Below are positions 1 through 50,514 of a stretch of 50,514 nt of DNA, piece by piece (position 1 is the stretch's first letter; each line of letters opens with the position of its first letter). The stretch is from Dehalococcoidales bacterium (GTDB taxonomy: Bacteria > Chloroflexota > Dehalococcoidia > Dehalococcoidales > CSSed11-197): contig JAQUNW010000001.1 in NCBI GenBank assembly GCA_028717385.1, forward strand, positions 77,062 through 127,575, in the 5' to 3' direction. The notes beneath the pieces are model-generated. The model worked only from the letters and a program-made list of their open reading frames with translations. It ran no database searches and was not told the origin of the DNA. The position numbers and the translations under genes are program-made.

Positions 1-1662
1 ATGATGAAAGTGGGTTGCTATTACATCAATGGATTCAAGCAAACTTAATTTTATGGTGGCGTGAATGAAGCCTCGTTCTATGGGAAGATCTTCTGATGGT
101 AAGGAAAAGTTTTCCGCATTAGTGATTTCAAACCGGCTGAGAATAGCATTTCCCCACATAGGTCCAGCAGTTGCCCCATATACATACGGCATGTCCAGGC
201 GAATAGAGAGCCATTCAATCATATCCACGCGGCCATTGACCAGCCAGCCTCGGCTTATTTCTTGAAGAGCAACGATATCCGGATTGAAGGCTTCGATATT
301 TTTTGCCAATTCTTCCATGTTAAGATGACCTTTGGTGTTAAAGCCATTGTGCAGATTGTAACACATGAAGTTAATATACCCATTATAAGAAGTGTTTGCT
401 GGAACTGGTTTTTGAAAAGTAACCATACTGGCAAAACTAAACAATAAAAGTATAACCGTAATAGCTGGGGCAAACCATAACCGGAAATCGTATTCGGGCT
501 TAACTGTTTTTGCAAATCCTATTGGTATAACACAAGCGGTAATAATGAAAGCAGCTACCGGTTCGAAAATATGATTATCAAACGGCAACTTTATCTGATA
601 AGTAGCATAGTAACCTAAAATGAAAGCTGCCATTATCAGTATACCAATACCAGTTGGGATTGCAGTGTTGCTGTTATATTTACTGCCTGCTTCCTTTCCG
701 GGCGAAGTTGAATACAAGAGAATAAAGTAAATCAAAATTGAAAGCGAAATCTGACCAAGTAAGAAATAAAGCCCGGCAAGAAGACCGGTTGGAGTCGGAA
801 ATATTGTAGAAAGCAGAAGTATAAAAGCCAGTAAATATATTATAGCGCGCGTATAAGCAGGCGGATGAAAGATAAACCATGCAGCAAAAGTAATGCCAAG
901 CAAGTGCCCCAGCATAATCCAACTGAAAACAAGCGGCGTCTCCCAACCTGTAACGGTTGTAAGCCTGGCAATATTTTGAAATATTTGCATTTGCAGGAAT
1001 AAAAAAGGCCCAATTGAGATTAAAGGCCAGGTTATGGGTAAAGTTGGTCTGCCATGTTCATAATTTTGGATGTTCAATAGCAAACGTCCGTTATACAGAA
1101 TCAGAAAAAGCACTGTGGTTAATAAAAGTGTAATTAACACAGACCAAAAGCCGTTGTTCCAGGCAATATCATAAGTGCCATGAACGCCATAAATAGCGCT
1201 ATCCGCAGCTACTCCAAGTAATAGACCCAACGCAAACAAGGCTGGGGCTAGCTTGCCACAGTTCCTTACTCGATCAATATACAACGGGATAAACAATACG
1301 AACGAGAGAGTAGCGATGATGGCAAACACCGTATTAACCAGAGGCTCAATCCAAACTGTCTGAAGAAGCAACCGAGACAATGCTAAAATCGCGGTAATGA
1401 TTATGATAGAACGTTGATATCCCAGAATACGTTTAATAAAACCTGACAAGAATATTGGGCAGAAAACTCCCAGCGCTATAATTCCCAGCAACGGAGCGCT
1501 TACAGCAAACCGATCTCCAAGTGTCCAGGTAAGGGATGACACTAATACTCTTATAGATTGAAGACCAAAAATGGCCACAATGGCGGGGAAAATCAACTCG
1601 AATATAATCGGTCTATTTAATAGCCAATTGTTGTTTTTAGTTAAAGAAGCCCGAATCTCCAT
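1..1662 (-). CDS. Multi-pass membrane protein with C-terminal endonuclease/exonuclease/phosphatase (EEP) domain, partial
   Basis: An uninterrupted minus-strand frame runs from an ATG at 1662 (AAGG ribosome-binding site about 7 bases upstream) off the left edge, giving at least 554 residues. About the first 400 residues are a series of hydrophobic helices. After a short linker comes an EEP-type domain with the motifs YNLHNGF, NPDIVALQE, GNAILSR and, at the very edge, THFHH. EEP enzymes cleave phosphodiester bonds in nucleic acids, phosphoinositides or similar substrates, and the Asn, Glu and His of these motifs are the usual metal and catalytic residues. A membrane-embedded form suggests an envelope substrate, but that is inference. 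The C-terminal part of the domain lies outside the window, so completeness cannot be judged. The lysE-like gene is upstream on the same strand, with its stop about 60 bases before this start. Confidence 0.85.
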   Translation of the reverse strand, partial: MEIRASLTKNNNWLLNRPIIFELIFPAIVAIFGLQSIRVLVSSLTWTLGDRFAVSAPLLGIIALGVFCPIFLSGFIKRILGYQRSIIIITAILALSRLLLQTVWIEPLVNTVFAIIATLSFVLFIPLYIDRVRNCGKLAPALFALGLLLGVAADSAIYGVHGTYDIAWNNGFWSVLITLLLTTVLFLILYNGRLLLNIQNYEHGRPTLPITWPLISIGPFLFLQMQIFQNIARLTTVTGWETPLVFSWIMLGHLLGITFAAWFIFHPPAYTRAIIYLLAFILLLSTIFPTPTGLLAGLYFLLGQISLSILIYFILLYSTSPGKEAGSKYNSNTAIPTGIGILIMAAFILGYYATYQIKLPFDNHIFEPVAAFIITACVIPIGFAKTVKPEYDFRLWFAPAITVILLLFSFASMVTFQKPVPANTSYNGYINFMCYNLHNGFNTKGHLNMEELAKNIEAFNPDIVALQEISRGWLVNGRVDMIEWLSIRLDMPYVYGATAGPMWGNAILSRFEITNAENFSLPSEDLPIERGFIHATIKLSLLESIDVIATHFHH

Positions 1663-1720
1663 ATTTAGCCTTGATAATATGCCAGCCGAGCGGGGAGTGT
1701 CAATAGCACTTGATAATACT

Positions 1721-2332
1721 TTACATAATACTTATGATGGCGTTGGCTATAAACCAAATACCGAATCCTGCCAACACAAAGCTGAAAACTATTATCAGAA
1801 TAGATTGAACCTGGCTGGACCAGAGATTATTGTAGCGGTGAAATAATACCGACGCTGTTGAATACCACAGGAAATTAGGCAGTTCAATAGCTAATATAAG
1901 CCATATCAAACCATTAATTCCGTAAGCGCTTATTTGGGATATAAGGAGTGCTCCGACCGTAGCCCACCAGATTACCATCCCGGGATTAATCAGCGCTGTT
2001 AAAAATCCGAGTCTGAATGCGCTTACCGGCAAGTCTTTACCATATTGAAAGACAGTGGACCGCCGTCGAAACAGCATCATGCCCAGAAATATCAGCATCA
2101 GTCCGCCGGCGATACCAAGTATGAGTTGAATAATAGTGGACTGCAGGAATCTTGCAAATCCAAAATATATAAGTAGTATAACCGGTACTTCGGCAACAAG
2201 TCCACCTATGGCGACCTGGAAACCTGCCCAAGGAGAGCGATAGCTTTTTGCAAGTGTAACCGCAATAACTGGCCCGGGAGTGAGAGCCGCCGCAAGAGAA
2301 ATAGAAAACGCGCTAATGAGGATAGTAAGCAT
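1721..2332 (-). CDS. LysE/RhtB-family amino-acid exporter
   Basis: A 203-residue, almost wholly hydrophobic protein with about six membrane helices, the usual LysE/RhtB size. The N-terminal helix carries the family signature AALTPGP, followed by a G-rich second helix (residues about 38-60) and a basic cytoplasmic loop (RRRS, near 90). A second motif, LTALINPGMVIWW, lies near 115-127. The family exports amino acids or related small metabolites by proton exchange; the substrate cannot be told from sequence. No clear ribosome-binding site precedes the ATG at 2332. The start lies 6 bases after the stop of the broken ABC ATPase gene, so the exporter may once have been cotranscribed with it and may now use a promoter inside the remnant. 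Confidence 0.88.
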   Translation of the reverse strand: MLTILISAFSISLAAALTPGPVIAVTLAKSYRSPWAGFQVAIGGLVAEVPVILLIYFGFARFLQSTIIQLILGIAGGLMLIFLGMMLFRRRSTVFQYGKDLPVSAFRLGFLTALINPGMVIWWATVGALLISQISAYGINGLIWLILAIELPNFLWYSTASVLFHRYNNLWSSQVQSILIIVFSFVLAGFGIWFIANAIISIM

Positions 2333-2338
2333 ATTATA

Positions 2339-2995
2339 TTATACCCGGGGATGCCAGCAAGCAACCTTTCGGTTTAACCCTCTGTCTTCAAGTATTGGCT
2401 CGTTTTCAGAGCATATGTCGGTTGCACAAGCGCAACGAGGGTGGAAACGACACCCGGTAGGTGGATTGGAAGGACTTGGCACTTCTCCCGGTAAAACAAG
2501 CCTGCCTCGTTTGTGCCTGGGGTCCGGTATGGGAGTAGAAAGAATGAGAGCCTGGGTATAAGGATGCATCGGCTCTTTAAAAAGAGCGCCGGGATTACCA
2601 TATTCGACAATTTTACCCAAATACATAACAGCTATTGTATCACAAACACTCTCAGCTACTGTTAATGCGTGAGTAATGTAAAGATAGGTGAGATTGAACT
2701 TCTCCTTCAATTCCTTCAATAGTATAAGAATCTGCGCCTGTATAGAAATATCCAACGCTGATGAACGCTCGTCGAATACTATAAATTTCGGCGTTGTAGC
2801 AAGGGCTCGGGCAATTGCTATTCTTTGCCTTTGACCACCGCTGAATTAACGAGGGTAACGATTGATTTGTTTATCACACAAACCCACCAAACCTATCAGC
2901 TCAACTACTCGTTCAAGTATTGTCTGCTTGGATCCAATTTTATGAACTTGCATTGGCTCAGCAATAATATCTTTGATTTTCATACGTAGAAATTA
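2339..2995 (-). pseudogene. Oligopeptide/dipeptide ABC transporter ATPase remnant (OppF/DppF type)
   Basis: The minus strand encodes the second half of an OppF/DppF ATPase. From about 2984 the frame reads KDIIAEP, then a long helical stretch, then YPR, a TAA stop (about 2846-2848) and FSGGQRQRIAIARAL. The normal residue at the stop is Glu (consensus HEFSGGQ), so one G-to-T change can explain it. The Walker B end is also altered: DERSSALD instead of DEPTSALD. The C-terminal oligopeptide-transporter domain is intact, with HPYTQAL and the Cys-containing CRFHPRC and CWHP segments. Everything before the NPRM-like position, including Walker A, is missing, and the homology stops where the IS remnant begins. 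An ORF from 2755 to 2339 could still be translated, but it lacks both ATP-binding loops. I call it a dead gene. Confidence 0.9.
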
Positions 2996-3702
2996 TGACC
3001 AGCCCCCAATAGGGTGCCACCTATACAGTTAGTATTTTCACCTCTGGAGCCGGTGGTTTGTATCCCTTGGCACTGTGAAGCCGGACATGATTATACTCCC
3101 AGCGCCACCGTTCGACCAGTATTTTAGCTTCTTTAAGGTTCATAAATAGCTCCCTTTTGAGCAGTTCGTCCTGCAGTTTTACGTTGAATGATTCGTTGTA
3201 TCCATTCTCCCAGGGGCTAGCGGGTTCTATATAGAGCGTCTTCACTCCAAGGTCAGCCAGCCACTGCCGGACGGCCTCGGCAGTGAACTCCGATCCGTTG
3301 TCGGAGCGGATATGCTCGGGTATACCGCGCAGGATAAAGAGCTCATACAACTGCTCGATAACCTCTTTGGAGGTGATGTTTAGGCTACATACAGTGCCAG
3401 GCATTCCCGGGTGAACTCATCGATGATGGTAAGTATTCTGAAACTGTCCGCCGCCTGCGGTATGGGACTTGACGAAGTCATAGCTCCAGACATGGTCCTT
3501 GTGCTCAGGTCTTAATCTTATACATGATCCGTCACTCAGCCACAACCTGCTCCTCTTGGGCTGTTTCTTGGGCGCTTTAAGGCCTTCCCTGAGCTTGTTG
3601 ATGATCTGTTCCGGCGTGTATCCCTTCTTTACCATGCTGCCCCAATGTATTTTTAAAAAAGGCTAACACAATGGGTGGATACCTTTATGGGAGGGCAGGT
3701 CA
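2996..3702 (-). mobile_element. Degenerate IS3-family insertion sequence remnant, about 707 bp
   Basis: The two ends form imperfect inverted repeats starting TGACC(A/T)GCCC. The left end begins at 2996 and the right end, read on the minus strand, begins at 3702. The similarity continues for about 35-40 bases with mismatches, through GGT..CCACC and ending GTTAG. TG...CA termini are typical of IS3-family elements. Between them lies a broken IS3-type transposase on the minus strand. The element is roughly half the normal IS3-family length because of an internal deletion. The adjacent 3-4 bases on each side do not match, so no target duplication is visible. The left end abuts the truncated ABC ATPase gene. 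Confidence 0.82.
3021..3635 (-). pseudogene. IS3-family transposase, internally deleted and frameshifted
   Basis: Reading from 3635, the first 17 residues (MVKKGYTPEQIINKLRE) match the start of an IS3-type OrfA. They are joined in frame to an internal OrfB stretch (KKQPKRSRLW... HVWSYDFV), so the rest of OrfA and the first part of OrfB are deleted. The frame is then lost: the DDE-domain segment FRILTIIDEFTREC lies in another frame around 3395-3445. A second shift returns to the frame that starts at 3404, which holds IRSDNGSEF, SPWENGYNESFN and the terminal YNHVRLHSAKGY. The second and third acidic residues of the DDE triad are therefore present but separated from the first by a frameshift. 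No active transposase can be made from this copy. Confidence 0.88.
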
Positions 3703-3802
3703 GTATCAACAATACGAATTAAAGTCAATCGTTTTTGGCTTGATATGCCTGTTTTTTTATTTACAACAAGAATTGTTGATAATTGTTTATTAACTCTTGT
3801 AT

Positions 3803-5176
3803 TTATTGCCGAGAAAAAGCGAGAGGAATGAGTTCACTTAAGGCAGGATGTATATGAATCCCGCGAAAAATGGATGAAGCAGTACCATCTCCTGCCATCG
3901 CATTTACAACCTCCTGGATTAAAACCGGGGCTTGAGGTCCGGCAATATGGCACCCAAGAATTTCACCGCTATCCCTGTTAACCACTGTTTTTATAAAACC
4001 GTAGTTTTCCTGCATTGCTGCGCCCTTGGCGATTTCGTTATAAAAGGCTGTGCGAACTGTGATCGGGTGTATCTTTTCGGCTTCAGCCTGAGTCATTCCG
4101 ACGGCAGCTACCATCGGCCGAGTAAAAACTGCTCGTGGCATTGCATGATAATCAACTGGTATTCGCAAGTCATTACCTTTCTTTGTATGGGCACAATTAT
4201 GCCACGCAATTTCAGCTTCATAATTTGCAGCATGTCGAAACATCTGGATTCCGTTAGCATCTCCAATTGCGTATATACCTTTCACATTAGTAGAAAGAAA
4301 TTGATTTACCCGTATAAAACCCTTCTTGTCCAGCTGAATTGATGTGTTCCTCATGTCCAGCCAATCAGTATTTGGCTTGCGCCCCATGGCAAATAGCACA
4401 TGGCTTGTTTCGTATTTTTGCATGTTACCGTTAGTCATTGACACTGTATTTACCTCCCACTCAGACCCGCTTCTAATAACATTTTCCAGTTTTCTGCCGG
4501 TATGGATCTCAAGCGATTGTTTTAGAGTCTTTTCCACCAGATCGCTAACTTCCGGTTCTTCAGATGTAAGCAGTCGCTCTTCCATTTCTATCAGGATAAC
4601 CCTGGAACCCACGGAAGAAAAGAAATGAGCATACTCACAGGCAATATACCCTCCCCCTATAATTACAAGTTGTTTTGGCGCCCCTTGCAGGTCGAGTAAG
4701 TTTTCATTCGTTAATATTCCTTCTTGCCCAACAAGTGTTTCATCTGGTACTACGGGACGTGTACCACAAGCAATAATTATAGTGGGAGCAGTAATTTCCT
4801 CTCCGGCTACTCTTATAGTATAATCATCGGAAAACTTGGCGGTATCTTCATATAAATCTACTCCGGATAAGCGATGCAATTGGCGATGAAGTTTATTCCG
4901 GTATCCCTTCACCGTAAAAGCAGCTCTATCGATAATACCTTTAAAGTCAACCATATTGACCGACGCACTGATTCCAAGCCGTTTAGACCGTTCAATTTCG
5001 TAAATAACATCAGCCGGATAAATAAGCATTTTGGAAGGAATACACCCCACGTTCAGGCATGTACCGCCCATGTGGCCATTTTCAATTAAGGCAGTTTTCC
5101 ACCCATTGGCAGCAGCTGCTTCAACAACTAGCAATCCGCAACCAGAACCGATCACAATGATATCGTACTTTTTCAT
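3803..5176 (-). CDS. Class I pyridine nucleotide-disulfide oxidoreductase (dihydrolipoamide dehydrogenase / mycothione reductase-like)
   Basis: A 457-residue flavoprotein of the FAD-dependent disulfide reductase family. It has an N-terminal FAD-binding loop (VIGSGCG), the redox-active disulfide motif GGTCLNVGCIPSK near residues 38-50, a second dinucleotide loop for NAD(P)H (IIGGGYIACE near 173-182) and a GDANG segment for FAD near 310. The C-terminal catalytic motif HIHPALSE supplies the His-Glu pair. Such enzymes move electrons from NAD(P)H to a disulfide such as lipoamide, a low-molecular-weight thiol disulfide, or Hg(II) in MerA. The substrate here is open; the VEAAA and HPALSE details look closest to mycothione reductase-like members. 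I start at the ATG at 5176, which has GAGGTG about 5 bases upstream, rather than at the GTG at 5182. No lipoamide complex genes lie nearby. Confidence 0.88.
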   Translation of the reverse strand: MKKYDIIVIGSGCGLLVVEAAAANGWKTALIENGHMGGTCLNVGCIPSKMLIYPADVIYEIERSKRLGISASVNMVDFKGIIDRAAFTVKGYRNKLHRQLHRLSGVDLYEDTAKFSDDYTIRVAGEEITAPTIIIACGTRPVVPDETLVGQEGILTNENLLDLQGAPKQLVIIGGGYIACEYAHFFSSVGSRVILIEMEERLLTSEEPEVSDLVEKTLKQSLEIHTGRKLENVIRSGSEWEVNTVSMTNGNMQKYETSHVLFAMGRKPNTDWLDMRNTSIQLDKKGFIRVNQFLSTNVKGIYAIGDANGIQMFRHAANYEAEIAWHNCAHTKKGNDLRIPVDYHAMPRAVFTRPMVAAVGMTQAEAEKIHPITVRTAFYNEIAKGAAMQENYGFIKTVVNRDSGEILGCHIAGPQAPVLIQEVVNAMAGDGTASSIFRGIHIHPALSELIPLAFSRQ

Positions 5177-5294
5177 GCCCACCTCTATTTATATACGGGT
5201 TCAACCCTGTATATTAGCCTCATTTTATCCTTAACATATGCATACAAACAAGCAATTGATAGCAAGTAAGTTTACATGCTTTTGAAAATGTGGT

Positions 5295-5323
5295 TTGATT
5301 TAGGTGTATTGCTGTTATAGAAT
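5295..5323 (+). promoter_or_regulatory. Probable sigma-70-type promoter of the coiled-coil gene
   Basis: TTGATT at 5295-5300 and TAGAAT at 5318-5323 are separated by 17 bases. They match the consensus hexamers at 4 of 6 and 5 of 6 positions. Transcription would start near 5330, leaving a leader of about 50 bases before the ATG at 5382. Confidence 0.5.
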
Positions 5324-5381
5324 TAGCCAGTTTACCATCGCATAAAAAGCCTGCGAAGCTTAATTTTTTTACCGGGAGAGC

Positions 5382-7073
5382 ATGATGGAAAAAGAAACCG
5401 AAGCACTCAGAAAAGAAATATTAGAAGCTCGTGCGATGGCCGATGCCGCAAAAGAAGAAGCTGCAGAAGCTATCAGGGTAAGCAAAGAGGCCTTATCGAG
5501 CGCTAAGAACATGATTAAACAGGCACAGAAAGATAGCGCCGAAGCAAAAAAAGCATCTGAAAATGCAGTGAGAAAAGCCGAAGAAGCTATTAGTAAAGCC
5601 GAAACTGCCAACGAAAAAGCCCTGGAGGATTTTACAAGGGCAAAAGAAAGTGCAGGAGAAGCTGAAAGCGCGTTTAAAGAAGCGGCTTTAAAAGCTGAAG
5701 AGACAATAGAAAAATCTAAAAAAGAATCCAAAGAACTTGCCAGGTCATATGAAGAAGCAATTCAGCGCATGGAAAAAATGATAAAAGAAACTCTAGCTGA
5801 AGTAAAAACTACGGTTAAGAATTCGCAAGATTCGTTAAGAAATACTGAAAAAATTGCTGAGGAAGCAAAAACAGAAATACAAACCGCAATTAGCTTCGGT
5901 GAACAAGCGATAAGTAAAGTCGAAGAACTAGACAGGATCACTAAAGAGGCTGCAGCTGAGTCAAATAGGGTATCCAGTGACGCTATTGCCAGAGCCGAAG
6001 AAGTAAGCCGTGCATCCAGAAAAGTTGCCGATGCGGCAGCTCGCATGAGTGAAGATGCCGTCAAGCGTGCCGAACGTGCTGCCTCAATTGCTCAGGAATC
6101 TGCGGCGGGTTATACCAAAAATTTCGAAAAAGCACTTAAATTAGCCAATGACAGTAGCCTGTGGGCCAAAAATACTGCAGAAGAAGCTATCAGACTTTCC
6201 AAGGATGCAATTACCCGCATTGAGGATAGTAGTATACAGGCTACTGAAAAGTCAAACGAAGCGGTTAACATAATAAAGCAGGCCACAATAAAAGTTGAAG
6301 ATACCATACGATCATCCGAACTAGCAGTTGAAAAAGCCAGACAAGAATCAATTGAAGCTTCAAGTCGTGCAATTGAACTAGCTACCCAAGCAAAAACCAC
6401 TGCCGACCAGGCAATGCTGAATTCTCAAAAAGCTATAGAGAAAGCCCAGTCTATCAGTAGCAGTGCCGTTGATAGCATCAACAGCTGGTCCCAGTCTTGT
6501 GAATTGCCTATCTCCCGTGCACTTGAAACCGCTGAAAAAGCAAGACGTGAATCCGCCGCGGCGCTTGAGCAATCCCAGCAATCACTTGATTATGCCCAAA
6601 GCATTTCCGAAGAAGCTGAAAGAACTGCCCAAGAAGCACTTGAAGCCGCAGAAGCAGCTATCAACGCTTCCAAGCTCGCTCTTCAGCAAGCGGTTAACAT
6701 ATCCCTGCCCGTTATTGAAAGAATGATTACCGGGAGCGGAGAGATCAATAAAGTTGCCAGCCAGGTATCTCAGGATTTAATAAAGAAAATAAAAAGTGCA
6801 GAAAAGAAGGCGCCAAAAAAACAGGTCGTCTTGCCCCGTATAGAACGGAAACCCGCAACCCAAATTCAAAAACCTGCCCCGGCGATCGAAGAGGAAATAA
6901 TGGTGGACGAACCTTTTCTGCCGGAAGAACCCAGGATTGCAGAAGCTCCAATACTTGATGAGGTCGAAACCCAGGAAATGAAAAAGGCTCGACTGGAAGC
7001 TTTAGAGCAAATGTTCAGCGAGATAGAACAAACTGATACCACCAAACGTCAACACTGGGACGATGAAGAATAA
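5382..7073 (+). CDS. Large Ala/Glu/Lys-rich coiled-coil protein, function unknown
   Basis: A 563-residue protein with no recognisable enzyme domain. Residues about 1-455 are nearly continuous Ala-, Glu-, Lys- and Ser-rich helix, with Ala or other small residues recurring every three to four positions (for example AVRKAEEAISKAE), as expected of a long tightly packed coiled coil. A less regular hinge lies near 365-375 (NSWSQSCELPIS). After about 455 comes a basic segment (KSAEKKAPKKQ), a Pro-rich linker and an acidic tail ending DDEE. There is no signal peptide or membrane helix, so it is probably a cytoplasmic filament or scaffold. ATG codons at 5382 and 5385 share a GGGAGAG ribosome-binding site. 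It converges on the tubulin-like gene across a shared terminator, and a shorter relative lies at 18190-18801. Its function is not known to me. Confidence 0.85.
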   Translation: MMEKETEALRKEILEARAMADAAKEEAAEAIRVSKEALSSAKNMIKQAQKDSAEAKKASENAVRKAEEAISKAETANEKALEDFTRAKESAGEAESAFKEAALKAEETIEKSKKESKELARSYEEAIQRMEKMIKETLAEVKTTVKNSQDSLRNTEKIAEEAKTEIQTAISFGEQAISKVEELDRITKEAAAESNRVSSDAIARAEEVSRASRKVADAAARMSEDAVKRAERAASIAQESAAGYTKNFEKALKLANDSSLWAKNTAEEAIRLSKDAITRIEDSSIQATEKSNEAVNIIKQATIKVEDTIRSSELAVEKARQESIEASSRAIELATQAKTTADQAMLNSQKAIEKAQSISSSAVDSINSWSQSCELPISRALETAEKARRESAAALEQSQQSLDYAQSISEEAERTAQEALEAAEAAINASKLALQQAVNISLPVIERMITGSGEINKVASQVSQDLIKKIKSAEKKAPKKQVVLPRIERKPATQIQKPAPAIEEEIMVDEPFLPEEPRIAEAPILDEVETQEMKKARLEALEQMFSEIEQTDTTKRQHWDDEE

Positions 7074-7094
7074 CGCCAGAACAAGTAGTTAAAT

Positions 7095-7122
7095 AAAATG
7101 GTGGGCTATTGCCCACCATTTT
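7095..7122. terminator. Bidirectional rho-independent terminator
   Basis: A perfect 12-base inverted repeat (7095-7106 and 7111-7122) with a TATT loop. The core is TGGTGGGC/GCCCACCA, with A residues on the left and T residues on the right. It therefore works on both strands, between the convergent coiled-coil gene and tubulin-like gene. Confidence 0.93.
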
Positions 7123-7129
7123 TCATTCT

Positions 7130-8308
7130 CTAGGAAAGCAATGAAGGTATATCTTGGAAGGCGCTCGCCAGCCCTCTCTCCTGCTCTTCAACAAATCCGC
7201 GTTCACTTCTGATTTGTGACATGTAATTGATGGTCTTGGAGAAGTAACTCATAACTTTACGCGAATTAACCAATTCTGAAAGTATGATGGTTACATCCAC
7301 CGAACCTTTGCCTCTGGGATAATCACCACTGCGGATAATAGCTTGTGGAGCCATTTCCCTTAGTGCGGCAGACAGGTCCTTGATAAGATCCATACTCATG
7401 ACATCAGGCGGGGCGTTAATAATATATAAAGCCTTCCTGGCATCGGTAGGTTCGCATTTTAAAGATGTCTCACCCAATGCTTCGTTCATTGCCTGGGTGC
7501 CGGGCATCGACTGAGTATTTTTACTCCTGAAGTCTACCTTCTTACCGAATGGACTCTTAAATACAGTTGTTCGCGTCCTTCCGTATCCTATCACAGACCA
7601 CCCTGAAAGTGTTTGGATAATGTCCCCGCCATCAACGACCTTGGAGCCAATATACTTTACATCGGTTTCTTCCCCGGCACATAGCAGGTTGTAAAATGGC
7701 TTTACTATCATATGGTTAATCTTGGCGAGATTCTGGCGTAATGATTCGTTCTTGCTTATATACCTTTGGTTGTCAACCAAGAATATGGCATCTGCCACCA
7801 AATAGGCAGACTTTAAACAAGTACCAACGTTGTAAACAGAACGCTCTTCGGTGACTTCTTCATATTTAAACGGTAATGCAATAAGATTATAGACTGGCTT
7901 CTCTGGAAAGTGTTCTTTAATCAGCTGTGTTATCACTGGTAAAGAACCGGAACCAGTTCCCCCTGCAGCGCTTCCTATTACCATAAAAGCATCGGTTTCC
8001 GGGAGGTTTTTGGTATCTCGAATTTTATCGAGAACCTTGTCTCCGTCTTCCCTGGCAATTTCCGCTCCGATTTCGTTCATTTTACCAACGCCGTGACCAT
8101 GAGTCCTTTGGCTGCCAATAAGTATACGGTGATTATAATCAGCTTTTATGTGGTTAAGACCGCTAAGGTCAGCCACATCAGTATTAACAGCCAAGACGTT
8201 TGTGACAATATCAAACCCGCGTTCTGCCCTTGCCTTTTTATTTAATAGTGCAAATTCATCACTAATGCGGCCTCCAGCCTGGCCGCAGCCTACTATCAAT
8301 AATTTCAC
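7130..8308 (-). CDS. Divergent tubulin/FtsZ-superfamily GTPase (CetZ-like)
   Basis: A 392-residue protein with the nucleotide-binding layout of the tubulin superfamily. There is an N-terminal G-rich loop (VGCGQAGGRI, residues 5-14), an HGHGVGKMNE loop near 70-80 and the tubulin signature in the form GSAAGGTGSGS near 112-122. A VDNQRY segment follows near 177. A VDGGDII segment near 225 keeps two acidic residues where the catalytic T7 loop would be, but lacks the Asn of FtsZ. Members polymerise and hydrolyse GTP, and FtsZ and CetZ act at the membrane in division or shape control. The GCGQAGGRI start and this T7 form look more CetZ-like than FtsZ-like. The start is a GTG at 8308 with GGAGG 6 bases upstream. 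No division genes lie nearby; the convergent neighbour is the coiled-coil protein. A role in cell shape is inference. Confidence 0.85.
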   Translation of the reverse strand: MKLLIVGCGQAGGRISDEFALLNKKARAERGFDIVTNVLAVNTDVADLSGLNHIKADYNHRILIGSQRTHGHGVGKMNEIGAEIAREDGDKVLDKIRDTKNLPETDAFMVIGSAAGGTGSGSLPVITQLIKEHFPEKPVYNLIALPFKYEEVTEERSVYNVGTCLKSAYLVADAIFLVDNQRYISKNESLRQNLAKINHMIVKPFYNLLCAGEETDVKYIGSKVVDGGDIIQTLSGWSVIGYGRTRTTVFKSPFGKKVDFRSKNTQSMPGTQAMNEALGETSLKCEPTDARKALYIINAPPDVMSMDLIKDLSAALREMAPQAIIRSGDYPRGKGSVDVTIILSELVNSRKVMSYFSKTINYMSQIRSERGFVEEQERGLASAFQDIPSLLS

Positions 8309-8483
8309 TCTCTGCCTCCAATAATCGGGGTAGAATAAATTGCTTTAAGATGGTATCTTTTCTGTTAAGAAAATCATTAAAAGTTTACCGACTTGTACTT
8401 ATGAAGTCAACCTTGACATATAATAATTTGAATCCGGAAAGACTTACCCATATGAAAGCATCATAATCTACCGAGGCTGAAAA

Positions 8484-10235
8484 GTGGAACTAAAAGAACT
8501 TAGAATCAAATCCCTGGGAATAATTGACGAGTTGGATTGGCAACCCGGGCTAGGACTTAACATAATTACCGGAGAAACCGGCGCAGGTAAGTCTTTGATA
8601 ATCGAGGCGCTGGACCTCTTGTTTTTTTCTAAAGCGGACGAATCGTCTATACGTCACGGGTCAAATCAAGCAATTATTGAAGCTTATTTTTCACTAGATC
8701 ATCCGACACCAGCAGCAATTTATACTCTTTTTAAAGAACGAGCTATAGAATATGATCACAATGAATTGCTGGTTGAAGCTCAAATCAGGCGGCAGGGCAG
8801 AAGCATATACAGGATAAATTCGATCGTTGTGCCCAAATCAGTCCTTGGCGAAATTGGTAAGGCGATAATTGATATGCATACGCAATCCCAGCACCTGGCT
8901 TTATTCGATCCGGCAAACCATCTAGATATTCTCGATGCCTTTGGTGATATCAAGGATACCAAAACACAGTTTGGGGCAAAACTCGCTACTCTGAACAAAT
9001 TACAATCAACTAAAAAGACACTTGAAAAAGAAGCTGGTGATACCGAAAGACGTCGCGACTTCCTCGCCTATGAGATCGATGAATTGACCCACGCCGGCCT
9101 CCAAGCTGGTGAGGACGAAGCACTCGAGGTGGAATTGCATAAGCTGGCAAGTGCTGAAAAAATACGCGAACTCGGGCATAGGTTGCATCTGATTCTTACT
9201 GGTGGAGTAGATACGGATTCTTTATCAGCGATAGATTGTTGCGGGCAAGGATTAATGATAGCCCTCCAGCTTTCACAGCTGGATAACCGCTTTTCTTCGG
9301 TGGTTGAAGAAATTACAAGGATAAATACTTCTCTGGAAGATCTCGGACATGATATTGGGCGATTTATCGATGAAATAGACAATAGTGATGCTCGCCTTGA
9401 AGAGGTTGAAAACAGGCTGGAAGCATTAAAAACATTAAAAAAGAAATACAGGAAAGATATAGATGGTTTGATTACTTATTCTGAATTGGCACGTCAGGAG
9501 CTTGAAAAACTGGAGAACATCCCCATTAATCTAGAGAAGCTTGAAGCAGAGATAAGTGAAACTAAAATTGAATTGGCTAAGCTGGCAATCACGATGCACG
9601 ATTCCAGGATATCCGCAGCCCGAAAATTGGAAAGCTACGTCAATAGCGAACTCTCTGATCTAGGAATGAACGGAATGAAATTCAGTGTTCTTTTCGAAAA
9701 AGAACAAGATGACATAAACGGGCTTCCGATTAGTCAGGATCGTAAGCTGGCATATAGTAAAATTGGTATCGACAGGATAGTATTTACCGCTTCCACTAAT
9801 CCGGGGGAACCATTGAAACCTTTGCATGATGTTGCCTCAACCGGTGAGGCATCGCGGTTCACATTGGCAGTAAAAAACGCACTTGCGCAAACTGATTCAA
9901 CACCCATTCTAATATTCGATGAAATTGATATCGGTGTTGGAGGTCGTTGCGGTGAGGTTATCGGAAAGAAGCTATGGTCTCTTGCGCGACATCACCAGGT
10001 AATCTGTATTACCCATCTGCCGCAAATAGCCGCCTTCGCTGATTCACATTATCGAGTTATTAAAGTAGCCGAAAACGAAAGGCATACCACTCAAATAGCT
10101 ACATTACACTCACATGACAGTGCAACAGAACTCGCAGAAATGCTTTCCAGCAAAAATTATTCTGACGAAGCTATGCAGGCTGCAATTGATCTAGTACGTA
10201 AAGCTTCCGAATGGAAAAACAGGGAAGCAAAGTAA
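8484..10235 (+). CDS. recN: DNA repair protein RecN
   Basis: An SMC-like ATPase of 583 residues, close to the usual RecN length, that acts at DNA double-strand breaks. The N-terminal Walker A is GETGAGKS (about residues 30-37), followed by a Q-loop region (MHTQSQH). The centre (about 160-375) is a coiled coil. The C-terminal ATPase half has Walker B ILIFDEIDIGVGGR near 470-483 and an ITHLPQIAAFAD segment near 505. The ABC signature reads STGEASR instead of the common SGGELSR, so the second Gly is replaced while the following Glu is kept. The start is a GTG at 8484 with GAGG 7 bases upstream. It is divergent from the tubulin-like gene across about 175 bases and stands alone. Confidence 0.96.
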   Translation: MELKELRIKSLGIIDELDWQPGLGLNIITGETGAGKSLIIEALDLLFFSKADESSIRHGSNQAIIEAYFSLDHPTPAAIYTLFKERAIEYDHNELLVEAQIRRQGRSIYRINSIVVPKSVLGEIGKAIIDMHTQSQHLALFDPANHLDILDAFGDIKDTKTQFGAKLATLNKLQSTKKTLEKEAGDTERRRDFLAYEIDELTHAGLQAGEDEALEVELHKLASAEKIRELGHRLHLILTGGVDTDSLSAIDCCGQGLMIALQLSQLDNRFSSVVEEITRINTSLEDLGHDIGRFIDEIDNSDARLEEVENRLEALKTLKKKYRKDIDGLITYSELARQELEKLENIPINLEKLEAEISETKIELAKLAITMHDSRISAARKLESYVNSELSDLGMNGMKFSVLFEKEQDDINGLPISQDRKLAYSKIGIDRIVFTASTNPGEPLKPLHDVASTGEASRFTLAVKNALAQTDSTPILIFDEIDIGVGGRCGEVIGKKLWSLARHHQVICITHLPQIAAFADSHYRVIKVAENERHTTQIATLHSHDSATELAEMLSSKNYSDEAMQAAIDLVRKASEWKNREAK

Positions 10236-10269
10236 AATCAACTTCCAGCCTTCCTGGTTGGATGCATAT

Positions 10270-10677
10270 CTAGATAAGCATCCGGCCAATATAATAAGCA
10301 ATTACTGCAACGCTGGTTGAAATGAACATCCCCCAAATTAAATCTACCACAGTGACTATTACTGGCCATGATTTGATAGTTGCCATATTAGTAAGGTCGT
10401 AGGTTGCATAGCACACCAGGCCGAATAATGCCGCCATTAGTGCAGTCTTAAGCAGAGATCCACCTTCAATCCCAGGGATGACAACAAAAACCAAAATTCC
10501 GGCAATGAAAAGTAGATAAAAAATAAGAGCCGGAATCCAGTTTGCTTTGGCAGCCAGCAAATGCCCAAGCTGAGCGCTGTAAAAATTTTTAGAGATAACC
10601 CCGAGCCATAAAAGGTCGATCGCAAAAAATACTGCCAGAGAAGAAAAATACAGGATTACAATTTTAGCAAAACTCAT
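10270..10677 (-). CDS. DUF2177-family membrane protein
   Basis: A 135-residue protein with four predicted membrane helices: about residues 5-27, 47-68, 76-94 and 104-130. It matches DUF2177 in length and pattern, including the early FFAIDLLWLGV motif, the central CYATYDLTNMATIKSWP motif and a DLIWG motif in the last helix. The acidic residues inside helices 1 and 4 are typical of this family. The biochemical function of DUF2177 is not established. It converges with recN, leaving 34 bases between the two stops. The ribosome-binding site upstream of the ATG at 10677 is GAGGAGAT. Confidence 0.85.
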   Translation of the reverse strand: MSFAKIVILYFSSLAVFFAIDLLWLGVISKNFYSAQLGHLLAAKANWIPALIFYLLFIAGILVFVVIPGIEGGSLLKTALMAALFGLVCYATYDLTNMATIKSWPVIVTVVDLIWGMFISTSVAVIAYYIGRMLI

Positions 10678-10759
10678 TTCTATCTCCTCTATTAAAACGA
10701 AAGTTGCTATAAAAAGTATATTCTCTGGCTTTGGCTAGTTCAATATACTGAAAACTGTA

Positions 10760-10799
10760 AAAAATACGAAAAGGTGACTGGTAACCCTTTCGTATTTTT
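10760..10799 (-). terminator. Rho-independent terminator downstream of dnaN
   Basis: Arms at 10760-10775 and 10784-10799 pair over 16 bases with one mismatch. The core is TACGAAA on one side and TTTCGTA on the other. The minus-strand product runs into six T residues. It lies 28 bases after the dnaN stop. Confidence 0.8.
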
Positions 10800-10827
10800 C
10801 GTTTACGTGTATTTAACTATTAAATAA

Positions 10828-11964
10828 CTACCAAGAAACAAACATCGGCATCACTACATGCAGATAATTATCTGCATTAACCGGTTTAAAAACCCCCGGA
10901 CTGGAAGGATTAGTGATCTCAAGTGCAGCCTGTGTTTCGCCAATGGCATCCAGAACATCCGCCAGGTACCTGTTGTTAAAAGCTATCTTTGCTTCCGGTC
11001 CTTGAACAGTGACGTCTATTTCACCTTTGTCTTCACCTAATTCCTCAGCTCGCGCTGAAACCGTCATTTTTCCCGGGATTACTTCACTGTCTCCAGGGGT
11101 AATAACCAGACGTACTATTCCGCTTCCGTCCCGGGCAAAAATAGATGCGGTCTTATTTGCCTGAGCGAATTGTTTTACATCAGCCACAACCCTGGTCCCA
11201 AAGCTCTGTGGTATAAGTTGTGAATATTGGGGGAAATTGCCCTGAATCAACTGAGAAACCAGTTCAATATCTTTAAGGCGGAATATGATTTGACTTCTTG
11301 ATGGGGATAATACGATAACTATTGGCTCTTCTTGTTCGCCAGACAGCTTTAATAACTCAGAAAGTGTTCGGGAAGGAATAATCGCTGTTACCTTCTGTGA
11401 CATTTTTGACTCAAGAGCCATCTTATAAACCGCCAGTCGAAATCCATCGGCTGCGGCAAGGGTAAGCGTTTCATTATCGAATTCTGCATTTACTCCAGTC
11501 AGCACCGGCCTGGAATCGTCAGTCGCTGCTGCAAAAACAACTTTCCTGATGCCTCTTTTAAATAAATCGGCATCAACTTGTGTGGTGATACCATCTTCGA
11601 TGCGGGGTATTGGAGGAAAGTCTTTGGCGTCAACGCCGCTGATTTTAGCATCGAACCGCGCACACTTTATATCTAATACCTTAGAGTGAGCTGCAAGTGC
11701 CATATCAACCTTATCATTAGGCAGAGATGCTACAAACTCACTGATAGTACGAGCTGGAACAGTAATTGCCCCTTCTTCTTCAACCTTAGCACCAATCCAG
11801 CAGGATATGGCCATTTCAAGGTTGGTTGCAACTAATTTTAACCGCCCTTGATCAGTGCCAAGATAGATATTATTAGTTATCGGTAAAGTAGTGCGGGCAG
11901 CTGCTGCTCTTCCTACCAAATTCAAACCTTTATTGAGATTTTCCTGTAGGCAAGATACTTTCAT
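10828..11964 (-). CDS. dnaN: DNA polymerase III beta subunit (sliding clamp)
   Basis: A 378-residue protein of the usual clamp length that forms a ring around DNA and tethers the replicative polymerase. Family features include an N-terminal LNLVGRAAAARTTLPITNN segment, VPARTISEFVASLP near 70-83 and the KVVFAAATDDSRPVLTGV stretch near 140. Next come LAAADGFRLAVYK near 175 and the C-terminal VMPMFVSW, equivalent to the common PMRL end. The ATG at 11964 has a GAGGTG ribosome-binding site. dnaA is not adjacent, so this dnaN is not in the classical origin cluster. It follows rdgB by 85 bases and has its own candidate promoter there, so it may be both independently transcribed and read from the cobO-fbp-rdgB run. 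Confidence 0.96.
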   Translation of the reverse strand: MKVSCLQENLNKGLNLVGRAAAARTTLPITNNIYLGTDQGRLKLVATNLEMAISCWIGAKVEEEGAITVPARTISEFVASLPNDKVDMALAAHSKVLDIKCARFDAKISGVDAKDFPPIPRIEDGITTQVDADLFKRGIRKVVFAAATDDSRPVLTGVNAEFDNETLTLAAADGFRLAVYKMALESKMSQKVTAIIPSRTLSELLKLSGEQEEPIVIVLSPSRSQIIFRLKDIELVSQLIQGNFPQYSQLIPQSFGTRVVADVKQFAQANKTASIFARDGSGIVRLVITPGDSEVIPGKMTVSARAEELGEDKGEIDVTVQGPEAKIAFNNRYLADVLDAIGETQAALEITNPSSPGVFKPVNADNYLHVVMPMFVSW

Positions 11965-12037
11965 TGTTCACCTCTTCACATCTGTAGCCGTGTAGTATAC
12001 ATCAATAAACCACCCCGGCTCAATAATTATTACATAT

Positions 12038-12066
12038 TATATATTGAAATTAGCGAAAGCTATCAA
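12038..12066 (-). promoter_or_regulatory. dnaN: Probable dnaN promoter
   Basis: On the minus strand TTGATA (12066-12061) and TATATA (12043-12038) are separated by 17 bases. A perfect TATAAT overlaps at 12041-12036 with 19-base spacing. The -35 box lies in the last codons of rdgB. The transcript would start near 12030 and have a leader of about 65 bases. Confidence 0.5.
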
Positions 12067-12646
12067 GTAGATTTTTGGCTTTGGCGGTGGCCTTTCCCCG
12101 ATGGCTGATTTGATTCTTGATGTCAACAGGGAGTTCGGCCATGGTCTTTCCCAGACTGGGGAAATAAAATATTGGGTCATAGCCGAAATTTTCAGACCCT
12201 GCTGGCTCGAACGCAATAACCCCTTCACACACTCCCTGGCAAGTCTCAATGCGTCCCAGAGGGGATGCGATTGCAATAACACATTTAAAACGAGCCGTTC
12301 TCTGTTCCAAGGGAACATCCTTCAAGCGTTCAAGCAATAGCACGTTTCTTTCAGCATCACTTATGCCGTCACCGCCAAACCTTGCCGACTTGATACCAGG
12401 CTCTCCCCCCAAGGCATCAACCTCGAGGCCGGAATCATCGGCAAGGGTTAACATCTTGCTCTGATTTGCTAAAAAACGCGCTTTGATAATGGCGTTCTCT
12501 TCATAGGTCAGGCCATCTTCGAGTGCTCTACTTTTGATACCAGCTTCCTTCGGGGAGATAAGCGCGAACGGAATACCAGCAAGCAATTCGCAAAGCTCCC
12601 GCAGCTTACCGGGGTTTCCGGTCGCAATCAGGAGCTTTGCGTACAT
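12050..12646 (-). CDS. rdgB: XTP/dITP pyrophosphatase (RdgB/HAM1 family)
   Basis: A 198-residue house-cleaning enzyme that hydrolyses non-canonical purine triphosphates (dITP, XTP) to monophosphate and pyrophosphate, preventing their incorporation into DNA. Seen motifs are the N-terminal ATGNPGKLRE (residues 8-17), the metal and base site LADDSGLEVDALGGEPGIKSAR near 68-89, NFGYDPIFYFP near 152 and the terminal SHRGKA near 184. All expected active-site blocks are present. The ATG at 12646 lies 3 bases after the fbp stop, and its GGAGG ribosome-binding site is inside the last fbp codons, indicating translational coupling. Confidence 0.96.
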   Translation of the reverse strand: MYAKLLIATGNPGKLRELCELLAGIPFALISPKEAGIKSRALEDGLTYEENAIIKARFLANQSKMLTLADDSGLEVDALGGEPGIKSARFGGDGISDAERNVLLLERLKDVPLEQRTARFKCVIAIASPLGRIETCQGVCEGVIAFEPAGSENFGYDPIFYFPSLGKTMAELPVDIKNQISHRGKATAKAKNLLDSFR

Positions 12647-12649
12647 TGT

Positions 12650-13750
12650 TTAGTCCTCCAAAACCTGGAATCGGTCTTTAAGCTTTTCCACAACTTGTGG
12701 CATAGTAGTATATTCCATTTCGTCTAATGGTAAGCGATGAGGTTCAAATGGTCCATGCTGGCGCATAATATCCGCCATATAGTTAGCTTCGCCTCGAGCA
12801 TTTTCAAAAGATACATCATCAAACATATCCTTTGGACCTATTAATTGACCTTCTGCGAGTTGGAAACCAAGACAAGTCACCCGTGGAGGGCCGTCGAATC
12901 GCGAAGGAGTGGCATCTTGGACTGAAACCGGCATCAGAGGCCCCATATGTGAGCCTCTCATCCAGCCTTCCACAAAGAAGGGGTGTGAAAATGGCTCCAG
13001 AACTTCTCCAACTGCAGGGAAGTGCCCCTGAGCTCGAACTATGCAGACTGGATCGTCTTTTCCTACATAACGTCCTGCCATAAGAGACAGTTTTTGGGTC
13101 GACGAGGTGGCAGCAATTTCACCAGAATCACGGTGGTAAACAGATTTTATACAGAACCTGGATGGAGCCCCAATGAACACCAGAAGGTCGTATATTTCAT
13201 CTGGGCAATTAAAGGTTACTTTTTTATGCTCTTTTACATCATGTACTTCAAAAGCAAAACCAGTATGCATATTACCAGCTATAACCAACCCAATGGTATT
13301 AAATGGATCGGCGAATATCTTGTAAAGAGGCATATTCCAGGCGCCGGATGAAGTCTTGTCTGCCATGAAAATAAGAATGCTTTCTGCACCCCTTTCCTCT
13401 ATTTCCATTTCAGCCACACCAGGACCCATTCCTTTTATATTACCCGAAAAGGCATCGCATAAAAGATCCTGCCCGGCTCCATGCAGTTTTAATTTCTTCG
13501 CCACATCCGTGCAAGCTAGAAAAGTATCCCAGGAAAGTTTATGGATCAACTCACTTTCTTCACCGTGCGTATGGGTCATTATCAACTGCGCATCATCACC
13601 GCACTTGGTGACATGATAATCAATAATGGTTCCTTTCTGTTTGGCATGGTGCATGGCCTCTTCGGCCTTTGCTAAAACCTCTGGATGCGAATCACTATGG
13701 CCAACCCAGCCACCAATATCAGCCTTGATTACACTAAGGGTAACCTTCAT
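12650..13750 (-). CDS. fbp: Class V fructose-1,6-bisphosphatase / FBP aldolase-phosphatase
   Basis: A 366-residue archaeal-type gluconeogenic enzyme. In this family one active site can condense dihydroxyacetone phosphate and glyceraldehyde 3-phosphate and then dephosphorylate the product to fructose 6-phosphate. Family landmarks include the N-terminal VIKADIGGWVGHSDSHP (residues 8-24) with metal ligands, KCGDDAQLIMTHTHG near 49-63, MADKTSSGAWNMPLYKIFADPFNT near 130 and the MRGSHMGPLMPV segment near 265. The length is typical and no core block is missing. Its presence suggests carbon flow toward hexose, as in autotrophs or acetate users. The ribosome-binding site AGGAGG overlaps the cobO stop, and the gene is followed immediately by rdgB, so cobO-fbp-rdgB is an operon. 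Confidence 0.93.
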   Translation of the reverse strand: MKVTLSVIKADIGGWVGHSDSHPEVLAKAEEAMHHAKQKGTIIDYHVTKCGDDAQLIMTHTHGEESELIHKLSWDTFLACTDVAKKLKLHGAGQDLLCDAFSGNIKGMGPGVAEMEIEERGAESILIFMADKTSSGAWNMPLYKIFADPFNTIGLVIAGNMHTGFAFEVHDVKEHKKVTFNCPDEIYDLLVFIGAPSRFCIKSVYHRDSGEIAATSSTQKLSLMAGRYVGKDDPVCIVRAQGHFPAVGEVLEPFSHPFFVEGWMRGSHMGPLMPVSVQDATPSRFDGPPRVTCLGFQLAEGQLIGPKDMFDDVSFENARGEANYMADIMRQHGPFEPHRLPLDEMEYTTMPQVVEKLKDRFQVLED

Positions 13751-13759
13751 TACTACCTC

Positions 13760-14323
13760 CTAGTAGTCAAGCCCTTTGCGGGCATTATTTCCCGTTGTAT
13801 ACAAATATTTTATCGCTTTCATTTCTGTCACGATATCTGCCATTTCGAACAGCCTTGGATCGGCATTTCGCCCGGTTAAAACTATCGAAACACCCGATGG
13901 GCACATTTTAATAATATTCTCCAGGTCTTCGAAATTAATCAGCCCACAATCAACGGCTGCATTTACCTCGTCCATGATAACAAAATCATATTCAGCATTG
14001 GATATAGCCGACTGGGCACAAGACAAAGCGAGTTGCGCTTGTTCGATATCACCATTGTGAATGCTGCCCTTTTTTACCCAGCCTGGTTGACCAAAACTTT
14101 TAATGGTTATTCCGTGAATTCCTTTAAGCGCCCTGACCTCTCCATGATCGTAACTGGAGCCTTTCATAAAAAGTACAAGCAATACACTCAAATTGTGGCC
14201 GGAAGCTCGAACAGCTGTACCAATTGCAGCACTAGTCTTGCCTTTACCGTCACCGGTATATACTATTATACTTCCCGAAGGGCTGGTTTTGGGCAAAAAA
14301 TTTCTCCCGGGCGACTTCATCAT
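13760..14323 (-). CDS. cobO: Cob(I)yrinic acid a,c-diamide adenosyltransferase
   Basis: A 187-residue CobO/BtuR-type enzyme that transfers the adenosyl group of ATP to the cobalt of corrinoids, making adenosylcobamide. The P-loop GDGKGKTSAA lies near residues 25-34, followed by the family blocks VLFMKG near 51 and WVKKG near 81. IMDEVNAAVDCGLI near 117-130 is the Walker B-like block, and LTGRNADP near 149 comes after it. Corrinoid salvage fits anaerobes that depend on corrinoid enzymes. No cobalamin riboswitch was recognised in the 125 bases upstream, and no other corrinoid gene is adjacent. It is first in the cobO-fbp-rdgB run and divergent from the fumarylacetoacetase-family gene. A second start codon follows immediately (Met-Met). 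Confidence 0.94.
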   Translation of the reverse strand: MMKSPGRNFLPKTSPSGSIIVYTGDGKGKTSAAIGTAVRASGHNLSVLLVLFMKGSSYDHGEVRALKGIHGITIKSFGQPGWVKKGSIHNGDIEQAQLALSCAQSAISNAEYDFVIMDEVNAAVDCGLINFEDLENIIKMCPSGVSIVLTGRNADPRLFEMADIVTEMKAIKYLYTTGNNARKGLDY

Positions 14324-14448
14324 GTCCGCAGCGCTTCAGTTTAACAACCTCAGTAAATCAATGTCAACAATTATACTATGTGTTCTTGTATTTGTTTGCA
14401 GAAGCTATTTGCCAATTTCTTGCGCAAAAGACTAGAATAAAAACCCAT

Positions 14449-15225
14449 ATGAAGATTATTCGCTGCAAACATGAAAACCAATTTATTTATGGCATTATCG
14501 AAGGTGATTCTGTAAGATTGCTCCATGGTACACCTTTTCCAGAACCTGTTTTAACTGACAAATATCTTGAAGTTAAAGATATTGAGCTTATAGCTCCATG
14601 TGAACCATCAAAAATCATCGCTATGGGCTTGAACTATCATTCGCACGCTCGGGAAATGGGGCAAAAGATTCCCAATTCTCCATTAACCTTTTTAAAACCC
14701 TCTACTTCGGTGATTGGTCACGAAGCTCATATCATATATCCATCTTCATCCGCCAGGGTTGATTTCGAAGGAGAATTGGCGGTAATAATAAAAAAACCTG
14801 CCTGGTCCGTTAGCCAGGATAAAGCCTATGAATATATTCTGGGATACTCCTGTTTTAATGATGTTACTGCGCGTGATCTTCAGCAGGTTGATAGCCAGTG
14901 GACCCGGGCGAAAGGATTCGATACATTTGCGGCGGTTGGCCCATGGATTGAAACTGATTTACAAGCTGACAGCCTTAACATAGAAACCTTTCTGAATAAT
15001 GAAATCAAGCAAAAAGGCAACACCAGCGACCTTATATACTCTATACCTGAAATTATACATTTTATTTCCAATGTGATGACGTTAATGCCCGGAGATATCA
15101 TTGCTACAGGTACTCCTGCCGGCATTGGTCCGATGAAGCCGGGGGATTGCGTGGAAGTTAAAATTGAAGGAATCGGGACACTCCGGAATTACATCGTAAC
15201 GAATGGCTACAAAGGATATTCATAA
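14449..15225 (+). CDS. Fumarylacetoacetate hydrolase-family protein
   Basis: A 258-residue protein of the FAH fold. Members hydrolyse, decarboxylate or isomerise 2-oxo acid substrates using a divalent metal held by three acidic residues. The domain starts at SKIIAMGLNYHSHARE near residues 55-70. The metal site is formed by DFEGELAVII near 103-112 and FNDVTARDLQ near 137-146, and RAKGFDTFAAVGPWI near 155 is also typical. A C-terminal IATGTPAGIGPMKPGD closes the active site near 224-239. I start at the ATG at 14449, where the similarity begins; the longer frame from 14380 adds an unrelated-looking segment. No good ribosome-binding site is visible. The substrate cannot be assigned, and the gene has no pathway neighbours. 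Confidence 0.9.
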   Translation: MKIIRCKHENQFIYGIIEGDSVRLLHGTPFPEPVLTDKYLEVKDIELIAPCEPSKIIAMGLNYHSHAREMGQKIPNSPLTFLKPSTSVIGHEAHIIYPSSSARVDFEGELAVIIKKPAWSVSQDKAYEYILGYSCFNDVTARDLQQVDSQWTRAKGFDTFAAVGPWIETDLQADSLNIETFLNNEIKQKGNTSDLIYSIPEIIHFISNVMTLMPGDIIATGTPAGIGPMKPGDCVEVKIEGIGTLRNYIVTNGYKGYS

Positions 15226-15369
15226 AACGTTATAACTGGTACGCATGAATAATCAGCACATTGCTTAAAAGCATATTTCCCGGATTTATTCTACGGTTAA
15301 AAACATGCCACAAACGAAAAGGCTGGACATGATTTTGCCTAAATGGCGCAACCCCGGTTAAAATAAGGT

Positions 15370-16182
15370 ATGAAATACAGAATGCTGGTTCTCGATGTTG
15401 ATGGTACACTAGTCAACGCATACGGCAATATCAATACAAAAGATAAGCAAGCTATAAATCAAGCTGTAAAGAGCGGCGTAATCGTAGTGCTCTCTACTGG
15501 AAGGGTGGTGCTGGCTTGTGAGAGAATACTAAAAGAATTATGCTTGGATGGTTATCATATCTTCTTTGACGGAGCCTTAGTTTCCAATCCCCATACTAAC
15601 GATATCGTCCACTCCAAGCCTATTCCAAAAGAAAAGGTGCTGGCTACAGTTGATTATTGTCGGGAAATATCTGCCTATCTCGAGCTTTATTCGCATTCTT
15701 CTTTTTATGCCGATAAAGCTAATTGGACTGATGAGATCCACCGCCTATTTTTTAATGTCAGTATCATGCTTGCAGACCTGGTCGAGGTGGGGGAAACTAA
15801 AGAGATCCTTAAAATGGAAACTATTGCAAGACATCCCAACGAATTCTCACTGGCTGAAAACTTGCAGGAAACTCTTAAAGACTCGTTACGTTTTTCTATA
15901 GCCAGATCCCCCGCTTTCCCTGGTGTTGATTTTTTTAATATTCTCGAACCGGATGTATCAAAAGGAAATGCTCTTAAAACATTATGCAATCATCTCGGAA
16001 TTCCGCTCGAAGATACGGCAGCAATAGGGGACGGCCTTAACGACATTTCGCTTATGCAAACAGCCGGCTTGAGCATTGCAATGGGCAATGCCTTTCCAGA
16101 AGTAATAGCGGTTGCCGATCAGGTAACAACCCGCGTAGACGATGGTGGCGTAAGCCAGGCTATATATGATTATATTCTTTAA
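15370..16182 (+). CDS. Cof-type HAD-superfamily phosphatase
   Basis: A 270-residue HAD hydrolase of subfamily IIB. Motif I is LDVDGTL at residues 8-14 (first Asp the nucleophile, second the acid/base). Motif II is LSTGR near 42. The C-terminal motif is AIGDGLNDISLMQTAGLSIAMGNA near 218-241, with the paired acidic residues that hold Mg2+. The cap domain lies between about 85 and 185. Members dephosphorylate sugar phosphates, nucleotides or cofactors; the substrate is unknown. No strong ribosome-binding site precedes the ATG at 15370. The gene converges on uvrC. Confidence 0.92.
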   Translation: MKYRMLVLDVDGTLVNAYGNINTKDKQAINQAVKSGVIVVLSTGRVVLACERILKELCLDGYHIFFDGALVSNPHTNDIVHSKPIPKEKVLATVDYCREISAYLELYSHSSFYADKANWTDEIHRLFFNVSIMLADLVEVGETKEILKMETIARHPNEFSLAENLQETLKDSLRFSIARSPAFPGVDFFNILEPDVSKGNALKTLCNHLGIPLEDTAAIGDGLNDISLMQTAGLSIAMGNAFPEVIAVADQVTTRVDDGGVSQAIYDYIL

Positions 16183-16225
16183 CAACTAAACGTTAATAGA
16201 ATTAACATACAGTATTTTACGTTTC

Positions 16226-18055
16226 CTATATTGCCATTTTAATCCTTCGTGCCAGTTCCGGAGAAATGCACTGTACTTTGGCAATCTGTTCCTGGCTCGC
16301 TTGCCTGATACCCTCGAGAGAACCAAATTGTTTGATTAAAGCCTTCTTACGCTTTGTTCCAATACCTTCAACTTTATCCAGCAGCGATTCAAAATGTTTT
16401 TTTTCTCGAACAACCCTGTGATATCCAATCGCAAATCGATGGGCTTCATCCCTGACTCTTTGCAGCAATTGCAAAACTTGGCTGTTTTTTGGCAAAACAA
16501 CCGGGCTGGCGGAGTGAGTAGTAAAAATTTCTTCATTTTCTTTTGCCAGGCTGATAAACGATACCCTGTCAGCAATTTCACTGGAAATAACGTCAAGCAC
16601 TGCACACAGCTGTCCTTTCCCACCATCAATTAAAACAAGATCCGGCAGTGTCTTCCATTCCGGATCAGCCGACAATTCCCCATGTTTAAATCTTCGGGAA
16701 ATAACTTCTTTTAACATACTGTAATCATCAGGGCCTTCAACTGTTTTAATTCGAAAACGACGATAACGCGATGACGACGGTTTGCCCTGTTCAAACACTA
16801 CCATACTTCCCACTGCCATTCTGCCTCCGAGGTTCGAGATATCGTACCCCTCGATTCGATGAGGAACACTATTTAAATTAAGCAGGTTTTTTAAATCGCC
16901 CAGTACTTCATTTTGTATTGCTCCATGGGAAACCAGTTTAAACCTGATACTTTCCAAACCTTGTTTTGCATTATTTGCCACCATATCGATCAATTCTTTC
17001 TTTGGTCCTTGCGCAGGCACTGTGATATTCACAGCATGTTGTGCTTTGGATTTTATCCAATTATTGATTACCAAACGATCTTCGATCGGGTGTTGAAGCA
17101 GGATCATCGGAGGAATAACCATCGCTGAGTCATAAAACTGTTTTACAAAACTGGTCATGACCTGGGAATCGGTTTCATACCTGGTATTAGCAAGAAAGAA
17201 TCCTTCGCGACCGATGATTTTACCGGAACGAACGAAGAAAACCTGAACAAATGCTTCTTTCTCATCCCTGAAAAACGCAATCGCATCACGGTCTCCCCTT
17301 ACACGTGTTGCCATTTCCTGATAGGTTAGTATCTTTTTAAGATTAGTAATCTTATCTCGTATAAGGGCGGCTTTTTCAAACTCTTCCTTGCCTGCTGCAC
17401 GTTTCATTTCACGCTCAAGCTCCTTGATTACCGCATTGTGGCGACCTTCTAAAAATAACACCAGTTTATCTATCACGGCACGGTATTCATCACGAGTAGT
17501 TTTTCCAGAGCATGGCCCAAGGCAACGACCCATATCGTATTCCAGGCAAGGACGTGGTCTTTTACCATCTATAACATCACGGCAAGATCGGAAGGGAAAT
17601 ATCTTTTTGATTATTTTTAAAGTTCGTTTTACCGAAACTCCGTTCCCGTAAGGGCCAAAGTATCGAGCACCATCACTTTCAAGCCGACGTGTAATCATCA
17701 CTCTTGGCCAATCCCGATCAGTATCAATTTTAATATAGGGAAAATTCTTATCATCTTTAAGAGCAATATTGTAATGAGGCCGGTACTGTTTGATAAAATT
17801 TAATTCGAGTACCAGTGCTTCTTCTTCAGTACTGGTGACAAAGTACTCGATGTCGTCAATATTGCTGAGAAGTTGTTGTGTTTTCTTGCTTTGTTTAGAA
17901 TATGTGGTGAAATATGAACCAACCCTGTTGTGCAAACTGGATGCTTTCCCTACATAAATAATATTATTCTGACGATCCTTCATCAGATAAACCCCTGGGG
18001 ACTCGGGGAAAAACTTTACCGTGGTCTTAAGCTCTTCCAATTTTTTTGTGTTCAT
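16226..18055 (-). CDS. uvrC: Excinuclease ABC subunit C
   Basis: A 609-residue nucleotide-excision-repair nuclease that cuts on both sides of a lesion marked by UvrAB. The GIY-YIG domain for the 3' incision is at the N terminus (PGVYLMKD, IIYVGKASSLHNRV). A Cys-rich stretch, CRDVIDGKRPRPCLEYDMGRC, follows near 155-175. The UvrB-binding UVR motif is near 203-238. The RNase H-like domain for the 5' incision has EGYDISNLGG near 395 and LVLIDGGKGQL near 465. The terminal helix-hairpin-helix pair contains LDKVEGIGTKRKKALIKQFGS near 555-575. All domains are complete. The ATG at 18055 has only a weak AGG upstream, and a strong extended -10 lies 10-15 bases before it. Confidence 0.97.
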   Translation of the reverse strand: MNTKKLEELKTTVKFFPESPGVYLMKDRQNNIIYVGKASSLHNRVGSYFTTYSKQSKKTQQLLSNIDDIEYFVTSTEEEALVLELNFIKQYRPHYNIALKDDKNFPYIKIDTDRDWPRVMITRRLESDGARYFGPYGNGVSVKRTLKIIKKIFPFRSCRDVIDGKRPRPCLEYDMGRCLGPCSGKTTRDEYRAVIDKLVLFLEGRHNAVIKELEREMKRAAGKEEFEKAALIRDKITNLKKILTYQEMATRVRGDRDAIAFFRDEKEAFVQVFFVRSGKIIGREGFFLANTRYETDSQVMTSFVKQFYDSAMVIPPMILLQHPIEDRLVINNWIKSKAQHAVNITVPAQGPKKELIDMVANNAKQGLESIRFKLVSHGAIQNEVLGDLKNLLNLNSVPHRIEGYDISNLGGRMAVGSMVVFEQGKPSSSRYRRFRIKTVEGPDDYSMLKEVISRRFKHGELSADPEWKTLPDLVLIDGGKGQLCAVLDVISSEIADRVSFISLAKENEEIFTTHSASPVVLPKNSQVLQLLQRVRDEAHRFAIGYHRVVREKKHFESLLDKVEGIGTKRKKALIKQFGSLEGIRQASQEQIAKVQCISPELARRIKMAI

Positions 18056-18064
18056 ATACCTATC

Positions 18065-18073
18065 ATTATAACA
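18065..18073 (-). promoter_or_regulatory. uvrC: Extended -10 promoter of uvrC
   Basis: On the minus strand TG-T-TATAAT is a perfect extended -10 element; TATAAT covers 18070-18065. Transcription would start near 18058, only a few bases before the uvrC ATG at 18055. That would leave almost no untranslated leader. Confidence 0.5.
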
Positions 18074-18189
18074 TAACTAGATTACATAATAATGTGTTAC
18101 TTAATAAACTGGCGCTCAAAGCTACAATCGGTCATCAGCAAAGGTGTTGGATAATGCATTTGCTACAATATTACCAGCAGGAAAGAGCT

Positions 18190-18801
18190 TTAAAGGTTTT
18201 CAAGCTCTCGTATATTATATTCTGCTTCTTTTGCCTTAAATTTTATATCTTCCGACAGTTTGGCAGCCGAATTTGCTCCTGTGTTTATAGCGCTTATTGC
18301 ATATAAGGCAAGCCGTGCAATTTCATTTGCTGCTTTAATGGCTCGTTCGGCTGCTTGTTCACCTGCCAACCGCACTTCATCGCCTTTTCTGGCTGCTTCT
18401 GCTGTTGCTTGCTCAAGAGCTTTTATAGCTTGTCTCGCACCTAAATCAGCTTCCTCGGCTTTGTTTGCTGCCATTTCCGATGCCTCGGTAGCAGCACGGG
18501 CTGTTTGTTCTGCTTTACGAGCGGCATCTCTGGCTGCTTCTGTCGCTATTTCTGCCGCTATTTCGCCAGCATCCCTGGCTTCCTGCGCCTGTTGGGTAGC
18601 GATACCAGCTGCTGAAGTTGCCGATTCAGCTGCGTTGATAGCATTTCTAGCTGCTTCTTCAGCCTTCCTGGCTGCTTCTGCTGCCGCCCGGATATTGGAT
18701 TCCATTTCATCCAGTATCTGGGGAAGCGGAACGGATAAAATACGGTCTCGGGGCTGGCTGCTATCATCTACGTTTACTGCTGTCTCATTTTTTTTGCTCA
18801 T
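18190..18801 (-). CDS. Ala-rich coiled-coil protein, related in style to the 563-residue protein
   Basis: A 203-residue protein. A short polar start (residues 1-25) is followed by PLPQILDEMESNI, and then a nearly unbroken Ala-rich helix from about 38 to 195 (for example AARKAEEAARNAINAAE). Small residues recur every three to four positions, as in a tight Ala coiled coil. The helix ends in a more polar IKFKAKEAEYNIRELENL tail. There is no signal peptide or membrane helix. The ATG at 18801 has AGGAG 8 bases upstream. It resembles the 5382-7073 protein in composition and in Ala/Glu/Lys periodicity, but low complexity alone can produce that, so common descent is unproven. It lies between uvrC and the XerC/D gene. 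Its function is unknown. Confidence 0.8.
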   Translation of the reverse strand: MSKKNETAVNVDDSSQPRDRILSVPLPQILDEMESNIRAAAEAARKAEEAARNAINAAESATSAAGIATQQAQEARDAGEIAAEIATEAARDAARKAEQTARAATEASEMAANKAEEADLGARQAIKALEQATAEAARKGDEVRLAGEQAAERAIKAANEIARLALYAISAINTGANSAAKLSEDIKFKAKEAEYNIRELENL

Positions 18802-18999
18802 CCCCTCATCTCCTTGTAGACCTCCGGACAGTTCTCCAGGCTATTCTAAACGCACATTTTGTTACGATTATTAGTATGAGCTACCTTTATGAAAGCGTCA
18901 ACAGCTCTTTTTATTTGTTTTATCCCGCGACAAATGTTTAAATTATCTTTTTGTTATGTTAATATGTTACGAATCATCCTTGAATGAAGGCGGTAAATA

Positions 19000-19908
19000 G
19001 TGAAAGAAGATATAGACAGTTTTCTTAACTATCTAAAAGTAGAAAGAGGCTTTTCCGACAATACACTCCAGGCTTACAATAATGATTTACATCAGCTTGT
19101 TCAGTTTATTGAGCGTGATGCCCGATATCGTAATGTGATGCCATCCTGGCAAAACTTTGGTAAACATGGGCTTGCCGGTTATATGGTTGACCTCAAGGGT
19201 AGAGGATATGCGCAAACCACTCTTGCAAGGAAAATCGCAGCGACGAAATCCTTTTTTAACTTCATGGTTGGTGAAGGTAAACTGCCCGAAAATCCGACAG
19301 AAAATATATCTTCCCCAAAGGTCGGTAAATCCCTCCCGGATGCCATTACTCTGCCTGAAGTCAGAGAGTTGATTAACCAGCCATCTAAATCGAGCTCCCC
19401 GGAAGCTAAAAGAGACCGGGCTATGCTTGAGCTACTTTACGCTAGCGGCATGCGCGTTAGCGAACTCGTTGTTTTAAATGTAGATGATGTAGACATTCCA
19501 AACAATACCGTGCGCTGTTTCGGAAAAGGAAGAAAAGAACGCATTGTACCAGTTTATCCCCAAGCCGCCCAATCAGTATCCGTCTACCTTAAAGATGCAA
19601 GGCCATTAATGGTACGCAAGGACAGTGAACAAGCCTTATTCGTAAATCAGCGTGGTGAAAGACTGACTCGCCAGGGTCTCTGGCAAATTCTTAAGGCTTA
19701 CGCCAAATCAGCCGGTTTAGGAAATCGGGTAACGCCACATACACTCAGGCATAGCTTTGCCACTCATATGCTAAGCGGAGGGGCTGATCTCAGGGCAGTA
19801 CAGGAGATGCTCGGACATGCCAACATATCTACCACTCAGATTTATACACATGTTTCTTCAGAACATATTCGCCGGGCATACAATAATGCCCATCCAAGAG
19901 CCAAATAA
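19000..19908 (+). CDS. Tyrosine recombinase, XerC/XerD type
   Basis: A 302-residue site-specific recombinase of the length of chromosomal XerC/XerD, which resolve chromosome dimers at dif. The N-terminal SAM-like DNA-binding domain (residues 1-90) begins FLNYLKVERGFSDNTLQAYNNDL. The catalytic domain has the first Arg in SGMRVSELVVL near 149, the Lys in GKGRKERIVPVY near 173 and HTLRHSFATHML near 247-258. It ends with LGHANISTTQIYTHVS near 271-286, whose Tyr is the nucleophile. All catalytic residues are present. The start is a GTG at 19000 with GAAGG about 11 bases upstream. No integrase-type context is present, so a housekeeping role is more likely than phage integration. It heads a run of closely spaced plus-strand genes. 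Confidence 0.93.
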   Translation: MKEDIDSFLNYLKVERGFSDNTLQAYNNDLHQLVQFIERDARYRNVMPSWQNFGKHGLAGYMVDLKGRGYAQTTLARKIAATKSFFNFMVGEGKLPENPTENISSPKVGKSLPDAITLPEVRELINQPSKSSSPEAKRDRAMLELLYASGMRVSELVVLNVDDVDIPNNTVRCFGKGRKERIVPVYPQAAQSVSVYLKDARPLMVRKDSEQALFVNQRGERLTRQGLWQILKAYAKSAGLGNRVTPHTLRHSFATHMLSGGADLRAVQEMLGHANISTTQIYTHVSSEHIRRAYNNAHPRAK

Positions 19909-19936
19909 ATAAGTTGTTTAGAGGAATTGCTGTTAT

Positions 19937-20182
19937 ATGACACAAAAGTCAAAGAAAAGCCGGAAAATAAAAAGAATCCCGGTAAGGGTAATATCCCCAC
20001 AAACCGCGGAAATGCCTTTGAACAAAACGGATGACTCTTCACCGGTGGAGGTTAAAAGCAATACTGTAAACTTTCCAATTGGGGATTATTCGTTGTCTAC
20101 CGTTGTAAAAGAAATAAAACGTGCGGGTGTAATCACTGCTATCACACTGATTATTCTTGTAATTATGTATTTCATTCTTTAG
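19937..20182 (+). CDS. Small C-terminally anchored membrane protein
   Basis: An 81-residue protein with a very basic N terminus (KKSRKIKRIPVRV), a polar middle and one C-terminal membrane helix (about residues 62-81, GVITAITLIILVIMYFIL) ending at the C terminus, so it should be tail-anchored with its N terminus in the cytoplasm. GAGGAAT lies about 11 bases before the ATG. It sits 28 bases after the recombinase and 7 bases before pcm, so it is part of this run. No family is recognised. Confidence 0.72.
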   Translation: MTQKSKKSRKIKRIPVRVISPQTAEMPLNKTDDSSPVEVKSNTVNFPIGDYSLSTVVKEIKRAGVITAITLIILVIMYFIL

Positions 20183-20189
20183 GCTACCC

Positions 20190-20843
20190 ATGATAAAAGG
20201 TGACAATTTTGAATCCAGGCGAGCTGAGATGGTAGCTAACCTTGAATCTCGCCTGCATAATCCCCAAGTTATAGCAGCCATATCCCGGGTTCCGCGCCAC
20301 CTTTTTGTTCCATCTTATATTCGTGACTCTGCTTATGAAGATTCGCCTCTTCCAATTGGATATGGCCAAACAATTTCTCAGCCTTATATTGTGGCTTTAA
20401 TGACGTCCGAGCTGGCCCTTAAGAAATATGATAAAGTGTTGGAAATTGGTACCGGCAGTGGATATCAGGCGGCAATTCTGGCAGAATTGACAGATAAGGT
20501 GTTTACAGTAGAACGAATTCCTGATATAGCCAAGCAGGCTGCAGAAAGACTTTCTATGCTAGGTTACAAAAATATTGAGGTCAAAATAGCTGCTGGCGAG
20601 CTAGGCTGGAAACAGGATGCCCCCTATGATGCCATTCTGGTTGCTGCGGCATCCCCCAATGTTCCAGATGTCTTAATTGATCAGTTGAAGGAAAATGGTC
20701 GCATGGTTATCCCGGTAGGAGATCGTCAGCAGCAAGAATTATTAAAAGTAACCAAGCGTAAAGGGGAAATAGAAATACATAATTTAGGGGGATGTAGATT
20801 CGTAGCTCTTATCGGTGAAGGAGCGTGGAAGGATCAAGAATGA
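20190..20843 (+). CDS. pcm: Protein-L-isoaspartate O-methyltransferase
   Basis: A 217-residue repair enzyme that methylates L-isoaspartyl residues of aged proteins with S-adenosylmethionine, starting their return to aspartate. Family landmarks are ISRVPRHLFVP near 31-41, the substrate-site stretch PIGYGQTISQPYIVALM near 55-71 and the methionine-binding loop VLEIGTGSGYQAAILAEL near 83-100. APYDAILVAAASPNVP follows near 146-161, then LKENGRMVIPVGD near 168. All core motifs are complete. Its TGA stop overlaps the ATG of the nitroreductase gene (ATGA), which shows translational coupling. Confidence 0.95.
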   Translation: MIKGDNFESRRAEMVANLESRLHNPQVIAAISRVPRHLFVPSYIRDSAYEDSPLPIGYGQTISQPYIVALMTSELALKKYDKVLEIGTGSGYQAAILAELTDKVFTVERIPDIAKQAAERLSMLGYKNIEVKIAAGELGWKQDAPYDAILVAAASPNVPDVLIDQLKENGRMVIPVGDRQQQELLKVTKRKGEIEIHNLGGCRFVALIGEGAWKDQE

Positions 20844-21400
20844 CCATGGACATCTTTAAAGCTATCAGCTCAAGGCGCAGCATTCGCCACTTTAAATCAG
20901 ACCCAATTTCGCGAGAAAATATATTGAGAATTCTTGAAGCAGGCAGATGGGCTCCTTCCTGGAAAAACAGCCAATGTCCTCGTTTCGTTGCAATTGACGA
21001 CAAAGCTGTAAAGCAACATATTTCTCAGACACTAATGCAAAATCGGGCTTATGATGGCGCGCTTACAGCGCCGCTACTTATCGTTGTATGTGCAGAACTC
21101 GGTCAAAGCGGCTATTCAGCTGGTGTTCCGGCTACCGACAAAGGTGATTGGTATATGTTTGATACTGCGCTTGCTGTTCAAAATATCCTTTTGGAGGCTT
21201 GGTCGCTCGGATTTGGCAGTGTGGTTATTGGTTATTTTAATGCATCCGCTGTCGCCAGTATTATTGACCTTCCAGAAGGCTTTACAGTTGTGAATCTGAT
21301 AGCAATAGGGCGCCCTGACGAAACCCCGGGAATTCCGTCGAGAAAGCCATTTGAGCAGGTTTGTTTTCTAAATCGATTTGGGAATCAGTATCCATCATGA
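20840..21400 (+). CDS. Nitroreductase-family flavoprotein
   Basis: A 186-residue FMN-dependent NAD(P)H oxidoreductase. The N-terminal SSRRSIRHFKSDPIS motif (residues 8-22) and WAPSWKNSQCPRF near 39-51 bind FMN. A central FDTALAVQNILLEAWSLGFGSVVIGYF near 108-134 is the usual family core, and the C-terminal VVNLIAIGRPDETP is also typical. Members reduce nitro groups, quinones, flavins or specialised substrates; none can be assigned here. The ATG at 20840 overlaps the pcm stop as ATGA and has AAGGA upstream, so I prefer it to the upstream in-frame ATG at 20825. Its own stop overlaps the next ATG in the same way. Confidence 0.91.
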   Translation: MTMDIFKAISSRRSIRHFKSDPISRENILRILEAGRWAPSWKNSQCPRFVAIDDKAVKQHISQTLMQNRAYDGALTAPLLIVVCAELGQSGYSAGVPATDKGDWYMFDTALAVQNILLEAWSLGFGSVVIGYFNASAVASIIDLPEGFTVVNLIAIGRPDETPGIPSRKPFEQVCFLNRFGNQYPS

Positions 21401-21948
21401 TGAATTTTCCTCGCTGGCTGCTAATCTCAGCATTTATCTTTTTTTCTTGTATAATCATCGGCTTCCTTGCCCCCATTAATATTGATATCGAAAGTGTTGC
21501 GCCACTAGGTGATATCGCTGAAGACCTGGATTCCTTTTCTAGCCCAGTTGTATTTTTAATCATATTAATCAACAATTTGATCGCTATCAGCTTTGCTTTC
21601 TTTCTCAGTCCAGTGCTGTGCATTATTCCGCTCTTCTCGCTGGTGGTAAATGGCCTGATAATAGGCATCGTTGGTGGTATAGTGGTTGAACAGGAATCAT
21701 TTCTATATTTGCTAGCCGGGATTCTGCCACATGGAATATTTGAAATACCCGCTCTCCTGATTGCACTTGCAGCAGCACTCAATTTTGGCTTTATCACATT
21801 GAGAGGGTTATTAAAAAAAGAAACAAGAAGTTTAATTCTTCCGGGATTTGTCACCAGTGCTAAATACCTGGCTATTTCTGCTGGCCTTCTGATTCCAGCG
21901 GCATTCATCGAAACCTTTGTTACACCGATATTATTGGGGGTTTTGTGA
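21397..21948 (+). CDS. SpoIIM-like (DUF95) integral membrane protein
   Basis: A 183-residue membrane protein with five or six helices. The SpoIIM/DUF95 pattern is visible: a first helix ending before an extracytoplasmic segment (residues about 27-50), then FLIILINNLIAISFAFFLSPVLCIIPLFSLVVNGLIIGIV with the typical Asn residues. LLAGILPHGIFEIPALLIALAAAL near 108-131 carries the conserved P-H-G-x-x-E motif. SpoIIM acts in engulfment in spore formers, but the wider family occurs in non-sporulating bacteria and archaea with no settled function. The ATG at 21397 overlaps the nitroreductase stop (ATGA). It is the last gene of the run that starts with the recombinase. Confidence 0.88.
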   Translation: MMNFPRWLLISAFIFFSCIIIGFLAPINIDIESVAPLGDIAEDLDSFSSPVVFLIILINNLIAISFAFFLSPVLCIIPLFSLVVNGLIIGIVGGIVVEQESFLYLLAGILPHGIFEIPALLIALAAALNFGFITLRGLLKKETRSLILPGFVTSAKYLAISAGLLIPAAFIETFVTPILLGVL

Positions 21949-21954
21949 TGCAGT

Positions 21955-21984
21955 TTGTCCAGCCCCTTTAAAATTATCTATAAT
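21955..21984 (+). promoter_or_regulatory. Probable promoter of the EF-G-like gene
   Basis: TTGTCC at 21955-21960 and a perfect TATAAT at 21979-21984 are separated by 18 bases. Transcription would start near 21991, giving a leader of about 95 bases that holds the 20-codon ORF at 22006. Confidence 0.5.
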
Positions 21985-22005
21985 ATGAGAAAACAGGAGC
22001 AATAA

Positions 22006-22068
22006 ATGCCAGATAGGAGAAATAATCAACAGCTCAACCTCAAGAGCAAATTTATAATCACTCAATAA
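22006..22068 (+). CDS. Possible 20-residue leader peptide ahead of the EF-G-like gene
   Basis: An ATG at 22006 with AGGAG 6 bases upstream opens a 20-codon frame that ends 17 bases before the EF-G-like start. The peptide is polar and Asn/Gln-rich (MPDRRNNQQLNLKSKF...). It is well placed to be translated from the promoter at 21955-21984, but no stall motif is recognised. It could be chance. Confidence 0.3.
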   Translation: MPDRRNNQQLNLKSKFIITQ

Positions 22069-22085
22069 AGAGAAAGGCAGGTAAC

Positions 22086-24152
22086 ATGAACCAGTACCAC
22101 GCCGGAAGTATCAGAAATGTTGTAATTATGGGGCACGGCTCTGAGGGTAAGACCTCTCTTGTGGAGGCAATTTGTTTTAATAGCGGGGCAATCAACCGCC
22201 TCGGCAAAGTTGATAATGGTACGTCTGTTTCAGATTTCGATCCCGACGAAATCAAAAGAAAGCTCAGTATCAACCTCTCCCTTCTCCCAGTCGAATGGGA
22301 AGGAATAAAAATCAATTTCATCGATAGCCCTGGGTACCCTGATTTTTTAGGGGATGTAAAATCCGCCGCCAGAGTCTGCGAAGGAGCTGTAATAGTCCTG
22401 GCAGCCAATTCAGATGTTAAAACCGGTACTGAAATTGCATGGGATTTATCCAAAGAAGAAAACTTGAGCCGTATTTTCTTTGTTTCTAAAATGGAAAGAG
22501 AGAATGCTGATTTCTTTAAAGTAAAAGCCGAAATTCAGGAAAAATTCGGTAACAACTGCCTCCCTATACAAATACCGGTCGGCTCCCAGGCAGATTTCAA
22601 AGGTGTGATTGACCTCATCAGCGGAATTTGTTACACCGGCACCGAAAGAAACCAAACCGAAATTCCAGCAGAATTAAAAGACAGGGTAGCAGAAGAAAAA
22701 GAGAAATTGGTTGAGGCTATCGCTGAAACCGATGATGACCTTATAGAAAAATACCTGGCTGGCGAAACGATTTCCAGCGAGGCTCTTACTTTGGTACTGG
22801 TTAGAGCGATCAAATCAGGCGCTATTTCACCTATCATGTGTGGTTCCGGCCTGGCAAACATCGGAGCTATAGATTTAATGAACGCCATTAAGGATCTTTT
22901 ACCTTCCCCAGAGGAAAGAGATATCAAGCTGGCGGAAACATCAACAATCAAAGAGCTGAAAGCGAATGAAACCGGTCCGCTGGCTGCTCTTGTCTTCAAA
23001 ACCAGCGCTGATCCTTACGTAGGCAAGCTTTCCATGTTCCGCGTTTACTCCGGACACATCGATTCAAACTCTCAAGTTTGGAATGTCAACCAGGGCGCCA
23101 GCGAAAGAATCGGGCAGCTTTTTATACCCCGCGGGAAAAGTCAGGAATCGGTTCCCCATATAGCAGCTGGTGATATCGGTGCTGTTGCCAAACTGGCAGT
23201 TACAGCTACTGGGGATACTCTCGGAGATCAATCCAATCCGGCGATTCTTGAACCTGTAATATTCCCTTCACCATGCTATTCTGTTGCAGTTTACCCTCAT
23301 AGCAAAGAGGATGTAGACAAGCTCGGTTCTTCTCTAGCCAGGATTGTTGAAGAAGATCCTACAATGAACGTTAGCCGAGATCCCGATACAGGTGAAACTA
23401 TACTTTCCGGCCTTGGTGACACACAAGTCGAAGTCGCAGCAGAAAGAATGCACCGCAAGTTTGGAGTGGGAGTAGACCTTAAAACACCCAAGGTTGCTTA
23501 TAAAGAAACCATATCTCATAAGGTTACTGCCGAACACAAGCACAAAAAACAATCTGGTGGTCATGGCCAATATGGGCATGTAATGATGGAACTTGAACCT
23601 TTACCCCGCGGCAGCGGCAATGAATTTGCCACACGCATCGTGGGCGGTTCGATCCCCAAAAACTACTTGCCTGCAGTTGAAAAAGGTGTCATGGAAGCGG
23701 TTAAGGAAGGTGTATTAGCTGGATGTCCGGTTGTGGATGTCAGAGCAACGGCTTATGATGGAAGCTTCCATCCGGTCGACTCCAGCGAAATCTGTTTTAA
23801 GATTGCCGGTTCCCAGGCATTCAAAAAAGGAATGACCGCAGCTAATCCTATACTTCTTGAGCCAATCATGAATCTGAAAGTTGTCATACCTGGTGATTAC
23901 ACCGGTGATGTAGTTGGAGATTTAAACACCAAGCGCGCAAGAGTAAATGGTATCACCCCCGAAGGAGATATGAACATTATTGAAGCACAGGTTCCACTTG
24001 CGGAAGTCAATCGTTATGCAATCGATTTAAAGTCAATCACCCAGGGTCGGGGCAAGTTCAGCTTGGAATTTGACCACTACGAAGAAGTGCCAGCACACCT
24101 CGCGCAAAAGATATCTGAAGAATCCCAGGTGGATAAAGAAGAAAGCAAATAG
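22086..24152 (+). CDS. EF-G-like translational GTPase (second, divergent EF-G class)
   Basis: A 688-residue protein with the domain order of EF-G: an N-terminal GTPase (residues 1-270), a beta barrel (about 290-375), then domains III-V. The G motifs are non-standard. The P-loop is GHGSEGKTS (16-24), G3 is DSPGYPDF near 79-86 with Tyr where EF-G and EF-Tu have the catalytic His, and G4 is SKMERENAD near 134 instead of NKxD. Domain IV keeps HKKQSGGHGQYGHVMMELEP near 480-500. EF-G-like proteins with PGY in G3 form a separate bacterial class whose role is less clear than canonical EF-G; a true fusA may lie elsewhere. A GGCAGGT ribosome-binding site precedes the ATG at 22086. It converges with prmC. 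Confidence 0.93.
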   Translation: MNQYHAGSIRNVVIMGHGSEGKTSLVEAICFNSGAINRLGKVDNGTSVSDFDPDEIKRKLSINLSLLPVEWEGIKINFIDSPGYPDFLGDVKSAARVCEGAVIVLAANSDVKTGTEIAWDLSKEENLSRIFFVSKMERENADFFKVKAEIQEKFGNNCLPIQIPVGSQADFKGVIDLISGICYTGTERNQTEIPAELKDRVAEEKEKLVEAIAETDDDLIEKYLAGETISSEALTLVLVRAIKSGAISPIMCGSGLANIGAIDLMNAIKDLLPSPEERDIKLAETSTIKELKANETGPLAALVFKTSADPYVGKLSMFRVYSGHIDSNSQVWNVNQGASERIGQLFIPRGKSQESVPHIAAGDIGAVAKLAVTATGDTLGDQSNPAILEPVIFPSPCYSVAVYPHSKEDVDKLGSSLARIVEEDPTMNVSRDPDTGETILSGLGDTQVEVAAERMHRKFGVGVDLKTPKVAYKETISHKVTAEHKHKKQSGGHGQYGHVMMELEPLPRGSGNEFATRIVGGSIPKNYLPAVEKGVMEAVKEGVLAGCPVVDVRATAYDGSFHPVDSSEICFKIAGSQAFKKGMTAANPILLEPIMNLKVVIPGDYTGDVVGDLNTKRARVNGITPEGDMNIIEAQVPLAEVNRYAIDLKSITQGRGKFSLEFDHYEEVPAHLAQKISEESQVDKEESK

Positions 24153-24160
24153 TTACGTCT

Positions 24161-24206
24161 TACCATTACCCTGCCAGCATACCGGTTTTACGGCAGGGTA
24201 ATGGTA
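24161..24206. terminator. Inverted repeat between EF-G-like gene and prmC
   Basis: A perfect 15-base inverted repeat (24161-24175 and 24192-24206) with a 16-base loop. The stem core is ACCCTGCC/GGCAGGGT. The right arm contains the last prmC codons. There is no T-tract on either side, so it may terminate inefficiently or act as a 3'-end stabilising hairpin for the convergent transcripts. Confidence 0.5.
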
Positions 24207-25018
24207 ATCATACGGTTGATACCAGCAAAATCTTCGCTGACTTTTATACCAGCATCTGGAAGTTTACACTCAATAAAATCCTGGATTTCCCTGTCCTGAT
24301 TTTCTCCGATCTCCAACAAGCAAATACACCCTTGTTTTATATACATCCCAACTTGTAACACCAGTCTTCTGATAACATTAAGCCCATCATACCCTCCATC
24401 AAGGGCAACAACCGGTTCCCCAGGTACATTGCGAACATCACTTTGTTTTACATAAGGTAAATTGGCGACGATTAAATCAACTGGCTCTGGCAATAATGTT
24501 AACAAGTCTCCAGTGATGAAATTGATCCTGTCCTCAACCTCGTGCAATATGGCATTTTTACGTGCAACTTGTATGCATCCGTTATTTATATCGATACCAT
24601 ATATCTTCGCTTGCGGAAGATTCTTAGCGAGTGATATCGCTATCGCACCACTGCCGGTACCCACATCACACACAACCGGATTTTTCAATTGCAGGCCAAT
24701 TCTAATAGCTTCTTCAACAAGCATTTCTGTTTCCGGCCTTGGAATCAAGACTCTCGAGTCAACGTAAAAACCTAATCCATAAAATTCCCGATACCGTATG
24801 ATATAATTCAGCGGCTCGTTTTGAAGCCGCCTATTTAAAAATTCCAGATACCGGGTGTATTCGTGGGAAGATATATTCTCGTATAAGGACGAGAATAAAC
24901 CAGCCCGATTAATTTTCAATACATGGCGCAGAAGGACCTCGGCTTCCAGATCAGCTTCAGAAAAGTCTGCAAAGCGCAGTTTTTCCTTTCCTTCTCGCAG
25001 AGCTTCCGCCCGGTTCAA
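24188..25018 (-). CDS. prmC: Release-factor glutamine N5-methyltransferase
   Basis: A 276-residue S-adenosylmethionine-dependent enzyme that methylates the Gln of the GGQ motif in release factors. The N-terminal helical domain contains AEVLLRHVL near 25 and the [34 protein letters not shown] stretch near 73-106. The methionine-binding loop is [16 protein letters not shown] near 115-130. The catalytic tetrapeptide reads NLPY (near 187) instead of the usual NPPY. The context settles the function: it overlaps the end of prfA by four bases, the standard prfA-prmC pair. It converges with the EF-G-like gene. Confidence 0.95.
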
Positions 25019-26085
25019 GACAATTCCGCCTCCAGCAACCTAGCCTGAAATTCGGTAGCCAGCGCATCCAGTAATTCGTCCAGGTTGCCCTCCATGATTT
25101 TTTCCAGATTATGAACGCTCAAACCAATTCGATGGTCAGTTAACCGATCTTGAGGAAAATTATATGTTCGTATCTTTTCCGCTCGTTCTCCTGTACCTAC
25201 TTGCGAGCGCCGCTGTTCTGTAATTTCAGATTTCTGTTTACGCGTTTCCAAATCAAGCAGCTTTGCCCTCAATACCGACATTGCCTTGGTGCGGTTTTTC
25301 AACTGGGAGCGTTCATCCTGGCAAGTAACCACAATCCCGGTCGGGTAATGGGTTATGCGAACAGCGGTAGCAACCTTGTTTACATTCTGCCCACCGGCAC
25401 CGCCACTGTGAAAAATATCTATCCTCAAGTCATTCTCACTAATATCAACTTCAACTTCTTCGGCTTCGGGTAAAACAGCAACTGTGGCAGTTGAGGTATG
25501 AATACGGCCCGATGATTCAGTTGTCGGTACGCGCTGCACCCTGTGTACACCGCTTTCATATTTTAAACGGCTGTATGCTCCCCGACCGTTTATTTCAAAT
25601 ACAACTTCTTTAATAGAACCAATAGATGTTTCGTTCATATCGATTATTTCGACGTTCCAGTTCCTGATCGCAGCATAGCGGCTATACATGCGAAACAAAT
25701 CCCCGGCAAACAAACCTGCTTCATCTCCGCCTGTACCAGCGCGTATTTCCATAATAATATTTCGCTCATCATTGGGATCCTTCGGCATCAGATCCATTTT
25801 CAATTCATGTTCCAATTGTTGTCGTTTTTCTTCCAGATCTTCTATTTCAGCTTCAGCCATCTCCCTCAATTCTTCATCAATATCATCATCAAGTATTTGC
25901 CGCGCTTCTTGCATCTGGCGCAAGATTGCTTTCAAAGAACTGCATTTTTCTACAATTGGCTCCAGCGATGCTCGTTCCTGTGCAATTTTTTGCAACGCTT
26001 TAGGATTGGAGATAACCTCCCCATAGGTCATCTCCCGCTCCAGCTCGTTATAGCGCTCAACGATGTTTTCCAGTCTTTCTAACAT
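25015..26085 (-). CDS. prfA: Peptide chain release factor 1
   Basis: A 356-residue class I release factor that reads UAA and UAG stop codons and triggers peptide release. The catalytic GGQ is in [13 protein letters not shown] near 222-234. The stop-codon-reading tripeptide of RF1 (PxT) is present as PTT in [15 protein letters not shown] near 180-195, which separates it from RF2 (SPF). The C-terminal helices with [21 protein letters not shown] near 285-305 are typical. The length is normal and no frameshift is present. prmC overlaps its stop, so the modifying enzyme is made with its substrate. Confidence 0.97.
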
Positions 26086-26203
26086 TTATATCCTTCCGGT
26101 TAAATTCAAGCTCGACTAATTATATATTTTACAATGATTTGATGGTTTGAAAATAATGACAACGAGGGATTTGATTTTCAAGATTTTTACTGACTAACAA
26201 CAG

Positions 26204-27235
26204 TTAATGGAGAACGGTGTTGGGATAAACCCGGCTGCCGGATGAAAGCACAACCTCACCTGATAGTTGTACGCGGCTACCCAATACTGCACCTTCTATT
26301 ATACATCTAGGTCCAATATTACACTCATCCGCGATAATCGTATTTCGTATAATTGCACCTTGACCGATTGAGGATGTATTCCAAATAAGACTGTTTTGGA
26401 TAACAGCTCCGGCTTCTATAGTTGTGTCATTTCCGATTACTACAGTCTGTTTCAAGCTAACGCCTTGTTCAATGGAAACATTGTCCCCCTGGTAGATTTG
26501 AGATGATGAGGCAGGTGTATACTGACAACTTTTCCCAGAGAGAAGATCGACATTAAGTTCAAAGTATTTTTCTGGAGTCCCAATATCTATCCAGTAATCA
26601 TTAGTGGAATAAGCATACACCGGTTTGCCATCGGCGAGAAGAGCAGGAAAAAGTTGCTTTTCATAACTGAATTTGATACCTGTCGGAATCAATGCCAGCA
26701 GAGAAGGTTCCATTATAATCAGCCCAGCATTTATCATATTGGTAGTCACTTCTTCAGGGGAGGGCTTTTCTAAAAATCTTAAGACTTTGCCGGTGCCGTC
26801 TGTCTCTATGACGCCATAGCGGGTTGGATCGTCAACCGGAGTAAGAGCGATAGTAGCCAATGAGCCCTTGGACATATGGAATTTTTCCATCTGCAGAATA
26901 TCAATATCGGTAAATACATCCCCATTGACGACCAAAAAAGTTTCATCCAAATACTCTTCAGCGTTCTTTATGCCTCCACCTGTTCCCAAAGGAGTCTTTT
27001 CTACAACATAATGCAGATTTACCCCAAACCGTTCTCCATTACCAAAATACTCCGGTATACTGTTTGCCAGATGCCCGGCTGACAACACAATTGAACTGAT
27101 GCCGCAATGTTTAATCTTATTAATTAAATACTCAAGAAAGGGCTTATTTATGACAGGAACCATTGTTTTTGGTGTGGTGATAGTCAGCGGTTCCAGCCTG
27201 GTACCCAATCCTCCAATCAATATTATTGCTTTCAT
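26204..27235 (-). CDS. Sugar-phosphate nucleotidyltransferase with left-handed beta-helix C terminus
   Basis: A 343-residue NDP-sugar pyrophosphorylase. The N-terminal catalytic domain begins MKAIILIGGLGTRLEPLTITTPKTM, which contains the GGxGTRL(x)PLT...PK nucleotide-binding signature. It continues with PLGTGGGIKNAEE near 88, VVNGDVFTD near 107 (metal-binding Asp) and DYWIDIGTPEKYFELN near 211. From about 245 the sequence becomes hexapeptide repeats (isoleucine and valine every six residues), a trimeric left-handed helix as in GlmU-like and mannose-1-phosphate guanylyltransferase-like enzymes. The sugar and base are not certain; GDP-mannose or dTDP-glucose formation is possible. I start at the ATG at 27235, where the domain begins, rather than the TTG at 27256. 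Confidence 0.9.
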   Translation of the reverse strand: MKAIILIGGLGTRLEPLTITTPKTMVPVINKPFLEYLINKIKHCGISSIVLSAGHLANSIPEYFGNGERFGVNLHYVVEKTPLGTGGGIKNAEEYLDETFLVVNGDVFTDIDILQMEKFHMSKGSLATIALTPVDDPTRYGVIETDGTGKVLRFLEKPSPEEVTTNMINAGLIIMEPSLLALIPTGIKFSYEKQLFPALLADGKPVYAYSTNDYWIDIGTPEKYFELNVDLLSGKSCQYTPASSSQIYQGDNVSIEQGVSLKQTVVIGNDTTIEAGAVIQNSLIWNTSSIGQGAIIRNTIIADECNIGPRCIIEGAVLGSRVQLSGEVVLSSGSRVYPNTVLH

Positions 27236-27370
27236 ATCCTGTATACAATTCCTCAAGCAGCAATTTTACATTCAGTATATAATAACCATGGCTGAGAATA
27301 CTAACCATTAACATTATCAGCCTGTTAAAAACACCTTGTTTTTAATAATATATCTGGCAGGAGGGTGACT

Positions 27371-28024
27371 GTGCCACCGATTATTACTATTGTAGGTCGT
27401 TCCAATTCTGGTAAGACCACGTTGGTCGAAAAGCTTGTTCGTGAACTAACTGGCAGGGGATATCGTATCGCCACCATCAAAGATTCTCACAAGCAACCCA
27501 CGTTTGACGCAGAAGGCAAAGATAGCGCTCGACATGCAGCAGCTGGAAGCATTACTACGGCAATTAGAACGCAGACTCAAATTGTAATTATACATAATAA
27601 GAGTAACACAGAAGCCAGCTTGGATGAACTCGTCCGATTACTGGGTGAAGATGCAGACTTTATCATCGCCGAAGGTTTTAAATACGCCAATGCCCCCAAG
27701 ATTGAAGTTCATCGGGCCGGCATGACCCTTCTGGAGAATCCGCAAGGCCTGATAGCAGTAGCTACTGATGAAAAATTGGATATTAAAGTACCCCAATTCG
27801 ATATTAATGATTTTTCCGGAATTTGCGATCTGTTGGAAAAAGAATTCATCATCCCTAACCAGCATCGTATTGCGCTTTACATAAATAATACGCCTGTAGA
27901 TCTCAAGGAATTCCCGGATGAAATCATAGAAAACGTAATTACAAATATGGTTCACAGCCTTAAAGGAGTAAACCATATTGAAAATATTGATATATCGATA
28001 AGAAAATCTGAAAATAAGAGTTAA
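27371..28024 (+). CDS. mobB: Molybdopterin-guanine dinucleotide biosynthesis adapter MobB
   Basis: A 217-residue P-loop protein that assists guanylation of molybdopterin in making molybdenum or tungsten cofactors. The first strand leads into Walker A (GRSNSGKTTL, about residues 8-17). The KDSHKQPTFDAEGKDSARHAAAG stretch near 39-61 is the MobB family hallmark. IIAEGFKYANAPKIEVHRAG near 98-117 is the second. Core MobB is about 150-170 residues; here a further 55-60 residues after the FDINDFSGICDLL block form an added alpha/beta segment. The start is the GTG at 27371 because the AGGAGG at 27359-27364 is correctly spaced from it; the GTG at 27365 would touch it. No mobA is adjacent. Confidence 0.9.
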   Translation: MPPIITIVGRSNSGKTTLVEKLVRELTGRGYRIATIKDSHKQPTFDAEGKDSARHAAAGSITTAIRTQTQIVIIHNKSNTEASLDELVRLLGEDADFIIAEGFKYANAPKIEVHRAGMTLLENPQGLIAVATDEKLDIKVPQFDINDFSGICDLLEKEFIIPNQHRIALYINNTPVDLKEFPDEIIENVITNMVHSLKGVNHIENIDISIRKSENKS

Positions 28025-28126
28025 GGTTCAGCTGCCGGTTCGAGTTACTTGCCTAAAGCAGTGTAGATACGTTATAAATATTAAGTTTATTATATTTACT
28101 TAACCGTTGAAAAAAGGTGGTCTGAT

Positions 28127-29395
28127 TTGTCCAAGAAAAAACAAGACAAGCAAGAATGGAAACCCACAAAAAAACACCTATCAAATTTAAAAAAGGCTCA
28201 ACGCAGGCAAAAAATTATTTTATTTTCTGGTATCAGCGTTATATGCCTGTCGGTCGTAATGGTTGTATTGGGGCTGGTGCTGCAGTGGTATATACCAAAA
28301 ATTAAACCGCTTAAAGATGTAGTTCTTGAAGTGAATGGTACTGCGTTCAAGATGAACTACTACATAGATGCAGTAAAATACCAGACCAGTGGATATTCAT
28401 CACAACTCGTGCCTTATTTCCTGGATCCGGTTGCAAATAACATTATCAATGGTGAACTTACCCGTCAATATGCCAACGAACTGGGTTACACAGTGAGCGA
28501 CAGTGAAGTCGACGAGTATCTTGAAGAACAGGATATCAAGCCCAACGCAGCAATAAGAGATTATACTCATACTTATTTGCTTCAGAAAAAACTGATCGAA
28601 GAGCATTTCAAAACCCAACTTCCCGCAGAAACTGAATTGCGCGACGCTTTTGCCATATTCCTGGAAAGCCAAAGCCAGGTTATCGAAGTAATTGCACGCC
28701 TGGATAGCGGCGAGAGCTTTGAAGACATAGCCGAAGAGCTTTCTTTGGACGATGCAACCAAAAAAATATCCGGGGCTTTAGGCAAACATCCAGCAGGAGT
28801 GATTGCCTACAAGTACGGCAGTGAAGTGTTGGAAGAAGCTATCTTTACTGCAAATATAGGAACACATTCCATATACGACGAGGATAAAAACAAAGCAGTA
28901 GGTTATTGGCTTATCGAGGTGCTCGAGAGAAGCGAAGATAGCGAGAGCCCAGCTGCCAATGTCAGGGTAATGCTTTTGACAAGCGAAGAGGAAGCTATTT
29001 CTATCAGAGAGCGACTGGTAAACGGTGAGGATTTTGATGAACTTGCTGAGGAGTATTCAAAAATCTGGGACGACGAATCAGGTTCGCTGATTGAAGAAGT
29101 TGTACCAGAAGACATCAGCAGTGCATTCGATGATTATGTATTTGGTGATGATCTTTCGATGAACGAAATCTCGCAACCTATTCGGGATATTGAACAATCC
29201 ACCAAAGGCGGTTATTGGCTGTATCAAGTTGCTTCAATAGAAACAGGGGCTATTTCCGAGGAAGATGCTGATACCCTGTCATACCTTGATCTTGAAGAAT
29301 GGCTTAAGACTATAAGAGATAATTCAAACAATGTCATCAATAACCACCTTGACGAAGAAAAGAAAGCTTTCGCACTGGAGAAAATCACCGGCTAG
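28127..29395 (+). CDS. Membrane-anchored PpiC/SurA-like peptidyl-prolyl isomerase (foldase)
   Basis: A 422-residue extracytoplasmic chaperone candidate. A basic N terminus (residues 1-28) is followed by one membrane helix (about 30-53). A SurA-N-like helical domain contains VVLEVNGTAFKMNYYIDAVKY near 64-84 and LTRQYANELGYTVSDSEVDEYL near 108-130. Two parvulin-like segments follow: one near 185-265 (ARLDSGESFEDIAEELSLDD... GALGKHP) and one near 280-390 (RERLVNGEDFDELAEEYS). Such proteins fold exported proteins on the outer face of the membrane. The start is TTG at 28127 with AAGGTGG upstream. Catalytic residues are hard to confirm, so it may be a chaperone without isomerase activity. It lies 16 bases before hom. 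Confidence 0.85.
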   Translation: MSKKKQDKQEWKPTKKHLSNLKKAQRRQKIILFSGISVICLSVVMVVLGLVLQWYIPKIKPLKDVVLEVNGTAFKMNYYIDAVKYQTSGYSSQLVPYFLDPVANNIINGELTRQYANELGYTVSDSEVDEYLEEQDIKPNAAIRDYTHTYLLQKKLIEEHFKTQLPAETELRDAFAIFLESQSQVIEVIARLDSGESFEDIAEELSLDDATKKISGALGKHPAGVIAYKYGSEVLEEAIFTANIGTHSIYDEDKNKAVGYWLIEVLERSEDSESPAANVRVMLLTSEEEAISIRERLVNGEDFDELAEEYSKIWDDESGSLIEEVVPEDISSAFDDYVFGDDLSMNEISQPIRDIEQSTKGGYWLYQVASIETGAISEEDADTLSYLDLEEWLKTIRDNSNNVINNHLDEEKKAFALEKITG

Positions 29396-29411
29396 AGAGG
29401 CGTAACTGTTC

Positions 29412-30710
29412 ATGTATAAAGAGATAAACATTGGCCTTATTGGATTGGGAGTGATTGGCGGTCAAGTAGCCAAGGTTCTACAGGAAAAAGCCGGCGATCT
29501 CAGCCTTCAAGCCGGTACACCAATAAAGCTGCGTAAAATCAAGGTTTTGCCATCTGATCTGGAAAAGCCGCTGGTTAGACAATTTCCAGAAGAACTATTT
29601 ACTACTAATGATGATGATTTTTTTAACGATAACTCCATTAAAATAATAATCGAGTTAATTGGAGGCGAAAGACCCGCTTACGATTACATTACCAGAGCTT
29701 TGCAAGGCGGCAAACATGTTGTGACAGCCAATAAAGAGGTAATAGCAAAACATGGGCTTAAACTGCGGGCGCTGGCACATGAACATGGTGCAAGTCTATA
29801 TTATGAAGCATCAGTAGGAGGAGGCATCCCGCTTATTGCCCCCCTGGAAACCGATCTCAGGGCAAATTATATTAAAAGCATTTACGCTATCATTAACGGC
29901 ACTACCAACTATATTCTTACTCGCATGAGTAAAGATGGAATTGAATTCGAGCGCGCTCTGGCAGATGCCCAAAAGCTTGGATATGCAGAAGCTAATCCTA
30001 AAAACGATATTGAGGGTATTGATGCTGCCTATAAAATAGCAATCATGGCAACATTGGCATTCCAGAGCGAAGTTCGTCCTGAAGAAGTCTACAACAAAGG
30101 GATTTCCAAGTTGGACTCCAGGGATTTTCGCTACGCCGGGGAATTGGGATACGAAATCAAATTGCTGGCAATTGCCAAACAGTATGATAACGCAATTGAA
30201 GCCAGAGTTCACCCGGCATTTATACATAAAGATTCAGTTCTGGCTGGAGTGAATGGCGTGTTCAATGCCGTTAGTATTGAAGGCGATTTGGTAGGCCAAG
30301 TAGTATTTACCGGACAGGGAGCTGGTCCGCTGGCAACGTCCAGCGCTGTAATTTCAGATGTACTGAGAGCTGCGGGGAACTATACCCTCGGCACCAGCAC
30401 CAGCGCCATTAAGATAAATGCAGCAAAGGTTGTTCAGCCTATTGCTAATATCATCACCCGTTATTATCTGCGCCTTTCTATCCTGGACAGCACTGGGGTA
30501 CTGGCTTCTATCGCCCGTGTCCTTGGTGCCCATAAAATCAGTATTGCATCGGTAATCCAGAAAGAAACCGATACTCTGAGTCAAACCGCAGAGATTGTTA
30601 TAATGACTCATCCAGCAGCCGGCCGTGCGGTTGATGCTGCTATAAGCGAGCTTTCAATGCTACAAGTAGTTAAAGAAATAAATAATGTAATTAGAGTTGA
30701 GGAACAATAA
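29412..30710 (+). CDS. hom: Homoserine dehydrogenase
   Basis: A 432-residue NAD(P)-dependent enzyme that reduces aspartate semialdehyde to homoserine, the branch point toward threonine and methionine. The N-terminal Rossmann motif is GLIGLGVIGGQVAKVL (residues 8-23). The catalytic domain has HVVTANKEVIAKHG near 101-114, YYEASVGGGIPLI near 127-139, NGTTNYILTRM near 161-171 and GYAEANPKNDIEGIDAAYK near 190-208, which contains substrate and catalytic residues. A C-terminal ACT domain (about 350-432, LRLSILDSTGVLASIARVLG) allows threonine feedback control. The gene is followed immediately by thrC. Confidence 0.96.
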   Translation: MYKEINIGLIGLGVIGGQVAKVLQEKAGDLSLQAGTPIKLRKIKVLPSDLEKPLVRQFPEELFTTNDDDFFNDNSIKIIIELIGGERPAYDYITRALQGGKHVVTANKEVIAKHGLKLRALAHEHGASLYYEASVGGGIPLIAPLETDLRANYIKSIYAIINGTTNYILTRMSKDGIEFERALADAQKLGYAEANPKNDIEGIDAAYKIAIMATLAFQSEVRPEEVYNKGISKLDSRDFRYAGELGYEIKLLAIAKQYDNAIEARVHPAFIHKDSVLAGVNGVFNAVSIEGDLVGQVVFTGQGAGPLATSSAVISDVLRAAGNYTLGTSTSAIKINAAKVVQPIANIITRYYLRLSILDSTGVLASIARVLGAHKISIASVIQKETDTLSQTAEIVIMTHPAAGRAVDAAISELSMLQVVKEINNVIRVEEQ

Positions 30711-30714
30711 AGAA

Positions 30715-31767
30715 GTGACAACAGGAGTTTTATATAATTACGCTGACTATCTGCCAATTACCGCTAAAACGCCTCTCTTTTCCCTAGGCGAGGGCTCAAC
30801 ACCACTCGTACGCTCAAAGAGATTGGAAAAGGAACTAAGTATTGGAGAGTTGTATTTCAAACTGGAAGGCTGCAATCCAACGGGTTCCTTTAAAGACCGG
30901 GGAATGGTAGTAGCTATAGCTAAAGCTATTGAAGAGGGCTCCAAAGCAGTAATTTGTGCATCCACTGGCAACACCTCTGCTTCGGCAACCGCATACGCTT
31001 CAGCAATGGGTTTGAAATCTATAATTATTATCCCAGGCGGTAAAATCGCCTTGGGCAAATTGGCACAGGCAATTGCCTACGGTGCTGAAATCATAGCTAT
31101 CGATGGGAATTTTGACCAAGCACTGCAATTGGTTAGAGACACCGCTGCCACCCATCCGGTTAGTGTGGTAAATTCCATCAACCCCAACCGTATTGAAGGT
31201 CAAAAAACTGCTGCATTTGAAATTATAGACTCTCTGGGGCAGGCACCTGATTATTTATTTATTCCAGTCGGTAATGCTGGCAATATTACCGCATACTGGA
31301 AAGGTTTTACGGAGTATTATAAATTAGGCATGAGCTTGCATTGCCCAAAGATGATGGGGTTTCAAGCTGAAGGAGCGGCACCTATCGTGCTTGGCAAACC
31401 CGTAGAATATCCGGAAACTGTTGCCACAGCGATCCGTATCGGCAATCCGGCCAGCTGGCAAAAGGCTACCGCTGCCCGCGATGAGTCTGGAGGAATCATT
31501 GACATGGTCAGCGATGCCGAGATTCTCAAAGCTTGGAAGCTGCTGGCAAGCAAAGAAGGAGTATTTGGCGAACCCGCCTCAGCAGCCCCACTAGCCGGTG
31601 TGATTAAGCTGCGAAGCGAAGGGCATGATTTTTCAAACAAGAGCATTGTATGTATCGTTACCGGCAACGGTTTAAAAGATGCGGACATCGCTATTAAACA
31701 AGCCCCGACTATCAAACCAATCCCTCCAGAGCTTTCCGCTGTTGAAGAAGCTCTGGGCTGGACATAG
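30715..31767 (+). CDS. thrC: Threonine synthase
   Basis: A 350-residue pyridoxal-phosphate enzyme that converts O-phosphohomoserine to threonine. The cofactor Lys is in NPTGSFKDRGMVVAIAKA near 54-71. The phosphate-binding loop ASTGNTSASATAYA lies near 84-97, and PVGNAGNITAYWKG near 183-196 and VTGNGLKDAD near 314-323 are the other family blocks. Length and motifs fit the shorter, bacterial type of threonine synthase. I choose the GTG at 30715, which follows GAGGA by 11 bases; a TTG at 30697 overlapping hom would add six residues. It completes a two-gene homoserine-to-threonine unit with hom. Confidence 0.95.
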   Translation: MTTGVLYNYADYLPITAKTPLFSLGEGSTPLVRSKRLEKELSIGELYFKLEGCNPTGSFKDRGMVVAIAKAIEEGSKAVICASTGNTSASATAYASAMGLKSIIIIPGGKIALGKLAQAIAYGAEIIAIDGNFDQALQLVRDTAATHPVSVVNSINPNRIEGQKTAAFEIIDSLGQAPDYLFIPVGNAGNITAYWKGFTEYYKLGMSLHCPKMMGFQAEGAAPIVLGKPVEYPETVATAIRIGNPASWQKATAARDESGGIIDMVSDAEILKAWKLLASKEGVFGEPASAAPLAGVIKLRSEGHDFSNKSIVCIVTGNGLKDADIAIKQAPTIKPIPPELSAVEEALGWT

Positions 31768-31791
31768 ACTATCTCCAACGGGGGATTAATT

Positions 31792-32388
31792 ATGCAAAAA
31801 GTCTCAAGAACTGATATCGGGAAATTCTCACATTTTTTCCCTTTTTCGGCTACTATTGTGACATCCCACTTCAAAGGAAGAGATAATGCCATGGCAGTTG
31901 CCTGGCACATGCCTATTAGCGCTGTACCACCATTATACGGAGTTGGGATTTCTTCGGATAAACTGAGCCACGAGTTCATCAGCAAAACCGGAGAATTTGG
32001 TGTTAATTTTATGCCTTTTGAAGCCGTTGAACTGGTTGCAGCCACCGGCGGTCCTTCTGGTCGTAAAATTGACAAATTCAAAGCGTTCGATCTAAAAAAA
32101 CATCCCTCAATTGTAACCAATGCACCTATCCTTTCGGATGCTTACGCTTCATTCGAATGTATAGTCGAAGATCAGGCGATATATGGAGATCACACGTTGT
32201 TTATAGGCAAGGTAGTTGCTTTGCACCACGCGCCGGAAGCATATGACGAAAGAGGACACCTCAACTTAAACCTGTTTAAACCGACATTGTACCTGGGTGG
32301 GGATGACTACATCCAGATCAAGAACTTTGATACTCTCCATCTTGGAAGATCAGATACTGCAGAAAAGGTAGCTAAAAGGAATACTTAA
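31792..32388 (+). CDS. Flavin reductase-like (FMN-binding) protein
   Basis: A 198-residue FMN-binding split-barrel protein. The N-terminal FSHFFPFSATIVTSHFKGRDNAMAVAWHMPIS (residues 12-43) contains the typical phosphate-binding pattern around PxxxxxVTS...N.M...W. The family block PPLYGVGISSDKLSHEFISKTGEFGVNFM near 46-74 follows. Members reduce flavins or bind FMN as electron carriers; the electron donor is unknown. The ATG at 31792 follows thrC by 24 bases with a GGGG-type ribosome-binding site, and the stop is directly followed by the folE ATG. Cotranscription with thrC and folE is likely, though no shared pathway is evident. Confidence 0.9.
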   Translation: MQKVSRTDIGKFSHFFPFSATIVTSHFKGRDNAMAVAWHMPISAVPPLYGVGISSDKLSHEFISKTGEFGVNFMPFEAVELVAATGGPSGRKIDKFKAFDLKKHPSIVTNAPILSDAYASFECIVEDQAIYGDHTLFIGKVVALHHAPEAYDERGHLNLNLFKPTLYLGGDDYIQIKNFDTLHLGRSDTAEKVAKRNT

Positions 32389-32955
32389 ATGGATAAAGAT
32401 GCAATTAAAAACGCAGTTACCACTATTATAAACGCCATCGGAGATGACCCGGGCAGGGAAGGTTTGGTAGACACTCCACGCCGCCTGGCGGACATGTATG
32501 AAGAACTTTTCAGCGGAATGAATGAAGATCCGGAAGCAGTACTCAGTGTAGGCTACGAAATCGGTTACCGGGAGATGATAATTCTTAAAGACATCCCGTT
32601 TTATTCGATGTGCGAACACCATTTCCTTCCTTTTTTTGGGGTAGTTCACATTGGTTATATTCCAGATGCCGAAGGCCGAGTTGTGGGTATTTCCAAGTTG
32701 GCCAGGGTTGTAGAAATCATTGCCAAACGCCCACAAATACAAGAGCGTATGGCTACCACTATTGCCAATACAATCGAAAAAGGCCTGCATGCCGAAGGCG
32801 TTGCAGTAGTAATCGAAGCGGAACATATGTGTATGACCATGCGTGGTATCAAAAAGCCGGGGTCAAATGTTGTTACCTCTGCTCTGCGCGGCTCATTCAG
32901 AAAACGCCACGCCAGCCGTGCCGAATTCCTGGAACTAATCAGCAAAAAGCGGTAA
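32389..32955 (+). CDS. folE: GTP cyclohydrolase I
   Basis: A 188-residue zinc enzyme that converts GTP to dihydroneopterin triphosphate, the first step of folate (and pterin) synthesis. The N-terminal helix region has GLVDTPRRLADMYEELFSGM near 25-44. The active site is SMCEHHFLPFFGVVHIGYIP near 69-88 with zinc-binding Cys and His, and the third ligand is in EHMCMTMRGI near 145-154. VVGISKLARVVEIIAKRPQIQER near 95-117 and TSALRGSF near 163 are also conserved. The length and all motifs are normal. The ATG follows the flavin reductase stop without a gap. No other folate gene is nearby. Confidence 0.97.
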   Translation: MDKDAIKNAVTTIINAIGDDPGREGLVDTPRRLADMYEELFSGMNEDPEAVLSVGYEIGYREMIILKDIPFYSMCEHHFLPFFGVVHIGYIPDAEGRVVGISKLARVVEIIAKRPQIQERMATTIANTIEKGLHAEGVAVVIEAEHMCMTMRGIKKPGSNVVTSALRGSFRKRHASRAEFLELISKKR

Positions 32956-33040
32956 GCCAGTCAGCTTCCTGTCCTTAATTCCCAATCGCGTTTTCTTGTA
33001 ACGCAAACAACGGTCGAACTGTTTAAGCAAGGAGTATACA

Positions 33041-33574
33041 ATGAATATTCAACAGGTTGGCTTGCTTGTTTTAATGGTCATCGGCGGTATCGCAGTTCTT
33101 GGCAGCTATGTTTTCGGCGTTAAAAACCAGGCTGGGGGTACCAGCCTTTTGTGGGGAGGAATTCCCCAGGCCATCCGGCCGGTTTATACTGTCTCCATGC
33201 TCGTGGCTGCTACCGGATATTTTTTTGTTATTTATCACGTATTGTTTAACCTGCAACCTTCTGCAGTTAAAATTTTTGAGTCGCTGGACTACAACGTATT
33301 TTTTGTTGTACTTGCCCTTATTCTTATTCCTTCAGCTCTTTGGATGCCGCTTACTTCCGTTTACGTAAAATCTCGCTCCACCACTTTGAAATTTTCTATA
33401 CGGATCGTGCTGGCAGTGGTAGGAATTGCTTCCATTGCAATGGCCTGGGCTCTTATAACCCTACAGCCACAGTCAGAAGGAGTTTTCAGATATCTCGCGA
33501 TCTATGGCTCCATATATTTTGCTTTTCACACTGCTGTACTGGATGGCGTTGTCTGGTCAGTTCTGATGCCTTAG
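33041..33574 (+). CDS. Five-helix membrane protein, unknown
   Basis: A 177-residue hydrophobic protein with about five membrane helices: residues 7-27, 47-70, 83-103, 115-140 and 149-172. The loops are short and contain no recognised motif. AAGGAG before the ATG at 33041 is a strong ribosome-binding site. It is separated by 85 bases from folE and by 118 bases from the next gene, and is the first of three membrane-associated genes that lead up to the convergent giant-protein operon. I recognise no family; a small-molecule channel or a subunit of a complex are both possible. Confidence 0.75.
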   Translation: MNIQQVGLLVLMVIGGIAVLGSYVFGVKNQAGGTSLLWGGIPQAIRPVYTVSMLVAATGYFFVIYHVLFNLQPSAVKIFESLDYNVFFVVLALILIPSALWMPLTSVYVKSRSTTLKFSIRIVLAVVGIASIAMAWALITLQPQSEGVFRYLAIYGSIYFAFHTAVLDGVVWSVLMP

Positions 33575-33692
33575 TATCTATTGTAACAGGACTGGTGGCG
33601 GGCTAGAATAATAACAGGAATTCCCTGACTTAAATACAACCATCCCGGCTCAGGTACCCGGTAATCGTCCAGGAAGGACAAGGAGAGGCCAT

Positions 33693-34163
33693 ATGGAAAC
33701 ATCCAGCAAAGTTCTGATAGCATTTGGAATAATTCTTGCCGTGCTGGTTATTGGTGTAACCGCCCTGGTGTTTCTCGCCGGTAACGGAGAAACCGAGCTG
33801 CTGCCTGAAGATACTCCGGAAGGAACGGTTCAGCGCTACCTGATCGCTATCCATGAAAGCCATTATCAGGACGCATATGCGTACCTCAAATTTCCAGCCG
33901 ATGACCGGGTCGAATCTTATGAGGACTGGATGCGCATGTCGTTCGGCTGGCCGGATCCTTACCACCAGCGCACCTGGAAAGCTTCCCTTGGTGAATCTGA
34001 AATCACTACAAACAAAGCTACTGTTGGAGTGGTTATCGATACTTTCCGCCCGGGAGGCGTATTCGAAGACCCGGTAAACAGCCAAAATCTTCTCTTTTCG
34101 CTTCAATATGAAAATGGCAAATGGTTTATTACTTCACCGATTTATATCTACTGGATTTATTAG
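33693..34163 (+). CDS. Membrane-anchored extracytoplasmic protein (NTF2-like or similar small domain)
   Basis: A 156-residue protein with one N-terminal membrane helix (residues about 7-30) and a soluble C-terminal domain, presumably outside the membrane. The domain starts TPEGTVQRYLIAIHESHYQDAYAYL near 41-65, which resembles the first helices of NTF2-like/DUF4878-type domains that bind small ligands. It ends in beta strands (LLFSLQYENGKWFITSPIYIYW). The function is unknown. The ATG at 33693 has AGGAGAGG upstream. The gene is followed after 12 bases by the six-repeat membrane protein, so the two are cotranscribed and may work together. Confidence 0.75.
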   Translation: METSSKVLIAFGIILAVLVIGVTALVFLAGNGETELLPEDTPEGTVQRYLIAIHESHYQDAYAYLKFPADDRVESYEDWMRMSFGWPDPYHQRTWKASLGESEITTNKATVGVVIDTFRPGGVFEDPVNSQNLLFSLQYENGKWFITSPIYIYWIY

Positions 34164-34175
34164 GGAGGTAATCAT

Positions 34176-35978
34176 ATGATTCTATCTCTGGCCACGCTTC
34201 TGATTCCCATCCTGATAATATTAGCCATTGTAATGGCGGTCCGCTCAAAAGGTGCTCCGGTTTCCGGCATGGAAGGGGTTTCTATGGCGCGGCATGTATG
34301 GCTCTATCTGCTGACGCTGATTTCATTAGGTATACTGGCAGCCGGGGTAGGCCAGTTGCTCACCCTTTTGTTTGATGTAACTATCAGAAGTTCCTATATT
34401 TCTTCTATTGGCAACCGTCCATTTGACCTGGAAAGGCTCGCGCTTGGCCTTGCCATGATGCTTATCAGCGGCCCCTTATGGTTTTTGTTCTGGAACGGGG
34501 CGCGTCGCCGGATTATACAAAACCCAGCCGAGGGCGACTCGATAATCCGCAAACTGTTTCTTTCCCTGGTGATTCTGGTAGCTGCTTTAATCTTCCTCCC
34601 AACTCTTGCCAGTGTTTTCCGTTGGCTATTATCCGGAGCAAAGGCAGAAAGTTTTTCTTCCTCCAATCTGGCAACTGTCATCGTAACTGGCATTATCTGG
34701 TTTTATCACTGGCGCGTATCAAAACGTGAAGGATTTTCATCTCCCGCAGCCAGGACTATCCAGAGGTGGTACATATATATTCTTTCCGGTTTCGGCCTCG
34801 TGTGGCTGGCTTCTGGCACTATAGTGTTTGTCACTGTAGCGGCGGAGAGCCTGCCATTCTGGAAAGACAGCTTTATCGGCAGCTCTTTCTGGAATGATGC
34901 CATTATTACCGCCATTACCCAGATAGTTCTCGGTGGAGCAACCTGGTACTTCCACTGGTTCCGGATGGCAAAAGCAGATGTCGAATCCGCCCTTCGCCAG
35001 GTATATTTCTACCTGCTTGCCATCACCGGTGGAGCAGTGCTGACACTAGTTGCCGCAACATTATTCTTCTATAAAACCTTTTACTGGTTTTTTGGAGCCG
35101 CTAACGTATCAGCCGGAGAACATTTCCAGTTTCTTTGCTGGACAGTGCCTTCTATATTGGTAGGAATCGCCATCTGGCTTTACCACCGGTCCCTGGCTCA
35201 GGAAGAAGCAGGCAAGGCCGAAGAAAAACGCGAATCCGCCCGGCGTGTTTATATATATCTCGTGAACTTCCTCGGGCTGGGAACCTCGGTGGCAGGGGTG
35301 GTTATGCTCTTCGGCATATTGCTCTCATTTATTATCAATGCCTTGTCCACTTCGCTCACACCAGCCCCCGGCTGGTGGCGGGATCAGCTGGCCATAAGCC
35401 TGGCACTTCTGCTGGTTGGCTTGCCCTTGCTGTTGTACTACTGGAATATCGCCCTCAAGCGGGCTCACATTGAAGCACTGGTAGAGTGGCGTTCGCTTGC
35501 CCGGCGGATTTTTCTGTATACTGCTATCGGTATCGCCATTATCGCCCTCACTGCTGGTCTGGTAAATATCGTTTACCAGTTAATCAGCGGTGTGCTCGAT
35601 TCAACATCATCGGTGAATATCCTGCGTAATTCCCGGTGGAGCCTACAGGCAATTCTTGCGGCTGCACCTGTACTCATCTATTTCTGGCAGGTTTTAAAAT
35701 CAGACCAGCGCCGAGGCTCCGAAACCGTCCTCGCCCAAAAAGAAGTAACCCTGCTTGCATTCGACCCGGGGCGTAACCTTTCACAGGCGCTCCAGAAACA
35801 ACTCGGGTATAAAATACATCTGCTTCAACTGGAAGCCGGGCCATATGAAACTGTGCCCCGGTTAACCGAGGAAGGAATAGCGCTACTATCCCTGGATATA
35901 CAATCTTCCCTTGGTGATAAATTAATGGTTGTTGTTACGGGTGATAAAACACAAATTCTCCCTTACCGGGCAGATTAA
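34176..35978 (+). CDS. Multi-pass membrane protein with six tandem DUF5671-like modules
   Basis: A 600-residue protein made of repeated units of about 75-95 residues. Each begins with a short Arg-rich stretch and R.(V/I/L)(W/Y/F).YL, then a helix, an outer loop of 20-30 residues, and a second helix ending in W.FHW, W.YHR or L.YYW. I count six starts: about residues 38 (RHVWLYLL), 125 (IRKLFL), 198 (IQRWYIYIL), 272 (LRQVYFYLL), 355 (ARRVYIYLV) and 437 (ARRIFLYT). This fits DUF5671 duplicated to about 12-13 helices. A soluble C-terminal domain (about 508-600) follows. The function is unknown. GAGGT precedes the ATG at 34176. The gene converges on the giant-protein operon through a shared terminator region. 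Confidence 0.83.
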   Translation: MILSLATLLIPILIILAIVMAVRSKGAPVSGMEGVSMARHVWLYLLTLISLGILAAGVGQLLTLLFDVTIRSSYISSIGNRPFDLERLALGLAMMLISGPLWFLFWNGARRRIIQNPAEGDSIIRKLFLSLVILVAALIFLPTLASVFRWLLSGAKAESFSSSNLATVIVTGIIWFYHWRVSKREGFSSPAARTIQRWYIYILSGFGLVWLASGTIVFVTVAAESLPFWKDSFIGSSFWNDAIITAITQIVLGGATWYFHWFRMAKADVESALRQVYFYLLAITGGAVLTLVAATLFFYKTFYWFFGAANVSAGEHFQFLCWTVPSILVGIAIWLYHRSLAQEEAGKAEEKRESARRVYIYLVNFLGLGTSVAGVVMLFGILLSFIINALSTSLTPAPGWWRDQLAISLALLLVGLPLLLYYWNIALKRAHIEALVEWRSLARRIFLYTAIGIAIIALTAGLVNIVYQLISGVLDSTSSVNILRNSRWSLQAILAAAPVLIYFWQVLKSDQRRGSETVLAQKEVTLLAFDPGRNLSQALQKQLGYKIHLLQLEAGPYETVPRLTEEGIALLSLDIQSSLGDKLMVVVTGDKTQILPYRAD

Positions 35979-35998
35979 CTCATAGCTCGCATAAACAA

Positions 35999-36025
35999 TT
36001 AAAGGCGGGCAATACCCGCCTTTAA
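35999..36025. terminator. Terminator hairpin between convergent operons
   Basis: A perfect 11-base inverted repeat (35999-36009 and 36015-36025) with a 5-base loop; the core is AAAGGCGGG/CCCGCCTTT. It lies 20 bases after the six-repeat membrane protein stop. A second, weaker hairpin (GGCGGG at 36048-36053 with CCCGCC at 36063-36068) follows and may serve the opposite strand. Confidence 0.75.
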
Positions 36026-36094
36026 CATTACATAATATATGCTCTCCGGCGGGCTATTATCACCCGCCTGGAACATGTTAATAACAGCTATGAC

Positions 36095-39000
36095 CTACGG
36101 CACCAGTTCAATCGCATCGGCATACACCATTCTCCGGCTATATATCGGTACTACGCCGGGTACGGAAAATACCTCGAATTCCTTGATAAGCAAGCGGTAG
36201 CTCTTAGCGGTATCCGGCAAGGTTATATCTCCTGTCCAGGTGGTGGTTCCAGCGATACTGATTTTCGCGTTAGGCGTAAGTATTACCGGGTTCCAGTCTA
36301 CTGGCTCCCATGCCAGTTCCCCGGCAACCGAAGGGTCAATTCCGTCTCTCACCTTTTCCAGACTGGCTTCAATAGTAGCCGGACCGTCATTTCCACTGGC
36401 CATGCTGTAGCTGTTGCCGGTAACGGAAATATGGCGCAATGCAGAATTAGCCCCGTCCCGGGTTACACTGGCAAACCGGTCGGGAGTGATCTGGGCAAAA
36501 TCAGCCAGTACCACCCGGGAAAGATGTACGTTTTCCCGCGTAGTATCTACCACCGTATCCGGCCCGGTTATTGCCCGGTAAAGCGAATAAGGCTGGTAAC
36601 GGGCCAGCGCCAGACGTATGAACGGAAAATAGGTGTTCCCGGCATCGATTTCCATATCGCAATACCACAGCTTTCTACTAGCATCATAACCCACGGTATG
36701 CCCGGCAACATTAATTTTCAGATTCTGGTCATTGACCTCTTCCAGCAACATGCCGGTTGCCTGGTATTCGCTTTTGGAAAGCTTGAAGGCACCCAGAGTC
36801 GGCATTTCATCGATCGGGCTGGAACGGAATACCGGGTCCATGCCCCATTGGGTAACAAACGGCCGGATTTTTTCCAGCTCCTCATCATTGGAAACGGAGA
36901 TATTGTCCGGACCGGGCCAGATGATTGCCGCCAAAAGCTCGCCATCACCAGAGGTATACCATGGCCTTTCCATGTATATGCGTAAACCCCCGCCCTTGCG
37001 CTCGCTGTTAATGGTAGAATCTCCCTTTCCGCTGACGTTGGTCCGCCAGCTGAAGGTTGGAACAATATAGAGTACTCTGGGTGCAGCCGGCCTGGCGGTA
37101 CTCAACACATCCAGTGTACGCGGTGCCTCAGTTACCCGGGTGACAGGTGTTTCAATATAAGTAATTTCCAGATCCTGGTTTTCCGGTATAGCACCCGGAT
37201 TCTCTTCAGAGCCAGTGCGGCGGATAGTGCCGGACCCGTAATCAATAACATAATCCCCGGATTTAGTCTCCGGGTCCCAGCGCTTGTAGGTAGCTTCTTT
37301 ACCGGCAAGCCGAACTGTTTCGGAACCTTCTACCAGCCCTTCGGAAGACAGTGTAAACGTAGAACTTCCGCTCAGGCGTACGCCTTTGTTTCTCTTGCGA
37401 AAATATTCAGCAAACCGTGTGGTTGCAATAGCAGAATAGGTTATTTGACGGTATTTGGTATCTCCAAATTCGTGCCTGCCTTCCAGATGAATACCTTCTT
37501 CCTCTTCCGGTTTGGTAGCCAGCGGCACCGCCTGCTCAAAAGGTCTCGCGTTTACCGTAAGCACCTTCGGCTCCGGTTCACCAACCGGATCGATGGTTTC
37601 CTGCCAACCGGCCACCATGTCCAGTTTCACCGTACTCTTCCGGCTCACCCGCATCATCCGGTCCTGCAGGGTGGCGAAAGTCTGGCCGATGCTCCTGGAA
37701 ACAAAGAACTGGTTAAATTCAGGGGTTAGAAGCGGTTGGCGGACTGCATGCACCAGGGTGAGTTTCCGCCAGGGTGTAAGCATCCAGTGCCGCCCCTCAA
37801 CTGCCAGCACCAGTGCCGGATTCTCATCCTTGCCGGCTTCCATTATCCAATGAATCAGCCCCATCTGCAGGGCATCTTCCTTGTTCATGGCCGAGCTGAG
37901 TTTGATATTGGCAATTTCCGCCTTGGGCAGAAGTACTTCAAGCACCCTGGAGCCTTCATTAAAGTTGACTTTTGGTAAATCAGATTCGCCGAGTACCAGC
38001 CTGAATGGCAACGCCTGTGGCCACTTTAACCCTTCATCGTATCCGAAACTCACCGGAACCAGCCCGGTTATACCGGAGATGCCTCTTAACACCGCCCGCC
38101 TTGCAAACAGATCTGGCAGCCAGGGAAGTTCAAGTTTATCTTCATCCAAATACGGATGGTTCTGGTTATCCGGATCCGGTACACCAGTTATAATCCCGGA
38201 TTCCTTCGGCACAATTACAGAATAGGCGTTTTCGTCCACCAGACCGCTTTGCATGTCATCGAAAAGGTTGTGTTCTTCAGCCAGGGATTGTGAAACCTTG
38301 GGAGGAACAATATGGCGTTCGCTGACCCCTTCAAAGGGGCGGTCGTAATTACTGCGGATGACCACATGGTCCACCGATTCCCCTTCGGTAATCCGGCTCC
38401 GCATCACCGTTACCGGAGGAGGCACCGGTTCCATGCGCCCATATACCAGGATGTCAGTTGCATGCTGGTCATCCAGGAGCGATTTGTCATTCATATCCAG
38501 CCGGTTGCCGGCAAGATCCACCGCTCTGGCCCGCACCCGGTAGGCGACACCGTAGCGCAGGCGCGGCAGAGAACCCGATATGGGCTTGAAATTTACCTCA
38601 AGCTTGTAGGCTGGGTCTATTTCGTTGCCGGTATAGCTTGGGTTGCCATCTGCATCCAGGGTTTTCCCCGGGCGGGGAGCGCTCAAGCTCCACCCGTTCC
38701 AGTGAAAAAGGCTTTCACCCTGTTTCAAAACATCTGTCGAATCATCTGCTGCAGAAGCAACACTTTCAGATACCCAGCCTTCATCCTTTGCTTTTTCAAC
38801 CAGAGGAGGATCGGGTCTGGTAAATTCGTATATTCCCGAACGTTCGCAGAGGGAATGCCATTTATTGGTAATGGAGTCCCAGATATCTATTGCATAACCG
38901 CGGGTAATGTCTTCTGAGTCCAGGGTAATATCATCACCGCCAGCAAGATTCTGGTTTATCTGATCCTGGCGAACAAAGGTCTTGTGGGTTTGTTCGGCCT

Positions 39001-40120
39001 TGTCGATCCGAACTACAGAAATTCCACCGGCACGAAGGGATGGCACCGAAGACTGGGCAGGGGTATCATCGGTTTTCTTCCAGGATCTGGCTACAGCCAG
39101 CCCGGTAGCAAAATTGAGCATCTTGATGGCAGCGCCTTCAGTATCCACGTGCACCACTTGCCAGCGCCGTTTGTCTTCCAGAGGAAGCATACGGTCGGCA
39201 ATTTCCGGAGCACTGGCTCTGGGCAGCGCATAAAAACCGCTTGCACTTACATGACAGCGGGTTTCCATCCGCCGGTCAGAAGAAGGCAGATTCACCGTAA
39301 CCACTTCACTTTTATTTGGCATCCAGGTAACCAGCACCTGTACCGTATTTGTGGTAGCTATGCGTATAGGAATCGGCACAATCAGGTCATGCACCAGGCC
39401 GAGCCGGCGCAGTAGATGTGGGTAATCTCCCAGTATGCTGATCATGCGGTGAAAATCGATCTCCGGTGGCTTGATGGCAACCCGATTGGTGGTAAAAGGC
39501 TGCAGGAACAGTTTTGCCCGCATGAAAGATTTTGTTATTTCATCGGGGTCGGTAACGCTTCCGCTTTTATTGTAGCCAGCGCGCTCCAGTTCTCCCAGAA
39601 TATCGGCCACCAGTTTTTCTTCGTTAGATCCCCGGTAGCCGATTGCCAGCGGCCGGAATGGGGCACCTGATTCAATCACCAGAGAATCCGCGATGGGAAA
39701 GTCTTCTCCCTGGGTGGTAGCCAGGTTAACATACTGGTTTTTAAGAAACGCCTGGACATTATTAACCGGGAAGGATTGGATCGGCATACTCTTGAAATCC
39801 TTCATTTCATAGGGCTTGAGGGGAGTATTATCGGTAAAAAGTGCTCTCCACAGCTGTGAGTCTGGACGATCTCCCATTCTGGTGGCAGCAACGGGATTAC
39901 CTGTGCCAAATTGAACATGAAAAATTACTTCCCGGCGGTCGCCTAACGGGAAAAGTGTTTCCGGCCAATCCAGGAAATCCACAAAATCTGCCAGTGTGGC
40001 ATTTGTATCGTCGGATTCGAGCCTGGGAGCGGCAAATACAGAAAGCAGGAGCCTTGTTCCTTCCTTTAAATCAATCAATCCGTTGGGTAGCGCGGTCCAG
40101 GTTATAGTTTGCGTATTCAT
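36095..40120 (-). CDS. Giant 1341-residue protein of unknown function, second gene of the operon
   Basis: No family is recognised. The sequence is beta-rich, with few long helices, no clear signal peptide and no membrane helix. An N-terminal region (residues 1-130) reads like a globular domain (TRLLLSVFAAPRLE, FVDFLDWPETLFP). Near 228-255 there is a helical FHRMISILGDYPHLLRRLGLVHDLIVPIP segment. Near 530-545 YRVRARAVDLAGN is a fibronectin-III/Ig-like strand. Near 945-1010 GSETVRLAGKE...YVIDYGSGTIR resembles strand pairs of secreted repeat proteins. The C terminus is beta-rich and ends RRMVYADAIELVP. The ATG has GAGGAG upstream and lies 20 bases after the stop of the 1167-residue gene, so the two are cotranscribed. 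The role may be structural or secreted, but that is inference. Confidence 0.85.
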   Translation of the reverse strand: MNTQTITWTALPNGLIDLKEGTRLLLSVFAAPRLESDDTNATLADFVDFLDWPETLFPLGDRREVIFHVQFGTGNPVAATRMGDRPDSQLWRALFTDNTPLKPYEMKDFKSMPIQSFPVNNVQAFLKNQYVNLATTQGEDFPIADSLVIESGAPFRPLAIGYRGSNEEKLVADILGELERAGYNKSGSVTDPDEITKSFMRAKLFLQPFTTNRVAIKPPEIDFHRMISILGDYPHLLRRLGLVHDLIVPIPIRIATTNTVQVLVTWMPNKSEVVTVNLPSSDRRMETRCHVSASGFYALPRASAPEIADRMLPLEDKRRWQVVHVDTEGAAIKMLNFATGLAVARSWKKTDDTPAQSSVPSLRAGGISVVRIDKAEQTHKTFVRQDQINQNLAGGDDITLDSEDITRGYAIDIWDSITNKWHSLCERSGIYEFTRPDPPLVEKAKDEGWVSESVASAADDSTDVLKQGESLFHWNGWSLSAPRPGKTLDADGNPSYTGNEIDPAYKLEVNFKPISGSLPRLRYGVAYRVRARAVDLAGNRLDMNDKSLLDDQHATDILVYGRMEPVPPPVTVMRSRITEGESVDHVVIRSNYDRPFEGVSERHIVPPKVSQSLAEEHNLFDDMQSGLVDENAYSVIVPKESGIITGVPDPDNQNHPYLDEDKLELPWLPDLFARRAVLRGISGITGLVPVSFGYDEGLKWPQALPFRLVLGESDLPKVNFNEGSRVLEVLLPKAEIANIKLSSAMNKEDALQMGLIHWIMEAGKDENPALVLAVEGRHWMLTPWRKLTLVHAVRQPLLTPEFNQFFVSRSIGQTFATLQDRMMRVSRKSTVKLDMVAGWQETIDPVGEPEPKVLTVNARPFEQAVPLATKPEEEEGIHLEGRHEFGDTKYRQITYSAIATTRFAEYFRKRNKGVRLSGSSTFTLSSEGLVEGSETVRLAGKEATYKRWDPETKSGDYVIDYGSGTIRRTGSEENPGAIPENQDLEITYIETPVTRVTEAPRTLDVLSTARPAAPRVLYIVPTFSWRTNVSGKGDSTINSERKGGGLRIYMERPWYTSGDGELLAAIIWPGPDNISVSNDEELEKIRPFVTQWGMDPVFRSSPIDEMPTLGAFKLSKSEYQATGMLLEEVNDQNLKINVAGHTVGYDASRKLWYCDMEIDAGNTYFPFIRLALARYQPYSLYRAITGPDTVVDTTRENVHLSRVVLADFAQITPDRFASVTRDGANSALRHISVTGNSYSMASGNDGPATIEASLEKVRDGIDPSVAGELAWEPVDWNPVILTPNAKISIAGTTTWTGDITLPDTAKSYRLLIKEFEVFSVPGVVPIYSRRMVYADAIELVP

Positions 40121-40140
40121 ATCTTTCTCCTCAGCCTTTA

Positions 40141-43100
40141 CTAAACCGGAACCTGGGCAAAAGCCCTCGTGTATTCAATCCATTCGTCATTGCTGACAAG
40201 ATCCTGGAAACCACCAATGTTATCGCCTCCGGCTACGGCGGAAAGCTTAACCATTTCGGGTTTTCTACCGCCGGCGACCATGGATTCACTGTCACCGCCG
40301 CCGGCAATTCTGCGCTCAACGGAAAGCTCGACGCTGGCGCTGAAAAACAGAACTTCAACCTTGACAGTTATCTTGGCCTGCCCCCAGAGTTCGTTTGGCG
40401 GCTTCTGGAAGGCCAAACCAAGGTAGAACTCAATGGAAAGGGTAATCAGCCCCAGTATCTTCATCGAGCCGCCCATGCGTATATAGGAAGTGAGCGCTAT
40501 CGTTTCATCCGGCTGGCCAACTTTTTCCATCTCGAAGTAGATGCCGCCGGCAATGTAAATCTTGCCGCTGGCAACACCGATATCGATCGCCATACTGGCT
40601 CCGAATTCAAGCGCCGCTTCGATCCGTTCAACTCCATCAAGGCCGATCTCGATGGCAAAGAAGCCTCCGCCGCCAATGGCAAAAACGGTAAGCAGGAAGG
40701 GTTTCTCCCGCTCGCAGAAATTAAACCGTACCCGGGCAGGGTTGCCGGTGAAGGGTATGGTAAGCTTCACCCCCAGTGACATATTTTGAATGGCAACAAT
40801 ACCTACCGTAATATTGGGAATAGGCAAATTGAGGCCTACACTTGCCTGGGTCGGGGTTATATCTGCACTCATCCCGTTGCCAAAGTTCTTCATGAAGTTC
40901 TTTAACGGGTTGACAAATTCCAGGCATCCGGCAAATTCAGTTTGATCGATGTCGACATCTACATCGGCTTTCTTGCCGGTTTCGGCGGTAAATACAATCT
41001 TGGTGAAATGCAGTTTCAGAAACAGCAGGCTTCCGTTACCGATCATGTTGACCCAGAAATCACGCAGGTCCCCGGATATGTTATATCTAGGCTCGCCGGG
41101 AGGATCCAGCGGTGTGGTGAATACCCCCTTCACCTCCATGCTGGTTAAGGAAGTCGGCTCGAATATTCCCATTGGGTCAGCCTTTACATCCGGCTTCCAG
41201 TCCAGCCGGGTTTCCAGCGCCTGGGGAGGAAGAAGGTTGTTACCGTTCGGGTAGATCACGTGGTTGGTAAGCTTGGGAGTTTTACGGCCGTCTCCCATGG
41301 TAGCCGCCTGGATGATTTCAGCCAGCAGCAAGCCTCCCAAAATCTTCGCTCCAGAAAAGAACTGGTCCGGGTTGAAAGTGGTTGGTACGGTATCCACCGA
41401 GCCACCGACCGGCCCGATACTACGGGACAGCCCTCCGATGTTTATATTGGGGGTAATCACCCCGCCGGATTTGTCTCCGGAGCCGTCGAAGCTTAATCCG
41501 ACTCCGCTTTTCAACTTCGCCCAGACGTAAGCCGGGTTGGAAGCCGGCTGAAAACCGCCAGTAAGATAACTCGGATGTAATTGAATAATCACCGGTCCGG
41601 GTAGTGATCCTCCAGATGTCTGTTCGGCAGCACTGAGGCGCACCTCGGCTTCTTGCCAGGTAGGAAAGAAGCGTGCCTGGGTATCCGGTAGAGCTATATT
41701 GGAAGGGGAAGGAAGCGTTGCTCCGAGGGTAATTATTTTAACTTCTGTGCTGGTATCGCCCGGCTTGCCGCCGGATACTCCATCTTTCTTCGAGCTGGGG
41801 GCAAAGGCAACTTTCTGCCCTTGCAGGGAGCGGTTGCGCCTCTGCTCGTTGGCAGCGGCAGTGTTATAGGCTTCAACTGCTCCTTCCAGGAACGAAACAA
41901 CATCTGCCGGCTGTTGCAATGTCGAAGAGATAAATGCCAGTGGAGTTGTAAATTCACTCTTTTGCCCGTCTCCATCGGTTGCCACCAGATGGAATAAATA
42001 ATCATTGCCGGCAACCCGCGGCCAGAATGCCTTTTGGCCTTGCCCCTCAAGATCATAGGCATCTCCATGCAGACTGGGGTCATCCAGCGAGGGGGTAACC
42101 AGCGTGGTTATCCTGACGCTTTCAAACGGCCACTGTCTGCCCTGGTGGGGCTGTGAAGAGTGTGCCGGATAGGTTTTAACCGGCTGGCGTACCACAATGA
42201 AAAAACGCTGCCGGAGGTACGCAGCCGGTTTCCCGCCAAGGGTGGACGAGCCCGGAACCGCTTGGCATTTGCGTTCGGTAACTTTAACCAGTGTGGCGGA
42301 ATGCCCGGTGGGGAACAAAAAACCCTTGTATACCACACGCACATAAGAGTCTCTTGCCATAGCCGCCAGATGGCGCCATTCAATCACATCCAGGTCGGCA
42401 GCCGCCGGTGCATCCGGCCACTGGCCAATAGTATCCATCCAGGCACCCAAACTGCTTAACATAAAGCGTTCAGCCTGAATGGGTTGTGGCTTGTAGTACT
42501 GCGTTATATTCCCAGGCGGTATGATGTTGTAATCGGAAGTGAGCCGTACCAGTTGCCACCGGTCGTTATTGGTAAGGCTCATTCTGAATGGAGTCAAATC
42601 ATTGGCATCCGGTGTAACAGCGCGGTCAAAACCGGGAGTCCAGATAGCCCGCAGAGTTCGGTACAGCTCTTCCTTTTCATCTACGGTAAAAGTGCCTGTT
42701 TTTTCACCGGTTGTTTTTCGCACTCCCAGCCGTGTATGCCACAACTCGGTAACGTTGTTGTGAGTTACCGTGCTGGAAGCATGCGCCCAGCCGGCATACC
42801 GGTTGGGGGAAATTATCAACTGCCAGGGAACTTCGATGGCTGTCTGCCACCAGAGCGGCTCCGAAGGCTCTTTTCCGGAAACTGTTTCATCCACCGGTAA
42901 TGCTGTAGGCGCAACGCTGAGTTCGTATTTTTCCCAGGAAAGCAGTTCGTTTAAAGTAAACGGAATCGGCGGAGTCCCGGGCGGGATCTTGAATACCAGC
43001 CGGCTCGGTCCGCTGAGCCTGGCAGCCACCGAACCCGGTTGCGGAAGAGGATCAGAACCGCCGGGCGGGTTGGGGGAATTATCCGGGTCTTCGGTATCAT

Positions 43101-43644
43101 CACTGAACTCTTCTGCAGTTTCCAGAAATGCCTGCTCGCCAATGCTCTGCGGCATGTAATCATTGCCATGGGCAAAGTTCACCACGATGTAAGCATCCCG
43201 GTCCGGATTTTTCCGTTCCAGGTTGGCACCATTCAGCTTGAGGTGGTAAAAATCAAACTTGAGAGCCAGCATATCCTGCTTGCGCAATACCGATGCACTG
43301 AAGTCCGGCTTGACCGTATCGGGTTCGTCCGGAGAGCACCCTTCGAGCGGCAGTTTGATGTTGCAGGAATCGATGGCTATTTGGGGCACAACTCCATTGA
43401 TCAGCATTATCGAACCACCCAAAGCTGCCAGTTTCAGCAGGGCACGTCGAGTTATCGGCTGGCTGCCGAGTGCATCGGTAACCAGCAAGATCTGTCTGAG
43501 GATTAATGGGTCCTGTATCGACGGCAGATCCGAATGTTTGTTGGCACTAAAAAAATCGGATACAAAGCGCCGCCTATCAATATCCTGGGGATCATCTTCG
43601 AGAGGGGATTGGTCTCCGTTTGGATCCAGATTACCTGCTTCCAT
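40141..43644 (-). CDS. Giant 1167-residue protein with twin-arginine-like segment, first gene of the operon
   Basis: No family is recognised. The N terminus is acidic (residues 1-22), then DRRRFVSDFF near 22-31. A twin-arginine-like hydrophobic segment (ITRRALLKLAALGGSIMLINGVVPQIA) sits near 64-90, unusually far in for a Tat signal. The next region is beta-rich and holds Pro-rich linkers (for example near 180-200). From about 880 to 1120 the protein is a run of short alternating strands (for example FGASMAIDIGVASGKIYIAGGIYF, LGLITLSIEFYLGLAF, VEVLFFSASVELSVE), as in a beta-barrel or beta-solenoid. The start is the ATG at 43644, 7 bases after AGGAGG; the GTG at 43650 would be too close. An export role is inferred from the RR segment only. 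Confidence 0.85.
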   Translation of the reverse strand: MEAGNLDPNGDQSPLEDDPQDIDRRRFVSDFFSANKHSDLPSIQDPLILRQILLVTDALGSQPITRRALLKLAALGGSIMLINGVVPQIAIDSCNIKLPLEGCSPDEPDTVKPDFSASVLRKQDMLALKFDFYHLKLNGANLERKNPDRDAYIVVNFAHGNDYMPQSIGEQAFLETAEEFSDDTEDPDNSPNPPGGSDPLPQPGSVAARLSGPSRLVFKIPPGTPPIPFTLNELLSWEKYELSVAPTALPVDETVSGKEPSEPLWWQTAIEVPWQLIISPNRYAGWAHASSTVTHNNVTELWHTRLGVRKTTGEKTGTFTVDEKEELYRTLRAIWTPGFDRAVTPDANDLTPFRMSLTNNDRWQLVRLTSDYNIIPPGNITQYYKPQPIQAERFMLSSLGAWMDTIGQWPDAPAAADLDVIEWRHLAAMARDSYVRVVYKGFLFPTGHSATLVKVTERKCQAVPGSSTLGGKPAAYLRQRFFIVVRQPVKTYPAHSSQPHQGRQWPFESVRITTLVTPSLDDPSLHGDAYDLEGQGQKAFWPRVAGNDYLFHLVATDGDGQKSEFTTPLAFISSTLQQPADVVSFLEGAVEAYNTAAANEQRRNRSLQGQKVAFAPSSKKDGVSGGKPGDTSTEVKIITLGATLPSPSNIALPDTQARFFPTWQEAEVRLSAAEQTSGGSLPGPVIIQLHPSYLTGGFQPASNPAYVWAKLKSGVGLSFDGSGDKSGGVITPNINIGGLSRSIGPVGGSVDTVPTTFNPDQFFSGAKILGGLLLAEIIQAATMGDGRKTPKLTNHVIYPNGNNLLPPQALETRLDWKPDVKADPMGIFEPTSLTSMEVKGVFTTPLDPPGEPRYNISGDLRDFWVNMIGNGSLLFLKLHFTKIVFTAETGKKADVDVDIDQTEFAGCLEFVNPLKNFMKNFGNGMSADITPTQASVGLNLPIPNITVGIVAIQNMSLGVKLTIPFTGNPARVRFNFCEREKPFLLTVFAIGGGGFFAIEIGLDGVERIEAALEFGASMAIDIGVASGKIYIAGGIYFEMEKVGQPDETIALTSYIRMGGSMKILGLITLSIEFYLGLAFQKPPNELWGQAKITVKVEVLFFSASVELSVERRIAGGGDSESMVAGGRKPEMVKLSAVAGGDNIGGFQDLVSNDEWIEYTRAFAQVPV

Positions 43645-43786
43645 AAACACACCTCCTGGATGCGTTTGAACAGTGTAAATACTCCTATGGAACCAGAGCT
43701 TTAGTGTTGATTGTTAAAGCCCTTTTTGGATATTGTTTTAGTAGCCCCTTCCTCCTGAGTCATAATAAAATAATGTATAGAATAGA

Positions 43787-43815
43787 AATATAGAACGCAG
43801 CCGCGTCAGTGTCAA
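43787..43815 (-). promoter_or_regulatory. Near-consensus promoter of the giant-protein operon
   Basis: On the minus strand a perfect TTGACA (43815-43810) and TATATT (43792-43787) are separated by exactly 17 bases. Transcription would start near 43780, giving a leader of about 135 bases before the ATG at 43644. The leader contains a second AGGAGG-like site without a nearby start codon. Confidence 0.7.
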
Positions 43816-43848
43816 TAGGGATTAATATCATTACTCACGGAAAAGTTT

Positions 43849-43888
43849 TTGGTAAACGGATGCACGTCTTTGCGCATCCGTTTACCAA
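43849..43888. repeat. Perfect 15-base inverted repeat between serpin and giant-protein operon
   Basis: Arms at 43849-43863 and 43874-43888 (TTGGTAAACGGATGC and its complement) enclose a 10-base loop. No T-run follows on either strand, so it is a hairpin of uncertain role: a possible terminator of the serpin transcript or an operator upstream of the giant-protein promoter. Confidence 0.6.
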
Positions 43889-43899
43889 TGTCAATAGAT

Positions 43900-43934
43900 C
43901 AGGCAGGTCTGATGATATTATTCAGGCCTGCCTG
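43900..43934 (-). terminator. Hairpin downstream of the serpin gene
   Basis: Arms CAGGCAGGTCTGA at 43900-43912 and TCAGGCCTGCCTG at 43922-43934 pair with one mismatch. It lies 35 bases after the serpin stop and 12 bases before the next inverted repeat. No long T-tract follows. Confidence 0.45.
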
Positions 43935-43968
43935 GATTGTTTAACATGTCAATAGAGGCTGAAACTAC

Positions 43969-45261
43969 CTAAACTTCAGGATTTACCACACGGCCGACAA
44001 ATAGATTGGCTCCGGTGATATTATCTCGAATAAGGTATATAAAAGGTCGGTTCATATTAAACTCAACCTGCTGCGAAGGGGCTGAAACTGTCTGCATAAT
44101 CACTGCAGTTGCAGCTGCTGCTTCAGTGCCAGCTTCGTTGACTGAGATGAAGGCCTTGTGCACAACCTCAGCTATGCTAAGATCCTGAGCACCTGTCATA
44201 CCGGAAAAGTCTGCCCCTTCGGTAAAAGCGATTGGCATGCCCATATCAGCAAGGGAATCCTTTAAATTAAAGCGCGATTCGTATTTAAATTTTGGCATGC
44301 TCAGTATTACCTGATGACTCGAGAGAGCTTCTGTGATGCCGAAAACAACATCGGCATTTATATTTTCTTCAAATGTTTTGAAATAACCTTCGGCAGGAAG
44401 CAGGATAATCATTGAAAGCTCCTGTCCGTCATAAGGTATTTCTATTGCCTGGTAGTAATCACCCTCTGTGTAATTGAACCTTTGTTCCTGTTTCATCATC
44501 GAAACAGACAATCGGGAACCATCAAGCAGGAAGAAAAGCTCTTCTGTGGTAACCTCCTCGTCGAAAGGGTAAAGCCAGGCTGCGTTGAAATAAATTGCAT
44601 TGGTTAACACCAGCCGGGTCAGTGCATCTATTGCTCCAGCGGGGACTAAATCCTTAATACGTTCCTCGGTTTGCTGGCTAACCCAGTCATTTATAACCTT
44701 GCGGGATTCTTCTGTATCTTCTATAAAATCTAATATCCGTAATCCCGCATCATAATTTTCTGCCAGAACATCCAGGAAATCATCCATAAAATAGTAGTTT
44801 TCCTGACCCCAGATGGCATTGACGACATTTAATCTGAAGCCGTCACCGTCACTGCCTTTAGCACCTTCCCCCCGTTTGGCCAGCTCTATGTCCAGCTGGT
44901 TAAAAGCCGGGTGCAAATCGTCTTGAGATAGATAGAAATGCAGGGTTTCAGCAATCTGTTCAGCCGTCATCCCCAGGGCGCCAGCATAGGTCATAGCCAG
45001 TGCCACCGAAATCGAATGCGGAGAATAAAACAGGTTGTCATCTTCTATTGATCTAAGCGCGTGGTAGAGATCATATGCGAAATCGCTGTTACCTTCCACC
45101 AGCGTTTCCAGCTCCGCTGAGCTTACATCAGGGGAGGTAATACGATGTTTATCAGATTTAAGAACTTCGGCAGATACGGTTTGTGAGCAAGCCGCAAGAG
45201 AAGCGGTTAAAATCAGGGCGAGCAAGAATAATAAACCTTTGTTTAGTGTCTTAAAATGCAT
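43969..45261 (-). CDS. Serpin-family protease inhibitor, lipoprotein
   Basis: A 430-residue serpin with a lipoprotein signal peptide: hydrophobic residues 9-22, then LAAC with the lipidated Cys at 25. The fold begins FAYDLYHALRS and continues with NLFYSPHSISVALAMTYAGALGMTAEQIAETL near 75-106, NAIYFNAAWLYPF near 222 and SMPKFKYESRFNLKDSLADMGM near 315-335. The C-terminal block NRPFIYLIRD is followed by FVGRVVNP. The reactive-centre hinge GTEAAAATAV near 378-387 has the small residues of inhibitory serpins. By spacing from the hinge, the scissile bond would be Val-Ser near 392-393, implying elastase-like proteases; this could be off by one. Serpins trap serine or cysteine proteases at the cell surface. 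The ATG has a GGGGG ribosome-binding site. Confidence 0.95.
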   Translation of the reverse strand: MHFKTLNKGLLFLLALILTASLAACSQTVSAEVLKSDKHRITSPDVSSAELETLVEGNSDFAYDLYHALRSIEDDNLFYSPHSISVALAMTYAGALGMTAEQIAETLHFYLSQDDLHPAFNQLDIELAKRGEGAKGSDGDGFRLNVVNAIWGQENYYFMDDFLDVLAENYDAGLRILDFIEDTEESRKVINDWVSQQTEERIKDLVPAGAIDALTRLVLTNAIYFNAAWLYPFDEEVTTEELFFLLDGSRLSVSMMKQEQRFNYTEGDYYQAIEIPYDGQELSMIILLPAEGYFKTFEENINADVVFGITEALSSHQVILSMPKFKYESRFNLKDSLADMGMPIAFTEGADFSGMTGAQDLSIAEVVHKAFISVNEAGTEAAAATAVIMQTVSAPSQQVEFNMNRPFIYLIRDNITGANLFVGRVVNPEV

Positions 45262-45324
45262 ACCATTACCCCCTTAAAGTGGCAACTGTTATTACTATAA
45301 CGCAATAAATGATACCGGGTTAGC

Positions 45325-45333
45325 ATTATAACA
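45325..45333 (-). promoter_or_regulatory. Extended -10 promoter of the serpin gene
   Basis: On the minus strand TG-T-TATAAT (TATAAT at 45330-45325) is a perfect extended -10 element. No good -35 hexamer is seen 17 bases upstream. A start near 45318 gives a leader of about 57 bases to the ATG at 45261. Confidence 0.45.
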
Positions 45334-45416
45334 AAGAAAAGCGCATTGACTTTTTTGGGCGCACTTCAAGAATTACCCTTGCCAGTATGTTTCATCCTGT
45401 GTAAATTAAACGATAG

Positions 45417-46034
45417 TTAAAACTCTGATTTTATATGCCCGGCTATCAGATTGATTGCCTCAAACAGCTCTGTCGAAAATAGCGCGTATGGAATACGTAT
45501 CCTGATATACCCTTTCTTCAACTCAGGAGAAATCTCGAGGCTGCCTTGAAACTCTGATTTTAAGATAAGCTCTTCCAGGCGATAATCAAACCTTAAGCTC
45601 AACGAAAAAGATTTATCACCAGCCCAATTAATAGAAGAATGCTTGGGATTGCTGTGCTTTTTTATTCTAAGATATGTCTTTTTAGGTTTTCTGATTTCCA
45701 AATTAGGGCTATTGACCTGAAAATCAATGTAATAGTTAGTTCCGTATTGTGAAGATATCCCTATAAGGTTTATCCACTGTATATTTTTCTCTTTAATACC
45801 AATTACATAAAGTAAGCGTGTGGATGAAAAACGTTGAAAGCCTGTTTTCTCTCTAATGGTTTCTTCTGATGGCAAATAAGTATTAAGCCCGATTCCTTGT
45901 AAGTGGAGAAGTAATTCCTCCCCTTTATGGGGACCTTGTTTTTTTCTTTTTCTCAGTGCAATTGGCAAACCAATTCCAGCCACTAAGGCTGTTACCACTC
46001 CGATTATGATATTAATTATATTAGCCCAATCCAA
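45417..46034 (-). CDS. Membrane-anchored protein of unknown function
   Basis: A 205-residue protein with one N-terminal membrane helix (residues about 5-27) followed by a very basic RKRKKQGPHKG stretch, which predicts the soluble part to be in the cytoplasm. The soluble part (40-205) alternates beta strands and polar loops (for example FQRFSSTRLLYVIGI, YYIDFQVNSP, GYIRIRIPYALF) with a closing helix (LFEAINLIAGHI). I recognise no family. The codon and base usage is A/T-rich compared with the giant-protein operon next door. No strong ribosome-binding site is seen; AAGGAATAA lies before the ATG at 46034. Confidence 0.68.
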   Translation of the reverse strand: MDWANIINIIIGVVTALVAGIGLPIALRKRKKQGPHKGEELLLHLQGIGLNTYLPSEETIREKTGFQRFSSTRLLYVIGIKEKNIQWINLIGISSQYGTNYYIDFQVNSPNLEIRKPKKTYLRIKKHSNPKHSSINWAGDKSFSLSLRFDYRLEELILKSEFQGSLEISPELKKGYIRIRIPYALFSTELFEAINLIAGHIKSEF

Positions 46035-46126
46035 TTATAATTATTCCTTTTGTAAAATTGATCTTAATATATATTGTAAGCTTGAATACTCGAAGTGGCA
46101 ATCTGAAAGCAGATCGCCGCAAATTC

Positions 46127-46160
46127 ATGAACCTCCTGGCTGTTAAGCCAGGAGGTTCAT
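46127..46160. terminator. Perfect hairpin downstream of the Thr-rich lipoprotein gene
   Basis: A perfect 15-base inverted repeat (46127-46141 and 46146-46160) with a GTTA loop; the core is AACCTCCTGGCT/AGCCAGGAGGTT. It begins 21 bases after the lipoprotein stop. The T-tract on the minus strand is weak (GAATTT). The plus strand ends in ATTTTC. Confidence 0.7.
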
Positions 46161-46181
46161 ATTTTCAACAAGAAACCGATT

Positions 46182-46778
46182 TTAGTAGAAACTAAACGGA
46201 GTATCCTGCATTCTGTCTACTGCATCGGTATCATCGATTACCGTATAATCACAATTCTGGATTACCAGCAGATCATAGAATAAGCCGTAAACTTCACCCA
46301 CAACATCTACCACAACTCCAATTTTGACTTTTTCCAGGTTGATTAGATATTGTGGTTTAAATTTGACATTACCACCCCTGGCATACCAATCAGTTCCCGT
46401 ACCTTTATACAAAGGCACCATATCGTCAATACTGACGTTTTTAAACAGGTATGTTTTACCCTTATATTTTGCCTCTGCTGCCTCAGGATCCTCTTTAAAT
46501 TCGCGGTATAACTGCTCTCCGTCTATCACTACCGGCTCCGATGGTGGAGTTGTAGCCGGAGGAGTGGTGGTGATTGTAATCGGCGGTGCAGGAGTGGTAG
46601 TCACTACCGGTTTAGTGGTAACCAGCGAATTGCTGGTAGTTGGCGGATTATATATCGCTGTAGTGGTTGGAGCAGTGGTTGTGATATCAACCTGGCCGGT
46701 ATTAACACAGCCAGTTGTAGCTACTACTGAAAAAAGAGTAACTAGCATTGTTATTATTATGATCTTACTATTCTTCAT
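46182..46778 (-). CDS. Thr/Pro-rich lipoprotein with OB-fold-like C-terminal domain
   Basis: A 198-residue surface lipoprotein. A hydrophobic signal (residues 5-20) ends in ATTGC with the lipidated Cys at 24. Residues 30-83 are a Thr/Pro-rich low-complexity stalk (many TTT, TTP runs). The C-terminal domain (about 86-190) starts VIDGEQLYREFKEDPEAAEAKYKGKTYLFKNVSI, the pattern of the tRNA_anti-like/OB-fold family, followed by two strand pairs and CDYTVID. In that family the fold binds small ligands or oligomers; the ligand is unknown. The gene lies downstream of hcp on the same strand, 38 bases after its stop, so weak cotranscription is possible. Confidence 0.8.
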   Translation of the reverse strand: MKNSKIIIITMLVTLFSVVATTGCVNTGQVDITTTAPTTTAIYNPPTTSNSLVTTKPVVTTTPAPPITITTTPPATTPPSEPVVIDGEQLYREFKEDPEAAEAKYKGKTYLFKNVSIDDMVPLYKGTGTDWYARGGNVKFKPQYLINLEKVKIGVVVDVVGEVYGLFYDLLVIQNCDYTVIDDTDAVDRMQDTPFSFY

Positions 46779-46816
46779 CTATATCCTTCTTATGGTCTAT
46801 TCATGGATTTTTGTCT

Positions 46817-48385
46817 TTATTTCCCAGCAGCAATAGCCTTCATATCAGCTTCTGGTGTGGAAATCGGTTTAATATTAAAGGCTTCAACAAGCTTACCCAG
46901 AACATTGGGCGAAATGAAAGCCGGTAAGCTTGGGCCAAGATATATATTTTTAATGCCAAGAGATAGTAACGTAAGAAGTATGCAAACAGCCTTTTGCTCA
47001 TACCATGAAAGTACCAGAGAAAGAGGCAGATCATTTACACCGCAATTGAATGCTTTTGCCAGCGCAAGAGCTACTTGGATAGCAGAATATGCATCATTGC
47101 ATTGCCCCATATCAATTAGTCTGGGGATACCACCGATTTGCCCAATGTTAAGATCATTAAACCGGTATTTGCCACAACCAAGAGTCAATACGATTGAATC
47201 TTTTGGAGAGTTTTTCACAAAATCCGTATAATAATTCCTGCCTGGCTTTGCTCCATCGCACCCGCCAACCAGGTAGAAGCGCTTGATAGCGCCGGACTTA
47301 ACTCCATCAATTATAGTTCCAGCCACACTCAGTACTGCGTTTTGGGCAAATCCTGTCATCAGTTCCGAACCACCATTTACCCCAGTAAAAAGCTTACCCT
47401 CTTCCCAGCCTCCAAGCTCAAGCGCTTTGGTTATAGCAGGAGAAAAATCCTTGACTCCTGATTGTTCCTTTATATGTTTTATCCCCGGGTAACCTACAAC
47501 AGAAGTGGTATAAATCCGGTCAGAGTAAGAAGGTTTAGGTGGCATCAAGCAGTTGGTGGTATAAACAACCACTGCTGGTATGTGGCTAAATTCTTTCTGC
47601 TGGTTTTGCCAGGCCGTTCCGAAATTCCCCTTTAAATGGCTATATTTTCTTAGAGCCGGATAACCATGTGCTGGCAGCATCTCTCCATGAGTGTATATAT
47701 TTATACCCTTGCCTTTCGTCTGATCGAGGAGCTGCTTTAAATCCAGCAGGTCATGACCGGTGATTACTATAAAAGGTCCCTTTTCGACTTTCATGCTGAC
47801 TTTTGCTGGCTCCGGATTACCGAACGTAGTGGTGTGAGCTTCATCAAGCAAGGCCATACATTGAAGGTTGACTAGCCCGAATTCGAGTATAAGATTAAGC
47901 CATTCTTCAGCGGTATGGTCTCCACCTATGGCACGCATACCTTTATAGAGCCAGGCAGTAACATCTTTATCATTTTTACCAAGCAGATGTGCATGCCAAG
48001 CATAAGCCGCCATACCTCTCAAGCCGAAAAGCAGGGTGGAACGAAGAGAGACGATATCTTCATTCCCGGCAAACAAATCGCTAGCTGCCATGTCAGAAGC
48101 TCCACCCAAGTGGTTTTTCTCTGTTTTAATCTGTGTTTTAATTTCATCGATAGCTGCTGGGTCGAAGTTGACGTTGGTCAACGTAGCGAACAGGCTCTTC
48201 ATCATGAGTTCGTCCACTTTTTTACCGGGAGTTTTGCCTTCTGCTGCTCTGGCAAGTCCAATAATCGCTCCGGTGAGTTCGTCTTGCTTTGCAGATACTT
48301 CCGGTGTTTTTCCGCAAACACCTATTTTGGTGCAACCTTTGCCTGCTGCGGTTTGCTCACACTGGAAACAAAACATATCGTTCAT
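46817..48385 (-). CDS. hcp: Hybrid cluster protein (hydroxylamine reductase)
   Basis: A 522-residue iron-sulfur protein with the hybrid 4Fe-2O-2S centre. It acts in anaerobes in nitric-oxide and hydroxylamine detoxification. The N-terminal 4Fe-4S motif CxxCx8Cx5C is seen as CFQCEQTAAGKGCTKIGVC (residues 5-23). Hybrid-cluster ligands appear in THGEMLPAHGYP near 231-242, TTNCLMPP near 280, VGGCDGAKPGRN near 375, LTLGCGKYRF near 405 and the Glu- and Cys-containing segments in between. The length fits the short, anaerobic class without the extra N-terminal insert. The gene is divergent from a Crp/Fnr regulator across 109 bases with an operator-like palindrome. The ribosome-binding site is AGGGG. 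Confidence 0.96.
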   Translation of the reverse strand: MNDMFCFQCEQTAAGKGCTKIGVCGKTPEVSAKQDELTGAIIGLARAAEGKTPGKKVDELMMKSLFATLTNVNFDPAAIDEIKTQIKTEKNHLGGASDMAASDLFAGNEDIVSLRSTLLFGLRGMAAYAWHAHLLGKNDKDVTAWLYKGMRAIGGDHTAEEWLNLILEFGLVNLQCMALLDEAHTTTFGNPEPAKVSMKVEKGPFIVITGHDLLDLKQLLDQTKGKGINIYTHGEMLPAHGYPALRKYSHLKGNFGTAWQNQQKEFSHIPAVVVYTTNCLMPPKPSYSDRIYTTSVVGYPGIKHIKEQSGVKDFSPAITKALELGGWEEGKLFTGVNGGSELMTGFAQNAVLSVAGTIIDGVKSGAIKRFYLVGGCDGAKPGRNYYTDFVKNSPKDSIVLTLGCGKYRFNDLNIGQIGGIPRLIDMGQCNDAYSAIQVALALAKAFNCGVNDLPLSLVLSWYEQKAVCILLTLLSLGIKNIYLGPSLPAFISPNVLGKLVEAFNIKPISTPEADMKAIAAGK

Positions 48386-48432
48386 TATTTACCCCTATAA
48401 TTTTATATTATTACCTTGTCGCCGACGACATA

Positions 48433-48474
48433 AATATATTACAATTTTAAAGATAAGTCGGTAACATTTGTTAC
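48433..48474 (-). promoter_or_regulatory. hcp: HcpR-type operator and class II hcp promoter
   Basis: A perfect palindrome GTAAC-ATTT-GTTAC lies at 48461-48474. On the minus strand a TATATT -10 element lies at 48438-48433, whose centre is 32 bases from the palindrome centre. This is the geometry of a class II CRP/FNR site centred at -41.5, with transcription near 48426 and a leader of about 40 bases to hcp. For the regulator gene the same site lies 21-34 bases before its ATG, which suits autoregulation. Confidence 0.7.
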
Positions 48475-48494
48475 ATAATTTTCAGGAGGAAGAT

Positions 48495-49187
48495 ATGTAC
48501 ACAAAATGGCTTGGGGTTTTAAAGGCTTCCCCGATTTTTAACGATATTGAAGAAACCAATTTAAGCACTATGCTCCAATGCTTGAAACCAGTAAAAAAGG
48601 AATATGAAAATCGTGAAATAATCGCACTGGATGGAACAGATTTTTCCGGTATTGGAGTGGTTGCTGACGGTAAAATTGCTTTAACTCGAGATACTTTTGG
48701 CGGAAATCGAGTTATATTGCAGGTGTTAGGACCTGGAGACATCGTTGGGGAAATGGTAGCTTTTTCGAACCTTAAAAAATGGCCTTTTACCGTGATTGCC
48801 CAAGATGATTGTTGCCTGTTTTTTTTACCGACTTACAAAGTAATGGGGTACTGCTCCAATATCTGCAGTTCACATTCTACGCTTATAATGAATATATTAA
48901 ATATCCTCTCTAACAAAGCAATAGCTTTTTCCAAGACTATTGAACATCTCTCAGCCAGGAGTATCAGGGGCAGGGTATCAAGCTATCTTCTCGATGAGTT
49001 CAAACAGCGTGGGGAAAAACATTTTTCTCTCAGAATGAAAAGAAATGAGCTTTCTGATTATCTGGGCATCCCAAGGCCTTCCCTTTCAAGAGAAATGGCT
49101 AACATGAAAAATGATGGTATTATTGATTACGATGGCGCTGACATAACTATCAAGAGTGTTATCCGACTTGAAGAGGCAATCGAATAG
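48495..49187 (+). CDS. Crp/Fnr-family regulator, HcpR-like
   Basis: A 230-residue transcription factor. The N-terminal cyclic-nucleotide-binding-like domain spans about residues 8-125, with LDGTDFSGIGVVADGKIAL near 37-55 and VLGPGDIVGEMVAFSN near 72-87. A dimerisation helix (about 130-160) follows. The C-terminal winged helix (about 161-230) has LRMKRNELSDYLGIPRPSLSREMANMKNDGII, where PRPSLSRE is the recognition helix. It is divergent from hcp, the arrangement of HcpR regulators that activate hcp in response to nitrogen oxides. It has no N-terminal Cys cluster like FNR, so a 4Fe-4S sensor is unlikely. I start at the ATG at 48495 with AGGAGGA upstream rather than at 48468, which overlaps the palindrome. 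Confidence 0.92.
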   Translation: MYTKWLGVLKASPIFNDIEETNLSTMLQCLKPVKKEYENREIIALDGTDFSGIGVVADGKIALTRDTFGGNRVILQVLGPGDIVGEMVAFSNLKKWPFTVIAQDDCCLFFLPTYKVMGYCSNICSSHSTLIMNILNILSNKAIAFSKTIEHLSARSIRGRVSSYLLDEFKQRGEKHFSLRMKRNELSDYLGIPRPSLSREMANMKNDGIIDYDGADITIKSVIRLEEAIE

Positions 49188-49346
49188 TAATAGGTAGTAC
49201 TTTTGGCCATTTCATCTATTTACGCGCATGTTCATAAAGGATTTTTTTATTGCCCAATTATTTTTACTGTGTTGTAGTCAGCTAACTGAACGTACGCAAA
49301 CATTGATGCGCAATAATACTTCACCACAATTTTATTTATTTTGATT

Positions 49347-50024
49347 ATGAGCGAACGAATTCTTATCGTCGATGACGAGAGTAGCATACGAACCCTGCTT
49401 GGAATGAGCTTGTCCAAAATAGGTTACGACCGTGATAAGGCATCCAACGCTGAAGAAGCTCTTTCTCTGCTTGAAAAAAGGCTGTATGACCTGGTACTGC
49501 TTGACATAAGCATGCCTGGTATTACCGGTCGCAAGTTGCTACCGATAATTGAGTTAAAATACCCTGACACCGCTGTAATAATGGCGACTGCCCTGGGCGA
49601 TGCCTCGCTGGCGATAAAGTGTATGAAAGAAGGCGCTTATGATTATATTACCAAACCATTCGATTTCAATGATCTTCATACCAGTATAAATCGCACACTC
49701 GAAAAACGTCGTCTTGAACTGGAAAACCGGGAATATAAAGAGCATTTAGAAGAAAAGGTAAAAATCCAGGCTGATAAGATACGCCAATCATTTTTTAATG
49801 CAATTTCTTCTCTGGCGTATGCGCTCGAAGCAAGAGACGAATATACTAGCGGGCATTCGAACCGGGTAACAGAAACTGCAGTCTCAATTGCTCAGCATCT
49901 TGGATTACCCCCAGAAGAAGTTGGGGTGATACGTGTAGCCAGCACTGTGCACGATATAGGTAAAACAGGGGCTCGACGAAAGCCAGGTTGCTCAGACTAT
50001 CAGGAAACTGATAACACAGCTTGA
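49347..50024 (+). pseudogene. Response regulator with truncated HD domain
   Basis: The first 120 residues are a complete receiver domain: DDE acidic pocket at ILIVDDESS, phospho-acceptor Asp in LVLLDISMPGITG near 52, ATALG near 83 and Lys in YDYITKPFDF near 105. A coiled linker (about 125-155) follows. An HD-type domain starts at LAYALEARDEYTSGHSNRV near 161 and reaches ASTVHDIGKTG (about 197-207). The reading then becomes ARRKPGCSDYQETDNTA and stops, so at least the last two thirds of the HD/HD-GYP domain are missing. HD-GYP proteins degrade cyclic di-GMP, but this product would lack most of the active site. The ATG at 49347 is used, not the TTG at 49341. It may still make a receiver-only protein. 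Confidence 0.78.
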
Positions 50025-50514
50025 AGCTTGCAGACGCGAAAATTTTGAGTTAAAAAAGAGGGAGGACCACCTCGTATCACTAACCAAACTCGCTGAAAAA
50101 GTAGTTGTCGAGGCGGATCTGATTGCCGCTGATACAAAAAAGGAGCTGAGAAAAATGCCCGTGAGCTGCTAGATCATGCAACTGCTGAAACACAAGAAGT
50201 TTATTGTACAGCGGCAACCCAGTTAAAAACCCTCTCCAACCAGATAAATGCCATGGTCGAAAGCCTCGAAAATATGGACTATAAATCCCACAGTACGATG
50301 ACGACAGGGGAAGATGCCAATGATGAAAAAATCTCCGAGCTATTTTCTTTCGATAAAAAATTGATGATACTGATTTTAAAAATGAACCTGATATCATTAC
50401 AGAAATAGGACTGGAGATAGTACCGCCAATCAATATAGATAGTATTATGCTGGCTATCAAGCACCTCGAAGCATTACCTGAAGTGAAAAAAGTTGAATTA
50501 ATTTCCAGAGTGGA
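49972..50514 (+). pseudogene. Coiled-coil/DivIVA-like gene fragment with two frameshifts, runs off the right edge
   Basis: Three frames join into one sensible protein. From 49972 (overlapping the HD frame) the sequence LDESQVAQTIRKLITQL... continues as a coiled coil to about 50140, then ends by frameshift at TAG 50170-50172. The coil continues in another frame (AEKNARELLDHATAE) through about 50354. A third frame gives LEIVPPINIDSIMLAIKHLEALPEVKKVELISRV to the edge. Each shift is at a run of six A (50136-50141 and 50355-50360), and adding one A at each restores the frame. The coil with basic and acidic heptads looks like DivIVA-type proteins; the end looks like a small alpha/beta domain. The start was lost in the junction with the response regulator. 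Confidence 0.7.

Follow-up and report, generated by a model that had tools for sequence, protein, structure and literature searches.

Two large orphan protein families encoded by a conserved, mobile gene pair in Dehalococcoidales and other bacteria

The window analysed here, i.e., a 50,514-nt stretch of a 1.37-Mb Chloroflexota (Dehalococcoidales) metagenome-assembled genome, contains two adjacent genes, which we call A and B. Judged from their sequences and those of their relatives, they form a module of two genes that is conserved and mobile and whose two families are orphans, which confirms the observation made in a preliminary description of this DNA and puts it on a stronger footing than the sequence alone could give. 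The most likely mechanism appears to be export, through Tat, of an A-B complex that has a hydrophobic-sheet domain.

The gene pair and its boundaries

Both open reading frames lie where the preliminary description had placed them, and the gap of 20 bp that it gave between A and B is correct. The features of the pair are as follows, with residue numbers of A counted from the GTG at 43650:

43815-43787, minus strand: promoter-like site ahead of A, TTGACA-17-TATATT (a consensus match only, at 11 of 12 bases)
40141-43644, minus strand: gene A, 1167 aa, start ATG 43644, relatives in five phyla
43375-43452, minus strand: twin-arginine signal-like segment of A, TRRALLKLAALGGSIMLINGVVPQIA, with equivalents in homologues
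41299-43293, minus strand: conserved core of A, residues 120-784 (profile boundaries)
40303-41214, minus strand: domain of amphipathic beta strands at the C-terminus of A, residues 813-1116 (profile boundaries, beta periodicity)
36095-40120, minus strand: gene B, 1341 aa, start ATG 40120, without signal peptide
38498-38569, minus strand: Fn3/Ig-like motif of B, LPRLRYGVAYRVRARAVDLAGNRL, read from the sequence
36575-37096, minus strand: most conserved part of B in the alignment, with the motifs ERPWYTSGDGELL, FVTQWGMDP, LWYCDMEID, and LARYQP
36026-35998, minus strand: terminator-like stem-loop downstream of B (13 pairs, modest T tail; consensus scan only)

An ideal Shine-Dalgarno sequence, AGGAGG (43657-43652), stands 7 nt ahead of ATG 43644 yet just 1 nt from GTG 43650, the alternative start called by the ORF tool. 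We therefore take the ATG, as the preliminary description did, to be the start of A. B has its own, likewise ideal, Shine-Dalgarno sequence, GAGGAG, 6 nt ahead of ATG 40120. The one strong promoter-like site and the terminator-like stem-loop, both found by consensus scans, enclose exactly A and B, and on this sequence context we regard the pair as a two-gene unit. Chance open reading frames are excluded for both genes because the reading frames, their order, and their spacing are conserved across phyla.

A serpin gene (43969-45261) lies 0.3 kb from A. Because the spacer holds two inverted repeats as well as the promoter-like site of A, the serpin gene looks like a unit apart from A-B. The preliminary description had linked the pair to this gene and to a cluster of DUF5671 membrane proteins, but no equivalent of either lies close to A-B elsewhere, be it in other Dehalococcoidales or beyond them, so we rejected both as parts of the system.

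Relatives, pairing, and transfer

Searches of A and B against Pfam, NCBIfam, PHROGs, PADLOC, and PDB sequences gave nothing above chance, nor did searches of their consensus sequences against Pfam, and 13 homologues of each, scanned against Pfam and NCBIfam and used as a profile against PDB, gave no convincing match. The weak NCBIfam matches are a phage tail tube family (E 0.0016, in three members) and SprA (E 0.0056, in one), both unconvincing; behind the latter there may be a small beta domain that some of the B proteins have as an insert. Chance-level Pfam matches to Apolipoprotein (E 0.067) and the vitellogenin sheet (E 0.19) are not significant. The earlier remark that no domain could be recognised therefore holds for A, B, and the 13 homologues of each, and the match to a known family that would have told against the preliminary description did not appear in these searches. 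Two origins were considered and rejected: A and B are not duplicates of each other (hhalign 0.1%), and they are not virus- or phage-tail-like, with no relatives of either in PHROGs, phage genomes, or viral contigs. In the literature, which was incompletely covered, we found no description of the pair. By these searches, A and B are two orphan families and an undescribed pair.

AlphaFold models were unusably poor (mean pLDDT 32 for A and 36 for an Acidobacteriaceae B) because their alignments held just 4 and 6 sequences, respectively. Foldseek found nothing below E = 1e-3 for either. The top names for the low-confidence A model (TamB, LPS-binding protein, barrels) carry no evidential weight, and no conclusion here rests on these models.

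Profile searches found relatives of B in Chloroflexota (7 of 301 genomes), Acidobacteriota (7 of 199), Bacillota (1 of 199), and Alphaproteobacteria (2 clear and 2 marginal cases in 240), i.e., in about 0.5-3.5% of the genomes of these groups, where some counts include the genome at the centre of the search. Within the Dehalococcoidales, the window's own order, 7 of 61 relatives carry B, and the tested genomes of one family of that order (f9) lack the pair. Plasmid copies occur in Streptomyces, Cupriavidus, Diaphorobacter, Rhizobium, Sinorhizobium, Ruegeria, Agrobacterium, and others and, where annotated, are listed as hypothetical proteins. The pair is rare, with one or two copies per genome. 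Beyond A and B themselves, the only neighbours common to the loci belong to generic ABC-transporter and signalling families.

Plasmid spread and sporadic occurrence would suit an antagonism or defence module, e.g., one directed against competing cells or phages, and some copies do sit on conjugative plasmids, with mating genes next to them or DpdE/DpdF nearby. PADLOC models, however, did not match window A or B and gave one weak stray match in a homologue (Csx25, E 0.0095), matches in phages and viral contigs are lacking, and the neighbours differ at every locus and include no immunity-like partner gene. We consider a defence role very unlikely.

The two genes keep together wherever they are found. 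At each of the 32 loci that clearly match both, A stands immediately upstream of B in the same orientation, spaced by a few tens of bases or overlapping (at L015, L047, and L064, one of the genes is broken across two frames). Reverse profile searches with A recovered every B-bearing genome in Chloroflexota (7/7), the identical 7 of 199 in Acidobacteriota (7/7), and the same two clear genomes in Alphaproteobacteria (2/2). They added partial A matches only, three in Chloroflexota, one of which ends within 5 bases of a contig end, and one in Alphaproteobacteria. Separate occurrence of the two genes, which the preliminary description had named as evidence against it, was thus not seen: A is present in all of these B-bearing genomes. 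Very probably, then, A and B are an obligate pair.

Distances between A proteins track those between B proteins: a mirror-tree comparison of 27 pairs gave r = 0.91, with 0 of 2000 permutations as high, and r = 0.93 without the four giant rhizobial/Ruegeria forms, although co-inheritance by itself would yield a high correlation. Phyla are intermixed in both the A tree and the B tree, and this implies horizontal transfer. The closest relative of the window's pair in both trees is G039, from another family of the same order and not from the window's own genus. On these trees, A-B has moved as a unit between at least five bacterial phyla.

Export signal and domain architecture

A “Tat-like signal” in this context is the pattern S/T-R-R-x-F/L-L together with a hydrophobic stretch near the N-terminus. 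Window A has one, TRRALLKLAALGGSIMLINGV, which begins about 65 residues in, behind a long N-terminal stretch, and has no clear AxA cleavage site. The twin-arginine-like segment seen in the preliminary description is real, and it is conserved: 19 of the 28 A homologues with a readable N-terminus carry a Tat-like signal (18 by pattern and one, a canonical TRREFLK, by eye). The motifs are often canonical (TRREFLK, SRRTFLG, TRRDFLG, SRRKFLS), with examples from Chloroflexota, Bacillota, Acidobacteriota, Actinomycetota, and Alphaproteobacteria. The same pattern occurs in 17 of 948 background open reading frames and in none of 35 B proteins, so the view that B has no export signal extends to its homologues.

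The window's genome encodes TatC (E 1.6e-64) and three TatA-like genes, all on contig 30, and it is quite likely that A is exported by Tat in this organism. A conjugative plasmid of Sinorhizobium meliloti carries the pair (3052 + 1766 aa) followed 50 bp on by a tatA gene. In the rhizobial/Ruegeria forms, moreover, small proteins bearing Sec-type signals lie on the flanks of the pair. The signals support Tat export of A in most lineages. However, note that nine of the 28 homologues have no N-terminal signal (Elioraea, Cupriavidus, Diaphorobacter, one Rhizobium, one Streptomyces, three Acidobacteriota, and one Chloroflexota), so export of A would not be universal, which is the main weakness of the case.

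Natural Tat hitchhiking is documented (PMC4273604; PMC10924467). With no signal of its own and strict pairing with A, B is probably exported along with it. The signal could instead hold A in the membrane with B in the cytoplasm, any complex between them being transient. That B never has a signal and that the window's segment has no clear cleavage site would both fit, but a plain membrane anchor has no need of a conserved twin-arginine motif and one copy, on the Sinorhizobium plasmid, comes with its own tatA; we find this arrangement improbable.

By profile boundaries, A is ordered as signal, core, hinge, and C-terminal domain. The hinge holds an insert of 15-40 residues (28 in the window form), which grows to about 160-250 residues in two Chloroflexota, Elioraea, Cupriavidus, and Diaphorobacter, and to 683-1181 residues in the rhizobial and Ruegeria giants. 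The five inserts tested are amphipathic-helical (z 2.9-5.9); that of L043 differs in make-up.

The preliminary description's C-terminal region of alternating strands in A now has numerical support. Beta periodicity of the C-terminal domain reaches z 5.3-5.8 against shuffles in the window and a median of 4.9 over 32 homologue rows (one outlier row, L064 at z 0.7, is an artefact of the split gene), and the remaining parts of window A and B lie at about 0. On the same scale, the E. coli proteins AsmA, YhdP, YdbH, and TamB score 6.7, 6.9, 5.9, and 9.1, whereas OmpF, FhuA, BamA, and LptD score 1.4-3.5, Ag43 4.1, alpha2-macroglobulin 3.1-3.8, and soluble enzymes at most 1.0, the yardstick set being small (about 20 proteins) and of our own choosing. 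The C-terminal domain of A thereby falls within the range of AsmA/TamB-type proteins of lipid transport. An outer-membrane beta-barrel was rejected, since the periodicity is unlike that of OmpF, FhuA, BamA, and LptD and the domain also occurs in Streptomyces, which has no outer membrane. Because the structure models failed, we infer the beta sheet from periodicity. The domain may work like an AsmA-type hydrophobic sheet, yet on present evidence it belongs to no AsmA family: hhalign gave a probability of at most 0.3% against all four of AsmA, TamB, YhdP, and YdbH, and Pfam gave no match.

In B, the region at 36575-37096 is also the one that even the most distant plasmid homologues match, and the protein has invariant polar motifs (RPWF-SG-GE, TQWG-DP, LWYCD-E-D). 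The core of A likewise has invariant polar residues (MGRD, GH-A-LVKVTERK), and, across phyla, D, E, R, H, or W is invariant at dozens of positions in A and B together. Such residues could be the active site of a two-subunit enzyme, exported or cytoplasmic, which would use Tat so as to be folded or loaded with a cofactor first. Tat is the typical route for cofactor enzymes, and A homologues with no signal would fit an enzyme able to act on either side of the membrane. Against this, the family libraries searched yielded no catalytic domain or cofactor motif in A or B, the pair has no recurring metabolic neighbours, and conserved cysteines are few. We regard an enzyme as unlikely.

The preliminary description had proposed an undescribed secreted or surface structure. 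Undescribed and probably exported the pair is, but a surface structure is doubtful: nine of 28 A homologues have no signal, and the genes are rare and in single or double copy, unlike an S-layer. As a structural or adhesive surface pair, A and B would be suitably large, strand-rich, and exported; the variable helical stretch of A could be a stalk, and the Sec-signal proteins beside the rhizobial/Ruegeria copies would fit too. B also has its Fn3-like motif, although the “Ig-like” part of B comes down to one motif, LPRLRYGVAYRVRARAVDLAGN, and is unproven; we take LPRLRYGVAYRVRARAVDLAGNRL to resemble Fn3 strands. We saw no anchor motif or tandem repeat, however, the invariant polar residues are highly conserved where adhesins are usually variable, and occurrence is sporadic, including signal-less forms and the gap in family f9. 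A surface role is therefore, in our judgement, unlikely.

Proposed mechanism and significance

On balance we favour an obligate A-B complex in which A would be exported folded by Tat, B would be carried along, and the C-terminal sheet would serve a hydrophobic ligand. A and B would form one obligate complex of two subunits, translated together from a mobile two-gene package. What the sequences show is the two-gene unit and its joint inheritance, a Tat-like signal confined to A, Tat machinery in the genome, the beta periodicity, and the helical inserts, whereas we infer the physical complex, the hitchhiking of B, and the hydrophobic ligand. A would bear the Tat signal behind its unusually long N-terminal stretch, the folded complex would pass through Tat with the signal-less B as hitchhiker, and, outside the cytoplasm, A would be tethered or released. 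The C-terminal 300 or so residues of A would form a long, one-sidedly hydrophobic beta sheet, perhaps for a ligand that is itself hydrophobic, e.g., a lipid or a component of the envelope, and in some homologues the variable amphipathic helical insert ahead of the sheet would be a spacer or lid.

The pair can be compared with several known systems. Like Tat hitchhiker complexes such as E. coli PaoABC (PMC4273604), the pair has adjacent genes, a Tat signal on one subunit, and a signal-less partner; it differs in that A and B belong to no known hitchhiker family and a third of A homologues have no signal. With the AsmA-like proteins (AsmA, TamB, YhdP, YdbH; PMC8593681), A shares an amphipathic beta-strand pattern of about 300 residues and similar strength. 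YhdP, TamB, and YdbH are reported to be phospholipid transporters (PMC8593681, PMC11226057). A differs from these proteins in having no sequence homology to them, a Tat signal in place of their N-terminal membrane helix, a presence in single-membrane phyla too, and an obligate partner.

Two further comparisons can be made. Large lipid-transfer proteins and apolipoproteins also combine an amphipathic sheet with amphipathic helices, but the Pfam matches are insignificant, the pair is bacterial, and the domain order is not common to both. Bacterial alpha2-macroglobulin (YfhM) and serpin inhibitors are likewise large multi-domain beta proteins, and a serpin gene adjoins the pair in the window; however, there is no Pfam macroglobulin-domain match, and the serpin gene forms a unit of its own that other copies of A-B do not have beside them. 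A hydrophobic-ligand role is doubtful as it stands, and lipid handling is no more than a lead. Taken at its fullest, the proposal would be an undescribed Tat-exported obligate two-protein machine handling hydrophobic envelope molecules in bacteria with one membrane or two, made of two families that have no sequence relationship to known lipid-transfer proteins and spread as a cross-phylum two-gene cassette, which we think unlikely to hold in full.

Large uncharacterised families are common. These two, however, exceed 1100 residues each, keep dozens of invariant residues over at least five phyla, and are absent from the family libraries searched, which points to a conserved biochemical function that has apparently gone unexamined. 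At about 280 kDa, the complex would be a very large cargo if it is indeed a natural Tat hitchhiker. Given the AsmA-like periodicity, a role in lipid handling can be tested directly, in a two-gene unit that can be cloned.

Other genes in the window

Besides the A-B gene pair, the window includes:
43969-45261: bacterial serpin, matched in Pfam at E 3e-115, whose signal is of the lipoprotein type
34176-35978: membrane protein of 600 aa in which DUF5671 occurs five times; its gene and the A-B pair are convergent
46817-48385 and 48468-49187: genes which we take to be those of hybrid-cluster protein (Hcp) and a Crp/Fnr-type regulator, respectively

The serpin gene is a unit apart from the pair, and the DUF5671 membrane-protein gene is not conserved beside it at other loci. 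The putative Hcp and regulator genes point away from each other, which is a known arrangement.

Duplicated, split and distant relatives

Two Chloroflexota genomes each carry two diverged A-B copies: G132 (loci L039 and L040) and G111 (L041 and L042). One of the G132 copies falls with the Dehalococcoidales clade, which suggests that the two in that genome were acquired separately. Elsewhere a gene is spread over two reading frames, A in L064 (genome G479) and L015 (Rhizobium) and B in L047 (Agrobacterium vitis), and these split genes are either pseudogenes or sequencing errors. Marginal matches (E about 1e-7) at L070 (genome G786) and L071 (genome G915) cover only B residues 419-578; the ORFs that hold them exceed 1200 aa and may represent a B-family branch that diverged far from the rest.

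Export-related features

Window 43320-43375 and equivalents in L019-L022: cysteines following the twin-arginine (Tat) segment of A
L016 3578-3790 and L046 27696-28157: small proteins sharing the C-terminal motif CDGQP-YD-DY---DVN--LAI

All five of these Dehalococcoidales A proteins have two cysteines C-terminal to the Tat segment (three positions vary). In several, the second has a lipobox-like context (LAGC, IVAC, LEGC or LESC), and the cysteines could serve lipidation or form a disulfide.

The shared motif is common to a Ruegeria small secreted protein, which adjoins the Ruegeria A-B pair, and a small ORF by the Sinorhizobium pair. Small Sec-signal proteins likewise flank the pairs at L047 and L049.

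On the conjugative plasmid pC of Sinorhizobium meliloti LMB1 (L016), a tatA gene (19244-19411) follows the A-B pair after a gap of 50 bp, and this adjacency suggests a dedicated Tat component for the very large A-B cargo.
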